Shown here: one piece after another, positions 1 through 64,000 of the stretch | How positions within the stretch are numbered: position 1 is the stretch's first letter | How the letters are laid out: each line of letters begins with the position of its first letter | Origin: Streptosporangium sp. NBC_01756 | Lineage (GTDB): Bacteria; Actinomycetota; Actinomycetes; Streptosporangiales; Streptosporangiaceae | Assembly: GCF_035917975.1 (NCBI RefSeq) | Contig: NZ_CP109130.1 | Location: 434,001-498,000, forward strand | DNA length: 64,000 nucleotides | Reading direction: 5' to 3' | Made by a program: the position numbers and the translations under genes | The notes under the pieces: model-generated | Seen by the model: only the letters and a program-made list of their open reading frames with translations | Told to the model about the DNA's origin: nothing | The model's database searches: none

Positions 1-344
1 CAGCCCGCCTCGTCGCGCTCGCACCTGACCGGAGCCGTCGGCGGTTCGGCGTCCGTGATCGGCGTGTCGGCGCAGAGGGCGTCGCCGAACGTGCCGCGGT
101 CGACTCTCAGCTCCACCTGCCGGCCTTCCGGAGAGACGTAGAAGGCCCCGAACCCGTCTTCTCCGACCCCGCCGATCGACTGCTCGGCCAACTCGTAGCC
201 CGGCAGGTCGACCACATAGACCAGGTCCGGGGCCACACCCTGCGCCCGCACCCGGTCCAGCGCGTCCTGGCTGAGCGACGCCTCCGAGCCGCAACCGGAC
301 ACGAACATCCCGAGGAGCACGAGAGGGACAAGACGACGCTTCAT
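1..344 (-). CDS. Putative lipoprotein, 3' end beyond the window
   Basis: The reading frame begins at an ATG at 344, about 6 bases after an AGGAGA ribosome site, and runs off the left edge, so at least 114 residues are seen. The N-terminus is a short basic and hydrophobic signal followed by VSGC at residues 17-20, a lipobox that predicts lipidation and surface anchoring. The remainder has no domain I recognise. A later ATG-like position in another frame is a shadow; the lipobox fixes this frame. Function unknown. Confidence 0.7.
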   Translation of the reverse strand, partial: MKRRLVPLVLLGMFVSGCGSEASLSQDALDRVRAQGVAPDLVYVVDLPGYELAEQSIGGVGEDGFGAFYVSPEGRQVELRVDRGTFGDALCADTPITDAEPPTAPVRCERDEAG

Positions 345-413
345 CACATCTCCTTGAGCGTGGACACCCCGCCTTCGGGCGGGAGATCATCATGACCGTG
401 GCGCGATGACCGA

Positions 414-908
414 TCAAATGATCTCTGCGGATGTGCCCGAGTCGCCGTTGACCAGGTAATCGGCAACGAGGTCGCCTAGCCCGATCGGGTAGACGGTCTG
501 GCCGCCGGTGGACAGCTCAGGCAGGGTCCACCAGCGCCAGGCGCGGATGTCGTCGGGCTGGGTCGCTCGTTCAGGGTCAACGTCAGCGGCGCGAACCCGG
601 GCGACGTAATACTTCTCTACCTGCCGTACCGGCCGGCCGCCGACGAGATGTTCCTTGCTGCGGACCGCGAGCTGAGGACCGAGGTCGATGCGCTCAACGC
701 CGAGCTCCTCACGGGCCTCCCGCAACGCGGCCGCCTGGTGGTCCTCGCCGAGCTCCAGCGACCCACCAGGGGTAGCCCAGAAGCCACCATTTTCCTCGTA
801 ACGGAGCAAAAGCAGCCGGTCGTCCTCGTCAAGGACGACGACGCGAGCGGCCTGACGCACAGCAAGGGTGGGCATACCCGCCATTGTTACAGGCCAGATT
901 TTCTCCAC
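414..908 (-). CDS. Nudix hydrolase
   Basis: A 164-residue Nudix protein that would hydrolyse a nucleoside-diphosphate-linked compound in the cytoplasm. A full Nudix box is visible: G-x5-E-x7-RE-x2-EE-x-G-V within about residues 49-72 (it begins GSLELGE and ends REAREELGV). The substrate cannot be read from sequence. The GTG at 908 has GGAG 8 bases upstream; in-frame ATGs at 884 and 875 are alternatives that would leave the domain intact. It stands between a lipoprotein gene and an acyl-CoA dehydrogenase with no sign of shared function. Confidence 0.85.
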   Translation of the reverse strand: MEKIWPVTMAGMPTLAVRQAARVVVLDEDDRLLLLRYEENGGFWATPGGSLELGEDHQAAALREAREELGVERIDLGPQLAVRSKEHLVGGRPVRQVEKYYVARVRAADVDPERATQPDDIRAWRWWTLPELSTGGQTVYPIGLGDLVADYLVNGDSGTSAEII

Positions 909-989
909 CAGGTGGTCTCCGATACATAGGGCGTCCAGGCTCCTCGAATCCCTCGCTCGATATCGCCGACGAATTTCAGACGCGGGACA

Positions 990-2135
990 CTAGCCCTTGG
1001 CGAGGGCGCGGCTGATCACCAGGCGCTGGACCTGGTTGGTGCCTTCGACGATCTGCAGGACCTTGGCCTCGCGCATGTAACGCTCGACCGGGAAGTCCTC
1101 GACGTAGCCGTAGCCGCCCAGGACCTGAACGGCGTCGGTGGTGACCTTCATGCACATGTCGGTGGCGAACAGCTTGGCCATGGCGGCCTGCGTGCCGTAC
1201 GGCCGGCCCGCCTCGCGCAGGCGGGCGGCGTCCAGGTAGAGGGCGCGGGCGGCGGCGATCTGGGTGGCCATGTCGGCGAGCATGAAGCCGATCCCCTGGA
1301 AGTCGACGATGCGCGAGCCGAACTGGCGGCGCTCCCTGGCGTAGGCGCCCGCGGCGTCGAGGGCGGCCTGGGCCACGCCGACGGCGCAGGCGGCGATGCC
1401 GAGCCTGCCGCCGTCCAGGGCGGCCATGGCGATGCGGAAACCCTCACCCTCCGCGCCCAGGAGCGCGTCGGGTACGAGCCGTACCGAGTCGAAGCGCACC
1501 TGGGCGGTCGGTGAGGCCTTCATCCCCATCTTCCGCTCGGGCCGGCCGAACGACAGCCCCTCGGTCCCGGCGGGCACGTGGAAGCAGGAGATGCCGCGCC
1601 CGCCGTCGTCCGCGGTGCGGGCCATCAGGGTGTAGAAGTCGGCGGCGCCCCCGTGGGTGATCCAGGCCTTGACCCCGTCCACGGTGTAGCCGTCGGCGCC
1701 GGGCACGGCGCGGGTGGCCAGGGCGGCGGCGTCGGACCCGGACTGGGGCTCCGACAGGCAGTAGGCGCCCAGCCACTCACCGCCGAGCATGTCCGGCAGC
1801 AGCGCGGCGCGCTGTTCGGGGGTGCCGTAGGCGGCGACGGGGAAGCACGACAGGGTGTGCACCGACAGGCCGAGGCCGACCGCCAGCCAGCCGGCGGCGA
1901 GCTCCTCGATCACCTGGAGGTAGACCTCGTACGGCTGCGCCGCGCCACCGTGCTCCTCGGGGTAGGGCAGTCCGAGCAGCCCGGCCCGGCCGAGGGTGGT
2001 GAACACCTCGCGGGGGAAGCGCCCGGCGGACTCGTCGGCCGACGCCCGGGGCGCGACCTCCTTGGCGATCAGATCACGGACCAGCTCCAGCAGGTCGTGA
2101 GCCTCGGCGGTCGGCAGCACACGCTCAACGGTCAA
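990..2135 (-). CDS. Acyl-CoA dehydrogenase
   Basis: A 381-residue flavoenzyme of normal family length that would oxidise an acyl-CoA to the 2-enoyl-CoA. The FAD-contacting stretch YCLSEPQSGSDAA lies in the N-terminal half. The C-terminal motif QIVEGTNQVQR carries the glutamate that acts as catalytic base in the short- and medium-chain group. The start is a TTG at 2135, supported by GGAGTGAG at 2141-2148. It follows the M24 peptidase by 78 bases on the same strand. Chain-length specificity is not predictable. Confidence 0.92.
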   Translation of the reverse strand: MTVERVLPTAEAHDLLELVRDLIAKEVAPRASADESAGRFPREVFTTLGRAGLLGLPYPEEHGGAAQPYEVYLQVIEELAAGWLAVGLGLSVHTLSCFPVAAYGTPEQRAALLPDMLGGEWLGAYCLSEPQSGSDAAALATRAVPGADGYTVDGVKAWITHGGAADFYTLMARTADDGGRGISCFHVPAGTEGLSFGRPERKMGMKASPTAQVRFDSVRLVPDALLGAEGEGFRIAMAALDGGRLGIAACAVGVAQAALDAAGAYARERRQFGSRIVDFQGIGFMLADMATQIAAARALYLDAARLREAGRPYGTQAAMAKLFATDMCMKVTTDAVQVLGGYGYVEDFPVERYMREAKVLQIVEGTNQVQRLVISRALAKG

Positions 2136-2213
2136 CTCTGCTCACTCCAGATCGTGGAAGTGGACGACAATCGGGGCGACCGGGATCGCCGGTCATCCCG
2201 ATTGTGGCACTTG

Positions 2214-3329
2214 TTACACGATGACGAGTTCGCGAGGCCGGTGGTTGACCCGCTCGCCCCCCTCCTCGGTGCAGACCAGGATGTCCTCGATGCGGGCGCC
2301 GTGGGCCCCGCGCAGGTAGATGCCCGGCTCGACGGAGAAGGCGAAGCCCGGCGCCAGCGGTTCGGTGTTGCCCGCGACGATGTAGGGCTCCTCGTGGGTC
2401 TCCAGGCCGATGCCGTGGCCGGTGCGGTGGATGAAGCGCTCTCCGTACCCCTCGGCGTCGATCACCTCCCGCGCGGCGGCGTCGATCGCCTCACAGGGGA
2501 CGCCGGGCCGTACGGCCTCGCAGGCGGCCTCCTGGGCGCGCTGGAGCACCTCGTAGTACTTCGCGAAGTCGGAAGGGGGCTCCCCCACGGAGTAGACCCT
2601 GGTGGAGTCGGAGCAGTAGCCGCTGGGCATCTGGCCGCCGATGTCGACCACGACCGGCTCACCGGCCTGGATGACCCGATCGGACAGTTCGTGGTGCGGG
2701 CTGGCGCCGTTGGGCCCGGAGCCGACGATGACGAAGTCGACGGTCGAGTGTCCCGCCGCGACGATCGCCTCGGCGATGTCCCTGCCGACCTCACGCTCGG
2801 TACGGCCGGCCCGCAGGAAGCCGGGCACCTGGGCGTGCACGGCGTCGATCGCGGCACCCGCCTCGCGCAGCGCGGCCACCTCGGCCGGGCTCTTGCGCAT
2901 GCGCAGCCCCCGCAGGACGGTCCCGGCGAGCACCTGTTCGGCACCGGGGATCGCGTCGCGGAAGCGCAACGACTGCATCGCCCACATGCGGTCGGCCAGG
3001 CCCACCTTCGCGACTTCGCCCAGGCGGGCGGCGACGACGGCGTAAGGATCGTCGGTCTCGTCCCAGGGCACGAACTCGATGCCGAGCCTCGACGCCGGCG
3101 AGTGCTCGGCGGCGGCCAGCTCCAGGCGGGGCACCATGAGGAAGGCGTCGCCCTCGGTTGGCAGCACCAGGCAGGTGAGCCGCTCCAGCGGCAGGGCCTC
3201 GTAACCGGTCACGTAACGGAGGTCGGGACTCGGCGTCAGCAGCAGCGCGCCGAGGCCGGCGGCGGCGGTCGCCTCCCGGGCTGCGGCCAGACGGGCGACG
3301 GGATAAAGGTCAGAAGACTCCATTGTCAC
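2214..3329 (-). CDS. M24 family metallopeptidase (Xaa-Pro peptidase type)
   Basis: A creatinase/prolidase-fold peptidase of about 371 residues. The N-terminal third is a creatinase-like domain. The catalytic pita-bread domain shows the metal ligands in order: the two aspartates in VVDIGGQMPSGYCSDS, the histidine in HRTGHGIGLETHEEP, and the glutamates in EPGIY and RIEDI. It probably removes residues from proline-containing peptides in the cytoplasm. A TTG at 3338 gives the longest frame, but TAGATT at 3337-3342 lies exactly 7 bases before the GTG at 3329, which suggests a leaderless start there; the ATG at 3323 is also possible. Confidence 0.9.
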   Translation of the reverse strand: MTMESSDLYPVARLAAAREATAAAGLGALLLTPSPDLRYVTGYEALPLERLTCLVLPTEGDAFLMVPRLELAAAEHSPASRLGIEFVPWDETDDPYAVVAARLGEVAKVGLADRMWAMQSLRFRDAIPGAEQVLAGTVLRGLRMRKSPAEVAALREAGAAIDAVHAQVPGFLRAGRTEREVGRDIAEAIVAAGHSTVDFVIVGSGPNGASPHHELSDRVIQAGEPVVVDIGGQMPSGYCSDSTRVYSVGEPPSDFAKYYEVLQRAQEAACEAVRPGVPCEAIDAAAREVIDAEGYGERFIHRTGHGIGLETHEEPYIVAGNTEPLAPGFAFSVEPGIYLRGAHGARIEDILVCTEEGGERVNHRPRELVIV

Positions 3330-3336
3330 GCCAACC

Positions 3337-3342
3337 AATCTA
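3337..3342 (-). promoter_or_regulatory. -10 element for leaderless M24 peptidase transcript
   Basis: TAGATT followed by 7 bases and GTG (3329). This TANNNT-N7-RTG arrangement recurs before many genes of the window and fits leaderless initiation. Confidence 0.5.
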
Positions 3343-3500
3343 ATCCCGGACGCGTCATCATCACAGGCGGCCCCGGCGGCTACGAGAAAGTCCCAGGAAA
3401 AGTAGCCGGACCGGCCACGACATCACTACACTCTGTCAAAGGACGATTACATTTTGTCTCCAGAATGTCCGTAAGACCCCACATTTTGAGAGCGAGCTAC

Positions 3501-4790
3501 ATGGTCGGCGTAGTGGGCGGCCACCAGCCCCCCCTCCACCCACGAAACGACCACGTGACCGGTTCCGCCCCGCTGACCGCGGCAGAGATGGTGCAGCGGT
3601 TGCGCGGAGAGCTGGACGAGCACATGGCCGTGGAACGACAACTTCTCACCGCGCGACTGGCACGCGCCGAACGACTCGGCGACCTCGGCTGGGCCGAGTG
3701 GAACCTCCAGACCGGAGAGTCCGCCTGGTCCGACCAGACCTATGCCATCTTCGGCCGCGATCCCGACGAGGGCCCCATCCACCTGCGCGACCTGGCAGGC
3801 CATGTCGACGCGGCCGACCGGACAGAGCTGGACCGGCTGCTCCGGACCGTGGTGCACGGCGCCGCGGCCGGACAGGCCGAGTTCCGCATCCACCGCCGAG
3901 GAGAGGTCCGCAACCTGCGTGCGGCCCTGGACCTCGTGACGGCCGGTGGGCACAGCGCCGTGCACGGAGTGATCCAGGACATCACCGGCCGCCGCCGCGC
4001 CGAGCGGGTCGTGTCCGAGTCCCGGCGCCAGCTTCTGGAGGTGCGCGAACAGGCGGCCGAGGAGCGGCACCTCACCGGGGCGCTGCGGGACGCGATCATG
4101 CCCGACTTCGGGGACGCCGCCGACCTGCCCAATGCGCGGATCAATGTCCGTTACATCCCGGCGGGCAAGACGGGCGGCCTCGGCGGCGACTGGTACGACA
4201 CCACCGTCCTGCCCGACGGCCGGGTGGTGCTGACCATCGGCGACGTGGCCGGACACAGCCTGCCCGCGATCGCCCAGATGTCGCGCCTCCGGCACGCGCT
4301 GGTCGGCCTGGCCATGACGGGCGAGTCCTCCGACAAACTGCTGACCTGGCTCAACGTCCTGGTCATCCACCGATTGGCGGAGACCACCGCGACCGCGCTC
4401 ATCGGCCACCTCGATCCGGCCACCGGCCTGTTCACCTGGAGCCAGGCCGGTCATCCCGCACCGATCCTGATCCGGGACGGGGTGGCCGTCCAGCTCGATC
4501 CGCCCAGCGGGGTGCTGCTGGGGGCCACGCTCGCGGTGCCGTACGAACCGGCCAGCGTGGAGCTGCTGGCGGGGGATCTGCTGCTGCTGTTCACCGACGG
4601 GCTGATCGAGCGGCGGTCCCGCGACATCGACGAGGGGCTCGCCCTGGCCCTGACGGCGGCGGCGGACCTCACCGGAGACGACCTGGAGACGGGGCTGGAC
4701 CGGCTGATCCAGGCGGTCGGCGGCCCCAACCCCGAAGACGACACCTGCGTGCTCGCGATCGGAGTGCTTGGTCGAGGCGTGCTTGGTTAA
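3501..4790 (+). CDS. PAS domain-containing SpoIIE/PP2C serine phosphatase
   Basis: A cytoplasmic signalling phosphatase of about 429 residues. A short helical N-terminus leads into a PAS fold (about residues 55-160, around GWAEWNLQTGESAWS), a connecting helix, and a SpoIIE-type PP2C domain. The metal-binding signatures GGDWYD, IGDVAGH, LLLFTDGL and EDDTC are all present, so it should be active. Such proteins usually dephosphorylate an anti-sigma-factor antagonist in response to a PAS signal; no such partner lies nearby. The ATG at 3501 is favoured; ATG 3465 and GTG 3555 remain possible, as no strong ribosome site decides. It abuts the next gene directly. Confidence 0.87.
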   Translation: MVGVVGGHQPPLHPRNDHVTGSAPLTAAEMVQRLRGELDEHMAVERQLLTARLARAERLGDLGWAEWNLQTGESAWSDQTYAIFGRDPDEGPIHLRDLAGHVDAADRTELDRLLRTVVHGAAAGQAEFRIHRRGEVRNLRAALDLVTAGGHSAVHGVIQDITGRRRAERVVSESRRQLLEVREQAAEERHLTGALRDAIMPDFGDAADLPNARINVRYIPAGKTGGLGGDWYDTTVLPDGRVVLTIGDVAGHSLPAIAQMSRLRHALVGLAMTGESSDKLLTWLNVLVIHRLAETTATALIGHLDPATGLFTWSQAGHPAPILIRDGVAVQLDPPSGVLLGATLAVPYEPASVELLAGDLLLLFTDGLIERRSRDIDEGLALALTAAADLTGDDLETGLDRLIQAVGGPNPEDDTCVLAIGVLGRGVLG

Positions 4791-5711
4791 ATGGTCGGCA
4801 TGCCTGGGCTGATGCTTCTCGACACCCCCTCCCTCTACTTCCGCGCCTTCTACGGAGTGCCGGAGTCGATCACCGCTCCCGACGGGATGCCGGTCAACGC
4901 GGTCCGCGGTCTCATCGACATGATCGCCATGCTGGTCCGGCAGCACTCCCCCGGCGAGCTGGTGGCATGCATGGACGCCGACTGGCGTCCGGCCTTCCGC
5001 GTCTCGGCGATCCCGACCTACAAAGCGCACCGGGTCGCCTCGGGCGACGTCGAGGAGATCCCCGACACGCTCGCCCCGCAGGTTCCGGTGATCGAGCGCG
5101 TGCTCGACGCGGTGGGCATCGCCCGCGTCGGCGTGCCCGGCTACGAAGCCGACGACGTGATGGGCACGCTCGCCGTCCGGGCCAAGGGGCAGGTCGACAT
5201 CGTCACCGGAGATCGGGACATGTTCCAGCTGGTGGACGACGCCCAGCCCATCCGGGTCCTCTACATAGCCAGGGGGGTCAAGAACCTCGAACTCGTCGAC
5301 GAGGGCGTCGTGGCCGCCAAATACGGCGTCCCCGGCCGCTCCTACGCCGACTTCGCCACCTTGCGCGGCGACCCCAGCGACGGCCTGCCCGGTGTGCCGG
5401 GGGTCGGCGACAAGACCGCGGCCACGTTGATCACCCGGTTCGGCTCACTGGAAGCACTGCTCAGAGCCGTGGACTCCGGCGGTGACCTGACCGCCGGTCA
5501 GCGCGCCAAGCTGAGTGCGGCCCGTGACTACCTCCGGGTCGCCCCAGCGGTGGTCCAGGTCGTCCGTGACGTACCGGTCCCGGAGCTGGATCTCACCCTT
5601 CCCGGCAGGGCGCGCGACCCCCAGGCGCTCACCGCGCTGGCCGAACGCTACGGCCTGGTCAGCCCTCTGGGCCGGCTGGCCGAGGCACTCGCGCAGACGT
5701 CCGCGGGCTGA
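4791..5711 (+). CDS. 5'-3' exonuclease (PolA N-terminal/FEN type)
   Basis: A 306-residue stand-alone homologue of the 5' nuclease domain of DNA polymerase I, expected to trim 5' flaps or ends. The acidic metal-site residues are visible in LLDTPSLYFRAF, YEADDVMGTLA and DIVTGDRDMFQLV. The helix-hairpin-helix region follows at GLPGVPGVGDKTA. The ATG at 4791 touches the TAA of the phosphatase gene; ATG 4800, nine bases later, is an equally plausible start that would begin MPGLMLLD. Actinobacterial genomes often keep this gene close to the Ski2-like helicase, as here. Confidence 0.92.
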   Translation: MVGMPGLMLLDTPSLYFRAFYGVPESITAPDGMPVNAVRGLIDMIAMLVRQHSPGELVACMDADWRPAFRVSAIPTYKAHRVASGDVEEIPDTLAPQVPVIERVLDAVGIARVGVPGYEADDVMGTLAVRAKGQVDIVTGDRDMFQLVDDAQPIRVLYIARGVKNLELVDEGVVAAKYGVPGRSYADFATLRGDPSDGLPGVPGVGDKTAATLITRFGSLEALLRAVDSGGDLTAGQRAKLSAARDYLRVAPAVVQVVRDVPVPELDLTLPGRARDPQALTALAERYGLVSPLGRLAEALAQTSAG

Positions 5712-5823
5712 GTCGCCGCGGTCCCGGTCCGGCCAGGGTGTCCGGCCCTCCGGGCGGGCGGCCACCCAGCCCGTGACCTGCCCGGAAGAGCCGTCAGGTG
5801 GGGCGGGCGCGGCAGCGGGGCGG

Positions 5824-5829
5824 TAGGTT
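5824..5829 (+). promoter_or_regulatory. -10 element for leaderless RNB gene
   Basis: TAGGTT lies 7 bases before the GTG at 5837, with no purine-rich ribosome site in between. Confidence 0.5.
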
Positions 5830-5836
5830 GACTGCC

Positions 5837-7273
5837 GTGCCTGCCAAGAGCATCCGGGTGCCCGGAGCATCCCATCCCCGGCTCGACGACGGGTTCGAAC
5901 GGATCCGCCGGGAGCTGCGGCTGCCGGCCGGGTTCCCCCGGGCTGTGACCGACGAGGCCGAGTGGGTCGCCGAGGTGCCCGCGTTGCCCACGCTGGACCG
6001 GACCGACCTGCCGTTGATCACCATCGATCCGCCCGGGTCCATGGACCTGGACCAGGCCATGCACCTGGAGGAGCGCCCCGGCGGCTACCGCGTCTGGTAC
6101 GCGGTAGCCGACGTCGCGGCATTCGTACGGCCGGGCGGGACGATCGACGCCGAGGCCCGCAGCCGCGGCGAGACCGTCTACCTGCCCGACCACCGGGTGC
6201 CGCTGTATCCGGCGATCCTGTCGGAGGGCGCCGCCAGCCTGCTGCCGGGGGTCACCAGGCCTGCCGCGCTGTGGTGCGTCGACCTGGACGCCGACGGTCA
6301 GACCGTGGGTGCCGACGTGACCCGGGCTCTGGTGCGCAGCCGGGAGCGGCTTGACTACGACTACGTGCAGGCGGCGGTGGACACCGGCACCGCCGACGGT
6401 ACGTTGCGGCTGCTGGCCGAGATCGGCCGGCTCCGGCTCGCCCTGGAACGGGCCAGGGGCGGGGTCACCCTGCCGAAGCCCGAGCAGGAGGTCGTCCCCG
6501 TCTCCGGCGGCTACCGGGTGGAGCTGCGCGCCTCTCTGCAGGCCGGGTCCTGGAACGCCCAGATCTCGCTGCTCACCGGCATGGCCGCCGCCTCGATGAT
6601 GCTGGACGCCGAGATCGGCCTGCTGCGGGTGCTCCCGCCCGCCCCGGCCGAGCAGGTCGCCCGGGTTCGCCGGGTGGCCGCCGCGCTCGGCGTGCCGTGG
6701 CCGGAGGACGCCGCCTACGGCGACGTCGTGCACGGGCTCGACCCGAAGGTCCCCGGGCAGGTGGCCTTCCTGAACGAGTCCACGGTCCTGCTGCGCGGGG
6801 CCGGATATGTGGCCTTCAACGGCGAACCACCCGCCCAGGCGGACCATGCGGCGGTGGCCGCGCCGTACGCGCACGTGACCGCGCCGCTGCGCCGCCTCAT
6901 CGACCGCTACGCCACCGAGATCTGCCTGTCGGTCGCGGCGGGCGAGCCGGTTCCCGAGGAGATCCAGAAGGCCATGGGCGAACTGCCCGGCATCATGCAC
7001 ACGACGGGGCGGCGCGCGAGCGCCGTCGAGCGAGCGTGTGTGGACCTCGTGGAGGCGTTCGTACTGCGGGAGCGGGTGGGCCAGACGTTCGAGGCGGTGG
7101 TGATCGACGTGGACGACGGGCACGCGTCGGGGCAGGTGCAGATCGACGATCCCGCGGTGGTGGCCCGTTGCGACGGCGAGGGGCTCGAACTGGGCAAGCC
7201 GGTCCAGGTGCGGCTGACCCGCGCCGACCCGGCCACCCGTGAGGTCCGCTTCACCGTCTTCGACTCTCGGTAG
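5837..7273 (+). CDS. RNB-domain exoribonuclease (RNase II/R family, short form)
   Basis: A 478-residue protein consisting almost entirely of an RNB catalytic domain. The Mg-binding aspartates are in TIDPPGSMDLDQAMH (D64, D70, D72), followed by the family motif YAVADVAAFV and, further on, TAPLRRLIDRY. It lacks the cold-shock domains of RNase R, so it is the short actinobacterial form. The predicted role is processive 3'-5' RNA degradation. The GTG at 5837 is chosen for its leaderless -10. It converges on HelY, an RNA-helicase-type protein, with hairpins in between. Confidence 0.9.
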   Translation: MPAKSIRVPGASHPRLDDGFERIRRELRLPAGFPRAVTDEAEWVAEVPALPTLDRTDLPLITIDPPGSMDLDQAMHLEERPGGYRVWYAVADVAAFVRPGGTIDAEARSRGETVYLPDHRVPLYPAILSEGAASLLPGVTRPAALWCVDLDADGQTVGADVTRALVRSRERLDYDYVQAAVDTGTADGTLRLLAEIGRLRLALERARGGVTLPKPEQEVVPVSGGYRVELRASLQAGSWNAQISLLTGMAAASMMLDAEIGLLRVLPPAPAEQVARVRRVAAALGVPWPEDAAYGDVVHGLDPKVPGQVAFLNESTVLLRGAGYVAFNGEPPAQADHAAVAAPYAHVTAPLRRLIDRYATEICLSVAAGEPVPEEIQKAMGELPGIMHTTGRRASAVERACVDLVEAFVLRERVGQTFEAVVIDVDDGHASGQVQIDDPAVVARCDGEGLELGKPVQVRLTRADPATREVRFTVFDSR

Positions 7274-7274
7274 G

Positions 7275-7293
7275 CGTCTGAGGGCCTCAGACG
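7275..7293 (+). terminator. Hairpin after RNB gene
   Basis: CGTCTGAGG, one base, CCTCAGACG: a perfect 9-bp stem beginning 2 bases after the RNB stop codon. No T-run follows, as is usual in this GC range. Confidence 0.55.
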
Positions 7294-7377
7294 ACCCGGT
7301 CCGGTGGTGCCGTGCCCACCCGGCTCGGCTGCCTCGGTATGCCGACCCGCCGCCGCGGAACCCCGACGGGCCGAGAG

Positions 7378-7417
7378 CCGAGAGGCCGCGTCCGGGGGCT
7401 CGGACGCGGCCTCTCGG
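7378..7417. terminator. Long bidirectional hairpin between convergent genes
   Basis: A perfect 17-bp stem (7378-7394 with 7401-7417) and a 6-base loop. It lies between the RNB gene and the convergent small membrane protein gene and could end transcription from both sides. Confidence 0.65.
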
Positions 7418-7435
7418 CCACGGGAGAGTGGCGAC

Positions 7436-7603
7436 TTACCTCTTCAGGCTCCACCCCGTGCCGACACCCGCGAGGTGCAACGCGACCGCGACCAGGCCCA
7501 GGAGGACGAGGGTGGCGACGGTCACGACGCTGCCGACGGCCACGCCGGCGAGCTGGAAGATCAGTGCGAGTGCGAACAGGAGTGCGGCGACCAGGGCGAA
7601 CAT
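7436..7603 (-). CDS. Small two-helix membrane protein
   Basis: A 55-residue protein. The longer frame begins at 7654, but a textbook AAGGAGG (7609-7615) lies 5 bases before the ATG at 7603, which settles the start. Two hydrophobic helices (about residues 2-20 and 25-45) are joined by a short glycine/valine turn, and the tail ends in basic WSLKR. This looks like an inner-membrane protein with the C-terminus inside. I recognise no family. It sits alone between the RNB and HelY genes, convergent with the first. Confidence 0.65.
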   Translation of the reverse strand: MFALVAALLFALALIFQLAGVAVGSVVTVATLVLLGLVAVALHLAGVGTGWSLKR

Positions 7604-7745
7604 TCCTACCTCCTTGGGCAGGGGTCCAAAAGGTTCCGCCATGGGGATGTCCACGACGGAAACCCCGGAAACGGCCCCCGAGGTGACGTTGCGCGCACAA
7701 ACCGTGACAAGGTATTGACCGGGCGGTCAGTTGGTCCGGGTTTCC

Positions 7746-7791
7746 GAGCCGGGAGAGCTCAGGTGAGGGAGCCGGGAGAGCTCAGGTGAGG
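7746..7791. repeat. 23-bp perfect tandem duplication over the helY stop codon
   Basis: Two identical 23-base copies (7746-7768 and 7769-7791). The second contains the TGA of helY (7782-7784); the first is an untranslated duplicate that also contains a TGA. Confidence 0.8.
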
Positions 7792-10511
7792 GAGGAGTAG
7801 GCGACCACCCCGCGCCGGAGCGCCTCCATCGCCTTCCCCGCGTTCTGCTTGACCTTGCTGCTCCTGGGTGCGGCGTCGGCGATCTGGCCGAGCAGGTCGA
7901 GCAGCTGCTTGACCCAGCGGACGAAGTCACCGGCCGCCAGTTCGGATCCGTTGACCCCGTCCCTCAGCACGGCGTCCAGGTTGCCGCCCTTGGCCCAGCG
8001 GAAGGCCGGCCAGGCGAACCCGAGGTCGGGCTCCCTGATGAAGGACAGACCGTTGTCGCTCTCGATCGACTCCAGCTCGCCCCAGAGACGGACCATGTCT
8101 CCCAGGGCCTGCTGCGCGCCGCCTGCGGGGATCCTCGGCTGGCGGGCGTCGTCGGCCTGCCTGGACTCGAAGACCAGGGAGGACACGACGGCTGCCAGTT
8201 CGGCCGGGTCCAGGTCCTCCCAGAGCCCGGACCGCAGGCACTCGGCGGTGAGCAGGTCGAGCTCGGTGTAGATCTGGGCCAGCCGGCGGCCCTCGGCGGT
8301 GACGTGCTCGCCGTCGAGGTAGCCGAGCTGGTCGAGGACGGCGCAGACCTTGTCGAAGGTGCGGGCGATGACGTGGGAACGGCCCTCGACCCGGCGGCGC
8401 AGCCCCTCGGTCTCGCGCAGCAGCTTGTAGTAACGCTCGGCCCAGCGGGCGTGGTCCTCGCGCTCGTCACAGCCGTGACAGGGATGCTGGCGGATCGCCT
8501 TGCGCAGGCGGTTGATCTCTTCGTCCTCGGCGGCGTGGTCGCGTGCCCTGACGGGTTTGCCGAAGTCACGGTCGCCGATCTTGGCGTGCACGGAGGCGAC
8601 CAGGTTGGCCCGTTCCTTCGGCGAGCGTGAGTTGAAGTTCTTCGGGATGCGCAGATGCTCGACCGGTTCGACCGGGACCGGGAAGTCGACCGGTGACAAC
8701 TTCTTGACCTGTTTGCCGATGGTCAGCACCAGCGGCGAGGGGCCTTCGCCCCGGGAGTTGAGGCCGGGATCGAGGACGACGGCCAGACCGGCGCGGCGGC
8801 CTCCGGGGACGCGGATGATGTCACCGGGTTTGAGCGCCTCCAGCGAGCGCAGCGCCTGTGCCCTGCGGGCCGCACCGCGCTGGCGCGACAGTTCGGCCTC
8901 CCGGTCGGACAGCGCCCTGCGCATCGCGGCGTACTCCTCGAAGTCGCCCAGGTGGCAGGTCATCGCCTCGCGGTATCCTTCCAGGGCCTCCTCCGCGCGG
9001 CGCACCTGCTTGGCGATGCCGACCACCGCGCGGTCGGCCTGGAACTGCGCGAAGGAGGACTCCAGGAGCGTCCGAGCGCGTTCCCTGCCCACCTGACCGA
9101 CCAGGTTGACCGCCATGTTGTAGGAGGGGCGGAAGCTGGAGCGCAGCGGGTAGGTGCGGGTGCTGGCCAGACCGGCGACCTGCAGCGGGTCCATGCCCGC
9201 CTGCCACTGGACCACCGCGTGGCCCTCCACGTCGATGCCACGCCGCCCTGCCCGGCCGGTGAGCTGGGTGTATTCACCAGGGGTGAGGTCGGCGTGGGTC
9301 TCGCCGTTCCACTTGTCGAGCTTCTCGATCACCACGGAGCGGGCGGGCATGTTGATGCCCAGCGCGAGGGTCTCGGTGGCGAACACCGCCTTCACCAGGT
9401 TGCGGGTGAACAGCTCCTCGACGACCTCCTTGAAGGCGGGGAGCATGCCCGCGTGGTGGGCCGCCAGGCCGCGTTCGAGGGCGTCGCGCCATTCGAGGTA
9501 GCCGAGGACGGCCAGATCCTCGTCCGGCAGGTGCGCGGTGCGCTCGTCGACGATCTGACGGATCTGGTGGCGTTCGGTGTCGGTGGTGAGCCGGATGCCG
9601 GCGTGCAGGCACTGTTCGACGGCGGCGTCGCACCCGGCACGGGAGAAGATGAAGGTGATCGCCGGCAGCAGGCCGCCGGCGTCGAGGCGCTCGACGGCCA
9701 CCGCCCGGTCGGGCGGGGCCGACCGGCGCGGGCGGGAGTAGCCGCGCCGGCCCCTGCCGTAGGACTGGCGCTCCTCGTCCCTGGCGATCCGCACCAGGTG
9801 GGGGTTGACCTGCGGCCGGCGGCCCTCCTCGTCCATCAGGAACAGGTCGTAGAGGCGGTTGCCGACGAGCATGTGCTGCCAGAGCGGGACGGGACGGTGC
9901 TCGTCGACGATGACGCTGGTGTCGCCGCGGACCTCGCCCATCCACTCGCCGAACTCCTCGGCGTTGCTGACGGTGGCCGACAGGGCGACCAGCCGCACCG
10001 ACTCGGGCAGGTGGATGATCACCTCTTCCCAGACCGCGCCGCGGAACCGGTCGGCCAGGTAGTGCACCTCGTCCATGACCACGAAGCCGAGCCCTGCCAG
10101 GGTGCCGGACCCGGCGTAGAGCATGTTGCGCAGCACCTCGGTCGTCATGACGACGATCGGGGCGTCGCCGTTGATGCTGTTGTCGCCGGTGAGCAGGCCG
10201 ACCTTCGCCGAGCCGTACCGCCTGACCAGGTCGTTGTACTTCTGGTTGGACAGCGCCTTGATCGGGGTGGTGTAGAAGCACTTGCGGCCCTGTTCCAGAG
10301 CCAGGTGCACCGCGAACTCGCCCACCACGGTCTTGCCCGAACCGGTGGGGGCCGCCACCAGGACCCCGTCGCCCGCGTCCAACGCCCGGCAGGCGTCGAG
10401 CTGGAAGTCATCCAGCTCGAAGTCGTACAGACCGCGGAACGAGGTCAGCGCCGGCCCACTGTCAGCCTGGCCCTGACGGAAAGCAGCGTAACGTTCCGCT
10501 GGGGTCGTCAT
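7782..10511 (-). CDS. helY: Ski2/Mtr4-like DEAD/DEAH-box helicase HelY
   Basis: A superfamily 2 helicase of about 909 residues related to eukaryotic Ski2 and Mtr4. Helicase motifs are clear: Q-like FELDDFQLDA, Walker A VAAPTGSGKT, TTPIKALSNQ, DEVHYLADR, LSATVSNAEEF, then VFATETLALGINMPA and QLTGRAGRRGID in the second RecA lobe. A long C-terminal part follows, with a KOW/arch-like region near RVPGGRRAGLAVV and a helical DSHCT-like end. The ATG at 10511 is preferred: TAGGGT stands 7 bases before it, and the bases between also read GGAGG. The upstream GTG at 10520 is less likely. Likely role: RNA unwinding or surveillance. Confidence 0.92.
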   Translation of the reverse strand: MTTPAERYAAFRQGQADSGPALTSFRGLYDFELDDFQLDACRALDAGDGVLVAAPTGSGKTVVGEFAVHLALEQGRKCFYTTPIKALSNQKYNDLVRRYGSAKVGLLTGDNSINGDAPIVVMTTEVLRNMLYAGSGTLAGLGFVVMDEVHYLADRFRGAVWEEVIIHLPESVRLVALSATVSNAEEFGEWMGEVRGDTSVIVDEHRPVPLWQHMLVGNRLYDLFLMDEEGRRPQVNPHLVRIARDEERQSYGRGRRGYSRPRRSAPPDRAVAVERLDAGGLLPAITFIFSRAGCDAAVEQCLHAGIRLTTDTERHQIRQIVDERTAHLPDEDLAVLGYLEWRDALERGLAAHHAGMLPAFKEVVEELFTRNLVKAVFATETLALGINMPARSVVIEKLDKWNGETHADLTPGEYTQLTGRAGRRGIDVEGHAVVQWQAGMDPLQVAGLASTRTYPLRSSFRPSYNMAVNLVGQVGRERARTLLESSFAQFQADRAVVGIAKQVRRAEEALEGYREAMTCHLGDFEEYAAMRRALSDREAELSRQRGAARRAQALRSLEALKPGDIIRVPGGRRAGLAVVLDPGLNSRGEGPSPLVLTIGKQVKKLSPVDFPVPVEPVEHLRIPKNFNSRSPKERANLVASVHAKIGDRDFGKPVRARDHAAEDEEINRLRKAIRQHPCHGCDEREDHARWAERYYKLLRETEGLRRRVEGRSHVIARTFDKVCAVLDQLGYLDGEHVTAEGRRLAQIYTELDLLTAECLRSGLWEDLDPAELAAVVSSLVFESRQADDARQPRIPAGGAQQALGDMVRLWGELESIESDNGLSFIREPDLGFAWPAFRWAKGGNLDAVLRDGVNGSELAAGDFVRWVKQLLDLLGQIADAAPRSSKVKQNAGKAMEALRRGVVAYSSLT

Positions 10512-10518
10512 AGCCTCC

Positions 10519-10524
10519 ACCCTA
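10519..10524 (-). promoter_or_regulatory. -10 element before helY
   Basis: TAGGGT, 7 bases, ATG 10511. The 7-base spacer contains GGAGG, so leaderless and leadered readings compete. Confidence 0.4.
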
Positions 10525-10684
10525 CCGATATCGGGATTCCGGTCCGTCCGTCGTACGCTCAGCGGCCCCGACCGGGTTCCGCGCGGCGGCCGGACCTCGG
10601 CAGGCGTGCCCCGCCGTGCCCGCCACCGGCGCCCGGCGCGGGCCGGCCTACCCGGGCCCGGACGGCGGTCGCGGCGACCGCCGG

Positions 10685-11560
10685 CTAGGTGAACACGCGT
10701 AGCGAACCGGGGACGATCTCGCAGGTGAACGGGGCCGGTCCGATCCGCTCGCCGTCGGCGTAGGCGACCACGCCCGGGGCCTCCAGGGTGATCCGGCGGG
10801 CGCGTCTCGTCACGACGGCGGGGTGGGTGACGTGGGTGCCCCGGTAGACCCGGGGAAAGGTGCGCAGGAACTCGCCCTTGGGCACGGCGCCGAGCACCGT
10901 CACATCCAGCAGGCCGTCGTCGGGGACGGCGGCCGGGCAGACCCGCATCCCGGCGCCGTAGAAACGGGTGTTGCCGATCGCGACCAGCATGGCCTCCTGC
11001 TCGAGGATCTCACCGTCCAGGTCGATCCGGAACGGGATCGGCCGGAAGGATCGGAGCTCCTCGGCCAGCGCGACCAGGTATTTCGCCATGCCAGGCGGCC
11101 AGGTCATCCGGTTGGCCCGCTCGTTCACCCGGGAGTCGAACCCGCAGGAGACCACACCGGCGAACCACTCGTCCCTGCCGATCTTCGCGGCGTCGATCGT
11201 GCGGGACTCGGCCCTGAGCACGACGTCGGCGGCGGCGAGGGTGTCCTTCCTCGGCAGGCCGAGTGCGCCGGCGATGTCGTTGCCGGTCCCCGCGGGGATG
11301 ACGCCCAGCGGGACATCGGTGCCGGCGACCGCCTGGACCGCCAGGTGGACCAGGCCGTCCCCGCCGAAGGCCACCAGCGCGTCCGGGCCTTCGGCGACCG
11401 CCGTGCAGGCACGCTCCAGGGCGTCGTCCGGCGACTCTCCGACGATCACCGAGACCTCCGCGCCGCCCTGCCGGAGCCTGTTGAGGACAGGGGCGAGCAG
11501 ACCGCGTGAACGGCCGCCACGAGCGGCTGGATTGACGAGAACAGCGATCTCTCCGGGCAC
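10685..11560 (-). CDS. Diacylglycerol/lipid kinase family protein
   Basis: A 291-residue DAGK-catalytic-domain protein. The N-terminus has the LVNPAARGG motif, and the nucleotide-binding glycine stretch is FGGDGLVHLAVQ. The family motif VIPAGTGNDIAGALGLP follows, and the C-terminal beta domain includes VAIGNTRFYGAGMRVCP. It would phosphorylate diacylglycerol or a related lipid alcohol at the membrane face. The GTG at 11560 is chosen because TAAGTT is 7 bases upstream. That promoter lies against the 3' end of tatC, so the gene may be expressed independently. Confidence 0.9.
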   Translation of the reverse strand: MPGEIAVLVNPAARGGRSRGLLAPVLNRLRQGGAEVSVIVGESPDDALERACTAVAEGPDALVAFGGDGLVHLAVQAVAGTDVPLGVIPAGTGNDIAGALGLPRKDTLAAADVVLRAESRTIDAAKIGRDEWFAGVVSCGFDSRVNERANRMTWPPGMAKYLVALAEELRSFRPIPFRIDLDGEILEQEAMLVAIGNTRFYGAGMRVCPAAVPDDGLLDVTVLGAVPKGEFLRTFPRVYRGTHVTHPAVVTRRARRITLEAPGVVAYADGERIGPAPFTCEIVPGSLRVFT

Positions 11561-11567
11561 AGACCGG

Positions 11568-11573
11568 AACTTA
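11568..11573 (-). promoter_or_regulatory. -10 element for leaderless lipid kinase gene
   Basis: TAAGTT 7 bases before GTG 11560; only four bases separate it from the stop codon of tatC. Confidence 0.5.
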
Positions 11574-11577
11574 TCGC

Positions 11578-12477
11578 CTATCGGTTGGTATCGACATCCG
11601 TCGTGCCCAAATCGAGAGGAGAAGCCTCGTCCTTGAGGGGGGAGGCCTCGTCGTCGGCCAGCTGAGAGAAGTCCTCGTCCTTCGGCAGGCGCCTCTCCCG
11701 CAGATACATGAAGCCTTCGGCGAGGGCGAACAGCACGACCATGGGAATGGCCAGGGCGACCATCGAGAACGGGTCGGTACTGGGGGTGGCGATCGCGGCG
11801 AAGAGGAACATGATGAAGATCACCATGCGGCGGTGCTTGGCCACCGTCGCGCGCGGCAGGACACCGATCACGTTCAGGAACACCATCAGCAGCGGCAGCT
11901 CGAAAGAGACCCCGAAGATGATGAGCATCACCAGCGCGTAGCTCAGGTAGTCGTCCATCTCCAGCAGCGGGATCGCATTGGTCGGCGCGAAACCGAGCAG
12001 GATCGCCAGGCCGGTGTCCATGATGAAGTAGGCCAGCGCCGCACCCGCCAGGAACAGCGGGATCGCCAGGGCGAGAAACGAAATCGAATAGCGCTTCTCG
12101 CTGCGGTACAGGCCGGGAGTCACGAAGGCCCAGATCTGGTACAGCCACACCGGCGAGGAGACCACCAGCGCGAACATCGCCGCGACCTTCAGGTTGACGA
12201 AGAAGGCCTCGAAGACCCCGCGGATGGCGAACGTGCACTCGCCCTCTCTCAACAGGTGCGAGACGGGCAGCTTGCAGTAAGGCTCGGTGATGAAACTCCA
12301 GATGGGATCGAAAAAGACGAACCCCACGATGATGCCCGCGATCATGGCAAGCAGCGCGATGACCAGCCGGTTGCGCAGCTCACGGAGATGAGCCATGAGC
12401 GGCATACGGCCCTCGGCCGAGTCGTCGGGCGATACCGACTCGTTACGGCCCGGTTTGGGCCATTTCAGCAGCGCCAT
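11578..12477 (-). CDS. tatC: Sec-independent protein translocase TatC
   Basis: A 299-residue polytopic membrane protein. The cytoplasmic N-terminal segment carries the signature MPLMAHLRELRNRLVIAL used to bind twin-arginine signal peptides. Six hydrophobic helices follow, with the conserved FVTPGLY and FELPLLMVFLN segments. The acidic C-terminal tail of about 45 residues is longer than in enterobacterial TatC. It forms the Tat receptor with TatA, encoded 47 bases upstream on the same strand. No strong ribosome site precedes the ATG at 12477. Confidence 0.96.
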   Translation of the reverse strand: MALLKWPKPGRNESVSPDDSAEGRMPLMAHLRELRNRLVIALLAMIAGIIVGFVFFDPIWSFITEPYCKLPVSHLLREGECTFAIRGVFEAFFVNLKVAAMFALVVSSPVWLYQIWAFVTPGLYRSEKRYSISFLALAIPLFLAGAALAYFIMDTGLAILLGFAPTNAIPLLEMDDYLSYALVMLIIFGVSFELPLLMVFLNVIGVLPRATVAKHRRMVIFIMFLFAAIATPSTDPFSMVALAIPMVVLFALAEGFMYLRERRLPKDEDFSQLADDEASPLKDEASPLDLGTTDVDTNR

Positions 12478-12524
12478 TCGCGAGTCCCGGTCCGAGAAGT
12501 GAGTTGATCAGGGTGGACTGAAGC

Positions 12525-12848
12525 CTACTGGGGCTTCGGAGCACCTGCCTGAGTCCGCAGCCGGGCCGCCTGCTCCTCCAGGGCACGGGCCTGCTCCTCG
12601 GCCGACAGCGTGGGCGCGGCCGGAGGGATCGGCTGCGGAGCCGGAGCGGCGGGCTGGGGCTGCGCCTGGACGGTCGCCGTCGCGGTCGTCTGGGCATCGG
12701 GGTCGTCGTGAAGCTTGGAGGTCTCCGCCTTGAAAATCCGCAGCGACCTGCCCAGTCCGCGAGCGGCGTCCGGCAGCTTCTTGGCACCGAACAGCAGCAC
12801 CAGGATCAACCCGATGATGATCAGCTCAGTAGGTCCCAGGTTGGGCAT
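12525..12848 (-). CDS. tatA: Twin-arginine translocase subunit TatA
   Basis: A 107-residue protein with the TatA plan: a short periplasmic N-terminus, one transmembrane helix ([12 protein letters not shown]), the hinge GAKKLPD, and an amphipathic helix [14 protein letters not shown] proline/alanine-rich cytoplasmic tail follows. It polymerises to form the Tat translocation pore. The ATG at 12848 has AAGGATG shortly upstream. It leads a tatA-tatC pair. Confidence 0.95.
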
Positions 12849-12914
12849 GACACATCCTTAAGCCGAGCGACATGCAATCTCTCGTCACGATCGTACGCTG
12901 CCCGGAGCACAGAC

Positions 12915-13103
12915 TCATCCCTTCGGGTCACGTATTGTCCCGGCACCGCGGCCGGACGGGCCCCGCACCGACTCCAGTCGGCCGCGCGTCCGGGCGACCT
13001 CCCGGCCCAGCCCACGGGCGGCCAGCAGCACGCGGAAGCCCAGGGATCCGAGGACGAGCAGTCCCGTGAAAGCCAGCGCGACGGCGGCGAAGATCCAGCC
13101 CAT
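12915..13103 (-). CDS. Small single-pass membrane protein between pafC and tatA
   Basis: A 62-residue protein with one N-terminal hydrophobic helix (about residues 3-27) and a basic cytoplasmic tail (ARGLGREVARTRGRLE) likely to be helical. A small protein of this kind is commonly found at this place in actinobacterial paf/tat loci; its function is unknown. TAAGAT stands 8 bases before the ATG at 13103, suggesting its own leaderless promoter. Confidence 0.75.
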   Translation of the reverse strand: MGWIFAAVALAFTGLLVLGSLGFRVLLAARGLGREVARTRGRLESVRGPSGRGAGTIRDPKG

Positions 13104-13111
13104 GTCGTGAG

Positions 13112-13117
13112 ATCTTA
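13112..13117 (-). promoter_or_regulatory. -10 element for small membrane protein
   Basis: TAAGAT, 8 bases, ATG 13103; no purine-rich ribosome site is present in the gap. Confidence 0.4.
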
Positions 13118-13154
13118 ACCTGGCGGTCAGCCGGCCGACGCGTGAGGAGCCACC

Positions 13155-14111
13155 TCAGGGGGCCGAGGCGTAACGACTCAGCGCCGAAGACGCGGCCTCC
13201 CGCACGCTCTCGGCCAGCGAGTCGGGGGAGAGCACCCGCCCGGTGTCGCCCAGGCGCAGCGCCAGCCGTACCAGCCAGCCCTGGTCGCGGGCCCGCAGCG
13301 CCACCCGCAGGCGGCCCTCGCCCAGCTCCTCCACCTGGTCACACGGGTAGTATTCGGCGACCCAGCGGCCGGCCGGGGTCAGCTCCAGCTCCACCAGCTC
13401 GTCGGTCGGGGAGGGCCGGAACACCCCCGAGGTGATCTCCTCGGGCACGGCGCCGGCGGGCGGATCCGCGGCCACGTCGAGCATCTCGACGGTGAGCACC
13501 CGGTCGAGCCGGAACAGCCGCACCGCCTCGGCCCGGTAGCACCAGCCGGACAGGTAGGAACGGCCGTCCACCACGACCAGGCGCATCGGGTCGACCTCGC
13601 GCGGAGTGACCTCGTCGCGGCCCGGCACGTAGTAGCGCAGCGACAGCCGCCTGCCGCGCCGCAGCGCCTCGTTCACGGTGGGCAGCGCGTCGGGGGTGGC
13701 GTCCACCTCGACGGCGACCTGGCTGCTGACCGCCGCCGCCCCCTCCACCGAGGCCTGCTCGAACTTGGCGATGACCCGGGCCAGCGCGTCGCGCTCGCCG
13801 AACTCGGGCATCTCGGCGAGCATCCGCAGGGCCACCAGCAGCGCGCTGGCCTCGTCCACGCCCAGCCGCAACGGGCGGGCGATGGTGTCGGCGTTGTCGA
13901 TGACGATCTCGCCGCCGTCCCACGACACGTCGATCAGGTCACCCGGGGTGTGTCCGGGCAGCCCGCACATCCACACCAGCTGCAGGTCGTCGATGAGCTG
14001 CTTCTCACTGAGCCCGAAGATCTTCGCCACCTCGGGCACCTGGGCCCCGGGATGCGACATCAGGTAGGGCACCAGCGCCAGCAGCCGGGGCAACCGGTCG
14101 GCCGTACTCAT
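13155..14111 (-). CDS. pafC: WYL-domain regulator PafC
   Basis: A 318-residue transcription regulator: N-terminal winged helix (about residues 1-75, with EVAKIFGLSEKQLIDDL), central WYL domain with SLRYYVPGRDEVTPREVDPMRL and DGRSYLSGWCY, and a C-terminal WCX domain. It pairs with PafB to form the PafBC complex, which in mycobacteria activates LexA-independent DNA-damage genes. The ATG at 14111 has GGAG 6 bases upstream. It follows pafB by 88 bases. Confidence 0.94.
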   Translation of the reverse strand: MSTADRLPRLLALVPYLMSHPGAQVPEVAKIFGLSEKQLIDDLQLVWMCGLPGHTPGDLIDVSWDGGEIVIDNADTIARPLRLGVDEASALLVALRMLAEMPEFGERDALARVIAKFEQASVEGAAAVSSQVAVEVDATPDALPTVNEALRRGRRLSLRYYVPGRDEVTPREVDPMRLVVVDGRSYLSGWCYRAEAVRLFRLDRVLTVEMLDVAADPPAGAVPEEITSGVFRPSPTDELVELELTPAGRWVAEYYPCDQVEELGEGRLRVALRARDQGWLVRLALRLGDTGRVLSPDSLAESVREAASSALSRYASAP

Positions 14112-14199
14112 GATTCACTCCGTTCCGCGCCCGCGACGCACCGCTCTCCCCCATGCGACTCCCCCGTGCACGGCCCGCGGCCGCACCGCCGAGCGCCCC

Positions 14200-15156
14200 T
14201 CACGTCAGGGCCCCCTTCAGCCTGCGGATCACGGCGTCGCGCGCGTCCGGCGGTCCGGCCACCTCGGCGTCGGCCGCGAAGCCGACGACCCACCCGGCCA
14301 GCCGCTCGGGATCGCTGAAGACGACGTCCAGCTCGTCCCACCCGCCGGTTCCGGGCCGTACGGCCCCGGCCACCTGGCGCAGCCCCTGGCAGGTGCCCTC
14401 GCGGACCCGGATGAGCGCGGTGCGCTCGGAGACCGGCAGCTCGTGGTAGCCGACCATCGACTTGATGTCGACCCCCTCGGGCACCACCACCGTCCCGGGA
14501 CGGCCCACCGGGGTGACCTGGCCGCTGATCCGGCTGAGCCGGAACGCGCGGGCCGCGTCGCGGTCGCGGTCGTGGCCCACCACGTACCATCGGCCCCGGC
14601 GGCTGACCACGCCCCACGGCTCCACCGTGCGGGTCAGCACGCTCTCGCTGGCCGCCGCCCGGTAGGCGAAACGGACCGCGCGCCGGTCGCGCACGGCCTC
14701 CCAGAGCGCGGGGAAGGCGGGGTCCTGGGTGTCGACCCGCAGTTCGAGCGCGCCGCCGAGCATCCCGCCCGCCTCGTCGGTCTCCACTCCCCCGGCGCGC
14801 AGCTTCAGCAGCGCCCCGCTGGCCGCCTCGGCCAGGCTGGCCCGCTGCCACACCTGGGCCGCCAGGCCCACCACGGCCACCTCGTCGGGCTCCAGGGTGA
14901 TCTCCGGCAGCTCGTAGGCCTGCGGGACGATCCGGTAGCCCGGATCCTCCTCCCACGGGTCCTTGTAGACCTCGATCGGAATGCCGATCTCGCGCAGCTC
15001 GTTCTTGTCGCGCTCGAACATCCGCTGGAAGGCCTCGTCGTTGGCGGCGTCGTAGCCGGGCACCGCCTGGCGGATGTGCTCGGCGCTGAGCGGCCGCCGC
15101 GTGGCGAGCAGGCAGATCACAAGGTTCAGCAACCGCTCGGTCTTCCGGCGCGACAT
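14200..15156 (-). CDS. pafB: WYL-domain regulator PafB
   Basis: A 318-residue partner of PafC with the same plan: N-terminal winged helix (SRRKTERLLNLVICLL), a linker, a WYL domain containing AVRFAYRAA and WGVVSRRGRWYVVGHD, and a C-terminal WCX domain. PafB proteins characteristically carry the FERDKNELREIGIPIE segment seen near residue 48. A strong GGAGGGAGG precedes the ATG at 15156. It is divergent from the DUF3866 gene, sharing about 57 bases of promoter space. Confidence 0.94.
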   Translation of the reverse strand: MSRRKTERLLNLVICLLATRRPLSAEHIRQAVPGYDAANDEAFQRMFERDKNELREIGIPIEVYKDPWEEDPGYRIVPQAYELPEITLEPDEVAVVGLAAQVWQRASLAEAASGALLKLRAGGVETDEAGGMLGGALELRVDTQDPAFPALWEAVRDRRAVRFAYRAAASESVLTRTVEPWGVVSRRGRWYVVGHDRDRDAARAFRLSRISGQVTPVGRPGTVVVPEGVDIKSMVGYHELPVSERTALIRVREGTCQGLRQVAGAVRPGTGGWDELDVVFSDPERLAGWVVGFAADAEVAGPPDARDAVIRRLKGALT

Positions 15157-15200
15157 CCGGCCTCCCTCCCTGTTCAGATGACTCTACGTCCAGGTGACGC

Positions 15201-15206
15201 TACTCT
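15201..15206 (+). promoter_or_regulatory. -10 element for leaderless DUF3866 gene
   Basis: TACTCT lies 7 bases before GTG 15214, in the short gap shared with divergent pafB. Confidence 0.5.
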
Positions 15207-15213
15207 TCCCCGC

Positions 15214-16326
15214 GTGATCAGATGGCGCAGGGGCGAGGTCGTACGAATCCGGCGCGAGTGGCCGGGGGCGGTGGAGCTCGACGTCACCACCGAGGATGGC
15301 AACGCGCGAGCGCTGGCCTATCCCGCCCTGGTGGGACGCCCGGAGCCCGGCGACGTGGTGTTGCTCAACACGACCGCGCTCGCGATGGGCCTCGGTACGG
15401 GAGGTTACGCCATGGTGGTGGCACTTCCCGACCGTTTGCCAGAAGATCCGCAAGGTCCCGGACACCTGGTGAAGGCACGGTACACCCCGCTGCAGACGAC
15501 CGTGCTCGGCGCCGACGAGCAGGACTCGCCCTTCCACGAGGTGCTGCGCGAGGCCGACTCCCTGGACGGCATGCCGGTGATCGTCGCCGACCTGCACTCG
15601 GCGCTTCCGGCGATCCTGTGCGGCCTGTACGGCTCGCGTCCGCCGAGCGCGCCCGGGGACAGGGGCGACCAGGAGCGGGAACCCGGGATCCCGCGAGTCG
15701 CCTACGTGATGCTCGACGGCGGCGCCCTGCCCGCCTGGTTCTCCATGTCGTGTGCCCGGCTGAAGGAGGCCGGCTGGCTGTGCGGGGTGGTCACGGTGGG
15801 CCAGGCCTTCGGCGGCGACGTGGAGGCGGTCACCCCGCACACGGGCCTGCTGGCCGCCAGGCACGTGCTGGACGCCGACGTGGCGATCGTCACCCAGGGT
15901 CCGGGCAACCTGGGCACCGGCACCCGCTGGGGCTTCTCCGGCGTCTCGGCGGGGGAGGCGGTCAACGCCGCCGCCGTCCTTCAGGGACGCCCGGTCGCGG
16001 CGCTGCGGATCAGCGAGGGCGACCGGCGCGAGCGCCACATCGGCGTCTCCCATCATTCGCTGACCGCCTACGGCCGGGTCGCCCTGGCCCCCGCCCAGGT
16101 CGTCGTGCCGGAGTTGCCGGGCGACTTCGGCAGGCGGGTGGCCGAGCAGTCGGAGCCGCTGGCCGTCCGGCACGAGCTGGTCGGAGTCTCGGTGGACGGG
16201 CTCCGTGAGGCGCTCCTGGGCTCCCCGGTGCGGCTGTCGACGATGGGACGGGGCCTGGACGAGGACCTGGCCTACTTCCTGACCTCGGCCGCCGCCGGCC
16301 GCCACGCGGCCTCGCTGCTGTCGTAG
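15214..16326 (+). CDS. DUF3866 family protein
   Basis: A 370-residue soluble protein. Its position beside pafB and its N-terminus (RWRRGEVVRI) match the actinobacterial DUF3866 family, whose biochemical role is not known. The middle contains conserved-looking segments MPVIVADLHSALPAI and YVMLDGGALPAWFS, then VTQGPGNLGTGTRWGFSG and IGVSHHSLTAYGRV, which could form an active site rich in His, Ser and Gly. There is no signal peptide. The GTG at 15214 is set by the leaderless -10. Its last 55 bases overlap the 3' end of the opposing DUF3291 gene. Confidence 0.82.
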   Translation: MIRWRRGEVVRIRREWPGAVELDVTTEDGNARALAYPALVGRPEPGDVVLLNTTALAMGLGTGGYAMVVALPDRLPEDPQGPGHLVKARYTPLQTTVLGADEQDSPFHEVLREADSLDGMPVIVADLHSALPAILCGLYGSRPPSAPGDRGDQEREPGIPRVAYVMLDGGALPAWFSMSCARLKEAGWLCGVVTVGQAFGGDVEAVTPHTGLLAARHVLDADVAIVTQGPGNLGTGTRWGFSGVSAGEAVNAAAVLQGRPVAALRISEGDRRERHIGVSHHSLTAYGRVALAPAQVVVPELPGDFGRRVAEQSEPLAVRHELVGVSVDGLREALLGSPVRLSTMGRGLDEDLAYFLTSAAAGRHAASLLS

Positions 16327-16754
16327 AACTGCTTGAAGGTGAAGGCCTGCGGGGTGGGGCCTTCGGCCTTGAGCAGTTCCAGGCGGCCCATGCCCTCCTC
16401 CAGCGTCGGGGTGTACCCCTCGGGGATCCACCACATCACCGTGTACGGCTCCGCCGCGTGCAGGAACCACTCCCTGCGCCGCTGCAGGACGCCCAGGTGG
16501 GCGCTGCGGTAGACGAAGTCCCACAGCGTGTCGCGCGACTCCCACACGGAGAAGTTGATCAGCAGATGGTCGCCGTAGTCGTGCTCGATCGTGTCCTGCG
16601 GGCTGTCACCGCCCTTGAGCCGCCACACGAAGCCGGGCGCCGCGTCGGAGAGCTGGTTGATGGGCTCGAGCGCCGCGATGAAGTCGGCGAGTTCGGGGGA
16701 TTCCTTGGGCGCGCGCATGTGCGCGACGTTGAGCTGAGCCAGGTTCATGGTCAT
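16272..16754 (-). CDS. DUF3291 domain-containing protein
   Basis: A 160-residue protein of the DUF3291 type, a small dimeric alpha/beta-barrel fold related to antibiotic-biosynthesis monooxygenases. Features include LAQLNVAHMRAP at the start, the tryptophan-rich core FSVWESRDTLWDFVYRSAH and VMWWIPEGYTPTLEEGMGRL. Activity is unknown. ATG 16754 and ATG 16748 are both possible starts. It lies 43 bases downstream of a cysteine-containing regulator on the same strand, with an AT-rich palindrome and a TTGACA (16780-16785) in the gap, so it may be the regulator's target. Confidence 0.8.
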   Translation of the reverse strand: MTMNLAQLNVAHMRAPKESPELADFIAALEPINQLSDAAPGFVWRLKGGDSPQDTIEHDYGDHLLINFSVWESRDTLWDFVYRSAHLGVLQRRREWFLHAAEPYTVMWWIPEGYTPTLEEGMGRLELLKAEGPTPQAFTFKQFYDSSEAAWRPAAAEVRK

Positions 16755-16783
16755 CAGCAGACCATCCCGGCCCCTTCTATGTC

Positions 16784-16796
16784 AATAATCATTATT
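16784..16796. promoter_or_regulatory. AT-rich palindrome, candidate operator
   Basis: AATAAT-C-ATTATT is a perfect 6-1-6 inverted repeat in an otherwise GC-rich region, right after the regulator stop codon and overlapping a TTGACA on the minus strand ahead of the DUF3291 gene. The 6-1-6 layout resembles Fur-type boxes, but the regulator here is not a Fur protein. Confidence 0.5.
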
Positions 16797-16797
16797 T

Positions 16798-17436
16798 TTA
16801 GAAGTTCTCCGCGGAGAAGGAGACACAGCACTCACCCGGCCGGGGGTCCAGCCGGGCCGTCGCGGCCCCCTCTCCGAGCCCGGCCAGGATCCCCTGGCAG
16901 AGCGCGAGGTTCATCGAACAGACCAGCAGCGGATGCTCTTCGGCGAGGACACGGAACGGGCAGTTGCGCAGCCGCAGGCGGCCGTCCTCCTCGTAGGGCT
17001 CGTAACCGCGCCGCCGCAGCACCTCACCGAGGTCGTCGCCCGGCGCGACGAGCCCGGCGCCCGTCCGCCGCGCGGCGTGTTCGGCCTGCTCATCGGCGCC
17101 CAGCAGCTCCACTACCTCGGCCAGCACCCGCGCCGGCGTCCGGTAGTCCCGCGCCGGGACGCTGACCTGCCACTCCCCCGGCGCCCTGCGATAGACCTTC
17201 GCCGGACGACCGCTACCCGGCCCGGACCTGTCCGTCAGACGTTTGAACCCCGACTCCAGCAGTCCGGCCTCGACCAGCTTGTCCAGATGGAACGCGACCA
17301 GGGTCCGCTGCACCCCCACCGCCTCGGCGGCCTCGTTGCGCCCCACCTCACGGCCCTGCGAGGCGACGTAGTCATAGACGGCCCGCCGTACCGGATCCTG
17401 CAGTAGTGCCACCGCACCGAGGTCATCACCGCTCAC
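16798..17436 (-). CDS. HTH regulator with C-terminal cysteine cluster (SufR-like/ArsR-like)
   Basis: A 212-residue regulator. The N-terminal winged helix (LLQDPVRRAVYDYVASQG through VQRTLVAFHLDKLVEAGLL) binds DNA. The C-terminal domain has cysteines spaced C-x13-C-x6-C-x22-CC, beginning at NCPFRVL and ending at GECCVSF. This kind of arrangement can hold an iron-sulfur cluster or metal, as in SufR, although the spacing differs. It is not next to a suf operon. TAGAAT 7 bases before GTG 17436 fixes the start; the longer frame to 17496 runs back through the neighbouring terminator. Confidence 0.82.
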   Translation of the reverse strand: MSGDDLGAVALLQDPVRRAVYDYVASQGREVGRNEAAEAVGVQRTLVAFHLDKLVEAGLLESGFKRLTDRSGPGSGRPAKVYRRAPGEWQVSVPARDYRTPARVLAEVVELLGADEQAEHAARRTGAGLVAPGDDLGEVLRRRGYEPYEEDGRLRLRNCPFRVLAEEHPLLVCSMNLALCQGILAGLGEGAATARLDPRPGECCVSFSAENF

Positions 17437-17443
17437 AGCCGGG

Positions 17444-17449
17444 ATTCTA
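17444..17449 (-). promoter_or_regulatory. -10 element for leaderless regulator gene
   Basis: TAGAAT, 7 bases, GTG 17436; it adjoins the terminator hairpin of the FKBP gene. Confidence 0.55.
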
Positions 17450-17498
17450 GGGTGCGTTCCGTGGCCCCCGGCACGGCGGGGATCCACGGAACACACCC
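17450..17498 (-). terminator. Terminator hairpin after FKBP gene
   Basis: 17450-17464 pairs with 17484-17498: 15 positions with one mismatch around a 19-base loop, starting 25 bases after the FKBP stop codon. Confidence 0.6.
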
Positions 17499-17523
17499 TG
17501 GCGCGGGACGGGAGAAGGCCCGG

Positions 17524-18483
17524 TCAGTAGGCGGCGACGACGTCGACGAGGAAGACCAGGGTGTCGGTGCCCTTGATCTTGTCGCCGGAGCCCTGCTTGC
17601 CGTAACCGAGGTCCGGCGGGATGCTCAGCAGCACCCGGCTGCCGACCGGTACGCCGACCAGGCCCTCGTCCCAGCCCTTGATGACCTTGCCGGTGCCGAT
17701 CTGGAACATGATCGGCTGGCCGCCGCGCGACCAGCTGCTGTCGAACTCGACGTCCGATCCCCAGATCTTCCCGGCGTACTGGACCAGGATCGACTGGCCG
17801 GACTTGACCGCGGGTCCGCTGCCCTTGATGACCGTCTCCGCGACGAGCTTCTTGGGCGCCTTCTCCTTGGTCTTGGTGGTGAGCTTGGGCGCGGCGTCAC
17901 CACCGGGGTTCTCCACCTTGACACCCTTGAGGCCCGGGTCGGTCGCGGTGCCCTGGGCCGCCTTGCCCTCGGGGACGCCGACCACGTCGACCACGAAGAC
18001 CTGCGACTGGCCCGCGGGGACCTGCGCCTGCTGTTCGGCGGGCACCGAGTCCTTGGCCACGACGGACAGGAACCTGCCGCCGCCCTTGGTCTCGGTGAAC
18101 CCCTTGCGCAGGATCTCCGGGACCTCCTGGTTGATCGTGATGAGCTGGGGGCCGCCCTCGTCGTAGGTCGAGCCGGTCTGCTTGTTCTCCTTGCCGTCCC
18201 AGGTGAAGACGGTGAAGTTGGCGACCACGCTGCCGCCCTCCTTGGCGGCGGCACCGACGGTGCCGGGGGTGATCACCTGGTAGGAGGAGGTCTCGACGAC
18301 CTTCGCGGGGAAGGCCACGCTGGGCTTCGCGTTCGGCGCTCCGGTCACCTTCAGTGCCGAGGCACCGCCGGCGGGGCTGCCGGAGGCGGCGCCCGAGGCG
18401 GTGCCGGCATCGCCTCCCGAACCACAGGCGGCGGCGAACAACAGAGGCACTGAGGCCAGTACGGCCAGGCTGCGGCGGCGCAT
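17524..18483 (-). CDS. FKBP-type peptidyl-prolyl isomerase, lipoprotein
   Basis: A 319-residue exported protein. The signal peptide ends in FAAAC, a lipobox, so it is anchored outside the membrane. The C-terminal about 110 residues are a standard FKBP domain (VQYAGKIWGSDVEFDSSW, VIKGWDEGLVGVPVGSR, IPPDLGYGKQG). The preceding region (residues about 80-190) looks like a degenerate second FKBP repeat. It should catalyse proline isomerisation in exported proteins. AAGGG stands upstream of the ATG. Actinobacteria often keep it beside pafA. Confidence 0.92.
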   Translation of the reverse strand: MRRRSLAVLASVPLLFAAACGSGGDAGTASGAASGSPAGGASALKVTGAPNAKPSVAFPAKVVETSSYQVITPGTVGAAAKEGGSVVANFTVFTWDGKENKQTGSTYDEGGPQLITINQEVPEILRKGFTETKGGGRFLSVVAKDSVPAEQQAQVPAGQSQVFVVDVVGVPEGKAAQGTATDPGLKGVKVENPGGDAAPKLTTKTKEKAPKKLVAETVIKGSGPAVKSGQSILVQYAGKIWGSDVEFDSSWSRGGQPIMFQIGTGKVIKGWDEGLVGVPVGSRVLLSIPPDLGYGKQGSGDKIKGTDTLVFLVDVVAAY

Positions 18484-18579
18484 AGATATCCCTTTAACAG
18501 ACGTCAGGTTCGCGCCACACTACCCGGCCGGACATATGGATGGGTTAAGCCCACAACCGATCTTGCCTAAGCGTGACCA

Positions 18580-19938
18580 TCACATTCCCGCGATCAGCTT
18601 GTCCACCCTCTCGTCCACGCTGCGGAAGGGGTCCTTGCACAGGACGGTGCGCTGCGCCTGATCGTTGAGCTTCAGATGCACCCAGTCGACGGTGAAGTCG
18701 CGGCGCTTCTCCTGCGCCTTGCGGATGAACTCCCCGCGCAGCCGCGCCCGGGTGGTCTGCGGCGGGACCGACTTGGCTTCGAAGATCTTCAGGTCGGAGG
18801 CCACCCGTTCCACCGCGCCGCGCTTCTGCAGCAGGTAGAACAGACCACGGCGACGGTGCACGTCATGGTAGGCCAGGTCGAGCTGGGCGACTCTGGGGCT
18901 CGACAGGGGCAGGTCGTACTTCTTGCGGTAGCGCTCGATCAGCTGGTATTTCGTCACCCAGTCGATCTCACGGGCGACCCGGTCCAGGTCGCCGGTGTCG
19001 ACGGCGTCGAGTGTCCGCTCCCACAGCTCCAGGACCCGGTGGCTGATCTCGTCACCGCCGCGGCGGTCGACGAAGTCGCGGGCCTTGGAGAGGTATTCCT
19101 GCTGGATCTCCAGCGAGGACGCCTCCCTGCCGTTGGCCAGCCGCACGCGCCGCCGCCCGGTCATGTCGTGGGAGACCTCCCGGATGGCGCGGATCGGGTT
19201 CTCCAGTGACAGGTCGCGCATCACCGTGCCGGCCTCGATCATGCGCAGCACCAGGTCGGTCGCACCGACCTTGAGCAGCATGGTCGTCTCGCTCATGTTG
19301 GAGTCGCCGACGATGACGTGCAGGCGGCGGAAGCGCTCGGCGTCGGCATGCGGCTCGTCACGGGTGTTGATGATCGGACGGGAACGCGTGGTCGCGCTGG
19401 AGACGCCCTCCCAGATGTGCTCGGCCCGCTGGGAGACGCAGTAGACCGCTCCACGGGGGGTCTGCAGCACCTTGCCGGCGCCGCAGATGATCTGCCGGGT
19501 CACCAGGAAGGGGATGAGCACGTCGGCCAGGCGGCCGAATTCGCCGTGCCGGCCGACCAGGTAGTTCTCGTGGCAGCCGTAGGAGTTTCCGGCCGAGTCG
19601 GTGTTGTTTTTGAAAAGGTAGATGTCACCGGCGATGCCCTCTTCGCGGAGCCTCTTCTCGGCGTCGACGAGAAGCCCCTCCAGGATGCGCTCACCCGCCT
19701 TGTCGTGGGTGACGAGCTCCACGACGTTGTCACATTCGGGGGTGGCGTACTCGGGGTGGCTGCCCACGTCCAGATAGAGACGGGCACCGTTGCGCAGAAA
19801 GACGTTGCTCGATCGGCCCCAGGAGACGACCCGGCGGAATAGATAGCGCGCGACCTCGTCGGGCGACAGCCGCCGCTGCCCCCTGAACGTGCAGGTGACG
19901 CCGTACTCGTTCTCAAGCCCGAAGATGCGACGATCCAT
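18580..19938 (-). CDS. pafA: Pup--protein ligase PafA
   Basis: A 452-residue carboxylate-amine ligase related to glutamine synthetase. It activates the C-terminal glutamate of Pup with ATP and joins it to substrate lysines. The N-terminal FGLENEYGV supplies metal-binding glutamates, and [14 protein letters not shown] contains the catalytic aspartate and nucleotide contacts. [11 protein letters not shown] and [12 protein letters not shown] are further family motifs. It lacks the extra Dop loop. TAGTGT is 6 bases from the ATG at 19938. It is separated from prcA by a secreted-protein gene. Confidence 0.97.
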
Positions 19939-19944
19939 TGCCTC

Positions 19945-19950
19945 ACACTA
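19945..19950 (-). promoter_or_regulatory. -10 element before pafA
   Basis: TAGTGT lies 6 bases before ATG 19938, the same leaderless-type spacing seen at other genes in this window. Confidence 0.45.
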
Positions 19951-20147
19951 TTCGCCGAACCCCTCTTGCGGGAGGGATCAATGGGGTTTTCGGTCGTACG
20001 GCTTATGCCCCCGGGGTGAACTGTTAAGCATGAGCACGGCTCGCGCCCCGCCCGCCCTGCCGCGCGGGTCCTACGGGACCGAGCCGGATCGTCCGTCCTG
20101 CCAGAAGATCTCGACGGCCTTGACGGTCCGAGATCCGGCGACGCCGT
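19951..20147. other. Intergenic region upstream of pafA
   Basis: Apart from the -10 beside pafA and the hairpin at its far end, nothing coding is convincing here. Short frames present on both strands lack ribosome sites and start signals. Confidence 0.5.
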
Positions 20148-20188
20148 CTCGGGGAGCGCCGTGCCCGACCGGCGCGGCGCTCCCCGAG
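20148..20188. terminator. Hairpin after secreted-protein gene
   Basis: A 14-bp perfect stem (20148-20161 with 20175-20188), flanked by a further gacgccgt/acggcgtc pairing whose right side enters the gene's 3' end. It shares the 13-mer GGAGCGCCGTGCC with the hairpin at 20786-20824. Confidence 0.6.
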
Positions 20189-20199
20189 GCGGCACGGCG

Positions 20200-20721
20200 T
20201 CAGGGGGTGTAGATCTCCTGGACCTTGACGATCGCACCCCGGTAGACGGTGATCAGCGCAGGGCGCCGGAGCTTCTTGACCCTGGTCAGCAGCGAACTGC
20301 GGGAGCAGCGTCCGGCGCCCAGCCCCTGCCTGTCCACGGTGGTGTCCGTCATCTTGGCCGAGCAGCCGAAGGCGCTCAGGAAGACGACGTTCTCGGCCAC
20401 GGGCGAGGCGTAGGCGGTGCCGTCACCCTCCGGCGGGCCCACGAAGTAACCCTCGGTGTATTTGGCCCTCCTCCACTTGATCGGCTCGTACTCCACCTGC
20501 CCGGAGGACACGTGGGTGATCCAGCCGCGCAGGACGCCGTCCTTGCGGGGACTGATGCGCTTGGTGAAGTCGTGGCCCCGATCGGTCTGGAACGTCGTCC
20601 CGAAGATCTTCGGGACGGGGAAGTCGGGGACCGCCGCGGCTTCGGCCGGGACCACGCCGGCCAGGACGACGGAGAACGCGACGGGGAGCGCGGCGGCGAT
20701 GGCCTGCCAGGAGCGTGTCAT
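20200..20721 (-). CDS. Secreted protein of unknown function
   Basis: About 173 residues. The ATG at 20721 begins a normal Sec signal peptide (basic TRSWQ, hydrophobic core, cleavage near AEAAA); the frame extends to 20781, but the extra 20 residues would disrupt this. The mature part contains two cysteines (FGCSAK and GRCSRSS) that could form a disulfide, and is rich in Lys/Arg and aromatic residues. I recognise no family. It is inserted between prcA and pafA, same strand, and bracketed by two long hairpins that share sequence. Confidence 0.65.
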   Translation of the reverse strand: MTRSWQAIAAALPVAFSVVLAGVVPAEAAAVPDFPVPKIFGTTFQTDRGHDFTKRISPRKDGVLRGWITHVSSGQVEYEPIKWRRAKYTEGYFVGPPEGDGTAYASPVAENVVFLSAFGCSAKMTDTTVDRQGLGAGRCSRSSLLTRVKKLRRPALITVYRGAIVKVQEIYTP

Positions 20722-20785
20722 GCCCGGTACGACGACGCCCGCACGGCTCCGGTTGGCCGGGAGCCGTATGATCCACGTCACAACG

Positions 20786-20824
20786 CGGAGCGCCGTGCCT
20801 CCCGGTGGGAGGCACGGCGCTCCG
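20786..20824. terminator. Strong terminator hairpin after prcBA
   Basis: A perfect 18-bp stem (20786-20803 with 20807-20824) closed by a GGT triloop, starting 11 bases after the prcA stop. It should isolate prcBA from the secreted-protein gene downstream. Confidence 0.75.
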
Positions 20825-20835
20825 TCGTCACGCGA

Positions 20836-21615
20836 TCAGGCGTCCGAGCCGGTGTCGATGTCTCCCTCGGGCGCGGTGGGCGGGGCGTCCTGTTCGGGCG
20901 CGGGAGCCGGAGCGGCGGGCGGTTCGACGCTCTCGGTCAGCAGCCGCTCCAGTCTCGGGCCGTTGAGCCGCAGGAACCTGCGGTGCGTTCGGTTGCGGTC
21001 GAGGACCGCGACCTCGAGCTGGTCGGCCGGAGGGCGCTCGCCACCCGGCTCGGTCAGCGCGAACAGCGCCGCCTCCAGCGCCTCGGCCAGCGACAGTCCC
21101 TCGCGGTAGCGCTCCTTGAGCCGGGCCGCGACCGCCTCGGCCTGGCCGCCCATCGCCACCAGGCCCGTCTCGTCGAACACCGATCCGTCGAAGGTGAGGC
21201 GGTAGATGTGGTCCTCGTCGGAGGAGTCGCCGACCTCGGCCACCACGATCTCCACCTCGAACGGCTTCATCGACTCGGTGAAGATCTGGCCGAGGTTCTG
21301 GGCGTAGAGGTTGGCCAGGCCACGCGCGGTGACGTCGTCACGCGCGTAGTTGTAGCCGTTGATGTCGGCGTAGCGGATGCCGCCGAGGCGCAGCGCCTCG
21401 AACTCGTTGTAGCGGCCGACCGCGGCGAAGCCGATCTTGTCGTAGATCTCACTGATCTTGTGCAGCGCCCGGGAGGGGTTGGGGGCGACGAACAGGATGC
21501 CGTGTTCGTACTGCAGAACGACGACACTACGGCCCCGCGCGATCCCCTTACGCGCGTAGTCCGCCTTGTCTCGCATCTGCTGCTCGGGCGAGACATATCC
21601 AAAGGGCATGGACAC
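20836..21615 (-). CDS. prcA: Proteasome subunit alpha
   Basis: A 259-residue alpha subunit. The N-terminal gating segment [22 protein letters not shown] is typical of actinobacterial alpha rings, followed by [16 protein letters not shown] and [20 protein letters not shown]. It has no catalytic threonine. The last 40 residues are a Pro/Ala/acidic tail. It forms the outer rings and docks the C-terminus of ARC. It follows prcB by about 20 bases. Confidence 0.97.
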
Positions 21616-21635
21616 CTGGGGTGGTCCTCTCGTTG

Positions 21636-22484
21636 TTAGCGCAGCGGGGCGACGGGGCCGTCAGGGGAGCTCATCCGCTTGTCGAGGACGGTCTGGACGT
21701 GGACGCCCACCGCCTCGTCGGACAGACGGTGGAAGCCGTCGGCGGTGATCTGCGCTACGACGGGCCAGATCTTGCGGGTGACGTCGGGGCCGCCGGTGGC
21801 CGAGTCGTCGTCGGCGGCGTCGTAGAGGGCGTGGATGAGCGTCAGCACGACCTCCTCGGGTGAGGCGTTCTCCCGGTAGAGCTTTTTCAGCGAGCCCCGC
21901 GCGAAGATCGATCCGGAGCCGATCGAGTGGTACTGCTGCTGCTCGTAGGGACCGCCTCCGACGTCGTATCCGAAGATGCGCCCGCCGTCGATCTCGGGGT
22001 CGTAGGCGGCGAACAGCGGCACCACGACCAGCCCCTGCATGGCCATGCCGAGGTTGCCGCGGATCATGGTGGCGAGCCGGTTGGCCTTGCCCGCGACCGA
22101 GAGCGTGCGGCCTTCCATCTTCTCGTAGTGCTCAAGCTCCACCTGGTAGAGGCGGGCCATCTCGATGCCGGTGCTCGCCGCCCCGGCGATGCCCATGCAG
22201 GAGTATTCGTCGGTACGGAACACCTTCTCCATGTCCCGCTGGGAGATGATGTTGCCCGAGGTCGCCCGGCGGTCACCGGCCATCACCACGCCGCCGGCGC
22301 AGGTCGCCGCGACGATCGTGGTGGCATGGGGAATCCGGTCACCCACCGGGGCCGCCAGGGTCTCGTTTCGGCCGGGCAGCAAGTCCGGCGCGTACGCCCC
22401 GACGAACTCGGTGAATGAGGAGACGCCGCTGTTCGTGAAGATGTGATTCACCATGCCGGCGGGCAGGTCCCTGTGCGATCCCAC
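21636..22484 (-). CDS. prcB: Proteasome subunit beta
   Basis: A 282-residue precursor. A propeptide of 54 residues precedes the catalytic Thr55 in HATTIVAAT, which becomes Thr1 after autocleavage. AGDRRAT and QRDMEKVF supply the active-site aspartate and lysine. The residue before the cleavage point is Ala where Gly is frequent, a minor variation. The GTG at 22484 is supported by GGAGGGAG at 22489-22496. Pup normally precedes this gene directly; here a divergent sugar-transport cluster does, so prcBA needs its own promoter. Confidence 0.97.
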
Positions 22485-22669
22485 GCGACTCCCTCCAAAG
22501 GTGCGGTCCTTTAAGGCCCGACCTTACTCATCTTGTCGTGCTGCTTGCACTTCCCTGGATCAGCTCAGCGCGAACCATCTCCGAGCGGATCATTCAATCT
22601 TTACGACCGAGTAAGCACGTGTAATTGTCGAGTTGTCGTGACATGTTTCCCCCACCAGAAGAGGGCACT

Positions 22670-24052
22670 GTGAGACTCTTCAACCGACCTGTCCTGATTA
22701 CCGCACTGGCAGCCACCGTCCTCGCGCTACCCGGCTGCGGTTCCGGCGCCCCCGCCGCGGACGAGGGCACCACCCTGGTCATCACCGCCAACTCCATCTC
22801 CGGCGGCAAGAACTCGGCCAGCGCCGAGTGGATCAAACAGTGGGTCATCCCCCGGTTCGAGGCCGCGCAGAAGGCCGCGGGACGTGACGTCCGCGTGCTG
22901 TTCCAGCCCAACGGCGTGGGCGACGAGCAGTACAAGACGAAGATGGCCCTGGACCTGAAGTCGAAGACCGGGGCCGACGTGTTCGACCTCGACGGGATCT
23001 GGGTGGGCGAGTTCGCCCAGGCCGGATACCTCAGACCGCTCACCGAGGTGGGCGGGGCGGACGTGGAGACGTGGGAGGGATGGCAGCAGATCCCCCAGGC
23101 CGTGCAGGGCCTGGGCATCTTCGACGGCAAGAAGTACGGGCTGCCGCAGGGGACCGACGGCCGGGTTCTGTACTACCACAAGGGGCTTTTCAAGAAGGCC
23201 GGCCTGCCGGAGCCGTGGCAGCCGAAGAGCTGGCAGGAGATCCTCGACGCGGGTGCGGCACTGAAGAAGCTGCCCGGCGTGACACCGATCCAGATCAACG
23301 CGGGCACCGCCATGGGCGAGGCCACCGCGATGCAGGGCGCCCTGCCCCTGCTGGCCGGCACCGGCACGGAGATCTACTCGGGCGGCAAGTGGACCGGCTC
23401 CTCCCAGGGGGTCCGGGACGTGCTGGAGCTCTACCGCCGGATCTACGCCGGCGGGCTGGGCGATCCGAAGCTCCAGCAGGAGGCCAAGGGCCGTGACAAG
23501 TCCTTCGCCGAGTTCGCCGACGGCAGGATCGGCATCCTGGCGGAGGGCGACTACTTCTGGCGGTCGGTGATCGAGCCCAAGGTCGGTGTGGCTCCGATGG
23601 CCGACCGCGACCAGGTGGTGGGCTACGCCAAGATTCCCGCCATGCGGCCCGGCACCGGAATCCGCGGCCAGGACTTCGTCAGCATGTCCGGCGGAGCCGT
23701 ACGCGTGCTGAATCCCTTCTCCAAGCACCCCCGGCAGGCGTGGGAGCTGCTGTCGTTCATGCACTCCGCCGAGGCGGTCAAGGCCGAACTCGCCGGAGCC
23801 GCCCGCGTCACCTCCCGTTCCGACGTCAACACCGAGGTTCTCGCCGGCGACCCGATGCTGAGCTTCGTCTCCGAGGAGATCCTGCCGATCACCACCTACC
23901 GCCCCGGCCTGGCCGTCTACCCCCAGGTGTCGGCCGCCCTGCAGGAGGCCACGGCGGCCGTCGTCTCCGGCAGGCCCGTCGAGGAGGCCGCCACGGCCTA
24001 CCGGACCAAAGTGGAGGGACTGGTCGGTGGATCCGGCAACGTCGCCAACTGA
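22670..24052 (+). CDS. Sugar ABC transporter substrate-binding lipoprotein
   Basis: A family 1 (UgpB/MalE-type) extracellular binding protein of 460 residues. The signal peptide ends in ALPGC, a lipobox, giving a membrane-anchored receptor. The body shows the usual pattern of these proteins: DVFDLDGIWVGEFAQAGYLRPL, then WQPKSWQEILDAGAALKK, then MSGGAVRVLNPFSKHPRQAWELLSFM. GTG 22670 is chosen for its position before the signal peptide and an AGAGGG upstream. It opens a seven-gene plus-strand cluster. Confidence 0.9.
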   Translation: MRLFNRPVLITALAATVLALPGCGSGAPAADEGTTLVITANSISGGKNSASAEWIKQWVIPRFEAAQKAAGRDVRVLFQPNGVGDEQYKTKMALDLKSKTGADVFDLDGIWVGEFAQAGYLRPLTEVGGADVETWEGWQQIPQAVQGLGIFDGKKYGLPQGTDGRVLYYHKGLFKKAGLPEPWQPKSWQEILDAGAALKKLPGVTPIQINAGTAMGEATAMQGALPLLAGTGTEIYSGGKWTGSSQGVRDVLELYRRIYAGGLGDPKLQQEAKGRDKSFAEFADGRIGILAEGDYFWRSVIEPKVGVAPMADRDQVVGYAKIPAMRPGTGIRGQDFVSMSGGAVRVLNPFSKHPRQAWELLSFMHSAEAVKAELAGAARVTSRSDVNTEVLAGDPMLSFVSEEILPITTYRPGLAVYPQVSAALQEATAAVVSGRPVEEAATAYRTKVEGLVGGSGNVAN

Positions 24053-24067
24053 CCCCGCGGCGTCGCG

Positions 24068-24964
24068 GTGAACCCCCCCATGGACACGGACGCGGCGGGG
24101 CTGGGGCGGGGGCGGGCGGTCGCGTTCACGCTGCCCGCCCTCGTGCTCATCGGAGTTTTTCTGATCTTCCCGGCGATCTGGACGATCTATCTCGGGCTCA
24201 CCGACTACCGGCTGACCGGGCTGGCGGCGGCCGACCCGCGGCTGGTGGGGGCCGACAACTACACCGCCGCCCTCGGCGACGGGCGGTTCCGGAACTCGCT
24301 CTGGCTGACCGTGCAGTTCGTCCTCGGCTCGGCGATCATCGGGCAGGCCGGGCTGGGGTTCGCCCTCGCGTGGACCATGCGCGACCGGCGAGGTCCGCTG
24401 CGGAAGGTCGTCGAGGCGCTGGTGCTGCTGTCGTGGATCCTGCCCGGCTCGGTGGTGGCGTTCCTGTGGATCGCGCTGCTGGACCGCGACGGCGGCACGC
24501 TCAACACCCTGCTCGGCACCCCCGGCGCGGCCTGGCTGCTCGACCACCCGATGCTGTCGATCATCGTGTTCAACGTCTGGCGGGGCACCGCCTTCTCGAT
24601 GATGCTCTACTCGGCGGCGCTGGAGAACGTGCCGCCGTCCCACCTGGAGACCGCCCGCCTGGCGGGGGCGTCCACCTTCCAGCAGCTACGCGACGTGGTC
24701 CTGCCCCGGATCAAGGGGCACGTCCTGACCAACGTGCTGCTGACCAGCCTGTGGACGTTCAACGACTTCACCCCGTTCCTGCTCACCGCCGGCGGTCCCG
24801 AGGGGCGGTCGGAGATCCTGTCCGTCTACATCTACAACGTGGCCCTGCGCGACGGGCAGCTCGGCGCCGGCGCGGCCGTCTCCTTCCTCGTCCTCCTGAT
24901 CAACCTCGTCTTCGCCCTGGCCTACCTGCGCCTGCTCCGCGACCGCCGGGAGGTGCCCGGATGA
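24068..24964 (+). CDS. Sugar ABC transporter permease (UgpA/MalF type)
   Basis: A 298-residue inner-membrane permease with six predicted helices, the first at AFTLPALVLIGVFLIFPAIW. The cytoplasmic EAA loop is ETARLAGASTFQQLRDVVLPRIK, which contacts the ATPase. The start may be GTG 24068 or ATG 24080; neither has a strong ribosome site. It begins 15 bases after the binding-protein gene. Confidence 0.9.
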   Translation: MNPPMDTDAAGLGRGRAVAFTLPALVLIGVFLIFPAIWTIYLGLTDYRLTGLAAADPRLVGADNYTAALGDGRFRNSLWLTVQFVLGSAIIGQAGLGFALAWTMRDRRGPLRKVVEALVLLSWILPGSVVAFLWIALLDRDGGTLNTLLGTPGAAWLLDHPMLSIIVFNVWRGTAFSMMLYSAALENVPPSHLETARLAGASTFQQLRDVVLPRIKGHVLTNVLLTSLWTFNDFTPFLLTAGGPEGRSEILSVYIYNVALRDGQLGAGAAVSFLVLLINLVFALAYLRLLRDRREVPG

Positions 24965-25785
24965 ACCTCGTCCGGCACGTACTCGGCCGGATCGCCTCGG
25001 CCGTCTTCCTGGCGGTCGTCGTCTCCTTCTTCGCGCTGCCGATGCTCTGGCTGGCCTCGGCGCCGTTCGACGCCCACCCCTCCGTCACGGCGTCGCTGCC
25101 GGAGTTCACGCTGAAAAACTTCCGGGCCATCCTCGACAACCCCTACGCGCTCGGCTCCATCGGCAACTCGGTCGTCCAGGCGGGCGGCGCGGCGGTGCTC
25201 GTGGTCGTGCTGGCCGCGCTGGCCGCCTACGCCCTCTCCCGGGTCAGGGTGCCCGGGCGTGACGCCCTGCTGTACGTGCTGCTGCTGCTGTCGTCGGTGG
25301 TCACCGGGACCGCCGCGATGGTGCCGATCTTCGAGCTGGCCTCGCGGCTGGACCTGATCGACACCCACCTCGGGGTCGTCCTCACCGTCTCCGGCGGCCT
25401 GCTCCCCGCGGCGATCTTCATCCTGAAGGACTTCATGGACGCCACCCCCACCTCCTACGAGGAGTCCGCGCGGGTCTTCGGCGCCTCACCGCTGCAGATC
25501 CTGCGGCACATCGTCGTCCCGCTGGTACGGCCCGGCCTGGCCACGATCGCGGTGTGGGCCGTGGCCAACGTGTGGAGCGGCTTCCTGCTCCAGTACATCC
25601 TGCTGCGCGACCCGGACAAGTCCCCCGGGTCGGTCGTCCTCTACACCCTCTACACCGAGGGCGGCCAGCCCAACCTGTCCCTGATCTCGACGTTCTCGCT
25701 GCTCTACTCGCTGCCGGTGGTACTGATGTACCTGTTCGTCAGCAGCAGGTACGGCTTCCGCTTCCATGGAGGGATCAAGCGTTGA
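24961..25785 (+). CDS. Sugar ABC transporter permease (UgpE/MalG type)
   Basis: A 274-residue partner permease with six helices. The EAA loop is YEESARVFGASPLQILRHIVVP, and the C-terminal YGFRFHGGIKR resembles the FxxGixxGAVKG-like ends of MalG-type proteins. ATG 24961 overlaps the stop of the first permease by four bases (ATGA), so the two are translationally coupled. Confidence 0.9.
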   Translation: MNLVRHVLGRIASAVFLAVVVSFFALPMLWLASAPFDAHPSVTASLPEFTLKNFRAILDNPYALGSIGNSVVQAGGAAVLVVVLAALAAYALSRVRVPGRDALLYVLLLLSSVVTGTAAMVPIFELASRLDLIDTHLGVVLTVSGGLLPAAIFILKDFMDATPTSYEESARVFGASPLQILRHIVVPLVRPGLATIAVWAVANVWSGFLLQYILLRDPDKSPGSVVLYTLYTEGGQPNLSLISTFSLLYSLPVVLMYLFVSSRYGFRFHGGIKR

Positions 25786-26837
25786 TCTCCGTGCACGGCC
25801 TGACCAAGGTGTTCCCCGGGGGAGTCCGGGCCCTCGACTCCCTCGACCTCGACGTCGGCGAGGGCGAGTTCTTCGCGCTGCTGGGCCCCTCGGGCTGCGG
25901 CAAGACCACGCTGCTGCGGAGCATCGCCGGTCTGGAGACCCCCACCTCCGGAAGGATCGACATCGGCCACACCGATGTGACCGCCCTGCCGCCCGGCCGC
26001 CGCGACGTCGCCATGGTCTTCCAGGACTACGCCCTCTTCCCCCACATGGACGTCACCGCCAACATCGCCTACCCCCTGAGGATCAAGAAGACGCCCCGTG
26101 TCCGGCGCGAGGCCCGGGCCGCCGAGGTCGCCGCCAGGCTCAGCCTCACCGAACTGCTCGGCAGGCGCCCCGGACAGCTGTCCGGCGGCCAGCAGCAGCG
26201 GGTCGCGCTCGCCCGGGCCATCGCCTGCCGTCCCCGGGTGTTCCTGTTCGACGAACCCCTGTCCAACCTCGACGCCCGCCTCCGGCTGGAGGCCCGCACC
26301 TTCCTCAAGCGCCTGCAGGACGAGCTCGGCGTCACCACCGTGTTCGTCACGCACGACCAGGGCGAGGCCCTCGCGCTGGCCCACCGGATCGCCGTGATGG
26401 ACGCCGGGCGGATCACCCAGGTCGGCACCCCGGCCGAGATCTTCCACCGGCCCGCCACCCCCTTCGTCGCCTCCTTCATCGGTTCCACCCCGATGAACCT
26501 GCTGCCCGGCGAGGTCAGCGGCGACACGCTGCACGTGGCGGGAGCCGTACTGCCCGCCCCCGAGGGCCTGCCGGACGGCGTACCGATCGTGTACGGCGTG
26601 CGCCCCGAGTACGTCGACCTGTCACCCACCCCCAGGGACGACGGGTTCGCCGGCCGGGTCGCCGTGCTGGAGAACCTCGGCACCGCCAGCCTCGTCACCC
26701 TGGAGGGCGCCGGCCATCTCGTCCAGGCCGTCGCCCCCGAAGGCGACGAGCCCGCCGTCGGCACGACCGTCTGGGCCGTCCCCCGGCGGGGCCGCGCCCT
26801 CGTCTACCACGACGACCGGCTGGCCGGCCGGATATGA
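25782..26837 (+). CDS. Sugar ABC transporter ATP-binding protein (UgpC/MalK type)
   Basis: A 351-residue ATPase: Walker A GPSGCGKTT near residue 38, Q-loop VFQDYALFPH, signature LSGGQQQRVALARA, Walker B VFLFDEPLSNLD and H-switch VTHDQ. A C-terminal TOBE-like domain follows (about residues 240-351). The TTG at 25782 overlaps the preceding stop and is supported by GGAGGG at 25769-25774, 7 bases upstream; GTG 25791 is less well placed. Many CUT1 transporters use a shared ATPase coded elsewhere, but this one has its own. Confidence 0.92.
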   Translation: MISVHGLTKVFPGGVRALDSLDLDVGEGEFFALLGPSGCGKTTLLRSIAGLETPTSGRIDIGHTDVTALPPGRRDVAMVFQDYALFPHMDVTANIAYPLRIKKTPRVRREARAAEVAARLSLTELLGRRPGQLSGGQQQRVALARAIACRPRVFLFDEPLSNLDARLRLEARTFLKRLQDELGVTTVFVTHDQGEALALAHRIAVMDAGRITQVGTPAEIFHRPATPFVASFIGSTPMNLLPGEVSGDTLHVAGAVLPAPEGLPDGVPIVYGVRPEYVDLSPTPRDDGFAGRVAVLENLGTASLVTLEGAGHLVQAVAPEGDEPAVGTTVWAVPRRGRALVYHDDRLAGRI

Positions 26838-26847
26838 GGGCGCGAAC

Positions 26848-28053
26848 ATGAGGGCACTGCGCGTCACCGGCCGCTGGGCGCTGGAGGACCGGCTCGCCGC
26901 TCCCGTCCACGACGTCCCCTTCGAACTGCCCGCCGACGCCCGGGGCTTCACCGTGCGGCTCTCCTACGACCGCTCCGCGGGCGTGCTGGACCTCGGCTGC
27001 TCCGGGCCGCTGGGTTTCCGCGGCTGGTCGGGCGGGGCCCGCTCCGAGTACACGATCACCCCTGCCTGGGCCACCCCCGGCTATCTGTCCGGCGAGCCCG
27101 AACCCGGTGTGTGGCGGGTGCTCCTGGGGCTCCACCGCATCCCGCCGGGCGGCCTGCCGTACGAACTGAGTGTCATCCCGCATCTGTCCCCGCCCGTCGC
27201 GCCGCCCGCCCGGCCCGGCCTGCGGCCCCCTCCCCCGCCCCGCGAACCGGCCGCCGCCAGGCGCGCCCTGCCCTCGCTCGACGGGCTGCGCTGGCTGGCC
27301 GGCGACCTGCACGCCCACACCGTCCACTCCGACGGCTCGCTCAGCGTCTCCGAACTCGCCTGCCTGGCAGCCGACCGGGGTCTGGACTTCCTGGCCGTCA
27401 CCGACCACAACACCGTCAGCCACCACGCCGAACTGGCCGCCGCGGCCACCTTCGCCGCCATCACCCTGATCCCCGGCCAGGAGGTCACCACCGATCTCGG
27501 CCACGCCAACGCCTTCGGCGACATCGGCTGGATCGACTTCCGGCAGGGCCCCGACAGCTGGGCCCGCACCGTACGGGACAGGGGCGGGGTGCTGTCGATC
27601 AACCATCCCGTCGCCGGGGACTGCGCCTGGCGCCACCCCATGGCCGAGCGACCACCCGCGGTCGAGGTGTGGCACTGGAGCTGGTGGGACCGGACCTGGG
27701 GTGCGCCGCTGGCCTGGACGCAGACCTGGTCCGCCGGGGCGGCGATGATCGGCGGCAGCGACTACCACCGGCCCGAGGAGGGTCGTCCGCCCGGTGACCC
27801 CACCACCTGGGTGCTCGCCGCCGACCCCCTGGAAGGACTGCGCGCCGGCGCCACCGCCGTCTCCGCCACCCCCGACGGGCCGCTGCTGCTCCGCCACGGC
27901 GACGACTTCCTCATCGTCGGCGGTGACGGGCTGGTGCTGTGGGGGCCGGACACGAGGCGGGCCGTCGTCGGCGACAGGGTCACCGTCCCGGCCCGGCCGG
28001 GCCCCCACCGACTGGAAACGTACCGTAACGAGGTGATGGCGCTGTGCACGTGA
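26848..28053 (+). CDS. PHP-domain metal-dependent hydrolase (CehA/McbA type)
   Basis: A 401-residue protein. The first about 145 residues look beta-rich, ending in a proline-rich linker. A PHP domain follows with successive metal-binding motifs: DLHAHTVHSDG, FLAVTDHNT, PGQEVTT, SINHP and GGSDYHR. PHP enzymes of this type cleave phosphate esters or related bonds. There is no signal peptide, so it acts in the cytoplasm on an imported compound. It lies 10 bases after the ATPase gene and overlaps the oxidoreductase gene, so it belongs to the same operon. Confidence 0.85.
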   Translation: MRALRVTGRWALEDRLAAPVHDVPFELPADARGFTVRLSYDRSAGVLDLGCSGPLGFRGWSGGARSEYTITPAWATPGYLSGEPEPGVWRVLLGLHRIPPGGLPYELSVIPHLSPPVAPPARPGLRPPPPPREPAAARRALPSLDGLRWLAGDLHAHTVHSDGSLSVSELACLAADRGLDFLAVTDHNTVSHHAELAAAATFAAITLIPGQEVTTDLGHANAFGDIGWIDFRQGPDSWARTVRDRGGVLSINHPVAGDCAWRHPMAERPPAVEVWHWSWWDRTWGAPLAWTQTWSAGAAMIGGSDYHRPEEGRPPGDPTTWVLAADPLEGLRAGATAVSATPDGPLLLRHGDDFLIVGGDGLVLWGPDTRRAVVGDRVTVPARPGPHRLETYRNEVMALCT

Positions 28054-29111
28054 AGATCGCTGTCGCGGGGCTGGGTGTCGCCGCACAGGTGATGTACCTG
28101 CCGTTGCTGGCCAGGCGGCCCGAGCTGTTCCGGGTGACCGCCGTCTGCGACCTCGACCCCGCCCAGGCCGAGGCGGTCGGGCGGCAGAGCGGGGCGCGCT
28201 GGTTCGCCGACCTCGCGGCGATGCTCGACCACGGGGGCTTCGACGCGCTCATCGTGCTCACCGCCGGAACCCACGGGGCCCTCGTCACCGCCGCGCTGGA
28301 ACGCGGCCACGCCGTCCTGTGCGAGAAACCCCTCGCCTACAGCCAGGCCGAGGTGCGCGCGCTGAAGAACGAGTCGCGGCTGATGGTGGGCTATATGAAG
28401 CAGTACGACCCGGCCGTGCGGCGGGCCGTCGCGCTCCTGGGCGGCCGTCCCGTCCGGCACCTGGACGTCACCGTGCTCCACCCCACGGGCGAGGCGCAGC
28501 TCGCCTTCGCCCGGGTCCGTCCCTCGCGGCCGTCCGCCGCCGCGCTCGAACCGTGGATCAGCGCCGACGAGGTGGCCCTGGAGACCGCGCTGGGCGCCGC
28601 GCCCCCGCCGATCAGGTCGCTCTACTCCGGGGTCGTGCTCGGCAGCCTCTGCCATGACCTGGCGCTGCTGCGCGCCTTCAGCGGCCCGCCCGCCACCGTC
28701 GAGCACACCGCCGTGTGGGACGGACCCTCCCTGGAGGTCAGCGGAGCCCTCGGGACGGGCCGGTACGGCCTGCGCTGGCACTACCTGCCCGGCCACCCCG
28801 CCTACCGGGAGACCGTCGCCGTCCACCACGAGGAGGGCACGCTGGAGCTGGTCTTCCCCTCCCCCTACCTGCTGAACGCCCCTACGGTCCTGACCGCCGT
28901 CTCCCTGGACGGGACCACAGAGGTCAGAGCCGTCCACCGGGACGTGTCCGAGGCCTTCGAGCGCCAACTGGAGGCGTTCCACGCCCTCGTCACCGAGGGC
29001 ACCGCGCCGCTCACCGGCCTCGCCGGCGGCCTGGCCGACATCGTGACAGCCCAGAAGATCATCAAATCGGTCGCCGGACCGTCCATCGGAGGCGAGGCAC
29101 GTGACGCCTGA
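28044..29111 (+). CDS. Gfo/Idh/MocA family oxidoreductase
   Basis: A 355-residue NAD(P)-dependent sugar or polyol dehydrogenase. The Rossmann fold starts at KIAVAGLGVAAQVMYLPLL, and the family motif CEKPLAYSQAEVRAL (EKP lysine) lies near residue 95. The C-terminal alpha/beta domain would bind the substrate. GTG 28044 overlaps the PHP gene by 10 bases. Substrates in this family include inositol and various hexoses; which applies here is not readable from sequence. Confidence 0.88.
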   Translation: MHVKIAVAGLGVAAQVMYLPLLARRPELFRVTAVCDLDPAQAEAVGRQSGARWFADLAAMLDHGGFDALIVLTAGTHGALVTAALERGHAVLCEKPLAYSQAEVRALKNESRLMVGYMKQYDPAVRRAVALLGGRPVRHLDVTVLHPTGEAQLAFARVRPSRPSAAALEPWISADEVALETALGAAPPPIRSLYSGVVLGSLCHDLALLRAFSGPPATVEHTAVWDGPSLEVSGALGTGRYGLRWHYLPGHPAYRETVAVHHEEGTLELVFPSPYLLNAPTVLTAVSLDGTTEVRAVHRDVSEAFERQLEAFHALVTEGTAPLTGLAGGLADIVTAQKIIKSVAGPSIGGEARDA

Positions 29112-31857
29112 CATAGTGATCGTCCCGCACACCCACTGGGACCGCGAGTGGTATCTGCCCTTCCAGCGGTTCCGGCTCGGCCTGGTCCGCATGCTCGACG
29201 AGGTCCTCGACACGATGGCCGCCGACCCCGGCTACCGGTTCACCATGGACGGCCAGCTCGCCGCCCTGGAGGACTACCTGGAGATCCGTCCCGAGCGGCT
29301 CGGCGAGGTGCGGGGGCTCGTCGCGGAGGGCCGCTTCGCCGCGGGGCCGTGGCTCATCCTGGCCGACGAGTTCCTCTGCGCCGGGGAGACCCTGATCCGC
29401 AACCTGGAGTACGGCATGCGCGGCGCCGCCGGACTCGGCGGCTTCATGCGGGTCGGCTACCTGCCGGACCAGTTCGGCCACTGCGCCCAGATGCCGCAGA
29501 TCCTGCGCCAGGCCGGCCTCGAACACGCCTGCGTGTGGCGCGGCGTGCCCGCCTCCGTCGACCGGGACGCCTTCGCCTGGGTCGGCGCCGACGGCACCGC
29601 GATCCGCACCCAGTATCTCCCCGGCGGGTACGGCAACGCCGTCGCCCTGTTCAGCGGCCCCGCCGAAGCGCTCACCGACCGGCTGACCGCGTTCACCGAG
29701 ACGCTGCGCCCCTGGCACCCCACCGGCCCCCTGCTGGCCATGTACGGTGCCGACCACAGCGCCCCGGCCGCCGACATCACCACCGCCGGGCTGCGTGTCG
29801 CCACCCTCCACGACTACGTCACCGCCGCCGATCCCGCCCTCGCGGGGCTGCCCGCCGTCCACGGAGAGCTGCGCTCCCACGCCCGCGCGAACATCCTGCC
29901 CGGCGTGATCTCCGCCCGCATGCCCGCCAAGCAGGCCATGGCCCGCGCCGAACGGATCGTCACCCGTTACGCCGAACCCCTGTCGGCGCTCTGGACGCCC
30001 GGCAGCACCGCCGCCGCGAGGCTGCTCGACATGGCCTGGCGCCGCCTCATCGCCTGCAGCGGACACGACTCCATCACCGGCTGCGGCGCCGACGAGACCG
30101 CTCAGCAGGTCGCCGCCCGCATCGCCGAGGCCGAGCAGATCGGCCAGGCCGTCGTCGACATGGTCAGCGCCTCACTCGCCGGGCAGGCCGCCCGCGACGC
30201 CCTGGTGGTCGTCAACCCCTCGCCCTTCCCGCGCACCGCCCTGGTCCTGGCCGACCTGCCCGAGAGCCGCGCCGCCCTGCTCGCGCCGGACGGCGGGCAG
30301 GTGCCCGCACAACGGCTGGAGCTGGCCCCCACCCTGCTCGACGAGACCGTCATGGACGATCTCACCCAGCTGCTGGGGCGGATCCACGAACGCGAGCTCT
30401 TCGGCCAGGAGATCCTCTCCTGGTCCGCCGCCGAGGACGTCTTCACCGTCGTCGTCGGCCGCCACGCCACCACCGGCTACGACTACGCCGACCTCCGATC
30501 GGCGGTGCTGGGGCACGCCGCCGCCCGTCCCGGGCCGTGGCGGGTCCGCACCTGCGCCGAGCCCGTCGTCACCGTCGCCGCCCAGGTCACCGTCGCACCG
30601 CTCGGCCGGACCGTGCTGACCTCCGCGCCCGTGCCCGCCCCGGCACCGCACTCCCCCGGCTGGACACGGCCTGACGACGGCACCCTCGACAACGGCCTGC
30701 TACGCGTCACCGTGGCCGCCGACGGCACCCTGTCGCTCTTCTCCGCCGGCGCCGAGGCCCACGGCGTGGGCCGCGTCGTCGACGGCGGCGACGCGGGCGA
30801 CACCTACAACCACGCCCCGCCCCGCGACGACGTCCTGGTGGACACCCCCGTCCGGGTCGAGGTCGACGGTGTCTGCACCGGGCCGCTGGTGTCGGTCCTG
30901 GAGATCCACCGCGAGTACGCCTGGCCGGTCTGCTCGACTCCGGACGCGCGTTCGGAGGCCACCGAGCGCGTCACCGTCACCACCAGGGCCGAGCTCCGGG
31001 CGGGCGAGCCCTACCTGCGGCTGGAGACGTCCTTCGACAACCACTGCCGCGACCACCGGGTCCGCTGGCACGCCCCGCTGCCCCGCCCCGCGGCGGAGTC
31101 CTTCTCCGAGGGGCAGCTGTCGGTCGTGCGGCGCGGGCTGACCGCAGAGGGCGGCTGCGGCGAACACCCGCTGCCCACCTTCCCCGCCGAGGGATTCGTC
31201 ACCGCCGGTGGCCTGGCGGTCCTGCTGGACCAGGTGACCGAGTACGAGCTGACCGGCGGAGACCTGGCACTCACCCTGATCCGCTCGGTGGGACTGCTGT
31301 CCAGCAACCGCAACGCCTACCGCGACGAGCCCGCCGGACCCCAGCTCCCCACCCCCGCCGCCCAGTGCCCGGGGCCGGTCACGATGCGTTTCGCCGTGCT
31401 GCCGCACCACGGCGCCTGGCACGAGGCGGCGCTGCCGCGTCTGGCCGAGGAGTATCGGCACGCGCTGCTGGCCGTACCGGGTTCGGGGCACGGTCCTGCC
31501 GCTCCCGGCGCCGAAGGCTCTGGGGTGTCCTCAGCGGGCGCCGGAGGTCCTGGGGTGTCCTCGGCAGGCGCCACGGGCCCTGGGGCGTCCTCCGCCGGCG
31601 TCGGGGCGTCCGTCGAGGTCGAGGGCGCGGGCGTGGTGCTCGCCGCGCTGCGGGAACGGGACGGCGAGCTGGAGATCAGGCTCGTGGCCGAGCATCCGGC
31701 GGCCACCGAGGCCGTGATCCGCGGCCCGTTCGGTGCCGCCCGCCGCGCCGACCTGCGCGGCACGGCGGGCGAACGGCTGGAGGTCACCGGTGGAGCCGTG
31801 CGGCTACCGCTGCGTCCCTTCGAGATCGCGACCGTTCACCTGACGAGAGCGGGCTGA
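29101..31857 (+). CDS. GH38 alpha-mannosidase
   Basis: A 918-residue glycoside hydrolase family 38 enzyme expected to release alpha-linked mannose. The N-terminal metal-binding motif HTHWDREW is at residues 10-17, and the nucleophile aspartate is D123 in PDQFGH. Further family segments are MYGADHS, the helical domain (SGHDSITGC), and C-terminal beta domains. It has no signal peptide, so the enzyme is cytoplasmic. Residues 806-835 form three 10-residue repeats rich in Gly, Ser and Ala within the C-terminal domain, an unusual insertion. GTG 29101 overlaps the preceding gene by 11 bases. Confidence 0.93.
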   Translation: MTPDIVIVPHTHWDREWYLPFQRFRLGLVRMLDEVLDTMAADPGYRFTMDGQLAALEDYLEIRPERLGEVRGLVAEGRFAAGPWLILADEFLCAGETLIRNLEYGMRGAAGLGGFMRVGYLPDQFGHCAQMPQILRQAGLEHACVWRGVPASVDRDAFAWVGADGTAIRTQYLPGGYGNAVALFSGPAEALTDRLTAFTETLRPWHPTGPLLAMYGADHSAPAADITTAGLRVATLHDYVTAADPALAGLPAVHGELRSHARANILPGVISARMPAKQAMARAERIVTRYAEPLSALWTPGSTAAARLLDMAWRRLIACSGHDSITGCGADETAQQVAARIAEAEQIGQAVVDMVSASLAGQAARDALVVVNPSPFPRTALVLADLPESRAALLAPDGGQVPAQRLELAPTLLDETVMDDLTQLLGRIHERELFGQEILSWSAAEDVFTVVVGRHATTGYDYADLRSAVLGHAAARPGPWRVRTCAEPVVTVAAQVTVAPLGRTVLTSAPVPAPAPHSPGWTRPDDGTLDNGLLRVTVAADGTLSLFSAGAEAHGVGRVVDGGDAGDTYNHAPPRDDVLVDTPVRVEVDGVCTGPLVSVLEIHREYAWPVCSTPDARSEATERVTVTTRAELRAGEPYLRLETSFDNHCRDHRVRWHAPLPRPAAESFSEGQLSVVRRGLTAEGGCGEHPLPTFPAEGFVTAGGLAVLLDQVTEYELTGGDLALTLIRSVGLLSSNRNAYRDEPAGPQLPTPAAQCPGPVTMRFAVLPHHGAWHEAALPRLAEEYRHALLAVPGSGHGPAAPGAEGSGVSSAGAGGPGVSSAGATGPGASSAGVGASVEVEGAGVVLAALRERDGELEIRLVAEHPAATEAVIRGPFGAARRADLRGTAGERLEVTGGAVRLPLRPFEIATVHLTRAG
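31516..31605 (+). repeat. Three 30-bp in-frame tandem repeats in the mannosidase gene
   Basis: Copies at 31516-31545, 31546-31575 and 31576-31605. They encode GSGVSSAGAG, GPGVSSAGAT and GPGASSAGVG, a flexible low-complexity linker. Confidence 0.85.
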
Positions 31858-31868
31858 TTGCGAGAAGG

Positions 31869-31920
31869 CCGTCTGCCCGCGGGACGACCGGGCTGGGGCT
31901 TCGGACCCGCGGGTGGACGG
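31869..31920. terminator. Bidirectional hairpin between mannosidase and pup
   Basis: 31869-31883 pairs with 31906-31920 (5 bp, a 2x2 TG/TG bulge, then 8 bp). It lies between convergent stop codons and could stop read-through in both directions. Confidence 0.5.
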
Positions 31921-31947
31921 CCCCCGCCCCAGGCCCCGGGCACGGAC

Positions 31948-32157
31948 CTACTGTCCGCCCTTTTGGATGTAGGACCTGACGAACTCCTCCGCGTTCTCCT
32001 CAAGGACCTCGTCGATCTCGTCGAGAATCGAGTCGACGTCATCCGAGAGCTTCTCGTTGCGCTCCTGGACGTCGGAGGAGTCGACCGTGGTGGTCTCCTC
32101 CGTCTCCCTGTCGGTCCGGCCGGTCTGCTTCTGCCCGCCGGTGTCCTTGCTCGCCAT
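31948..32157 (-). CDS. pup: Prokaryotic ubiquitin-like protein Pup
   Basis: A 69-residue disordered protein modifier. It has MASKDTGGQ at the N-terminus, a polar acidic body, the coiled-coil-forming segment DVDSILDEIDEVLEENAEEFVRSYIQ that binds ARC, and the C-terminal GGQ. The final glutamine must be deamidated to glutamate by Dop before PafA can use it. The ATG at 32157 is fixed by GGAGGTG at 32164-32170, 6 bases upstream. Unusually, it is 9.5 kb from prcB and 4.8 kb from dop. Confidence 0.97.
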   Translation of the reverse strand: MASKDTGGQKQTGRTDRETEETTTVDSSDVQERNEKLSDDVDSILDEIDEVLEENAEEFVRSYIQKGGQ

Positions 32158-32324
32158 CTGTGGCACCTCCGCCTGGGGGACGCTTGTGATTCATATCTTC
32201 CCCGAACCGGCGGCCGTTGCGCGCGGATCGTCACGCGATCTTTGCGAGAGTACGCCGGGGCCGCTCCGGGTTGCCGTCCTGCCAGAGAACCTCCTTCTGC
32301 CTTCTTGAGGCAAATTCTTCCCAC

Positions 32325-32353
32325 TTGACTGGATAGTAGTACTATCGAATAAT
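32325..32353 (+). promoter_or_regulatory. Sigma70-type promoter with an operator palindrome in its spacer
   Basis: -35 TTGACT (32325-32330), 17-base spacer, -10 AATAAT (32348-32353). The spacer contains GATAGTAGTACTATC (32332-32346), a perfect 7-1-7 inverted repeat. A repressor bound there would block RNA polymerase. It drives the membrane protein gene at 32387. Confidence 0.7.
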
Positions 32354-32386
32354 TGGCCAGCATTGCTATCCAATGAAGGGCTCTCC

Positions 32387-32791
32387 ATGTCACCGTCGTC
32401 GCTGAGCACCGCCGGGGTGCTCCTGATCACCGTCCCCGCCGTCGCCTTCGGCGGGATGTCCCTGCTGGCACACATCATGCGCACCATCCCCGGATATCTG
32501 GACAACCCGGTACGGCGGGGCCTCTGGCGGGCCGGCCACGCGCACGCGGGCATCCTGGTGCTCTTCGCCCTCGTCGCGATGCTCTACATCGACCAGGCCG
32601 ACCTGTCCGAAGGAATGAGGACCCTGACCAGGGCCCTGATCGTGGCGGCGCCGATCCTGATGCCGATCGGCTTCTTCCTCTCGGTGGTGCGCCCCTCGGA
32701 CACCCGGCCGAACAGGCTGATCTGGCTGGTCGCCGTGGGCGGCGTCTCTCTGGGGGCCGGGACGCTGCTGCTGGGCATCGGCCTCATCTGA
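32387..32791 (+). CDS. Four-helix integral membrane protein
   Basis: A 134-residue hydrophobic protein with four predicted transmembrane segments (around VLLITVPAVAFGGMSLLA, AGILVLFALVAMLYI, LIVAAPILMPIGFFLSVV and LIWLVAVGGVSLGAGTLLL). The second helix starts with a His-Ala-His-Ala-Gly motif (GHAHAGI) that could bind metal or heme. ATG 32387 has GAAGGG about 7 bases upstream, whereas the longer frame would need a TTG without one. No family is recognised with certainty. It has its own operator-bearing promoter. Confidence 0.75.
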   Translation: MSPSSLSTAGVLLITVPAVAFGGMSLLAHIMRTIPGYLDNPVRRGLWRAGHAHAGILVLFALVAMLYIDQADLSEGMRTLTRALIVAAPILMPIGFFLSVVRPSDTRPNRLIWLVAVGGVSLGAGTLLLGIGLI

Positions 32792-32892
32792 TCACTCCCA
32801 GCAGATAGATCCACATATTTACACGTTTCAAATGACACGCCCGGGAGCGTTCCAGTTGGCCCGCGGAGACGGAGAACTGCGATCATTGGCGG

Positions 32893-33687
32893 GTGAGCAC
32901 CATCGTCGCCAGCCGGTACAAACTCGTCTCCCCTGTCGGCCGCGGAGCGACGGGCGTCGTCTGGCGTGCCTACGACCTGTTACTGGAGCGGGAGGTGGCG
33001 CTCAAGGAGATCGCCCTCCCACCCGGCCCGGAGGCGGCCAGGCAGCGGCGACGGGTGGTCCGCGAGGCCCGGATGGCGGCACGGCTGAGCCACCGGGGCA
33101 TCGTCACGGTGCACAACCTGACCGAAGAGGCCGAGCGGCTCTGGATCGTCATGGAGTTCCTGGAGGCGCTGACCCTGCACGACACGCTGATGCAGGCAGG
33201 ACCGCTCCCCGCCGACCTGGTCGCCGGGATGGGCGGCCGACTGCTGGAGGCACTGCGGCACGCACACGACGGTGGGGTGATCCACCGGGACATCAAGCCC
33301 GCCAACATCATGCTGACCGGCGACCGGGTGGTGCTGGCCGACTTCGGCTTCGCCGCGCCCGAGGGTACGGCGAGCACCTCGACGCGGGGCACACCGGCGT
33401 TCCTCGCGCCGGAGGCCCTGCACGGCCGGGGCGGCACCCGCGAGGCGGACATGTGGTCGTTCGGGGCGACGCTCTACATGGCGGTGGAGGGCAGGACCCC
33501 GTTCCGGACGGTGCACTCGATGGCCGCCCTGGTGGAGGCCCTGAGAGAGCCGGCGCGCGCTCCTCAGCGGGCGGGCGCCCTGGAGCCGGTGCTGCGCGGG
33601 CTGCTGCGCAAGGATCCGAGGGCGCGGCTGAGCGCCGAGCAGACCTCGGCCATGCTGGCCAAGGCGCGCTGCTCCAGCGCCGCCTGA
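32893..33687 (+). CDS. Soluble Ser/Thr protein kinase
   Basis: A 264-residue Hanks-type kinase limited to the catalytic domain. Seen in order: glycine loop GRGATGVV, lysine K38 in VALKEI, catalytic HRDIKPAN (D133), DFG, and LAPEAL. There is no transmembrane helix, PASTA or other sensor domain, unlike PknB, so it is cytoplasmic and needs a partner for signal input. The start is GTG 32893; a weak purine run precedes it. It follows the four-helix membrane protein by about 100 bases on the same strand. Confidence 0.9.
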   Translation: MSTIVASRYKLVSPVGRGATGVVWRAYDLLLEREVALKEIALPPGPEAARQRRRVVREARMAARLSHRGIVTVHNLTEEAERLWIVMEFLEALTLHDTLMQAGPLPADLVAGMGGRLLEALRHAHDGGVIHRDIKPANIMLTGDRVVLADFGFAAPEGTASTSTRGTPAFLAPEALHGRGGTREADMWSFGATLYMAVEGRTPFRTVHSMAALVEALREPARAPQRAGALEPVLRGLLRKDPRARLSAEQTSAMLAKARCSSAA

Positions 33688-33959
33688 GCAGGCCCGGCCG
33701 CCGCGGGGCCGCCGGCGGCAGGCCGCCACGAACCGGATGGCACCGACTCCGAACATCATGGTGATGGCCACCCGCTCCCCCGGTAGCGGGAGTGGCGGCC
33801 GTTCGAGTGAGTCAGCGCGCCGTACACCTGCGGGGGAAGACGAACAGCCCGGACTTGCCGTTGACGTCGATCGGTCCCGGGCGATCCTTCATGGAAGGAC
33901 CTGGCGGCCGCGCGGTGGGTGCGCTTCTCGGTGAAGGCGCATCCACCGCACGGCGGGTG
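33688..33959. other. Gap between kinase and ohr
   Basis: It contains a hairpin at about 33768-33794 (CCCGCT and AGCGGG arms) that may end the kinase transcript. A 26-codon minus-strand frame at 33812-33892 is present, without a ribosome site and not convincing as a gene. Confidence 0.45.
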
Positions 33960-34394
33960 TCACAGTCGCGTGCCGTCGACGACCAGCGCCACGTCGATGT
34001 TGCCGCGGGTGGCGTTGGAGTAGGGGCACACCTGATGCGCCACCCGGACCAGGTCGGAGGCCTGGGTGGCGTCGGCGATCGACGGCAGCTCGATCTCGAG
34101 TTCGACGCCCAGCTTGAATCCGCCGTTGCCGGCGGGGATGAGCATGACCTTCGCGTCGATCGCCGCGTCATCCGCGCGCAACTGCTTGCGCTGCCCCACT
34201 ATCGCCAGCGAGGCGGCGAAGCAGGCGGCGTAGCCGATGGCGAACAGCTGCTCGGGGTTGGTCCCTTCGCCGTCCCCGCCCAACTCCTTGGGCTGTCGCA
34301 GGTCCACTTCCAGCCTGCCGTCGGCGGTGCGCCCGTGACCGTCCGCCCGGCCACCGGTCACGTGAGCCTGTGCGGTGTAAAGCGCGCTCGTCAT
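33960..34394 (-). CDS. ohr: Organic hydroperoxide resistance protein Ohr
   Basis: A 144-residue OsmC/Ohr-family thiol peroxidase, which reduces organic hydroperoxides in the cytoplasm with a lipoyl-type reductant. The two redox cysteines are in GYAACFAAS and VCPYSNATR, both intact. TNPEQLFA is a family motif. The ATG at 34394 has GAGAGGATC upstream. It is divergent from the F420-type oxidoreductase gene, with overlapping promoters and an inverted repeat in the gap. No OhrR-type MarR gene is adjacent. Confidence 0.93.
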   Translation of the reverse strand: MTSALYTAQAHVTGGRADGHGRTADGRLEVDLRQPKELGGDGEGTNPEQLFAIGYAACFAASLAIVGQRKQLRADDAAIDAKVMLIPAGNGGFKLGVELEIELPSIADATQASDLVRVAHQVCPYSNATRGNIDVALVVDGTRL

Positions 34395-34414
34395 GATGAG
34401 ATCCTCTCGGTTAG

Positions 34415-34465
34415 TTCCTGAAAATGAATCTTAGACTTCAAAATCAGGAAGTCAACGCCTAGGAT
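34415..34465. promoter_or_regulatory. Divergent ohr / oxidoreductase promoters with inverted repeat
   Basis: TTCCTGA (34415-34421) and TCAGGAA (34444-34450) form an inverted repeat; extended arms match at 11 of 14 positions. Minus-strand promoter for ohr: TTGACT (34450-34455), 16 bases, TAAGAT (34428-34433). Plus-strand promoter: TTCAAA (34437-34442), 17 bases, TAGGAT (34460-34465). The repeat overlaps both. Confidence 0.65.
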
Positions 34466-34496
34466 CGGGAACCTGACGACCTCGAGAGGCGACCAC

Positions 34497-35441
34497 ATGA
34501 CTCCATTGAAAATCGGCTACCTGCTGCCGACCCGCGATCAGGCCGTCCGCGGCGACCACGATCCGGAGCAGCTGATCGACCTGGCACGCCGCGCCGAGGC
34601 CCTGGGTTTCGACTCCGTCTGGGCCGGTGACAGCCCCGTGACCAGGCCACGTGCCGACCCGCTGCTGCTCCTGGCGGCCGCGGCCATCGCCACACGACAC
34701 GTCACGCTCGGTACCGCGGTGTTGCTGCCCGCGCTGCGCCATCCGATCCTGCTGGCGCACCAGCTCGCCACCTTGGACCGGCTCGCCGACGGGCGGCTGA
34801 TCGTCGGTATGGGCGGCGGATTCCCCAACGCCAACACCGAGGCCCAGTTCGCCGCGGTCGGTGTCGTCTTTTCTCGCCGTATCAGTCGCCTGGAGGAGTC
34901 GATCGAGGCGATGCGGCGGCTCTGGACCGCAGAAGAGGTCTCCTTCACCGGTCGGCACTTCGACTTCCACGACGTGCGGCTGGCTCCTGCGCCGACTCGG
35001 CCGACAGGCCCGCCGATCTGGCTGGCGGGAGGCGGCGAACCGGCGCTGCGGCGGGTGGCGCGCCTGGCCGACGGCTGGCTGCCCTATCCGCCCGCCGTAC
35101 AGGACTATGCTCGCGACCTGGCTGTCATCCAGCAGTCGACGGCCCGCACGCTCACCCCCGCGCTGTACGCGACGCTGTGCCTGGACGATGACCCCGAGCG
35201 GGCGCGCAGGCGCCTGCGAACCAGCATCGAGCGCTACTACAACGCCCCGCTGGAGGCCGTCGAGACCATCCAGGCCATGTTCGCCGGTACGGCACACCAG
35301 GCCGCCGACTGGCTCAACGCCTACACCGGCGCCGGCGCGCACCACGTGGTGATCCGCCTGGCCGCCGACGACCACCCCGCGGCCCTGGAAGAGTTCGCCG
35401 GCCGCGTACTGCCCCTGATCCGCACGAAAGGACACTCATGA
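34497..35441 (+). CDS. LLM-class (F420-dependent type) oxidoreductase
   Basis: A 314-residue luciferase-like monooxygenase-fold enzyme. Typical segments are IGYLLPTRDQ at the start, RRAEALGFDSVWAGDS, TRHVTLGTAVLLPALRHP and DGRLIVGMGGGF. In actinobacteria this family mostly uses coenzyme F420; FMN is the alternative. The substrate is unknown. GAGAGGCG precedes the ATG at 34497. It is translationally coupled to the hydrolase that follows (ATGA overlap) and is probably controlled by the inverted repeat upstream. Confidence 0.88.
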   Translation: MTPLKIGYLLPTRDQAVRGDHDPEQLIDLARRAEALGFDSVWAGDSPVTRPRADPLLLLAAAAIATRHVTLGTAVLLPALRHPILLAHQLATLDRLADGRLIVGMGGGFPNANTEAQFAAVGVVFSRRISRLEESIEAMRRLWTAEEVSFTGRHFDFHDVRLAPAPTRPTGPPIWLAGGGEPALRRVARLADGWLPYPPAVQDYARDLAVIQQSTARTLTPALYATLCLDDDPERARRRLRTSIERYYNAPLEAVETIQAMFAGTAHQAADWLNAYTGAGAHHVVIRLAADDHPAALEEFAGRVLPLIRTKGHS

Positions 35442-36163
35442 CCACCTTCGTTCTCGTACACGGCGCCTGGCACGGCCCCTGGGCCTGGGACCGCCTCACC
35501 CCGTTCCTTCACCAAGCCGGAGCGCGCACCATCACCCCCTCTCTCACCTTGAACGGCGACATCGGCCTGCACACGCACGTCCAGGAGGTCCTCACGGCCC
35601 TCGACGCCGCGGCCGATGACACCCCGGCAGCCGACCTGAGAGACGATCTGGTGCTGGTCGGGCACAGTTACGCGGGCCTGGTCGTCCGGCAGGCGGCCGA
35701 TCTGCGACCCGGGTTGGTGGACCACGTCATCCTGGTGGACGGCTGGGCCGGCGACGACGGCGCCAGCATGTTCGGCCTGGCACCCGAGGCCTTCGTCCAT
35801 GCGATCCAGGCCGCCGCCGCCCGCACCGGCGCAGGCGACCGGGTCCCCGCCCCGGCTCCGGCGATGTTCGGCATCACCGACCCCGACGACGCGGCCTGGC
35901 TCGCCCCGCGCCTGCGACCCCAGCCACTGCGCACCTTCACCGAGACGACCCGGCTAAGCGGAGCCGTCGACCGGATACCGGGCACCGGCATCCACTGCCG
36001 GCCGCAGACCTATGCCTTCGATCGGTTCGCCGCGGAGATCGGGTACCGGACCATTGCCCTGGACGGCCCACACGACGTGATGCTCACCCACCCGCAGGCT
36101 CTGGCCCGTCTCCTCGTGGAGGCCCACGCATTCCGATTCAATAACAAGAAGCTTCAGGATTAG
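35438..36163 (+). CDS. Alpha/beta hydrolase
   Basis: A 241-residue esterase-like protein. The oxyanion-side motif LVHGAWHGPWAWDRL is at residues 5-19, the nucleophile serine is in VGHSYAG, and the acid/histidine pair is near the end (LDGPHDVMLTHP). There is no signal peptide. It overlaps the LLM oxidoreductase gene by four bases; its TAG stop lies inside the -10 element of the next gene. The enzymes of the pair probably act on one substrate. Confidence 0.9.
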   Translation: MTTFVLVHGAWHGPWAWDRLTPFLHQAGARTITPSLTLNGDIGLHTHVQEVLTALDAAADDTPAADLRDDLVLVGHSYAGLVVRQAADLRPGLVDHVILVDGWAGDDGASMFGLAPEAFVHAIQAAAARTGAGDRVPAPAPAMFGITDPDDAAWLAPRLRPQPLRTFTETTRLSGAVDRIPGTGIHCRPQTYAFDRFAAEIGYRTIALDGPHDVMLTHPQALARLLVEAHAFRFNNKKLQD

Positions 36164-36173
36164 AATGCTGAAG
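36152..36173 (+). promoter_or_regulatory. Inverted repeat surrounding the leaderless HxlR promoter
   Basis: CTTCAG (36152-36157), 10 bases, CTGAAG (36168-36173). The spacer contains TAGAAT (36161-36166), which is 6 bases from the GTG at 36173. The regulator very likely binds here and controls its own transcription. Confidence 0.65.
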
Positions 36174-36850
36174 TGGAACAGCGAACCTACAACCAGTACT
36201 GCGCGACCGCGCGCACCCTCGACCTCGTCGGGGAACGCTGGACCCTGCTACTCATCCGTGAGCTGCTGACCGGCCCCAAACGCTTCGGCGACCTGCAACA
36301 CGGCCTGCGCGGCCTGGGCACCGGCCTGCTGGCCGCACGGATGAAGCATCTGGAACGCGAAGGACTGGTCCACAAGATCATCCTCCCTCCACCGGCCCGC
36401 ACCGCCGCCTACGCCCTCACCCAGGCCGGCGAGGAGCTCGGCCCCGCAGTGCTGGCCCTGGCCCGGTGGGGTCTGAAATGGGCGATGGACGAACCCCTCG
36501 AACAGGAGACCTTCCACCCCGGCTGGGCCGTGCTCGGCCTGAGGGCGTGCTTCGACGCCGAGGCGGCCACCGGCCTGCACGCACTGTATGAGTTCCGCGT
36601 CGAGGAGGAGGTCTTCCACGCCCGCATCGACGACGGCACCATCGAAACGGTGCACGGCCCGGCCCAGCACCCCGACGTGACCATCACGGTCGGCGGCGAG
36701 GTCTTCCGCGACCTCGCCGCCGGCCGGTCGACCCTCGCCGAAGCGATCAACAACGGCGCCGCCTCCGTCTCCGGCGACCAGCAAGCCCTGCGCCGACTGC
36801 ACGGGCTGTTCCGGCTCCCACGCCCGCAAACCCGATCGGCGGCGCGGTGA
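36173..36850 (+). CDS. HxlR-family regulator with C-terminal SCP2-like domain
   Basis: A 225-residue protein. The N-terminal winged helix (CATARTLDLVGERWTLLLIRELLTG... FGDLQHGLRGLGTGLLAARMKHLE) is HxlR-type. The C-terminal about 110 residues (from FRVEEEVFHARIDDG through VTITVGGEVFRDLAAGRSTLAEAI) resemble a sterol-carrier-protein-2 fold, a hydrophobic ligand pocket. It may sense a lipid-like ligand and control the oxidoreductase-hydrolase pair upstream as well as itself. Confidence 0.88.
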   Translation: MEQRTYNQYCATARTLDLVGERWTLLLIRELLTGPKRFGDLQHGLRGLGTGLLAARMKHLEREGLVHKIILPPPARTAAYALTQAGEELGPAVLALARWGLKWAMDEPLEQETFHPGWAVLGLRACFDAEAATGLHALYEFRVEEEVFHARIDDGTIETVHGPAQHPDVTITVGGEVFRDLAAGRSTLAEAINNGAASVSGDQQALRRLHGLFRLPRPQTRSAAR

Positions 36851-36953
36851 GCGTAGCGCTGTCGCCACTTCTCGGCTCGGCCGTCGCGTGGGCGTGGGAG
36901 CGGCCGACCGGGGCGGCGGCCGGGCCGGCCGTCGCCCCGCGAGTGGGCCGCCG

Positions 36954-38468
36954 TTACTCGCCGGTGAGGGCGTTCACCAGCTCGGCGGCCGTGCGGCAGC
37001 GGTCGAACAGCTCGCCCACATGGGCCTTGGTACCGCGCAGCGGCTCCATGGTCGGGACGCGCTGCAGGGACTCGCGGCCGGGGATGTCGAAGATGACCGA
37101 GTCCCAGGAGGCGGCGGCGACCGACTCGCTGAACTGGCTCAGGCAACGGCCCCGGAAGTAGGCCCGCGTGTCGCTGGGCGGGGCCTCGACGGCCCGCTGG
37201 ACCTCTTCCTCGGTAACCAGGCGCTGCATCCGGCCCCGGGCGACCAACCGGTTGTACAGGCCCCGGTCGGGGCGGATGTCGGAGTACTGGAGGTCGACGA
37301 GCTGCAGGCGCGGGTGGGACCAGGGGAGGCCGTCGCGGGTGCGGTAGCCCTCCAGCAGTTCCAGTTTGGCGACCCAGTCCAGCTCCCTGGAGAGCTGCAT
37401 CGGATCCTCGGCCAGCCGGGTCAGCACCGACTCCCAGCGGTCCAGGACGTCCTTGGTGAGCTCGTCCACCCCGTTGCCGCTGCGCTCCTCGGCATACTTG
37501 CGGGCCAGTTCCAGATACTCCATCTGAAGCTGGACGGCCGTGAGCTTACGGCCGTCGCGCATCGCGATCTCGTATCTGAGCGTCGGGTCGTGGGAGACCG
37601 CGCGCAGTGCCTGGACGGGGTTCTCCACGGCGAGGTCCCGGGTGAAGTAACCGTCTTCGATCATGGCCAGGACGAGTGCGGTGGAGCCCAGCTTCAGGTA
37701 GGTCGAGATCTCCGACATGTTGGCGTCACCGATGATGACGTGCAGCCGGCGGTATTTCTCCGGATCGGCGTGCGGCTCGTCCCGGGTGTTGATGATCGGC
37801 CGCTTGAGCGTGGTCTCCAGACCGACCTCGACCTCGAAGAAGTCGGCCCGCTGGCTGATCTGGAAGCCCTCACCGCGCGAGTCCTGGCCGATGCCGACCT
37901 TGCCGGCGCCGGTGACGACCTGCCGGGAGACGAAGAACGGCGTCAGGTGCCTGACGATGTCGGCGAACGGCGTGGCCCGCCGCATCAGGTAGTTCTCGTG
38001 GCAGCCGTAGGAGGCGCCCTTGTTGTCGGTGTTGTTCTTGTAGAGCTGGATCGGGGCGTTGGTGGGGATGGCGGACGCGCGGACCGCGGCGTCGTGCATC
38101 ACCCGCTCCCCCGCCTTGTCCCAGAGCACCGCGGCCCGCGGGTTGGTGCACTCGGGAGCGGAGTATTCAGGGTGGGCGTGGTCGACGTAGAGCCGCGCGC
38201 CGTTGGTGAGGATCACGTTGGCCAGGCCCAGGTCCTCGTCCGTGAGCTGGCTCTGGTCGGCCACCTCCCTGGACAGGTCGAAGCCCCGGGCGTCGCGCAG
38301 TGGGTTCTCCTCCTCGAAGTCCCACCGTGCCCGCCGTGCCCTGGCCGCCGAGGCGGCGAGGTAGGCGTTGACGACCTGGGACGAGGTCACCATCGCGTTG
38401 GCCCCCGGCTGTCCGGGCACGGAGATGCCGTACTCCGTCTCGATGCCCATCACCCGCCGTACCGTCAT
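36954..38468 (-). CDS. dop: Pup deamidase/depupylase Dop
   Basis: A 504-residue paralogue of PafA. It deamidates the C-terminal Gln of Pup and also removes Pup from substrates. The N-terminal [11 protein letters not shown], the catalytic-aspartate segment [13 protein letters not shown], and the Dop-loop region soon after residue 35 ([21 protein letters not shown]) distinguish it from Paf[12 protein letters not shown] and [12 protein letters not shown] follow. ATG 38468 is preferred over 38474 because GAGGATG is then well spaced. It is separated from both pup and arc by unrelated genes. Confidence 0.97.
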
Positions 38469-38553
38469 GCGCATCCTCTGTTCATCCGGGAGTGCCCCTT
38501 CGCCGTATATATCCCCGACCCTAGACCCTTCACTATGCCCGGTGGCTGAACAG

Positions 38554-39696
38554 TTATGGCACCGAGGCCTTTTCGCCCGCCGCGAAGGGCATCCGGGGCG
38601 GCGGGGAAGGCGGTGTGCCCGGCCGGCGGCGCCGAGACTTGACGAACTCCTGGACGGGCCGTTCGACGAGCCGGTACACCAGGTAGGAGAAGGCCATCGC
38701 GGCCAGCAGGGTGACCAGGGCGGTCAGCCAGGGCGGCAGCGCGTCCCGCAGGGCGGGGACGATCAGGACCGCGGCCGTGGTGTGGAAGAGGTAGAGCGGG
38801 TAGGTCAGCGCGCCCAGTACGGCCAGGCCGCGCCAGCGCAGCCACTTCAGCCAGCCGAGCGCCACCATCGCCATGAGCACGTAGAAGCAGATCACCGTGG
38901 TGGCGACGGCCCACCCGGGCACCGGCATCGCGGCGTAGCCGACCAGCTCGACCCGGCCGCTGACCCGGTCGAGCGCCGCGTTGACCGCCAGTCCCGCGCT
39001 GATCCCCGCCACGCACCACAGGATCAGCTTGGGCCCGTGCTTGGTCATCAGGAAGAAGGCCATGCCCCCGATGAAGTACGCCGCGTACTTGGGCATCACC
39101 ACCAGGTCGACCCAGGTGTTCTCGCTGCCCGCGAAGAACCCCGCGGCCAGCAGCCAGACCCCCATGAAGACCAGGCAGCGGTTGAACGTCACCCCGACGA
39201 GCACCAGGATCGAGATCAGCAGGTAGAAACGGAGCTCGGCCCAGAGCGACCAGTAGACGCCGTTGGCGTCGTAGACGCCGAAGGCCCGCTGGAGCATCGT
39301 GAGGTTGACCCCGTACTCCCCGGGGCTGAGCTTGGGGTTCAGGGCGGTGGCGGCGGTCAGGCCGTAGACCGCGGCGGTGGCCCCGACGCTGACCCAGTAG
39401 GCGGGGAAGAGCCGCACCAGCCGGGACAGGGCGAACGCGCCCAGCCCCCGGCCCCAGATGCTCATCAGGATGACGAATCCGCTGATCATGAAGAACAGCT
39501 CGACGCCCAGGATGCCGAGGCCCGACAGCGTGGAGATCGCGGGGAACAGCTCGGACGGGCGGTCCCCCCACACCGAGGCGAAGGCGATGAAGTAGTGGAA
39601 GGCGAGCACCGCCAGCGCGGCGACGAAACGGAGCAGGTCGAGTTCGGTGAGACGGCCCCTGCTCCGAGCCGTCCCCTGAGAGCCCGCGCCGGTCAC
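38554..39696 (-). CDS. Acyltransferase 3 family membrane protein
   Basis: A 380-residue polytopic membrane protein of the OafA type, which transfers acyl groups to exported sugars or lipids. About ten hydrophobic helices are predicted. The N-terminal helix [19 protein letters not shown] carries the conserved histidine, followed by [16 protein letters not shown] and the [11 protein letters not shown] motif. GTG 39696 is the start without a clear ribosome site. It lies between arc and dop, outside the usual proteasome gene set; the hairpin after arc separates the two. Confidence 0.9.
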
Positions 39697-39802
39697 CTGA
39701 TGACCGGGCTGAAATGTTCACGCACGCCACTTGGACGGCTTTTTGATCAGTTGGGTTCCATGTGACGCGAGTTCACTTCGGTGACGGATGGGGACCGCGA
39801 CG

Positions 39803-39854
39803 ACGGACGCCGGCGGCGCGACCCCCGATGGGGGGCCGTGCCGCCGGCGTCCGT
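39803..39854 (-). terminator. Terminator hairpin after arc
   Basis: A perfect 15-bp stem (39803-39817 with 39840-39854) around a 22-base loop, 4 bases after the arc stop codon. Confidence 0.7.
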
Positions 39855-39858
39855 GCTG

Positions 39859-41622
39859 CTAGAGGTATTGGCCGGTGTTGGCCACCGTGTCGATGGAACG
39901 GCCGGCCTCGGTGCCCTGCTTGCCCGTCACGAGCGTGCGGATGTAGACGATCCGCTCGCCCTTCTTGCCGGAGATGCGGGCCCAGTCGTCGGGGTTGGTG
40001 GTGTTGGGCAGATCCTCGTTCTCGGAGAACTCGTCCACGCAGGCCGCCAGCAGATGCTGGATCCGCAGGCCCTTCTGCCCGGACTCGAGGAACTGCTTGA
40101 TCGCCATCTTCTTGCTGCGGTCGACGATGTTCTGGATCATGGCGCCGGAGTTGAAGTCCTTGAAGTACAGGACCTCCTTGTCGCCGTTCGCGTAGGTCAC
40201 CTCGAGGAAGCGGTTCTCCTCGCTCTCGGTGTACATCCGCTCGACCACCCGCTGGATCATGCCCGAGATCGTGCCCGCACGACTGCCACTGTGCTCGGCG
40301 AGGTCCTCGGGATGGAGGGGGAGGTCTTCGATGAGGTACTTCGAGAAGATGTCCCTGGCCGCCTCGGCGTCCGGCCGCTCAATCTTGATCTTGACGTCCA
40401 GGCGGCCGGGCCGCAGGATCGCCGGATCGATCATGTCTTCGCGGTTGGAGGCGCCGATCACGATCACGTTCTCCAGGCCCTCGACGCCGTCGATCTCCGA
40501 CAGGAGCTGGGGAACGATGGTGTTCTCGACGTCGGAGGAGACGCCCGAGCCTCGGGTCCGGAAGATCGAGTCCATCTCGTCGAAGAACACGATCACCGGG
40601 GTGCCCTCGGAGGCCTTCTCCCGGGCACGCTGGAAGACCAGGCGGATGTGCCGCTCGGTCTCACCGACGTACTTGTTGAGAAGCTCGGGACCCTTGATGT
40701 TGAGGAAGAAGCTCTTACCGGACTGACCGGTCTTCTCCGCGACCTGCTTGGCCAGGGAGTTGGCGACGGCCTTGGCGATGAGCGTCTTACCGCAGCCGGG
40801 CGGGCCGTACAGCAGCACACCCTTCGGGGGACGCAGCTTGTGCTCGCGGAAGAGGTCGGCGTGCAGGTAGGGAAGCTCGATCGCGTCCCTGATCTGCTCG
40901 ATCTGCCGCATGAGCCCGCCGATCTCCTCGTAGGAGATGTCGGGCACCTCCTCCAGGACGAGCTCTTCGACCTCGGACTTGGGAATGCGCTCGTAGACGT
41001 AGCCCGAACGCGGCTCCAGCAGCAGCGAGTCGCCCGCCCGGATCGGCTGGTCGAGCAACGACTCCGCCAGCTTCACCACCCGCTCCTCGTCGGCGTGCGA
41101 GATCACCAGCGCGCGCTGGCCGTCCTCAAGGAGCTCCTTGAGCATCACGATCTCGCCGAGCTCCTCGAATCCGAGGGCCTCGACCACGTTGAGCGCCTCG
41201 TTGAGCATGACCTCCTGGCCACGCCTCAGCGAGTCGACCTCCACCGCTGGACTGACATTCACCCGAAGTTTGCGGCCACCGGTGAAGACCTCCACCGTGC
41301 CGTCTTCTCTGCTTTCGAGGAAGACACCGAAACCGGATGGCGGCTGCGCCAGCCGGTCGACCTCCTCCTTCAGGGCGACAATCTGGTCTCTGGCCTCCTT
41401 GAGGGTGGATACCAGACGTTCGTTCTGGCCGGTGACGGCCGCGAGGTTCGCCTGTACTTCATGAAGACGCTCTTCGAGGACCCTGGCCTGCCGGGGAGAC
41501 TCCGTCAACTTCCGACGTAGCGCGGTGATCTCCTCCTGCAGGAAGGAGACCTGTGTTGTGAGGTCAGCGACCTCCCGTTCGCGCTGCGCGGCTCGAGCCT
41601 CAGCGTCGTCGCGAGCTGCCAC
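39859..41622 (-). CDS. arc: Proteasome-associated AAA ATPase ARC (Mpa)
   Basis: A 587-residue ring ATPase that unfolds pupylated proteins. N-terminal coiled coil (about residues 1-95, where Pup binds), two OB folds, then an AAA module with Walker A GPPGCGKT, Walker [11 protein letters not shown] and sensor GASNRED. The C-terminus ends GQYL, the penultimate-tyrosine motif that docks into the alpha ring. GTG 41622 is preceded by an ideal AAGGAGGTGA (41627-41636). Confidence 0.97.
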
Positions 41623-41636
41623 GGCGTCACCTCCTT

Positions 41637-41827
41637 CCCAGTCGAGACCGACTACTCAAAACCCTACCCATCTGGGGGCTGTCCCTTACCTGGCCGAGCA
41701 GTGTTCGTATGGCTACATTAAGTCGGTACTGATTAATCCCTTATGGTGCGTTTAGTCCTGTGAGCAGGAGAACACGTCGGTCTGTTCCCTTGTCACTAGC
41801 AAACGTATCCTTGTAGCCGAATCGTCA
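41637..41827. promoter_or_regulatory. Intergenic region carrying the arc promoter
   Basis: About 190 bases with several AT-rich patches, including an 8-base palindrome GATTAATC near 41731-41738 and TAGGGT on the minus strand close to the ribosome site. The arc promoter must lie here, but a single -35/-10 pair could not be chosen with confidence. Confidence 0.4.
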
Positions 41828-42697
41828 TCATCCGATAGAAGAACTGACCTCTTCGCCTTGTGCCCCCTTTGCCGGACGCCTGCGACGGGGCGGTGGCGTC
41901 ACCCCGTCCGCCATGCGGCGGGCAGTGACGAGGAACCCGGTGTGCCCGACCATCCGGTGATCGGGTCGTACGGCCAGCCCCTCGACATGCCAGTCACGGA
42001 CCAGGGTCTCCCACGCATGGGGCTCGGTGAAACTCCCGTGTTCGCGGAGAGTTTCCACCGTGCGGGACAACTGTGTCGTTGTCGCCACATAGCAGCAGAT
42101 GACGCCGCCTGGAGTGAGCGCCTTGGACGCCGCGTCGACACACTCCCATGGGGCAAGCATGTCCAAAATGATCCGGTCGACGTCACTCTCGTCGAGCGCC
42201 TCCACGAAGTCGCCCACGACCAGGCGCCACTGGTCCATCGGGCCGCCGTAAAACTTCTCCACGTTCTTGGTGGCGACCTCGGCGAAGTCCGCACGCCGCT
42301 CGTAGGAGGTGAGGCTGCCCTCGGCCCCCACGGCACGCAGCAGGAAACAGGTGAGCGCGCCGGAACCGACTCCCGCCTCGACGACGCGCGCGCCGGGGAA
42401 GATGTCGGCCATGGCGACGATCTGCGCCGAGTCCTTGGGGTAGATGACCGCCGCGCCGCGCGGCATCGACAGCGTGTAGTCCTGGAGCAGGTGCCTGAAC
42501 GCGAGATACTGGGTGCCGCCGGACGAGCGCACCACCGAGCCCTCGGGCTGACCGATCAGCTCGCTGTGCGGGATTCCTCCCTTGTGTGTGTGGAAGACAC
42601 CGTCCTCCTTCAGCGTCACGGTGTGGCGCTTGTTCTTGGGGTCGGTGAGCTGAACCTGATCCCCGGCCTGAAACGGCCCATGCCTGCGAAAACCCAT
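41828..42697 (-). CDS. trmI: tRNA (adenine-58-N1)-methyltransferase TrmI
   Basis: A 289-residue SAM-dependent enzyme that makes m1A58 in the T-loop of tRNAs. The N-terminal beta domain includes HTHKGGIPHSELIG, then SMPRGAAVIYPKD, the SAM motif VVEAGVGSGALT and IILDMLAPWE. The tail is basic. It acts as a tetramer in this family. TAACCT 7 bases before ATG 42697 indicates a leaderless start; the longer open frame upstream is a shadow. It precedes arc as in most actinobacteria. Confidence 0.95.
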   Translation of the reverse strand: MGFRRHGPFQAGDQVQLTDPKNKRHTVTLKEDGVFHTHKGGIPHSELIGQPEGSVVRSSGGTQYLAFRHLLQDYTLSMPRGAAVIYPKDSAQIVAMADIFPGARVVEAGVGSGALTCFLLRAVGAEGSLTSYERRADFAEVATKNVEKFYGGPMDQWRLVVGDFVEALDESDVDRIILDMLAPWECVDAASKALTPGGVICCYVATTTQLSRTVETLREHGSFTEPHAWETLVRDWHVEGLAVRPDHRMVGHTGFLVTARRMADGVTPPPRRRRPAKGAQGEEVSSSIG

Positions 42698-42704
42698 GCG
42701 CGCA

Positions 42705-42710
42705 AGGTTA
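42705..42710 (-). promoter_or_regulatory. -10 element for leaderless trmI
   Basis: TAACCT, 7 bases, ATG 42697. Confidence 0.5.
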
Positions 42711-42919
42711 TCCGCGTACGGCCGCCGCCGATTCCAGTCCGGGCACGGATCCCGGTCCGGACGCATCCGTCCCGGCGGCCACCGTGGGACCGGTCGTGGC
42801 CGCGGCACCCGGATCCCGTGGCGCGGACCGCCCCCGCGTGCTCCCGCGCCGTACCGGCCGGAAACACCGCCATCCGAAATGATTCGCCCCTCACGGAGGG
42901 AACTGATAGCACTGAGAGC

Positions 42920-44023
42920 GTGTTCCCTCAAGACGTGATTCCCGCCGGCCCCGTGGTGCTGCGACTCCTCACCGACGACGACGTGGAGTCGATCGTCTGT
43001 GGCTGCGGCGACCCGGAGATCGTTCGCTTCATCCCGACCGTACCCGTGCCGTACACCCGCGACGACGCGCTCTCCTACCTGAAGGTGGCCGAGCGGCTCT
43101 GGGAGAGCGGGGGCGCCTCGTTCGCCGTGGCGGACGCCGGAACGGACGAGTGGCTGGGCAACATCGGGCTCAAGGCGCTGGATCCGCGGGGCAACGGCGA
43201 GGTGGGCTACCTGATCGCGCCGTGGGCGCGGGGTCGCGGGGTCGCCACGGCCGCCACCAGGGCGCTGACCGAGTGGGCCTTCAGCCATGGGGTGCAGCGC
43301 ATGGAACTGCTGGCCGACGTGGAGAACCTGGCCAGCCAGCGGGTGGCGCTGGCCTCGGGGTTCCACCGTGAGGGCGTGCAGCGCTCGGCCGAGGCGCGGC
43401 GCGACGGCACCCGCAGCGACCTGGTGGCCTTCGCCAGGCTGTCCGACGACTCCGGTGACCGGGTACGGCCGTACCTGCCGGACTTCCCGGGCGGCTCGCT
43501 GTCCGACGGCGTGGTACGGCTGACGCCGCTGACCGTCGAGGACGCCGACGACTACCACGCGCTGATGAGCCTGCCGGAGGTTGTGGCGACCTGGGTGCCT
43601 CCGCAGGCTCCCGACCCGGCCGACAGTGAGGAGTTCTGCCGGCTGGCGGGCACCCGCCGGCTGGCCGGCGAGCGGGTCGAGGCCGCCGTCCGGGACGCCG
43701 TGACCGGCGCCTTCGCCGGCCACATCCAGCTCGGCTCGGTCGTGCCGCCGCTGGGCCAGGCGATGACGGGCTACAGCACGCTGCCGGAGTTCCGCGGCAG
43801 GCGTTTCACCACCCGGGCGGTGACCCTGCTGGTGGAGTGGGCCTTCGAGCACACTCCCCTGAGCCGGATCGTCGCGGGCACCTCCCCGGGCAACCTCGCC
43901 TCACAGCGGGTGCTGGAGAACGCGGGTTTCACCCGGGAGGCGCTCCTGCACGGGCTGCTGCCGGGCCCCGACGGCACGCGGCTGGACGATCTGCAGTGGT
44001 ACCGCCTGCGCCCTCCGGGGTAG
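42920..44023 (+). CDS. Tandem GNAT acetyltransferase
   Basis: A 367-residue protein made of two RimJ/RimL-like GNAT domains (about residues 1-170 and 190-367). Each shows the acetyl-CoA-binding pattern: GYLIAPWARGRGVATAATRAL in the first and YSTLPEFRGRRFTTRAVTLL in the second. Each has the downstream N-L-A-S-Q-R-V motif. The second loop, RGRRFTTR, departs from the ideal, so one domain may be the more active. GTG 42920 is the start; a TAGCAC 7 bases upstream is a weak leaderless element. Substrate unknown. Confidence 0.87.
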   Translation: MFPQDVIPAGPVVLRLLTDDDVESIVCGCGDPEIVRFIPTVPVPYTRDDALSYLKVAERLWESGGASFAVADAGTDEWLGNIGLKALDPRGNGEVGYLIAPWARGRGVATAATRALTEWAFSHGVQRMELLADVENLASQRVALASGFHREGVQRSAEARRDGTRSDLVAFARLSDDSGDRVRPYLPDFPGGSLSDGVVRLTPLTVEDADDYHALMSLPEVVATWVPPQAPDPADSEEFCRLAGTRRLAGERVEAAVRDAVTGAFAGHIQLGSVVPPLGQAMTGYSTLPEFRGRRFTTRAVTLLVEWAFEHTPLSRIVAGTSPGNLASQRVLENAGFTREALLHGLLPGPDGTRLDDLQWYRLRPPG

Positions 44024-44056
44024 GCCGCGCGGCCTCCCGGGCCGGATCGCGGCGTC

Positions 44057-45280
44057 TCAGTCGGCGCCGAACTCCGTCCTGAGCCTGGCGAAGGCCGCGT
44101 CGGTGCCCTGCAGGGCACGGTCGATGTCGGCGTCGGTGTGGGCGGCCGACAGGAACCAGTTGTGCCAGGGATGGAGGTAGACGCCCTCGCGCAGGCAGGA
44201 CGAGGCCCAGGAGATCCCCTTCTCCAGGGTGGCGTCGCCCTCGAAGGAGAGCCACGGGATCTGCACCGGGCCGGTCTGGTTGACCACGAAGCCGTGGGCG
44301 GCCGCCTGCGCGGCGAGTCCCTCACGGAGGCGGGTCCCCGCCCGCTCGATCAGCGCGATGCCGCCGCTGTCGCGCAGGGTCTCGATGGTGGCCTTGGCCG
44401 CGGCCATCGGGGCGGCGTTGAACCAGAACGAACCGGTGGAGTAGATCGTCTGAGCCGGGCCTCGCAGCGAGTCCACCCCGGTGACGGCGGCGATCGGGTG
44501 GCCGTTGGCCATGGCCTTGCTGAAGGCGTACAGATCGGGGCGGACGCCCAGCGTCTCCCAGGAGCCACCGAGGTCGAGCCGCCAGCCGCCGCGCACGTCG
44601 TCGATGACCAGGGCGGCGCCGATCCGGTCCGCCAGCGCCCGCAGTCCCCGGGCGAACTCCACGGCGGCGAACTCCTGGTCCTCGAAGGAGTCGTGTTTGA
44701 ACGGCGTCACGATGATCGCGGCGACGTCGCCCTCGGCCCGGGCCGCGGCCTCCTCGGCGCCGGCCAGGTCGTTGTAGGGGTATTCGATCAGGTCGGCGCG
44801 CTCGTTGGGGGTGGTGCCCGACAGGCTGGGCGTGCACCACGGGTCGGCCCCGTGGTAGGACCCGTGGGCCATGAGCACCTTGGTCCGGCCGGTCGCGGCA
44901 CGGGCGATCATCAGGGCCTGGGTGGTGGCGTCGGTGCCGTTCTTGGAGAACATCACCCAGTCGGCCTGCGGGATGGTCTCCACCATCAGCTCGGCGAGTT
45001 CCACGTAGACCGGGCCCGGGCCGTTGAGGCAGTCGCCCTGGGCGAGCTGGGCGGTGACGGCGGCCTCCACGGCGGGGTGGCGGTGGCCGAGCACGACGGG
45101 ACCCCAGGAGCACATGAGGTCGATGTATTCGCGGCCGTCGGCGTCGCGCTGGCGGCAGCCCTCGCCGCCGACGAAGAACTGCGGGTAGCCGGGGCCGTGC
45201 AGGGCCGCGTTGAGATGACCGTACATGCCGCCGGGGACGACCCTGGCGGCCCGCTCCCGGAGGTTGGCGTCGATGGACAT
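44057..45280 (-). CDS. Class III PLP-dependent aminotransferase
   Basis: A 407-residue enzyme of the glutamate-1-semialdehyde aminomutase/class III group. The PLP lysine is in LYAFSKAMANGHP, the pyridine-nitrogen aspartate in LVIDDVRGGWRLD, and the phosphate-binding segment is FSKNGTDATTQAL. The usual DEVMTGFR of true GSA aminomutase is replaced by DDVRGGWR, so it is probably not a heme-pathway enzyme. ATG 45280 has AAAGGG 6 bases upstream. It is the second gene of an operon with a PfkB kinase. Confidence 0.87.
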   Translation of the reverse strand: MSIDANLRERAARVVPGGMYGHLNAALHGPGYPQFFVGGEGCRQRDADGREYIDLMCSWGPVVLGHRHPAVEAAVTAQLAQGDCLNGPGPVYVELAELMVETIPQADWVMFSKNGTDATTQALMIARAATGRTKVLMAHGSYHGADPWCTPSLSGTTPNERADLIEYPYNDLAGAEEAAARAEGDVAAIIVTPFKHDSFEDQEFAAVEFARGLRALADRIGAALVIDDVRGGWRLDLGGSWETLGVRPDLYAFSKAMANGHPIAAVTGVDSLRGPAQTIYSTGSFWFNAAPMAAAKATIETLRDSGGIALIERAGTRLREGLAAQAAAHGFVVNQTGPVQIPWLSFEGDATLEKGISWASSCLREGVYLHPWHNWFLSAAHTDADIDRALQGTDAAFARLRTEFGAD

Positions 45281-45290
45281 GTGTCGCCCT

Positions 45291-45341
45291 TTCACGGTTG
45301 GGACGGGTTCACGGTTGGGACGGGTTCACGGGTGGCACGGG
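45291..45341. repeat. Three 17-bp tandem repeats before the aminotransferase gene
   Basis: Two identical copies of TTCACGGTTGGGACGGG (45291-45307, 45308-45324) and one with two changes (45325-45341). They occupy the space between the two operon genes, just upstream of the ribosome site. Confidence 0.85.
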
Positions 45342-45373
45342 CCGGTCCGGCGCACGGGGTGGCCGCCCGTCGG

Positions 45374-46288
45374 TCACGCGCTCGCTCGCAGCTCCCGCGC
45401 TCCGGCCAGACCGGCGTCGGAACCGAGGCCGCCGGCCACCCGGGCGGCCAGCGCGGTGCCGAGTCCGGCCGCGTCGACGACCTCGCGGCCGTCGACCAGA
45501 CCGGTGATGAAGCCCGCGCAGTAGGCGTCTCCGCAACCGGTGGTGTCCACCACGGGGACGTCGAGGGCGGGGACGCGGGTGAGACCGGACGCGGTGGCGA
45601 CCAGGCTGCCCTCGGCGCCCAGGGTGACCAGCACGGCTCCGGGCCCCTCGGCCAGCAGCGCGAGCGCGGCCTGTTCCACGTCGGTCGTGCCGCTCATCAT
45701 GAGCGCCTGCTCCTCGTTGGGCAGGAGGTAGTCCACGTACGGCAGAAAAATCCGCGCCCCCTGCATCAGGTCGGGGATATTGGACAGTAGGTCCATCGTG
45801 ACGATCGTGCCCGCCTCCCGTGCCTCGGCCAGGAGCGCCAGGAAGCCGGGGTCGTGCAGGCCCCAGGTCACGTCCATACCGCCCAGGTGCACGACCCGCG
45901 CCCCGGTGACGCGGTCGCGGTCCAGGTCGGTGGTGGCCAGAGTGAGGTTGGCGCCGGGGACATGGAACGACGGACGCCCGCCGTCCGGCCGGATGGGCAG
46001 GATCGAGGCGGCGGTCTGCTCGCTCTCCTTGCGGACGATCCCGGTGACGTCCACCCCGTGCCGTGCCATGACCATGATGAGGAAGTCACCGAGTTCGTCG
46101 GCGCCGACCGCTCCCATCGAGGCGACCGGGACGCCGAGCCCGGCCAGGCCGACGGCGGTCCCGGCGGCCGCGCCCGCCGCGGTGATGCGGATCTGCTCCA
46201 GCAGATGGGTGTCCTGCCCTTCCGGGATCGACTCCACGGGCCGGGCGAGCACGTCCACGATGTGCACCCCGAGGGTGACGACAGTCAT
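45374..46288 (-). CDS. PfkB-family carbohydrate/nucleoside kinase
   Basis: A 304-residue ribokinase-fold kinase. The N-terminal substrate lid includes TAAGAAAGTAVGLAGLG, and the catalytic anion hole and base are in VVDTTGCGDAYCAGF. VYLLPNEEQ-like DYLLPNEEQALMM marks the family. It would phosphorylate a sugar, sugar acid or nucleoside. GAGGAG precedes the ATG at 46288. It heads an operon with the aminotransferase and is divergent from a TetR gene, which probably represses it. Confidence 0.9.
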   Translation of the reverse strand: MTVVTLGVHIVDVLARPVESIPEGQDTHLLEQIRITAAGAAAGTAVGLAGLGVPVASMGAVGADELGDFLIMVMARHGVDVTGIVRKESEQTAASILPIRPDGGRPSFHVPGANLTLATTDLDRDRVTGARVVHLGGMDVTWGLHDPGFLALLAEAREAGTIVTMDLLSNIPDLMQGARIFLPYVDYLLPNEEQALMMSGTTDVEQAALALLAEGPGAVLVTLGAEGSLVATASGLTRVPALDVPVVDTTGCGDAYCAGFITGLVDGREVVDAAGLGTALAARVAGGLGSDAGLAGARELRASA

Positions 46289-46315
46289 AGTGAGTCCTCC
46301 TCATGTCTTCAGCGG

Positions 46316-46346
46316 ATAATAGACGGGCGCCCGAATACCATGTCAA
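46316..46346 (-). promoter_or_regulatory. PfkB operon promoter with palindrome between -35 and -10
   Basis: Minus strand: TTGACA (46341-46346), then TATTAT (46316-46321) 19 bases further, or overlapping shifted hexamers at 17. The palindrome CGGGCGCCCG (46324-46333) lies in the spacer and is the likely TetR site. Confidence 0.55.
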
Positions 46347-46368
46347 TGAGGAAACAGGAGGGATCCGG

Positions 46369-46968
46369 TTGCCGAAGAGCGTCGATCATGGAGAGCGGCG
46401 GAAGGAGGTCGTCGAGGCCACCCGCCGCATCATCCTGCGTGAAGGCATCGAGGCCGCCACGACCAGGGCCATCGCCAGGGAGGCGGGTTACTCCAACGGC
46501 GTGCTCACCCATTACTTCGCCGACAAGGACGACATCATGCTGTCGGCGCTGCGCTCCTCACACCGGCGCATCGCAGCGCGGCTGCGCGGCAGACTGGCCG
46601 GCCACACAGGCCTGTCCGCGCTGCGCGAACTCCTGCTCGACAATCTGCCGCTGGACGACGAACGCGCCCGGGAGAGCGGACTGGAGATCGGGTTCTGGAG
46701 CCGGAGCCTGACCAGCCCAGCCCTGCTTGAGGCGCAACGCGCCGAGGCCGAGGAGCTGCGCTACCTGGTGCGCAGCCTGCTCGGCGCGGCGGCCGACGCC
46801 GGGGAGATCGCCACCGAGGAGGACCTCGGTGACGTCGCCGAGCGGCTGCTCGCCCTGGTCGACGGGCTGAGCGTGCGCCGCCTGCTCTACCCCGACCGGC
46901 TCGGCGCCGAACGGCTGGAGAGACTTCTCCGTACCGAGTTGGACCGGCTTCAGCCCACCAGCGCGTAG
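46369..46968 (+). CDS. TetR-family regulator
   Basis: A 199-residue repressor. The HTH is around ATTRAIAREAGYSNGVLTHYFADKDDIM; the C-terminal helices would bind ligand. The start is a TTG at 46369, decided by AGGAGGG at 46356-46362, 6 bases upstream; the longer frame has no such site. It is divergent from the PfkB/aminotransferase operon and most likely represses it. Its last 19 bases overlap a kinase-like remnant on the other strand. Confidence 0.9.
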   Translation: MPKSVDHGERRKEVVEATRRIILREGIEAATTRAIAREAGYSNGVLTHYFADKDDIMLSALRSSHRRIAARLRGRLAGHTGLSALRELLLDNLPLDDERARESGLEIGFWSRSLTSPALLEAQRAEAEELRYLVRSLLGAAADAGEIATEEDLGDVAERLLALVDGLSVRRLLYPDRLGAERLERLLRTELDRLQPTSA

Positions 46969-47105
46969 ATGCGGTCGGCCAGTCCCCCGGCGGTGGGCCG
47001 CCCGGCCACGTCACCGACGCAGGCGTGGACGAGCCCCGACAGCTCGGGCTCCAGATCGGCGTGGACCGACGGCGGCGTGCTGTAGATCTTGCGCAGGGCC
47101 AGCAA
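46950..47105 (-). pseudogene. Remnant resembling the C-lobe end of a Ser/Thr kinase
   Basis: About 51 codons from a possible TTG at 47105, with no ribosome site. The translation has the pattern of the last kinase helices: ALRKIYSTPP, LEPELSGLVHACVGD and GRPTAGGLADRIYAL, where the RPT arginine is usually conserved. Nothing of the N-lobe, HRD or DFG remains. It lies downstream of the FHA gene terminator and overlaps the TetR 3' end. It may alternatively be chance coding resemblance. Confidence 0.5.
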
Positions 47106-47110
47106 GGGAG

Positions 47111-47142
47111 CCGGGCGGCACGGCGCCGGCCGTACCGCCCGG
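47111..47142 (-). terminator. Hairpin after FHA gene
   Basis: 14-bp stem (47111-47124 with 47129-47142, one G-T-type mismatch) and a tetraloop, 13 bases past the FHA gene stop. Confidence 0.6.
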
Positions 47143-47154
47143 CAAGGCGGACTC

Positions 47155-48534
47155 TCAGCGGTTACGGTGCGACTCGTAACGCATGGTGCGGGAGACGCCG
47201 ATCCGCACGGTCGTACCGGGCAGGATCGCCACCGCCTCGTTCGGCGGGATGTCGTAGAAGTTGGGGTCGCCCGGCGGCTGGATCTGGGTGCCGTTGACCG
47301 ACCCCAGGTCGACCAGGTTGACGTCCCAGCCGTCCAGCGCCACCCGAAGGTGACGGCGGGACACCGAGCCGTCGGGGCTGGTGACCTTGGCGGGACGCAC
47401 CGAGCCGTCGGCGACCTCCGGGGCCCGCTCGGGGTCACGGCCGACCAGATAGTCGGTGTCGAGCCGGAGCGTCATGCCGTCGTCCAGGAGCAGCACGCCC
47501 AGCGGCGGGCGCGGCCCCTTGTAGGGGACGAGCGTGCGCTGTACCAGCGCGATGCCGCAGACCGCGCAGTACGGCACACGCGGGTCGTTGAAATGGTCGT
47601 TCTTGCAGTCGACCCCGTAGACCAGCGGGCGCGACTCCGGCTCCGGTCCGGACGGCGAGGACTCGGGCGCGGCCTGCGGACCGTCCGGGACCAGCAGTTC
47701 GTACTCGAACGGCTGGTCCCGGGCATCGACGGGGTCGCCGCCGATACCGCTCGCCATGGCGGTATCCACGTCCGCGTGAGAGACGACGGCCGGGACGGGC
47801 CCGGACTCCGGTCCCTGCGGCGCGACCGGCACGGGCTCGGACTGCCATGCCTGAGGCACGGGGATCTGCGGCTCCGGAGAACCCATCGGGTAGGGCGCGG
47901 GCGGCACGCTCTCCGCCGGGGCCGGCCGGTCGGGATGCGCGGGAGTCGGCGGAGGGGACGCCTCGGGCTGGGGAGCCGCGGCCTGCACGGGCGCGGCCGG
48001 CGGCCGGGCGGACTGCGGAGCGGCCTCCACCCGGGGCGCGGGGCGATGGGCGGCCGGCGCCCCGGCCTCGGTCAGGTCACACCGAACCCCGCCACCGACG
48101 ATCACACCGCTGTCCAGCCGGGCGAGCGGATGGGCGGTGCCGGCATCGGGCAGGCGCAGCTCGACCTCGGTGACCGGGCCGGGCACGAGACGATCGGACC
48201 AGGTGAGCGCGTCACGCCCGGCCAGCCGGATCTCACCCTGCGAACCGGTGACCGATGCCAGGGCCGGGCCGCTGACCAGTACGGCCACTCCCCCGGCGAC
48301 GGGACCGGCGACGGCGCACGCCACGGACTCGCCCATCATGACGGCCAGCACCTGGGCGACCCGGCGGGCCAGCGCGCGGCCGTCCCCGCCGGAGGCCGCG
48401 GTCTCCCGCAGCGCCCTCAGCAGGTCCTCCACAACGGCCTCGGCCGCGTCGCACACCAGTAGCAGGCCACCGACATGGGCGACCAGCCCGTCACCCGGAA
48501 GCGGACGCACCGCTCCGAAGCCCTCGTCGGTCAT
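47155..48534 (-). CDS. FHA domain-containing protein
   Basis: A 459-residue cytoplasmic protein. The N-terminal about 150 residues form an unrecognised folded domain, then comes a Pro/Ala-rich linker (about 150-230). A segment with two CxxC-like knuckle residues follows (VDCKNDHFNDPRVPYCAVCG). The C-terminal FHA domain shows YLVGRDPE, SVSRRHLRV and LGSVNGTQI, the phosphothreonine-binding loops. It should bind a phosphorylated partner, but the nearest kinase-like sequence is only a remnant. It is third in line after a flavoprotein and a membrane protein. Confidence 0.88.
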   Translation of the reverse strand: MTDEGFGAVRPLPGDGLVAHVGGLLLVCDAAEAVVEDLLRALRETAASGGDGRALARRVAQVLAVMMGESVACAVAGPVAGGVAVLVSGPALASVTGSQGEIRLAGRDALTWSDRLVPGPVTEVELRLPDAGTAHPLARLDSGVIVGGGVRCDLTEAGAPAAHRPAPRVEAAPQSARPPAAPVQAAAPQPEASPPPTPAHPDRPAPAESVPPAPYPMGSPEPQIPVPQAWQSEPVPVAPQGPESGPVPAVVSHADVDTAMASGIGGDPVDARDQPFEYELLVPDGPQAAPESSPSGPEPESRPLVYGVDCKNDHFNDPRVPYCAVCGIALVQRTLVPYKGPRPPLGVLLLDDGMTLRLDTDYLVGRDPERAPEVADGSVRPAKVTSPDGSVSRRHLRVALDGWDVNLVDLGSVNGTQIQPPGDPNFYDIPPNEAVAILPGTTVRIGVSRTMRYESHRNR

Positions 48535-48598
48535 GAAACCTCTCCTGCCGGCTTCATGACCAAGGTGCTGTGCTTATGTGTTCCCTCGCTCCGCTCGG

Positions 48599-49036
48599 TC
48601 ATAGAACTCTCCCTCCCCGAAAACGCCATCGGATGAACGGCACGCGCATCGGACCGTTCGCCACCAGCCACACACAGACCCAGACGACGGTGAAATGTGT
48701 CCAGAAGGCGGCCGACGGAACCGGATCAATGAAATCAACTGCACCGGACCGTAGCAAAAAGTACAGCAGAAGGCCTTCGGGCAGGACCGTCAGCAAGCCG
48801 AACAGGGTCGGCCAGTCTTTCTCCCACCGGAACTGCATGAGGAAGTGGTAGACCAGCTCCCAGCCGACCCCCAGCACGGCCACCGCCGTCAGGACCAGGA
48901 ACCCGGTGAGGTAGCGGTCGCCGAGCGGCCCCGAGGACCCCGGCAGCACCGGCACGATCAGCAACGTGATGATCGCGCCCACCGTGACGAGCAGGAAGAG
49001 CCGCGTCTGGATGCGCCCCGCCAGAGTCGGAACCAT
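48599..49036 (-). CDS. Polytopic membrane protein in the FHA/flavoprotein operon
   Basis: A 145-residue protein with about four hydrophobic helices (FLLVTVGAIITLLIVPVL, YLTGFLVLTAVAVLGVGWELVY, LFGLLTVLPEGLLLYFLL and FTVVWVCVWLVANGP) and a basic C-terminus. ATG 49036 is chosen because AAGGAG stands 8 bases upstream. It starts 12 bases after the flavoprotein stop and precedes the FHA gene, so the three are likely one transcript. No family recognised. Confidence 0.78.
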   Translation of the reverse strand: MVPTLAGRIQTRLFLLVTVGAIITLLIVPVLPGSSGPLGDRYLTGFLVLTAVAVLGVGWELVYHFLMQFRWEKDWPTLFGLLTVLPEGLLLYFLLRSGAVDFIDPVPSAAFWTHFTVVWVCVWLVANGPMRVPFIRWRFRGGRVL

Positions 49037-49048
49037 GGAGAACACTCC

Positions 49049-50584
49049 TTACACCGGTGAGTTGAGTGCCCATTTGAACCACTGCGAGGTCGACCGTAAC
49101 GGCCCCATCCTGCGGACGAACCCCCGCCGCGCCAGGTCGTCGGCGATCTCCTGGGCCGCGATCTGCAGTCCCAGGAAGGTGTCGACACCGGGGAAGTAAC
49201 CGCCGAGTGTCGCGGAGCCGGAGGCGTAGAGGGCACCGTCCCCGCTCGCCGTCCCCTTCACCTCGAAGTGACGCTCCACCTCCAGCCTGCCGACCGGGTT
49301 GCGGTACGCCCCTCCGTGCCGGAGCAGGTCATCGTAGATCCGGTGCTCGGCGATGTCGGCCTCAAGGCCGGTGCAGTCGATGATGTAGTCGGCCACCGGC
49401 TCGCGGACGAGGCCGTCGCCGCTGCGCACGTAACTGACCAGCCGCCCGTCGGGGGCGTGCTCCACCCGGTCCACGGTGCCCTGCACCGGGTGGTAGTAGC
49501 CGCCGCTGCGCCCCGCCCGCAACTGCTCCTGCCAGCGCCGGCGGTAGGGGGTGTTGGTGCCGCCCATCTCCTTGTACTTGGCGGCGCGCTCGGCACCCTC
49601 CAGTTTGCGCATCTGCGCCTTGAGCTGGCCGCCCCACACCGACTTGGGGTAGTTGAAGCCCTGGTAGGCCCAGCCGTCGCCGCCTTTGCGGCGCGCCCAG
49701 GCGTGCGGGCCGTGGGACCCGGTGACGAAGGTCCGGAAGATGTGCACGATCCGGGTCTGCAGCCCGAACCTCTCCCGGTCGTCGAACAGGCGCTGCAGCA
49801 CACGGGAGGCCACGATGCCGCCGCCCCGGATGACCACCGTGCCGGGGCGGGTCTTGAGGAACTCGTAGACCTGCTCGTGCGGCTCGTAGGCGTTGACCAC
49901 GTGCTGGTAGTCACCGTGCTTGGTGCGGAACTCCTGCAGGTCGGGCAGGAACTTCAGCCCCGGATAGCCGATCGCGACGTGCACGAAGCGTGAGCGGAAG
50001 ACGATCCGCTTGGTCGGCGCCGTGCCCTCCGGAGGGGTGACCACGGTGAAGTAGCCGCCGCCCACCCGGCGGCGCACCATCCGGACCTGTCCCTTGACCA
50101 GCATGTCCCAGTAGTCGATGCGCCTGGCCTCGCGTTCGAGGCTCTCGAAGACCGTGCCCGCGCGCGGCGTCCAGTAGTCGTTCAGAAGCGGCTCGGTCAG
50201 CAGTTGCCACAGGTAGGCCGGCGTCTTGTCCGTCCAGGTCTCCTGCAGGGCGTAGGAGGGGAATCCCCAGATGTTGTCGGGCCGCGAGGAGGAGTCGGAA
50301 CGGATCCGCTCCGACCGGGGGATCTGCGAGCACCTGGTCAGGAACTCGTAGGTCTGCCAGGGGGTGTCGATGTTGGACACCACCCGCATCCGGGAGGTGG
50401 GGACCCCGTAGATCCGCAGATAGTCCAGCGTCACGAAGGAACCCATGCCTCCGCCGACGGTCAGGAACGGAATGTCGTACACGGGGATTCCGGCGGCGGC
50501 GACCAGGCGATCATCCCAGCCGGGCGTGCCGATCAGCTCCGGGGTGAGATCACCGGCCGAGGTCGGCGTGTCGGGGGGTGCCAA
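49049..50584 (-). CDS. FAD/NAD(P)-binding oxidoreductase
   Basis: A 511-residue flavoprotein-like enzyme. The first nucleotide-binding site is the variant VGGGMGSFV near residue 43. A second glycine-rich site, IRGGGIVASRV, lies in the middle, and YIIDCTGLEADI and ASGSATLGGYFPGVDTFLGLQ in the last third resemble FAD-closing motifs. The arrangement recalls flavin monooxygenases, but the substrate is unknown. It is the first gene of the operon with a membrane protein and an FHA protein, an unusual association. Confidence 0.8.
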   Translation of the reverse strand: MAPPDTPTSAGDLTPELIGTPGWDDRLVAAAGIPVYDIPFLTVGGGMGSFVTLDYLRIYGVPTSRMRVVSNIDTPWQTYEFLTRCSQIPRSERIRSDSSSRPDNIWGFPSYALQETWTDKTPAYLWQLLTEPLLNDYWTPRAGTVFESLEREARRIDYWDMLVKGQVRMVRRRVGGGYFTVVTPPEGTAPTKRIVFRSRFVHVAIGYPGLKFLPDLQEFRTKHGDYQHVVNAYEPHEQVYEFLKTRPGTVVIRGGGIVASRVLQRLFDDRERFGLQTRIVHIFRTFVTGSHGPHAWARRKGGDGWAYQGFNYPKSVWGGQLKAQMRKLEGAERAAKYKEMGGTNTPYRRRWQEQLRAGRSGGYYHPVQGTVDRVEHAPDGRLVSYVRSGDGLVREPVADYIIDCTGLEADIAEHRIYDDLLRHGGAYRNPVGRLEVERHFEVKGTASGDGALYASGSATLGGYFPGVDTFLGLQIAAQEIADDLARRGFVRRMGPLRSTSQWFKWALNSPV

Positions 50585-50748
50585 TTGTGCGTCCCTTAAG
50601 CTCCATGGCCAACCGGTTCAGTTGCCCAGAACACTAGCCGTGGCACGTACCGAAAACGAGTAGGACAAAAGCGGGCGATCTTCCCGCATGTCACCGCATC
50701 GTCCCGGGCACGCACCCAGTGAGACGCCCGAAGACCCCCGACGGTTCG

Positions 50749-51909
50749 CTAAACCCCGCTGAACACCCGGTTCACATCCGACGTGGCCAGCACCCCGAAG
50801 ATCTCGCCGCCGCGCTCCACGAGGAGGTATTCCCCCGCCGGGGTCTCGCGCATCGCGTCGATCAGGGACTCTCCCGACAGGTCGGCGGCCAGCACCAGCG
50901 ACGGTTCGAGACTGCGCGCCAGCGAGCCGGTCGTCACCCAGGGACGGCGGCCCTCCGGGGTGGCCTCGACCGCGACCTCGTTCACGATCCCCGTCGGGTG
51001 ACCCTCGTGGTCGACCACCACCATCGCCCCCGCCTGGGCTTCGGCGGCCCGGCGCAGAGCCTCGGCCAGCGGCAGGTCTCCGGTCACCGCGATGGCCCGC
51101 CTGGCCAGGGCCCGGGCGTTCACCTGCGGGATCCGGGCACGCACCCGGGCGCTGCGCAGCGACTGGGTGGCGCCGAGCCAGATGAAGGAGGCGAGCAGCA
51201 CCGACCAGATGACCTCCCAACCCGGGGACTGCCCGCTCATCAGCGCCAGCCCGACGGGCACCGCGACCAGGACGACGGCCAGCGCGCGGCCGGTCCAGGC
51301 CGCCACGATCGTGCCCGAGGTCGGATTGCGGGTGAGCTTCCAGACCCCGGCGCGCAGCATGCGGCCGCCGTCGAGCGGCAGCCCCGGCAGGACGTTGAAG
51401 ACCCCGACGATCAGGTTGGCCCCCCAGAGCTGGAAGGTCAGCACGCCGAGGATGGTCGCCGGATCGATGACCTGGTAGGCGGCGAAACCGATCGCGGCCA
51501 GCCCGAACGAGAGCAGCGGCCCCACGAAGGCCACCATGAACTCCCGGCCGGGGGTCTCCGGCTCGCGCTCGATCTCCGAGACGCCACCGAGCAGGTAGAG
51601 CGTGATGCGGCGGACCGGCAGGCCGTACAGCTTGGCGACCACGGAGTGTGCCAGCTCGTGCAGGAGCACCGACACGTACAGCAGCACCGCGAAGACGAAC
51701 GAGACCACATAGGACAGTGGGACGCTCAGGTCGGGAAGCTGGGCGATCACCACCTTCTGGTAGATGTAGGTGATGAACGCCGCCACAATGAGCCAGGTGG
51801 GCGAGACGTACACCGGGATGCCGAACGGCCGTCCCATCCGCAGTCCCGGATTGTCCTGACGCGGACTCTCGCTGCTCACCGCTGGCTCACCACTCCTCGT
51901 CCACTTCAC
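50749..51909 (-). CDS. Site-2 protease family zinc metalloprotease with CBS domains
   Basis: A 386-residue intramembrane protease. The zinc motif HELAH is in transmembrane segment LLYVSVLLHELAHSVV, and the second half-site LPGLPLDGGRML is about 90 residues later. A further hydrophobic region and a C-terminal CBS pair (about residues 250-380) follow. It probably cleaves a membrane-bound regulator, with CBS sensing a nucleotide. GTG 51909 is the longest start and GTG 51879 a plausible shorter one. It is divergent from the RecB-like gene. Confidence 0.92.
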   Translation of the reverse strand: MKWTRSGEPAVSSESPRQDNPGLRMGRPFGIPVYVSPTWLIVAAFITYIYQKVVIAQLPDLSVPLSYVVSFVFAVLLYVSVLLHELAHSVVAKLYGLPVRRITLYLLGGVSEIEREPETPGREFMVAFVGPLLSFGLAAIGFAAYQVIDPATILGVLTFQLWGANLIVGVFNVLPGLPLDGGRMLRAGVWKLTRNPTSGTIVAAWTGRALAVVLVAVPVGLALMSGQSPGWEVIWSVLLASFIWLGATQSLRSARVRARIPQVNARALARRAIAVTGDLPLAEALRRAAEAQAGAMVVVDHEGHPTGIVNEVAVEATPEGRRPWVTTGSLARSLEPSLVLAADLSGESLIDAMRETPAGEYLLVERGGEIFGVLATSDVNRVFSGV

Positions 51910-51993
51910 CTTCAGGCCTTGATGCTACGCGCCATCACGCCACCCGCAGACGTCTCGCGGCCACCCAGAGCACAAACTGTCGTCACTGTGACC

Positions 51994-51999
51994 TACAGT
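51994..51999 (+). promoter_or_regulatory. -10 element for leaderless RecB-like gene
   Basis: TACAGT, 6 bases, ATG 52006. Confidence 0.5.
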
Positions 52000-52005
52000 G
52001 CGGGC

Positions 52006-52875
52006 ATGTCACTGACCGAGCCCACGATCATCGGAGCGCTGTCGCCGTCCCGCGCCGGTGACTTCATGACGTGCCCGCTGCTCTACCGGTTCCGGGTGAT
52101 CGACCGGCTTCCGGAGCCGCCGTCTCCCGCCGCGGTGCGGGGCACCATGGTCCACTCGGTGCTGGAACGCCTCTACGACCTCCCCGCTCCCGGACGCACC
52201 GTCGCCGCCGCCCTGGAGCTGCTGGAGCCGGAGTGGCGCAGGCTGCTGGCCGAGGATCCCGCCTACGGCGGCATGTTCACCGACGACCGGGAGCAGGCCC
52301 AGTGGCTGGCCCAGGCCCGTGCCATGCTGGAGCGCTACTTCACCCTTGAGGACCCCACCTGCCTGGAGCCCGCCGACCGGGAGCTGTATGTGGAGGCGGT
52401 GCTCGACAGCGGCCTGATGCTGCGCGGTTACATCGACCGACTGGACGTCGCGCCCACCGGCGAGGTCCGCGTGGTCGACTACAAGACCGGCAGCGCGCCG
52501 GGGCCGGCCTTCGAGGCCAAGGCGCTGTTCCAGATGAAGTTCTACGCCCTGACCCTGTGGCGGCTGCACGGCTCGGTGCCCCGGCTGCTCCAGCTGATGT
52601 ATCTGGGGGGCGGCGGCGAGGTGCTGCGCTACTCCCCCGACGAGGCCGATCTGCGCGCCACCGAGCGCAAGGTGCAGGCGCTGTGGACGGCCATCGAGCG
52701 GGCGATGGAGACCGGCGAGTGGCCCCCCAGGCCCAGCCGCCTGTGCGACTGGTGCTCCTACCAGGCGCTGTGCCCCCAGTTCGGCGGCACTCCCCCGCCG
52801 CTGCCCGAGCGGCAGCCGGGCGACACCGTGCGCAGCACCCGCCGCACCTCCAGAGCGGCCACCGACGAGCTCTGA
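52006..52875 (+). CDS. RecB-family PD-(D/E)XK exonuclease with iron-sulfur cysteines
   Basis: A 289-residue nuclease of the AddB/Cas4-like group. Catalytic motifs are RGTMVHSVLERLY, YIDRLDV and VVDYKTG, with the Q-containing helix FQMKFYALTL. Four cysteines, one at FMTCPLLY and three in LCDWCSYQALCPQF, are placed like those holding a 4Fe-4S cluster in this family. It would act in DNA end processing. It is often found beside trmI and the site-2 protease; here trmI is 9 kb away. Confidence 0.92.
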   Translation: MSLTEPTIIGALSPSRAGDFMTCPLLYRFRVIDRLPEPPSPAAVRGTMVHSVLERLYDLPAPGRTVAAALELLEPEWRRLLAEDPAYGGMFTDDREQAQWLAQARAMLERYFTLEDPTCLEPADRELYVEAVLDSGLMLRGYIDRLDVAPTGEVRVVDYKTGSAPGPAFEAKALFQMKFYALTLWRLHGSVPRLLQLMYLGGGGEVLRYSPDEADLRATERKVQALWTAIERAMETGEWPPRPSRLCDWCSYQALCPQFGGTPPPLPERQPGDTVRSTRRTSRAATDEL

Positions 52876-53101
52876 AGAACCGTCCCGGAGCGGCTCGGAG
52901 AGACGCTCCGGGGGTGGGGACCGGCCCCGGAAGCGACGCCCCGGATCATCCGGGGAAGGACCGGAGCGGCGCTCCGGCCCTCCTTCCCACGCCGGGGTCC
53001 CCCGGTTCCGGGAGACCGTGCGCGACGCCCCGCAGGCCCGCCCCACGGTACGGGCCGCGGTACGGGCCGCCGTACGGACCGCCGGGGTCATCCGCGGGGA
53101 T

Positions 53102-53119
53102 GAGGGGGATATCCCCCTC
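53102..53119. promoter_or_regulatory. 18-bp perfect palindrome upstream of the two-component genes
   Basis: GAGGGGGATATCCCCCTC, centred about 50 bases before the predicted transcription start at 53161. It is a candidate site for the response regulator. Confidence 0.55.
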
Positions 53120-53148
53120 CGGCAGGGTGGCCGCCGGAATGTGACGCC

Positions 53149-53154
53149 TAAATT
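53149..53154 (+). promoter_or_regulatory. -10 element for leaderless histidine kinase gene
   Basis: TAAATT, 6 bases, GTG 53161. Confidence 0.55.
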
Positions 53155-53160
53155 GATTGT

Positions 53161-54384
53161 GTGCGCAACACCCCCGGCGGCCTGCGGGCCTGGCTCTCCG
53201 GACACCCGCTGATCCCCGACGCCGCCTTGGCGGTGGCACTGGCGGTCGCCGCGGTGCCCTACGCCCACGCCGGTCTCCTCCTTGGCGCCCCGGCCGGGCT
53301 CATGGAGCCCGACGTGCTGGGTCTTGCCCTGGTCGTGGCCGGCTGCTTGTCTCCGGCGCTCCGCCGCCACCTGCCGTTCACGATGCTCATCCTGGTCGGC
53401 CTCATCGAGATGACTCTGGCATCGTTGCACCAGAGCGGCTCCCTGCTCTGGGTCGCCGCGCTGATGCTGGTCTACACGATCGCCGCCCAGCGAGGTCTGG
53501 CCCTCAGTCTGTGCGCGCTGCTGGTCAGCCTGATCTGCCGGGTCCTGCTGGTGGCGGCCTCCGGCGGGCTCGGCGACCGGACGGCCCACCTGCTCGTGGC
53601 CGTCCTGGCCACGACCATGTGGATCACCGGCCGGAGCGTCCGGCTACGCCGTGCCTACCTCGCCGAGCTCCGCGACCGAGCTGAGCGGACCGAACAGGTC
53701 CGGGAGTCCGACACCCGCGCGGCGAGGGCCGAGGAACGCTCCCGCATCGCCCGGGAGCTGCACGACGTGGTGGCCCACCACGTGAGCGTGATGACCGTCC
53801 AGGCCTCCGCGGCACGCCGGGTGCTGGCCACCAACCCCGACGGTGCCCGCGAGGCGCTCTCGGCGATCGAGGAGACGGGCCGGGCCGCGATGGCCGAGAT
53901 GCGCAACCTCGTGGGTGTGCTCAGGACCGACGCGGCGCCGGCCGAGCGCAACCCCCAGCCGGGGGTGCGGGAGATCCCCGCACTGGTCGACCAGATGCGG
54001 GAGGCGGGCCTGCCGACGCAGCTGGACATGGGTGGCGAGGGAGAACGGCTGCCCCCCGGTGTCGACCTGGCCGTCTACCGGCTGGTTCAGGAGGCGCTGA
54101 CCAACTGCCTGCGGCACGCCGGTCCGCAGGCCCGCGCCTGGGTCACCGTACGGCAGGGGCCGGGTGAGCTGGCCGTCCAGGTCGAGGACGACGGCCACGG
54201 CCCGGAGGCCCCCGGCCTCTCCGGTCTCCCCGGCACCCCCGGTTCCTCCGGCGATCGGACCGGGCATGGTCTGGTCGGCATCCGCGAACGCGTCGCCCTC
54301 TATGGTGGAGTCCTGAGAATCGGCCCGCGGCCGGAGGGCGGATTCGAGGTCGACGCCCGGTTTCCCCTCAAGGACGTGCCATGA
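53161..54384 (+). CDS. Sensor histidine kinase (HisKA_3 type)
   Basis: A 407-residue membrane kinase. About five hydrophobic helices fill residues 15-155 with little periplasmic sequence, so the signal is probably membrane-related. The dimerisation/phosphoacceptor motif ERSRIARELHDVVAHHVSVM holds the histidine. The HATPase has AVYRLVQEALTNCLRHA, VEDDGHG and HGLVGIRERVALYGG. It is coupled to the response regulator gene by an ATGA overlap. Confidence 0.93.
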   Translation: MRNTPGGLRAWLSGHPLIPDAALAVALAVAAVPYAHAGLLLGAPAGLMEPDVLGLALVVAGCLSPALRRHLPFTMLILVGLIEMTLASLHQSGSLLWVAALMLVYTIAAQRGLALSLCALLVSLICRVLLVAASGGLGDRTAHLLVAVLATTMWITGRSVRLRRAYLAELRDRAERTEQVRESDTRAARAEERSRIARELHDVVAHHVSVMTVQASAARRVLATNPDGAREALSAIEETGRAAMAEMRNLVGVLRTDAAPAERNPQPGVREIPALVDQMREAGLPTQLDMGGEGERLPPGVDLAVYRLVQEALTNCLRHAGPQARAWVTVRQGPGELAVQVEDDGHGPEAPGLSGLPGTPGSSGDRTGHGLVGIRERVALYGGVLRIGPRPEGGFEVDARFPLKDVP

Positions 54385-55064
54385 CGATCAGAGTGCTACT
54401 GGTGGACGACCAGCCACTGCTACGCACCGGGTTCCGCCTCATCCTGGAGGCCGAGCCCGACATCACCGTGGTCGGCCAGGCCGGGGACGGCAAGGCCGCT
54501 CAGGAGCAGTCGCGCGCGTTGATGCCCGACGTGGTGCTGATGGACATCCGGATGCCCGGCGTGGACGGCATAGAGGCGACCCGCCGGATCGTGCGTGAGG
54601 CCTCCGGCGGCGCCCACGTGCCCAAAGTCCTCGTGCTGACGACCTTCGACCTGGACGAATACATCGTGGAGGCGCTGCGCGCCGGAGCCAGCGGCTTCCT
54701 GCTCAAGGACGTCCCACCGGACGAGCTGGTGCAGGCCATCCGGGTGGTCGCGGCGGGGGACGCCATCGTCGCCCCGAGCATCACCCGGCGGCTGCTGGAC
54801 AGGTTCGGGGCGCACCTGCCCTCGGCCCACCAGCAGTCCGCCCCGGCCCGCCTGGACCGGCTCACCGAACGCGAGATGGAGGTGCTGCGGCTGATCGCCC
54901 GCGGCATGTCGAACGCGGAGATCGCCGCCGAGCTGGTGGTGAGCGAGACGACGGTCAAGACCCACGTCGGCAACGTGCTCACCAAGCTCGGCCTGCGCGA
55001 CCGCGTCCAGGCCGTGGTCTTGTCCTACGAGACCGGCCTGATCACACCCGGCGCCATCCCCTAG
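54381..55064 (+). CDS. NarL/LuxR-family response regulator
   Basis: A 227-residue regulator. The receiver domain has the acidic pocket LLVDDQPLL, the phosphoacceptor aspartate in VVLMDIRMPGVDG, and the lysine in FLLKDVPPDEL. The C-terminal LuxR-type HTH is LTEREMEVLRLIARGMSNAEIAAELVVSETTVKTHVGNVLTKL. It should be phosphorylated by the kinase whose gene it overlaps. Its target is unknown; the palindrome before the operon is one candidate. Confidence 0.95.
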   Translation: MTIRVLLVDDQPLLRTGFRLILEAEPDITVVGQAGDGKAAQEQSRALMPDVVLMDIRMPGVDGIEATRRIVREASGGAHVPKVLVLTTFDLDEYIVEALRAGASGFLLKDVPPDELVQAIRVVAAGDAIVAPSITRRLLDRFGAHLPSAHQQSAPARLDRLTEREMEVLRLIARGMSNAEIAAELVVSETTVKTHVGNVLTKLGLRDRVQAVVLSYETGLITPGAIP

Positions 55065-55266
55065 CGGCCCCTGGGCGCCGGCCTCCGGGGCTCCGACGGC
55101 GACCGGGCATCCGGTTGAAGCCGTCACCCGGCACACTGGAATGCCGACCGCCCGCGGTGCGCCGGCGCCCCGGAGGCGGCGGCGGAGCCCTTGTGACCGT
55201 TGGAGACCTTTGAATGATCATTTGTGAGCTGACCACCGATGACCTCCGCCCGGTACTTCGCCCCGG

Positions 55267-56334
55267 TCATGTCGGCGCTGGGGTGACCGGGGCGCCGGCC
55301 TCGGTGGCAGCGGGGTCGTGGGCGCCGGCGGCGGCCCGGATCCGGCCCGCCGCGATCTCCTCCGCCCAGTGGCAGGCGACCCTGCGGCCGGGGCGCGCCT
55401 CCCGGAGCGCGGGCGGCTCGTCGGCGCAGCGCGTCGGCTGCCGGAACGGGCAGCGGGTGTGGAACCGGCAACCGGACGGGACGTCCACCGGGGACGGCAG
55501 ATCCCCGGTGAGCAGGATCCGCCGCCTGCGCTCCTCCACTTCGGGATCCGGGATCGGGATCGCCGACATCAGCGCGATCGTGTAGGGGTGGAGCGGCTCG
55601 GCGTACAGCTCGTCGGAGGGGGACTCCTCCACCAGCGCGCCGAGATACATCACCCCGATGACGTCGCTGACGTGCCGCACCACCGCCAGGTCGTGGGCGA
55701 CCACGACGTAGGTGAGCCCCAGCTGCTCCTGCAGGTCCTCCAGCAGGTTGACGATCTGCGCCTGGATGGAGACGTCCAGCGCGGAGACCGGCTCGTCGGC
55801 GATGATCAGCCGGGGGTTCAGGGCGATCGCCCTGGCGATGCCGATCCGCTGCCGCTGGCCACCGGAGAACTCGTGGGGGTACCGGCCCGCGGACCCGGCG
55901 GGCAGTCCCACGATGTCGAGCAGTTCCCGCACCCGCCGGCGGCGGTCTCCGGTGAAGCCGTGGGTCCGGAGCGGTTCGGTGAGCACCGACTCCACGCTCT
56001 GCCGGGGGTCCAGGCTGGCGAGCGGGTCCTGGAAGACCATCTGCATGTGCCGCCGGAGCAGGCGGAGCCGTTCCGGGCCCTGCGCTCCGACGTCGACGCC
56101 GTCGAACAGGACGGTTCCGGCCGTGGGCTCGACCAGCCTCAGTACGGCCTTGCCGAGCGTGCTCTTGCCACAGCCCGACTCCCCGACCAGGCCGTAGGTC
56201 ATGCCGCTCGGCACGTCGAGGTCGACTCCGTCCACGGCTCTGACCTGGCCGACGACCCGCCCCAGCAGCACACCCTTCTTGATCGGGAAGTGCACCTTCA
56301 GCCCGCGGATCGACAGCAGCGGCTCGGAGCTCAT
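55267..56334 (-). CDS. Oligopeptide-type ABC transporter ATP-binding protein (OppF/DppF-like)
   Basis: A 355-residue ATPase: Walker [11 protein letters not shown]-loop [10 protein letters not shown], signature [15 protein letters not shown], Walker [13 protein letters not shown]. The C-terminal oligopeptide extension has the cysteine pattern [18 protein letters not shown] 56334 overlaps the previous gene by four bases; the longer frame in the track is not needed. It is the last gene of a complete five-gene transporter operon. The remaining 200 bases to the response regulator hold no clear terminator. Confidence 0.93.
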
Positions 56335-57311
56335 CGGTCGACCACCTCGGCCTCGATCGGGTTGAAGCAGCGCAGGCTGTGGGTGCCGCCGCGTAGTTCC
56401 GGCGCCGACCCGGTGCACCGGTCGACGCGATTGCGGCAGCGCGGTGCGAACGCGCAGCCCCGCGACCAGGGAATGGTGTCGCGCGGGGAGCCCTGGATGG
56501 GTTCCAGGCGCTCACCGCGCGGCCGGTCGAGCCGCGGCACGGAGGCGAGCAGGCCCGCGGTGTAGGGGTGGCGGGGACCGGCGAAGAGATCGTGCCGGGA
56601 CGCCCGTTCGACGATCCGGCCGGAGTACATCACATGGACGGTGTCGCACATCCCGGCGACCACTCCCAGGTCGTGTGTGATCAGGACCAGGGCGGTCCCG
56701 GTGTCGGCGACCAGCGCCTTGAGCAGGTCGAGGATCTGCGCCTGGATGGTGACGTCCAGCGCGGTGGTGGGTTCGTCGGCGATGAGGAGCCGGGGGCGGC
56801 AGGCCAGCGCCGTCGCGATCAGCGCCCGCTGGCGCATCCCTCCCGAGAGCTGGTGGGGATACTCCTTCAGCCGTCTGGCGGGATCGGGGATGCCCACCCG
56901 GCGCAGCAGGTCGGCCGCCTCGGCCCGCGCCTCTCCCGAGGCCATGCCGCGGTGCCGGACGAGCACCTCGGTCACCTGGACCCCGATGGGGACGACCGGG
57001 TTGAGCGAGGTCATCGGATCCTGGAAGACGACGGCCATGTCCCGGCCGCGCAGTGCGCGCAGCTTGTCGGCGGGCAGGGCGAGCAGTTCGGTCCCGTCGA
57101 AGGCGACGCTCCCCTGCACCAGGGTGCCGCGTCTGGGCAGCAGTCCCATGACGGCGAGCGAGGTGACGGACTTGCCGCAGCCCGATTCCCCCACCAGTCC
57201 GACGGTCTCGCCCGGCGCCACCGAGAAGCTGACGCCGTCCACGGCGCGCACGTCCTCGCGGCCTCTCCGGCGGAAGACCACATTGAGCTCTTCGACTCTG
57301 AGCAGACTCAC
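56331..57311 (-). CDS. Oligopeptide-type ABC transporter ATP-binding protein (OppD/DppD-like)
   Basis: A 326-residue ATPase with Walker [11 protein letters not shown]-loop [10 protein letters not shown], signature [14 protein letters not shown], Walker [13 protein letters not shown], and a C-terminal cysteine segment ([15 protein letters not shown]). GTG 57311 lies 3 bases after the permease stop. It pairs with the OppF-like ATPase. Confidence 0.93.
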
Positions 57312-57314
57312 GCG

Positions 57315-58226
57315 TCACCGCCGGTATTTGGGGTCGAGGGCCTCACGCAGCGACTCCCCCAGCAGGGTGAAGCCGAGCGCGGCGAAGACGATGGCCAGCC
57401 CGGGGAAGACCGCGAGCAGCGGCGCGCTGGACAGGTAGCGCTGGGTGTCGGCCAGCATCCGGCCCCATTCGGGGATGCTGGGGTCGTTGCTGGACAGGCC
57501 GAGGAAGGCCAGGCCGGCCGCGTCCACGATGGCGGTGGCGAGGGTGAGGGTGCCCTGCACGATGACCGGGGTCAGTGAGTTGGGCAGGACGTGGCCGAGC
57601 ACGATCCACCACCGTCGCACGCCGACCGCCCGGGCCGCCAGCACGTAGTCGGACTGGCGCTGGGCCAGCATCTGGCCGCGCAGCAGCCGGGCGAAGACCG
57701 GCACGTTCACCACCGCGATGGCGATCATCACGGCGTCCAGCCCCGCTCCCAGCATGGCGGCGACGCCGATGGCGAACAGCAGGCCGGGGATCGACAGCAC
57801 CATATCGACGAAACGCATCACGACGGTGTCGACCAGGCCGCCGAAGGCCCCGGCGAGCAGGCCGAGCAGCAGTCCGCCCGCCATGCCGAGCAGCAGTGAG
57901 ACCACGCCGATGACCAGGGACCAGCGGGCACCCCACAGGACGCGGGTGAACTCGTCACGGCCCAGGTCGTCGAGGCCGAACCAGTGCTCGGCGGACGGAC
58001 CGGGGATGGAGGTGGGGGTGACCTGACCGACCGGCTTGTCCGGTGGGAAGGGGGCCAGCCACGGGGCGAGCAGGGCCACCGCGACGAACAGGAGCACCAG
58101 GATCGCGCCCGTGATCGCGACCGGGTTGCGCCGCAACCGGCGCCAGGCGTCCCTGCCGAGGCCGCCACCCGTCTCGTCCGGGGTGACGGCGGCGGCCTCG
58201 GCCTGGGAGAGGCTCACGTGCGCCAC
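57315..58226 (-). CDS. Oligopeptide-type ABC transporter permease (DppC-like)
   Basis: A 303-residue membrane permease. After a cytoplasmic N-terminus, the first helix is AITGAILVLLFVAVALLAPW, followed by the periplasmic loop HWFGLDDLGRDEFTRVLWGAR, typical of DppC. Five more helices follow; the ATPase-contacting loop is AARAVGVRRWWIVLGHVLPN. It begins 22 bases after the DppB-like gene. Confidence 0.93.
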   Translation of the reverse strand: MAHVSLSQAEAAAVTPDETGGGLGRDAWRRLRRNPVAITGAILVLLFVAVALLAPWLAPFPPDKPVGQVTPTSIPGPSAEHWFGLDDLGRDEFTRVLWGARWSLVIGVVSLLLGMAGGLLLGLLAGAFGGLVDTVVMRFVDMVLSIPGLLFAIGVAAMLGAGLDAVMIAIAVVNVPVFARLLRGQMLAQRQSDYVLAARAVGVRRWWIVLGHVLPNSLTPVIVQGTLTLATAIVDAAGLAFLGLSSNDPSIPEWGRMLADTQRYLSSAPLLAVFPGLAIVFAALGFTLLGESLREALDPKYRR

Positions 58227-58248
58227 CTCGGCACGGCGCCGTATCCGT

Positions 58249-59253
58249 TCACGCGACCCTCACTCTCGGATCGATGAGCCCGTAGGCGATGTCGACCAGC
58301 AGGTTCACCAGGACGAAGACCACGGCGGTGAACAGGATGAAGCCCTGCAGCACCGCGTAGTCCCTGGCCATGATCGAGTCGGCGATGAACTTGCCGAACC
58401 CGGGGAACGCGAAGACGGTCTCGGTCAGTACGGCGCCGCCGAGCAGCAGCCCGACCTGCAGGCCGATGATCGTGGTGACCGGGAGCATGGCGTTGCGCAG
58501 TACGTGCCGTCCCCGGATCGTGGCCGGCCGCAGTCCCTTGGCCTCGGCGGTGCGCACGTAGTCCTCGTGGAGCACGTCCAGCACCGAGGCACGGGTGATG
58601 CGCACCACGATCGCCAGCGGGATGGTCCCCAGGGCGACGCCGGGCAGGACCAGGTGCGCCAGAGCGTCCCAGAACGCCCCGGGGTTCCCGGCGACCAGGC
58701 CGTCCAGCACATAGAACCCGGTGGGGTGCACGGCGTCGATCAGCGGGTCCTGACGGCCGTCGGTGGGCAGGATCCCGAGTTTCTCGGCGAAGGCGAACTT
58801 GAGCATGTAGCCCAGGAAGAAGACCGGGACCGTGATGCCGAACAGCGACCCGGCGACCGAGACGTGGTCGAGCCAGGTGCCGTGCCGGCGGGCGGCGAAG
58901 TAGCCGAGGGGGACGCCCACCCCCACCGCGAAGATCATCGCGGTGAGGGCGAGCTCCACCGTGGCCGGGAAGGTCCGCAGCAGCTCTTCGAGGACCGGGT
59001 GCTGGGTCCGGCTGGACACGCCGAGGTCTCCGCGCAGGAGGTTGCCGGCCCAGGTGAGGTACTGCTCGTACCAGGGCCGGTCCAGGCCGTAGAGCCTTTT
59101 CACCCGCTCGATGGCCTGCGGGGTGGCCCGCTCCCCGAGGAGGGCCTCGGCGGGCCCTCCCGGCAGTGCCCGGACCCACAGGAACAGCAGGATCGACAGT
59201 CCCAGCAGGATCGGGACGAGCAGCGCCAGCCGTCTGACGACGAACCTCAGCAT
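58249..59253 (-). CDS. Oligopeptide-type ABC transporter permease (DppB-like)
   Basis: A 334-residue permease that begins with the family's usual MLRFVVRRLALLVPILLG helix. A periplasmic loop with YGLDRPWYEQYLTWAGNLL follows, then helices around LFGITVPVFFLGYML, and the EAA-type loop RTAEAKGLRPATIRGRHVLRN. It starts 3 bases after the binding-protein gene. Confidence 0.93.
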   Translation of the reverse strand: MLRFVVRRLALLVPILLGLSILLFLWVRALPGGPAEALLGERATPQAIERVKRLYGLDRPWYEQYLTWAGNLLRGDLGVSSRTQHPVLEELLRTFPATVELALTAMIFAVGVGVPLGYFAARRHGTWLDHVSVAGSLFGITVPVFFLGYMLKFAFAEKLGILPTDGRQDPLIDAVHPTGFYVLDGLVAGNPGAFWDALAHLVLPGVALGTIPLAIVVRITRASVLDVLHEDYVRTAEAKGLRPATIRGRHVLRNAMLPVTTIIGLQVGLLLGGAVLTETVFAFPGFGKFIADSIMARDYAVLQGFILFTAVVFVLVNLLVDIAYGLIDPRVRVA

Positions 59254-59256
59254 CCG

Positions 59257-60936
59257 TCAGGACAGCGAGATCGTGGCGAGGACGTCGTTGAGCACCGGGC
59301 TCGGCACCCAACCCCGGACGTTCTTGGCGGCGGCCGAGAAGGAGGGGCTCTGGGCGTACGGCACGCCCGGCACGAAGTCGGCGATCAGCGCGTTCGCCTG
59401 CTTGTACAGCTCCTCGCGTTTGGCCTGGTCGGGCTCGCGTTCGGCGTCGTTCAGCACCTTGAAGATCGGCTCGTTCCGGAACGACCACTGGTTGGAGAAG
59501 GACTGGAACAGGGTACCGAGGAAGTTGTCGGGGTCGCCGAAGTCGCCGTTCCAGCCCAGCATGTAGAGCGGGCAGTCACCGGCCTGGGAGATGTTCAGAT
59601 AGTCGGGGCTCCAGGGCGAGGTCTTCGGGGTGACCTTGAAGCCCGCGGCCTCCAGGTCGGCCTTCATCAGCTGGAAGTTGCCGGCCGGGTCGACCATGTA
59701 GGCGCGGCTGACCCCGCTCGGGTAGCAGAACTCCAGCGTCGGGTCCGCCTCACCGGACTCGGCGATGAGCTGCTTGGCCTTGGCCACGTTGTAGTCGTAC
59801 TTGGCGAAGTCCTCGGTGTAGCTCCACAGGCTGTCCGGCATGAACGCGTTGGCGACCTTGGCACCCGTGGCGTACTTGGTCTTCACCACGTTCTCCCGGT
59901 TGATCGCGTGGGCGATCGCCTGACGGATCTTCTGGTTCTGCATGATCTTGGTCTTCTGGCTGAAGCCGAGGTAGCCCATGTTGAACGGCGCCCGCTCGAT
60001 GACCTGCACCCCGGCGCTCTTGAGTGACTCCAGGTCGGCCGGGTCGGCATAGTCGAGAGCGTGCACCGAGCCCGCGCGCAACGCCTGCGCCCGGTCGGCG
60101 GCCTTCTCGATGGGCCGGAAAATGATCTTGTTGAGCTTGGCCTTCTCGCCCCAGTAGTCGTCGTTGCGGACCAGCTCCAGTTTGTCGCCGCGCGTCCAGG
60201 AGGCGAACTTGAACGGCCCGGTGCCGGTCGGGTGCTCGGTGCCGAAGGTCCCGGTGAACTGGGGTGACTCGGCGGTCCCGCTCACCTCGTCGGCCTTGTA
60301 GTCCTTCAGCGCCTTGGGGCTGGCGATGCCGAACGACGACAGCGTCAGCGCCGACAGCACCGCGGCGGACGGTTCGGTGAGCTTGATCTCCGCGGTGGCG
60401 TCGTCCTTGGCCGCGCACCCGCCGTACAGGCTCTTGCCGAGGCTGTCGGACTCGTTCTTGGCGAAGCCCCGGAACACCGTCACCCAGTAGTAGGAGACCG
60501 AGTCGGACTGCGCGAGTCCGGTGGAGTTGTACCAGCGTTCGAAGTTCGCGCACACGGCGGCGGCGTCGAAGGTCTCACCGTCGTGGAACTTCACCCCCCG
60601 GCGCAGTTTGAAGGTGTAGGTCTTGGCGTCCTTGCTCACCTCCCAGCTCTCCGCCAGTCCCGGCACGACCGCGGTCCCGCCCACCTCGGTGGCCACCAGC
60701 GTCTCGAAGATCTGGTTGGTCACCCGGGAGGACTCACCGTCACTGTGATAGGCCGGATCAAGGATGCTGGGGTCCGCCGAGGAGGCGAAGATGAAGGTCG
60801 AGTCCTTCGGCGCGCCGGTCGCGGTGGCTCCCGGCCCGGATCCGCCTCCGCCTCCGCACGCCGCCACCGAGCTGATCAGGGCCGCGCCCACGACCACCAC
60901 CGCTGTTCTCCGCAAGGGCATACCGTCTCGTCGCAT
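59257..60936 (-). CDS. Oligopeptide-type substrate-binding lipoprotein (family 5)
   Basis: A 559-residue SBP_bac_5 protein. The signal peptide ends at SVAAC, a lipobox, and a glycine-rich spacer follows. Family segments are TFIFASSADPSILDPAYHSDG, YTFKLRRGVKFHDGETFDAAAV and IRQAIAHAINRE. It binds peptides or other solutes outside the membrane. ATG 60936 has GAGGTG upstream. It is the first gene of the operon. Ligand not predictable. Confidence 0.93.
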   Translation of the reverse strand: MRRDGMPLRRTAVVVVGAALISSVAACGGGGGSGPGATATGAPKDSTFIFASSADPSILDPAYHSDGESSRVTNQIFETLVATEVGGTAVVPGLAESWEVSKDAKTYTFKLRRGVKFHDGETFDAAAVCANFERWYNSTGLAQSDSVSYYWVTVFRGFAKNESDSLGKSLYGGCAAKDDATAEIKLTEPSAAVLSALTLSSFGIASPKALKDYKADEVSGTAESPQFTGTFGTEHPTGTGPFKFASWTRGDKLELVRNDDYWGEKAKLNKIIFRPIEKAADRAQALRAGSVHALDYADPADLESLKSAGVQVIERAPFNMGYLGFSQKTKIMQNQKIRQAIAHAINRENVVKTKYATGAKVANAFMPDSLWSYTEDFAKYDYNVAKAKQLIAESGEADPTLEFCYPSGVSRAYMVDPAGNFQLMKADLEAAGFKVTPKTSPWSPDYLNISQAGDCPLYMLGWNGDFGDPDNFLGTLFQSFSNQWSFRNEPIFKVLNDAEREPDQAKREELYKQANALIADFVPGVPYAQSPSFSAAAKNVRGWVPSPVLNDVLATISLS

Positions 60937-61101
60937 GCTGCACCTCGTCGCCGTCTCGCGGCCAGGTCATGGCCGTCGTGCGGAATTCCGGTGATCGCAG
61001 GATCCACGGGGCGGGCATCGGCTGACCAGTCTCCGGGGGAGGCTGTGGCGCAAATGTGACAGTCGGCGACAGAACCCGGCCCGGCGGTGCTTCAGACGCG
61101 A

Positions 61102-61143
61102 GAACGCCTGTCCGGTAGGGCATGCCGTACCGGACAGGCGTTC
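61102..61143 (-). terminator. Terminator hairpin after second opp-like operon
   Basis: A perfect 16-bp stem (61102-61117 with 61128-61143) and a 10-base loop, starting 10 bases past the stop of the gene ending at 61153. Confidence 0.75.
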
Positions 61144-61152
61144 GTCGGGTGC

Positions 61153-62208
61153 TCAGGCGGAGGCGGTCCCCACGGCTGCGGACTCTCCGGGGGCGGGGGC
61201 GTTCTCCGGGAAGTGGCAGGCGACCTGGTGGCCGGTGGCGAGCTCCACCAGCGGCGGTTCCACCGTCTTGCAGACCGCCTGGGCCTTCCAGCAGCGGGTG
61301 TGGAACCGGCAGGCGGGCGGCGGGTTGAGCGGGCTCGGCACGTCGCCCTGGAGCCGGATGCGCTCGCGGTCCTTGCGCCGGGCCGGGTCGGGCACCGGGA
61401 CCGCCGACATCAGGGCGGTGGTGTACGGGTGCATGGGCGACTCGTACAGGGCCTTGCGGTCGGCCAACTCCACGATCTTGCCGAGATACATCACCGCCAC
61501 CCGGTCGCTGATGTGCCGGATGACCGACAGGTCGTGCGCGACGATGACGTAGGTCAGGTTGAGCTCTTTCTGCAGGTCCTCCAGGAGGTTGACCACCTGG
61601 GCCTGGATCGAGACGTCCAGGGCGGAGACCGGCTCGTCGGCGATGATGAGCTTGGGTTTGAGCGCGAGCGTGCGGGCGATGCCGATGCGCTGGCGCTGGC
61701 CGCCGGAGAACTCGTGCGGGTAGCGGTTGTAGTGCTCGGGGTTGAGCCCGACCAGCTCCAGGATCTCCTGGACCGCCTTCTTGGTGCCCTGCTCGGTCTG
61801 GACCCCCTGGATACGGTACGGCGCACCGACGATGGTGCCCACCGTGTGGCGGGGGTTGAGCGACGAGTAGGGGTCCTGGAAGATCATCTGTATGTCGCGG
61901 CGGAGCGGCCGGATCTTGGCCTGCGACATGTGGGTGATGTCGTGGCCCTCGAAGACGACCTTTCCGGCGGTGGGCTCCAGCAGCCGGGTGACCAGGCGGC
62001 CGGTGGTGCTCTTGCCGCAGCCGGACTCACCGACCAGGCCGAGCGTCTCACCCTTGCGGACGTCGAAGCTGACGCCGTCGACCGCCTTGACCGCGCCGAC
62101 CTGGCGCTTGAGCAGGCCCCTGGTCACCGGGAAGTGCTTCTGCAGGCCCTGGACGGACAGCAGCGCCTCGGGATCGGTCACAGCCGCGCCCTTGTCATCA
62201 ACCGTCAC
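61153..62208 (-). CDS. Oligopeptide-type ABC transporter ATP-binding protein (second system, OppF-like)
   Basis: A 351-residue ATPase with Walker [11 protein letters not shown]-loop [10 protein letters not shown], signature [15 protein letters not shown], Walker [13 protein letters not shown], and the C-terminal [17 protein letters not shown] 62208 overlaps the OppD-like stop by four bases (GTGA). It resembles the OppF-like ATPase of the first system at every motif, yet the two differ clearly elsewhere, so the systems are probably old paralogues rather than a recent duplication. Confidence 0.93.
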
Positions 62209-63241
62209 GTGCTCTCCATCATCGGCTTGATCTCGTTTTCCCAGATGGCCCGTCGTTCCGCAGGCGGCAGGTGGCATCGGACCAGATGGCCGCCCTCGGT
62301 CTCCAGGAGATCGGGCACCTCGGTGGTGGCCTTGCCTCCCGTGCGGTCCTCGAAGGTGCAGCGGGGGTTGAAGGCGCAACCGGCCGGCACGTTGATCAGG
62401 GAGGGCGGAGTGCCCTTGATCGGCAGCAGCCGCTCGGTGGGCTCACGGTCCAGACGGGGCATCGATCCCAGCAGACCCCAGGTGTAGGGGTGCTCGGGCC
62501 GGTAGAAGATGTCCTCGGCGGAGCCGTACTCGATGCACTTGCCGCCGTACATCACCAGGATGTCGTCCGACAGCTCCGCGACCACGCCCAGGTCGTGGGT
62601 GATGACGATCAACGCGGAGTTGAACTCGCGCTGCAGGTCCAGCATCAGGTCCAGGATCTGCGCCTGGACCGTCACGTCGAGGGCGGTGGTCGGCTCGTCG
62701 GCGATCAGCAGTTCGGGGTCGCACGACAGGGACATGGCGATCATGGCGCGCTGGCGCATGCCGCCGGAGAACTCGTGGGGGTAGCTGTCCACGCGCCTGT
62801 CGGGCTGCGGGATGCCCACCCGGCCGAGCAGGTCGATCGCGTGCTTCCGGGCGACCGCCTTGCTGACATCGTGGTGGATCCGGTAGGCCTCGATGATCTG
62901 GGCACCGACCGTGTAGAAGGGGTGCATCGCCGACAGCGGATCCTGGAAGATCATCGCCATCTTCTTGCCGCGCAGCGTCCGCACGTGGTCGGCGCTCGCG
63001 CCGACGAGCTCCTCGCCGTCCAGCCAGATCTCGCCGGAGATCCTGGCCCGGCCGCCCTTGTGCAGGCCGAGGATGCCGAGGCTGGTGACGCTCTTGCCTG
63101 ACCCCGACTCGCCCACGATGCCCAGGGTCTTGCCCCGGTCGAGTTTGAAGGACAGGCCGTCGACGGACTTGACCAGGCCGTCCTCGGTCGGGAAGTGGAT
63201 GCGCAGGTCGCGCAGTTCCAGGAAGGAGTCGGGCGCAGTCG

Positions 63242-63245
<4 letters not shown>
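62205..63245 (-). CDS. Oligopeptide-type ABC transporter ATP-binding protein (second system, OppD-like)
   Basis: A 346-residue ATPase: Walker [11 protein letters not shown]-loop [10 protein letters not shown], signature [15 protein letters not shown], Walker [13 protein letters not shown], and C-terminal CAFNPRC. ATG 63245 overlaps the permease stop by four bases. The order from the right edge is permease, OppD-like, OppF-like. Confidence 0.93.

Positions 63246-64000
<755 letters not shown>

Follow-up and report, generated by a model that had tools for sequence, protein, structure and literature searches.

Does one regulator control both the ohr gene and the oxidoreductase operon that diverge from a shared gap of 102 bp, and if so, which protein is it? 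To address this question, we examined the gap (34395-34496) within the window, that is, the whole 64-kb stretch of DNA that was analysed. The window covers positions 434001-498000 of G000:C1, the single contig of a 9.0-Mb host genome (G000). The ohr gene starts at an ATG at 34394 on the minus strand and its divergent neighbour at an ATG at 34497; that neighbour opens a plus-strand operon in the order LLM-abh-hxlR, in which hxlR is the last gene.

33960-34394, minus strand: ohr, Ohr-family peroxiredoxin of 144 amino acids (TIGR03561, PF02566)
34497-35441, plus strand: LLM, LLM-class F420-type oxidoreductase (TIGR03619, PF00296)
35438-36163, plus strand: abh, alpha/beta hydrolase (PF12697)
36173-36850, plus strand: hxlR-SCP2, candidate regulator (PF01638, PF02036/PF14864)

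The ohr product belongs to the Ohr subfamily (TIGR03561, 162 bits against a cut-off of 88.85), and its score with the NF052637 equivalog model, 152.5, is under the cut-off of 240. The LLM product scores 183.9 bits with TIGR03619 (cut-off 166.9).

Overlapping promoters and a pair of inverted sites

Two promoters and two short sites share the gap.

34428-34455, minus strand: ohr promoter, -35 TTGACT (34455-34450), 16-bp spacer, -10 TAAGAT (34433-34428); from a promoter scan and conserved columns
34437-34465, plus strand: putative LLM operon promoter, -35 TTCAAA (34437-34442), 17 bp, -10 TAGGAT (34460-34465); read from the sequence
34415-34428, no strand: site O1, TTC-CTGAAAAT-GAA (consensus T[TA]C-N8-GAA); from column conservation and its inverted match to O2
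34437-34450, no strand: site O2, core TTC-AAAATCAG-GAA, within the 16-mer CTTCAAAATCAGGAAG (34436-34451); from column conservation and a dyad count

The ohr promoter is the sole promoter-like match in 33900-37000 (shuffle mean 0.1), and the LLM promoter region is moderately conserved (columns 26-31 of the ohr upstream alignment). An initial annotation had described overlapping divergent promoters that share an inverted repeat, and this is what the gap holds: both promoters, and the exact arms TTCCTGA (34415-34421) and TCAGGAA (34444-34450). The overlap had been put at several bases; it is larger, since each -35 falls within the spacer of the opposite promoter.

The pattern TTCCTGA-N18..26-TCAGGAA occurs at one place in the whole genome, both strands scanned, and its arms are the left end of O1 and the right end of O2. 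These arms are not universal. Of the three genomes compared at the outset, G122 has broken outer arms and retains GACTTCAAAAN2AGGAAGTCAA; at L016, which holds the same gap as L037, the left 7-bp arm is broken and the TTC-N8-GAA of O2 is kept. Thus, the half-site TCCTGAA proposed earlier does not stand, and the conserved element is TTC-N8-GAA. With a threshold of at least 15 of 22 matches, the site is present in 34 of the 35 aligned ohr upstream rows, the exception being L094, or in 32 of 33 distinct loci, two pairs of rows being the same locus (L034 was left out of this alignment). In the 34 site-bearing rows O2 reads CTTC-N8-GAAG, with CTTC kept in 33-34 and GAAG in all 34; the O1 columns hold T in 31, C in 28, G in 33, A in 32 and A in 33. 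An unbiased dyad count over the ohr upstream regions, from which L034, L093, L094 and L152 were dropped, ranked CTTC-N8-GAAG top among 4-mer dyads, level with its own extension (31/32 regions). In the window, O2 is flanked by GACTTC/GAAGTC arms (34434-34453).

How do O1 and O2 relate to each other? The spacing between them is 22 bp, close to two turns of the helix, and each is inverted relative to the other. The symmetry is greater than chance would give: when O1 is compared with the reverse complement of O2 over 56 loci with an O2 site (after removal of duplicates, L147 and L156), 9.96 of 16 positions agree in register and 2.6-5.6 in the 13 other registers; in L065, L079, L081 and L088 O1 is a perfect inverted copy, 16/16. 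Covariation within loci is weak, the pairing score being 558 within loci and 548.5 (sd 6.3) between them, with 155 of 2000 shuffles reaching 558; it is the register and the 16/16 cases that support the pair. O1 being an inverted copy of O2, the wide repeat of the initial annotation does exist: it consists of the outermost parts of the two sites. We had entertained the wide repeat as a lineage accident, and rejected this on the register test, which makes it the outside of an inverted site pair.

Could the promoter elements alone be conserved, with no operator at all? O2 does cover the LLM -35 and touch the ohr -35, while O1 overlaps the ohr -10 at the final base of that hexamer and takes in the probable start of ohr. 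Yet O2 sits in the spacer between the ohr -35 and -10, and this spacer is conserved as strongly as the hexamers, while ohr genes in genomes without HxlR lack the element (see below). In addition, O1 is a better inverted copy where no ohr gene is adjacent (11.08/16, n=24) than where one is (9.12/16, n=32; p 0.017, a value that, like the other p-values across loci, overstates independence because the loci share ancestry). We therefore regard conservation of promoters alone as exceedingly unlikely. The poorer O1 beside ohr fits a compromise with the ohr -10 and start region.

The gap contains one further exact inverted pair of 7 bp, CCTCTCG/CGAGAGG (34403-34409 and 34483-34489). Judged by eye, its arms are the two ribosome-binding regions, and the pair is probably no operator.

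A matching site at the hxlR promoter

If one protein acts on the gap, does its own gene carry the same element? The region in front of hxlR contains the following features.

36137-36150, no strand: site A, TTC-AATAACAA-GAA, inside the 3' end of abh; from the O2 matrix, the alignment and a motif scan
36161-36166, plus strand: hxlR -10 TAGAAT, 6 bp before the GTG start; from alignment columns
36159-36172, no strand: possible site B, matching in its GAA half alone (36170-36172); this GAA is spaced 22 bp from that of site A

The -10 is nearly invariant (first T in 59, A in 60 and last T in 60 of 61 rows), and the hxlR transcript is probably leaderless, as the -10 stands only 6 bp from the GTG. Counts at this promoter leave out L034, L092, L094, L095 and L096 (broken, truncated or distant), and the matrix scan also excludes the host genome. 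A matrix built from O2 only, scanned over 60 hxlR upstream regions, matches best at -36 to -38 on the same strand in 44; two of those 44 matches (L070, L079) score below zero. It beats all 100 shuffles in 37 of the 60; 35 of these matches are at -36 to -38, and the remaining two fall at the ohr site itself (L044) and at -74 (L089). CTTC-N8-GAAG occurs in 10 of 61 hxlR upstream regions, while no dyad exceeded 5 in 50 shuffled sets. It ranks third there, after GTGA-N3 (23, probably abh coding sequence) and CCGG-N10 (11), and is the best dyad common to the ohr and hxlR upstream sets. A loose form of the motif occurs at exactly two places in the window, the gap and the hxlR promoter, where 0.07 matches are expected.

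The earlier half-site had been likened to arms in front of the HxlR gene. Those arms, CTTCAG/CTGAAG (36152-36173), are broken in L016, and G122 keeps TTCAATAAC(A/G)AGAAG 15 bp upstream of its own broken arms; the element that the two regions share is site A.

Because site A is also part of the abh coding sequence in the host genome, selection on the hydrolase may contribute to its conservation there. The loci L044 and L047, where abh is not next to hxlR, suggest that this is not the whole cause. Sites A and B occur together at 38 of 61 hxlR promoters, A alone at 8, B alone at none, and neither at 15 (Fisher 7e-9); the GAA of B, at -3 to -1 of hxlR, is thus present only alongside site A, which we read as a tendency, the rows being related. 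That site B keeps one half-site only counts against a switch shared by the gap and hxlR. The 15 promoters without site A also mean that autoregulation is not universal. Both sites are absent from the hxlR promoter in Actinomadura (L051, L063, L069, L074, L081, L085, L087) and in Saccharothrix (L079, L082, L088, L090). All of these loci keep a site ahead of the operon's first gene, suggesting that self-regulation of hxlR and control of the target genes can be uncoupled.

The site at separated genes

We collected the best 80 of 198 HxlR loci, which come from Streptosporangium, Nonomuraea, Actinomadura, Nocardia, Streptomyces, Saccharothrix and other genera. Among the 62 close orthologue loci within these best 80 of 198 (L033-L093, L097), ohr lies on the same stretch in at least 28. 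It is divergent from LLM in at least 20 loci, among them L093, where hxlR follows ohr and not abh; divergent from abh in at least four (L064, L068, L070, L091); and next to hxlR, nothing that matches LLM or abh intervening, in at least four (L034, which is decayed, L044, L047 and L054). These counts are lower bounds because some contigs are short.

Where the genes have come apart, the site stays with each of them. In G261 and G257, lone ohr genes on contigs other than that of hxlR carry it, and the LLM operon of G261, which lacks ohr, has a site of its own. In G244 (L147, L155), hxlR has decayed in an LLM operon that retains its site; an intact copy of the gene on a different contig has site A. 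More generally, of 31 operons that have no ohr next to them, 26 have a site ahead of the first gene, and the first-gene region of the other five (L046, L053, L076, L083, L086) is without a good site.

Two unusual arrangements came up among these loci. At L034/L119 (S. minutum; G071), ohr from residue 20 onward appears to be joined to hxlR from residue 11 onward; the deletion appears to have removed the front of ohr, the promoters, the operator, LLM, abh and Cys10, leaving a decayed locus. At L017 (G189) and L018 (G003), LLM relatives of 71-72% identity lie beside abh in the opposite order; these stretches gave no hxlR or ohr match, and in-frame TGA codons were flagged in them (three and one).

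The site follows the HxlR protein across genomes

To score presence, we counted HxlR orthologues at E of at most 1e-80 (the next match is at 3e-53) and strict sites with up to one mismatch. Orthologues are found in 49 of the 345 genomes of the order sample and strict sites in 22, all of them among the 49; the other 296 genomes have none. Against a shared switch, 27 of the 49 orthologue-bearing genomes are without a match when one mismatch is allowed. Two mismatches would add 28 genomes (8 with HxlR), and these matches were set aside as noise, since a reversed-pattern control reaches 24 genomes at that level. In the class sample (394 genomes) the strict core occurs in two only, the host genome and G439, where ohr, LLM and abh stand at the site and an HxlR orthologue (E 3e-123) is encoded 1.7 kb away. 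Both matches are ohr-LLM loci, and this class scan brought up no new target gene. A regulon scan of the host genome with the loose motif had no power, with 67 matches and 59 for the reversed-pattern control.

The ohr genes themselves follow the same rule. Close ohr genes (E at most 1e-45) are found in 24 genomes, 20 of which have HxlR: those 20 genes all carry the site, with 19-22 of 22 matches, and in the four genomes without HxlR (G035, G069, G179, G186) the site is absent from the close ohr gene (10-12 of 22). The two further ohr paralogues of the host genome, L150 and L151, have no site either, with a best score of 11/22. L150 adjoins a gene that, by eye, resembles an AraC-type regulator. 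Upstream of the HxlR-less ohr gene L179 (G179:C54) are two copies of TAGACAGACCTGTCTG, a near-palindrome; by eye it is of the kind bound by TetR-type regulators, so another regulator may control ohr there.

The sites, their conservation, their co-occurrence with HxlR and their presence at separated genes are thus established by computation. Contact between HxlR and the DNA is a step that we infer from them, which leaves room for an unlinked third factor that would recognise TTC-N8-GAA, with HxlR as a co-regulated passenger. Such a factor would, however, have to co-occur with HxlR in each of the 22 order genomes with a strict site and in G439 besides, and we consider it very unlikely.

Is a distant OhrR the regulator?

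OhrR, of the MarR family, is the classical controller of ohr, often through a divergent promoter (in S. avermitilis, according to a passage of PMC6034001). A distant OhrR could then bind the repeat and control ohr, leaving HxlR uninvolved. We searched with a B. subtilis OhrR sequence that matches 1z91 over its full length. The best match in the host genome is weak (E 2.6e-9, 30% identity) and covers residues 25-139, so that Cys15 falls outside it; as a positive control, this query passes a threshold of E 1e-12 in 181 of the 355 class genomes, including G005 of the same genus (E 3e-30), and nothing in the host genome passes that threshold. Nor does the gap contain a box like ACAATTNAATTGT at up to three mismatches; the window as a whole has one three-mismatch match, at 3443, where 0.77 are expected.

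What speaks for OhrR is G439, which holds two OhrR-like proteins (E 3e-39 and 1e-38) as well as the TTC-N8-GAA site, and so tells us that OhrR and the HxlR site can coexist. On the other hand, G069 has OhrR-like proteins, no HxlR, and no site at its ohr gene, and across genomes it is HxlR that the site tracks. Control by a distant OhrR accordingly strikes us as hardly credible at this locus. The initial annotation had preferred HxlR-SCP2 over an OhrR because of the half-site. This reason has fallen, and the preference itself survives, with HxlR-SCP2 the best candidate on other grounds: co-occurrence, site A at hxlR and the site at lone ohr genes on the one side, and on the other the lack of a close OhrR in the host genome and of an OhrR box in the gap. 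Its further suggestion that one regulator could switch both promoters is strengthened as well, a single element serving ohr and LLM, with O2 lying over both.

The HxlR-SCP2 protein and a proposed switch

What kind of protein would this regulator be? An HxlR winged helix spans residues 18-106 (PF01638, 70.4 bits against a cut-off of 20.8; found in 37 of 37 members of set A5) and an SCP2-like domain about residues 128-218 (PF02036, 33.2 bits against 21.3; an SCP2-like domain is found in 33 of the 37). In a structural model with a mean pLDDT of 87.2, Foldseek relates the HxlR half to HypR, YodB and HxlR, and the C-terminal half to alkylsulfatases and SCP2 domains. Cys10 is present in 61 of 61 orthologues and in 17 of 18 distant relatives (L034 and L092 left out), and it aligns with Cys14 of HypR (4a5m), so the protein has a cysteine at the N-terminal redox position. 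A passage of PMC6943732 reports that HypR Cys14 senses redox changes.

To explain these results, we propose that HxlR-SCP2 is likely to repress ohr and the LLM operon through 34395-34496, to regulate its own gene and to respond through a thiol; the proposal is built on comparison of sequences. Reduced HxlR-SCP2 dimers would bind O2 and O1, and once occupied these sites would exclude RNA polymerase from both divergent promoters. The site in front of hxlR would add autoregulation in most of the lineages examined. Oxidation or thiolation of Cys10, perhaps aided by binding of a lipid-like ligand to the SCP2 domain, would then release the protein, so that ohr, LLM, abh and hxlR would rise together. 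In this scheme the binding by HxlR, its repressing effect, its control by redox state and its ligand are all putative; what the SCP2 domain does and what the LLM enzyme acts on are guesses. For ohr, repression is suggested by the position of O2 between the -35 and the -10.

The protein might instead be an activator, or a repressor at ohr combined with a redox-switched activator at LLM and hxlR. Members of the HxlR family can indeed activate, B. subtilis HxlR and HypR among them; going by the title of a 2005 paper by Yurimoto, B. subtilis HxlR is reportedly a positive regulator. The site also covers the -35 of LLM and of hxlR, both of them poor hexamers (TTCAAA, TTCAAT). HypR, for its part, is activated by oxidation (in a passage of PMC6943732). 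At ohr, however, a protein on the site would be placed between the -35, a good one (TTGACT), and the -10, and should obstruct the polymerase; in addition, the inverted site pair spans both promoters. We therefore think activation, in either form, rather unlikely.

The proposed repressor would provide a testable regulator-operator pair for the HxlR-SCP2 protein group. It also suggests that ohr is controlled by a route other than OhrR at loci across several actinobacterial genera. Finally, since the LLM gene shares its switch with a peroxide reductase, the pair offers a possible handle on the substrate of the LLM enzyme.

Comparison with known systems

Among the matches listed in the open-licence literature, we recognised none describing HxlR control of ohr or HxlR-SCP2 regulators. 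The nearest parallel is the OhrR-ohr system of Streptomyces, which likewise combines a thiol-type regulator, ohr as the target and a divergent promoter. In S. avermitilis, OhrR even has two adjacent sites that overlap the -35 (a passage of PMC6034001). OhrR differs in being a MarR-family protein with a ACAATTNAATTGT operator, in contrast to TTC-N8-GAA here, and the partner here is an LLM/hydrolase operon.

The DUF24/HxlR regulators of Bacillus (YodB, CatR, HypR and HxlR) share the winged helix and a cysteine aligned with Cys14 of HypR. As a passage of PMC6943732 has it, YodB, CatR and HypR sense HOCl, quinones and diamide, and HxlR senses aldehydes. The present protein differs by its added SCP2-like domain and by having ohr as a target (operators stand outside this comparison). 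A third parallel is OhsR of Corynebacterium glutamicum, another actinobacterial ohr regulator other than the classical OhrR. Unlike HxlR-SCP2, OhsR is MarR-type according to its authors, is an activator through S-mycothiolation at Cys125 and adjoins ohr (both the likeness and these differences are taken from a passage of PMC6306002).

Set against these systems, it is possible, though we advance it only tentatively, that HxlR-SCP2 represents a separate actinobacterial class of organic-peroxide switch, free of OhrR at this ohr gene. In such a switch the SCP2 domain would bind a lipid (hydro)peroxide or its product, Cys10 would read this out, two dimers would clamp the inverted site pair that spans the divergent promoters, and Ohr would be coupled to an F420-type LLM reductase and a hydrolase that finish the same lipid-derived compounds. 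The component parts are known from other systems, and it is the proposed pairing of regulator and operator that is new.
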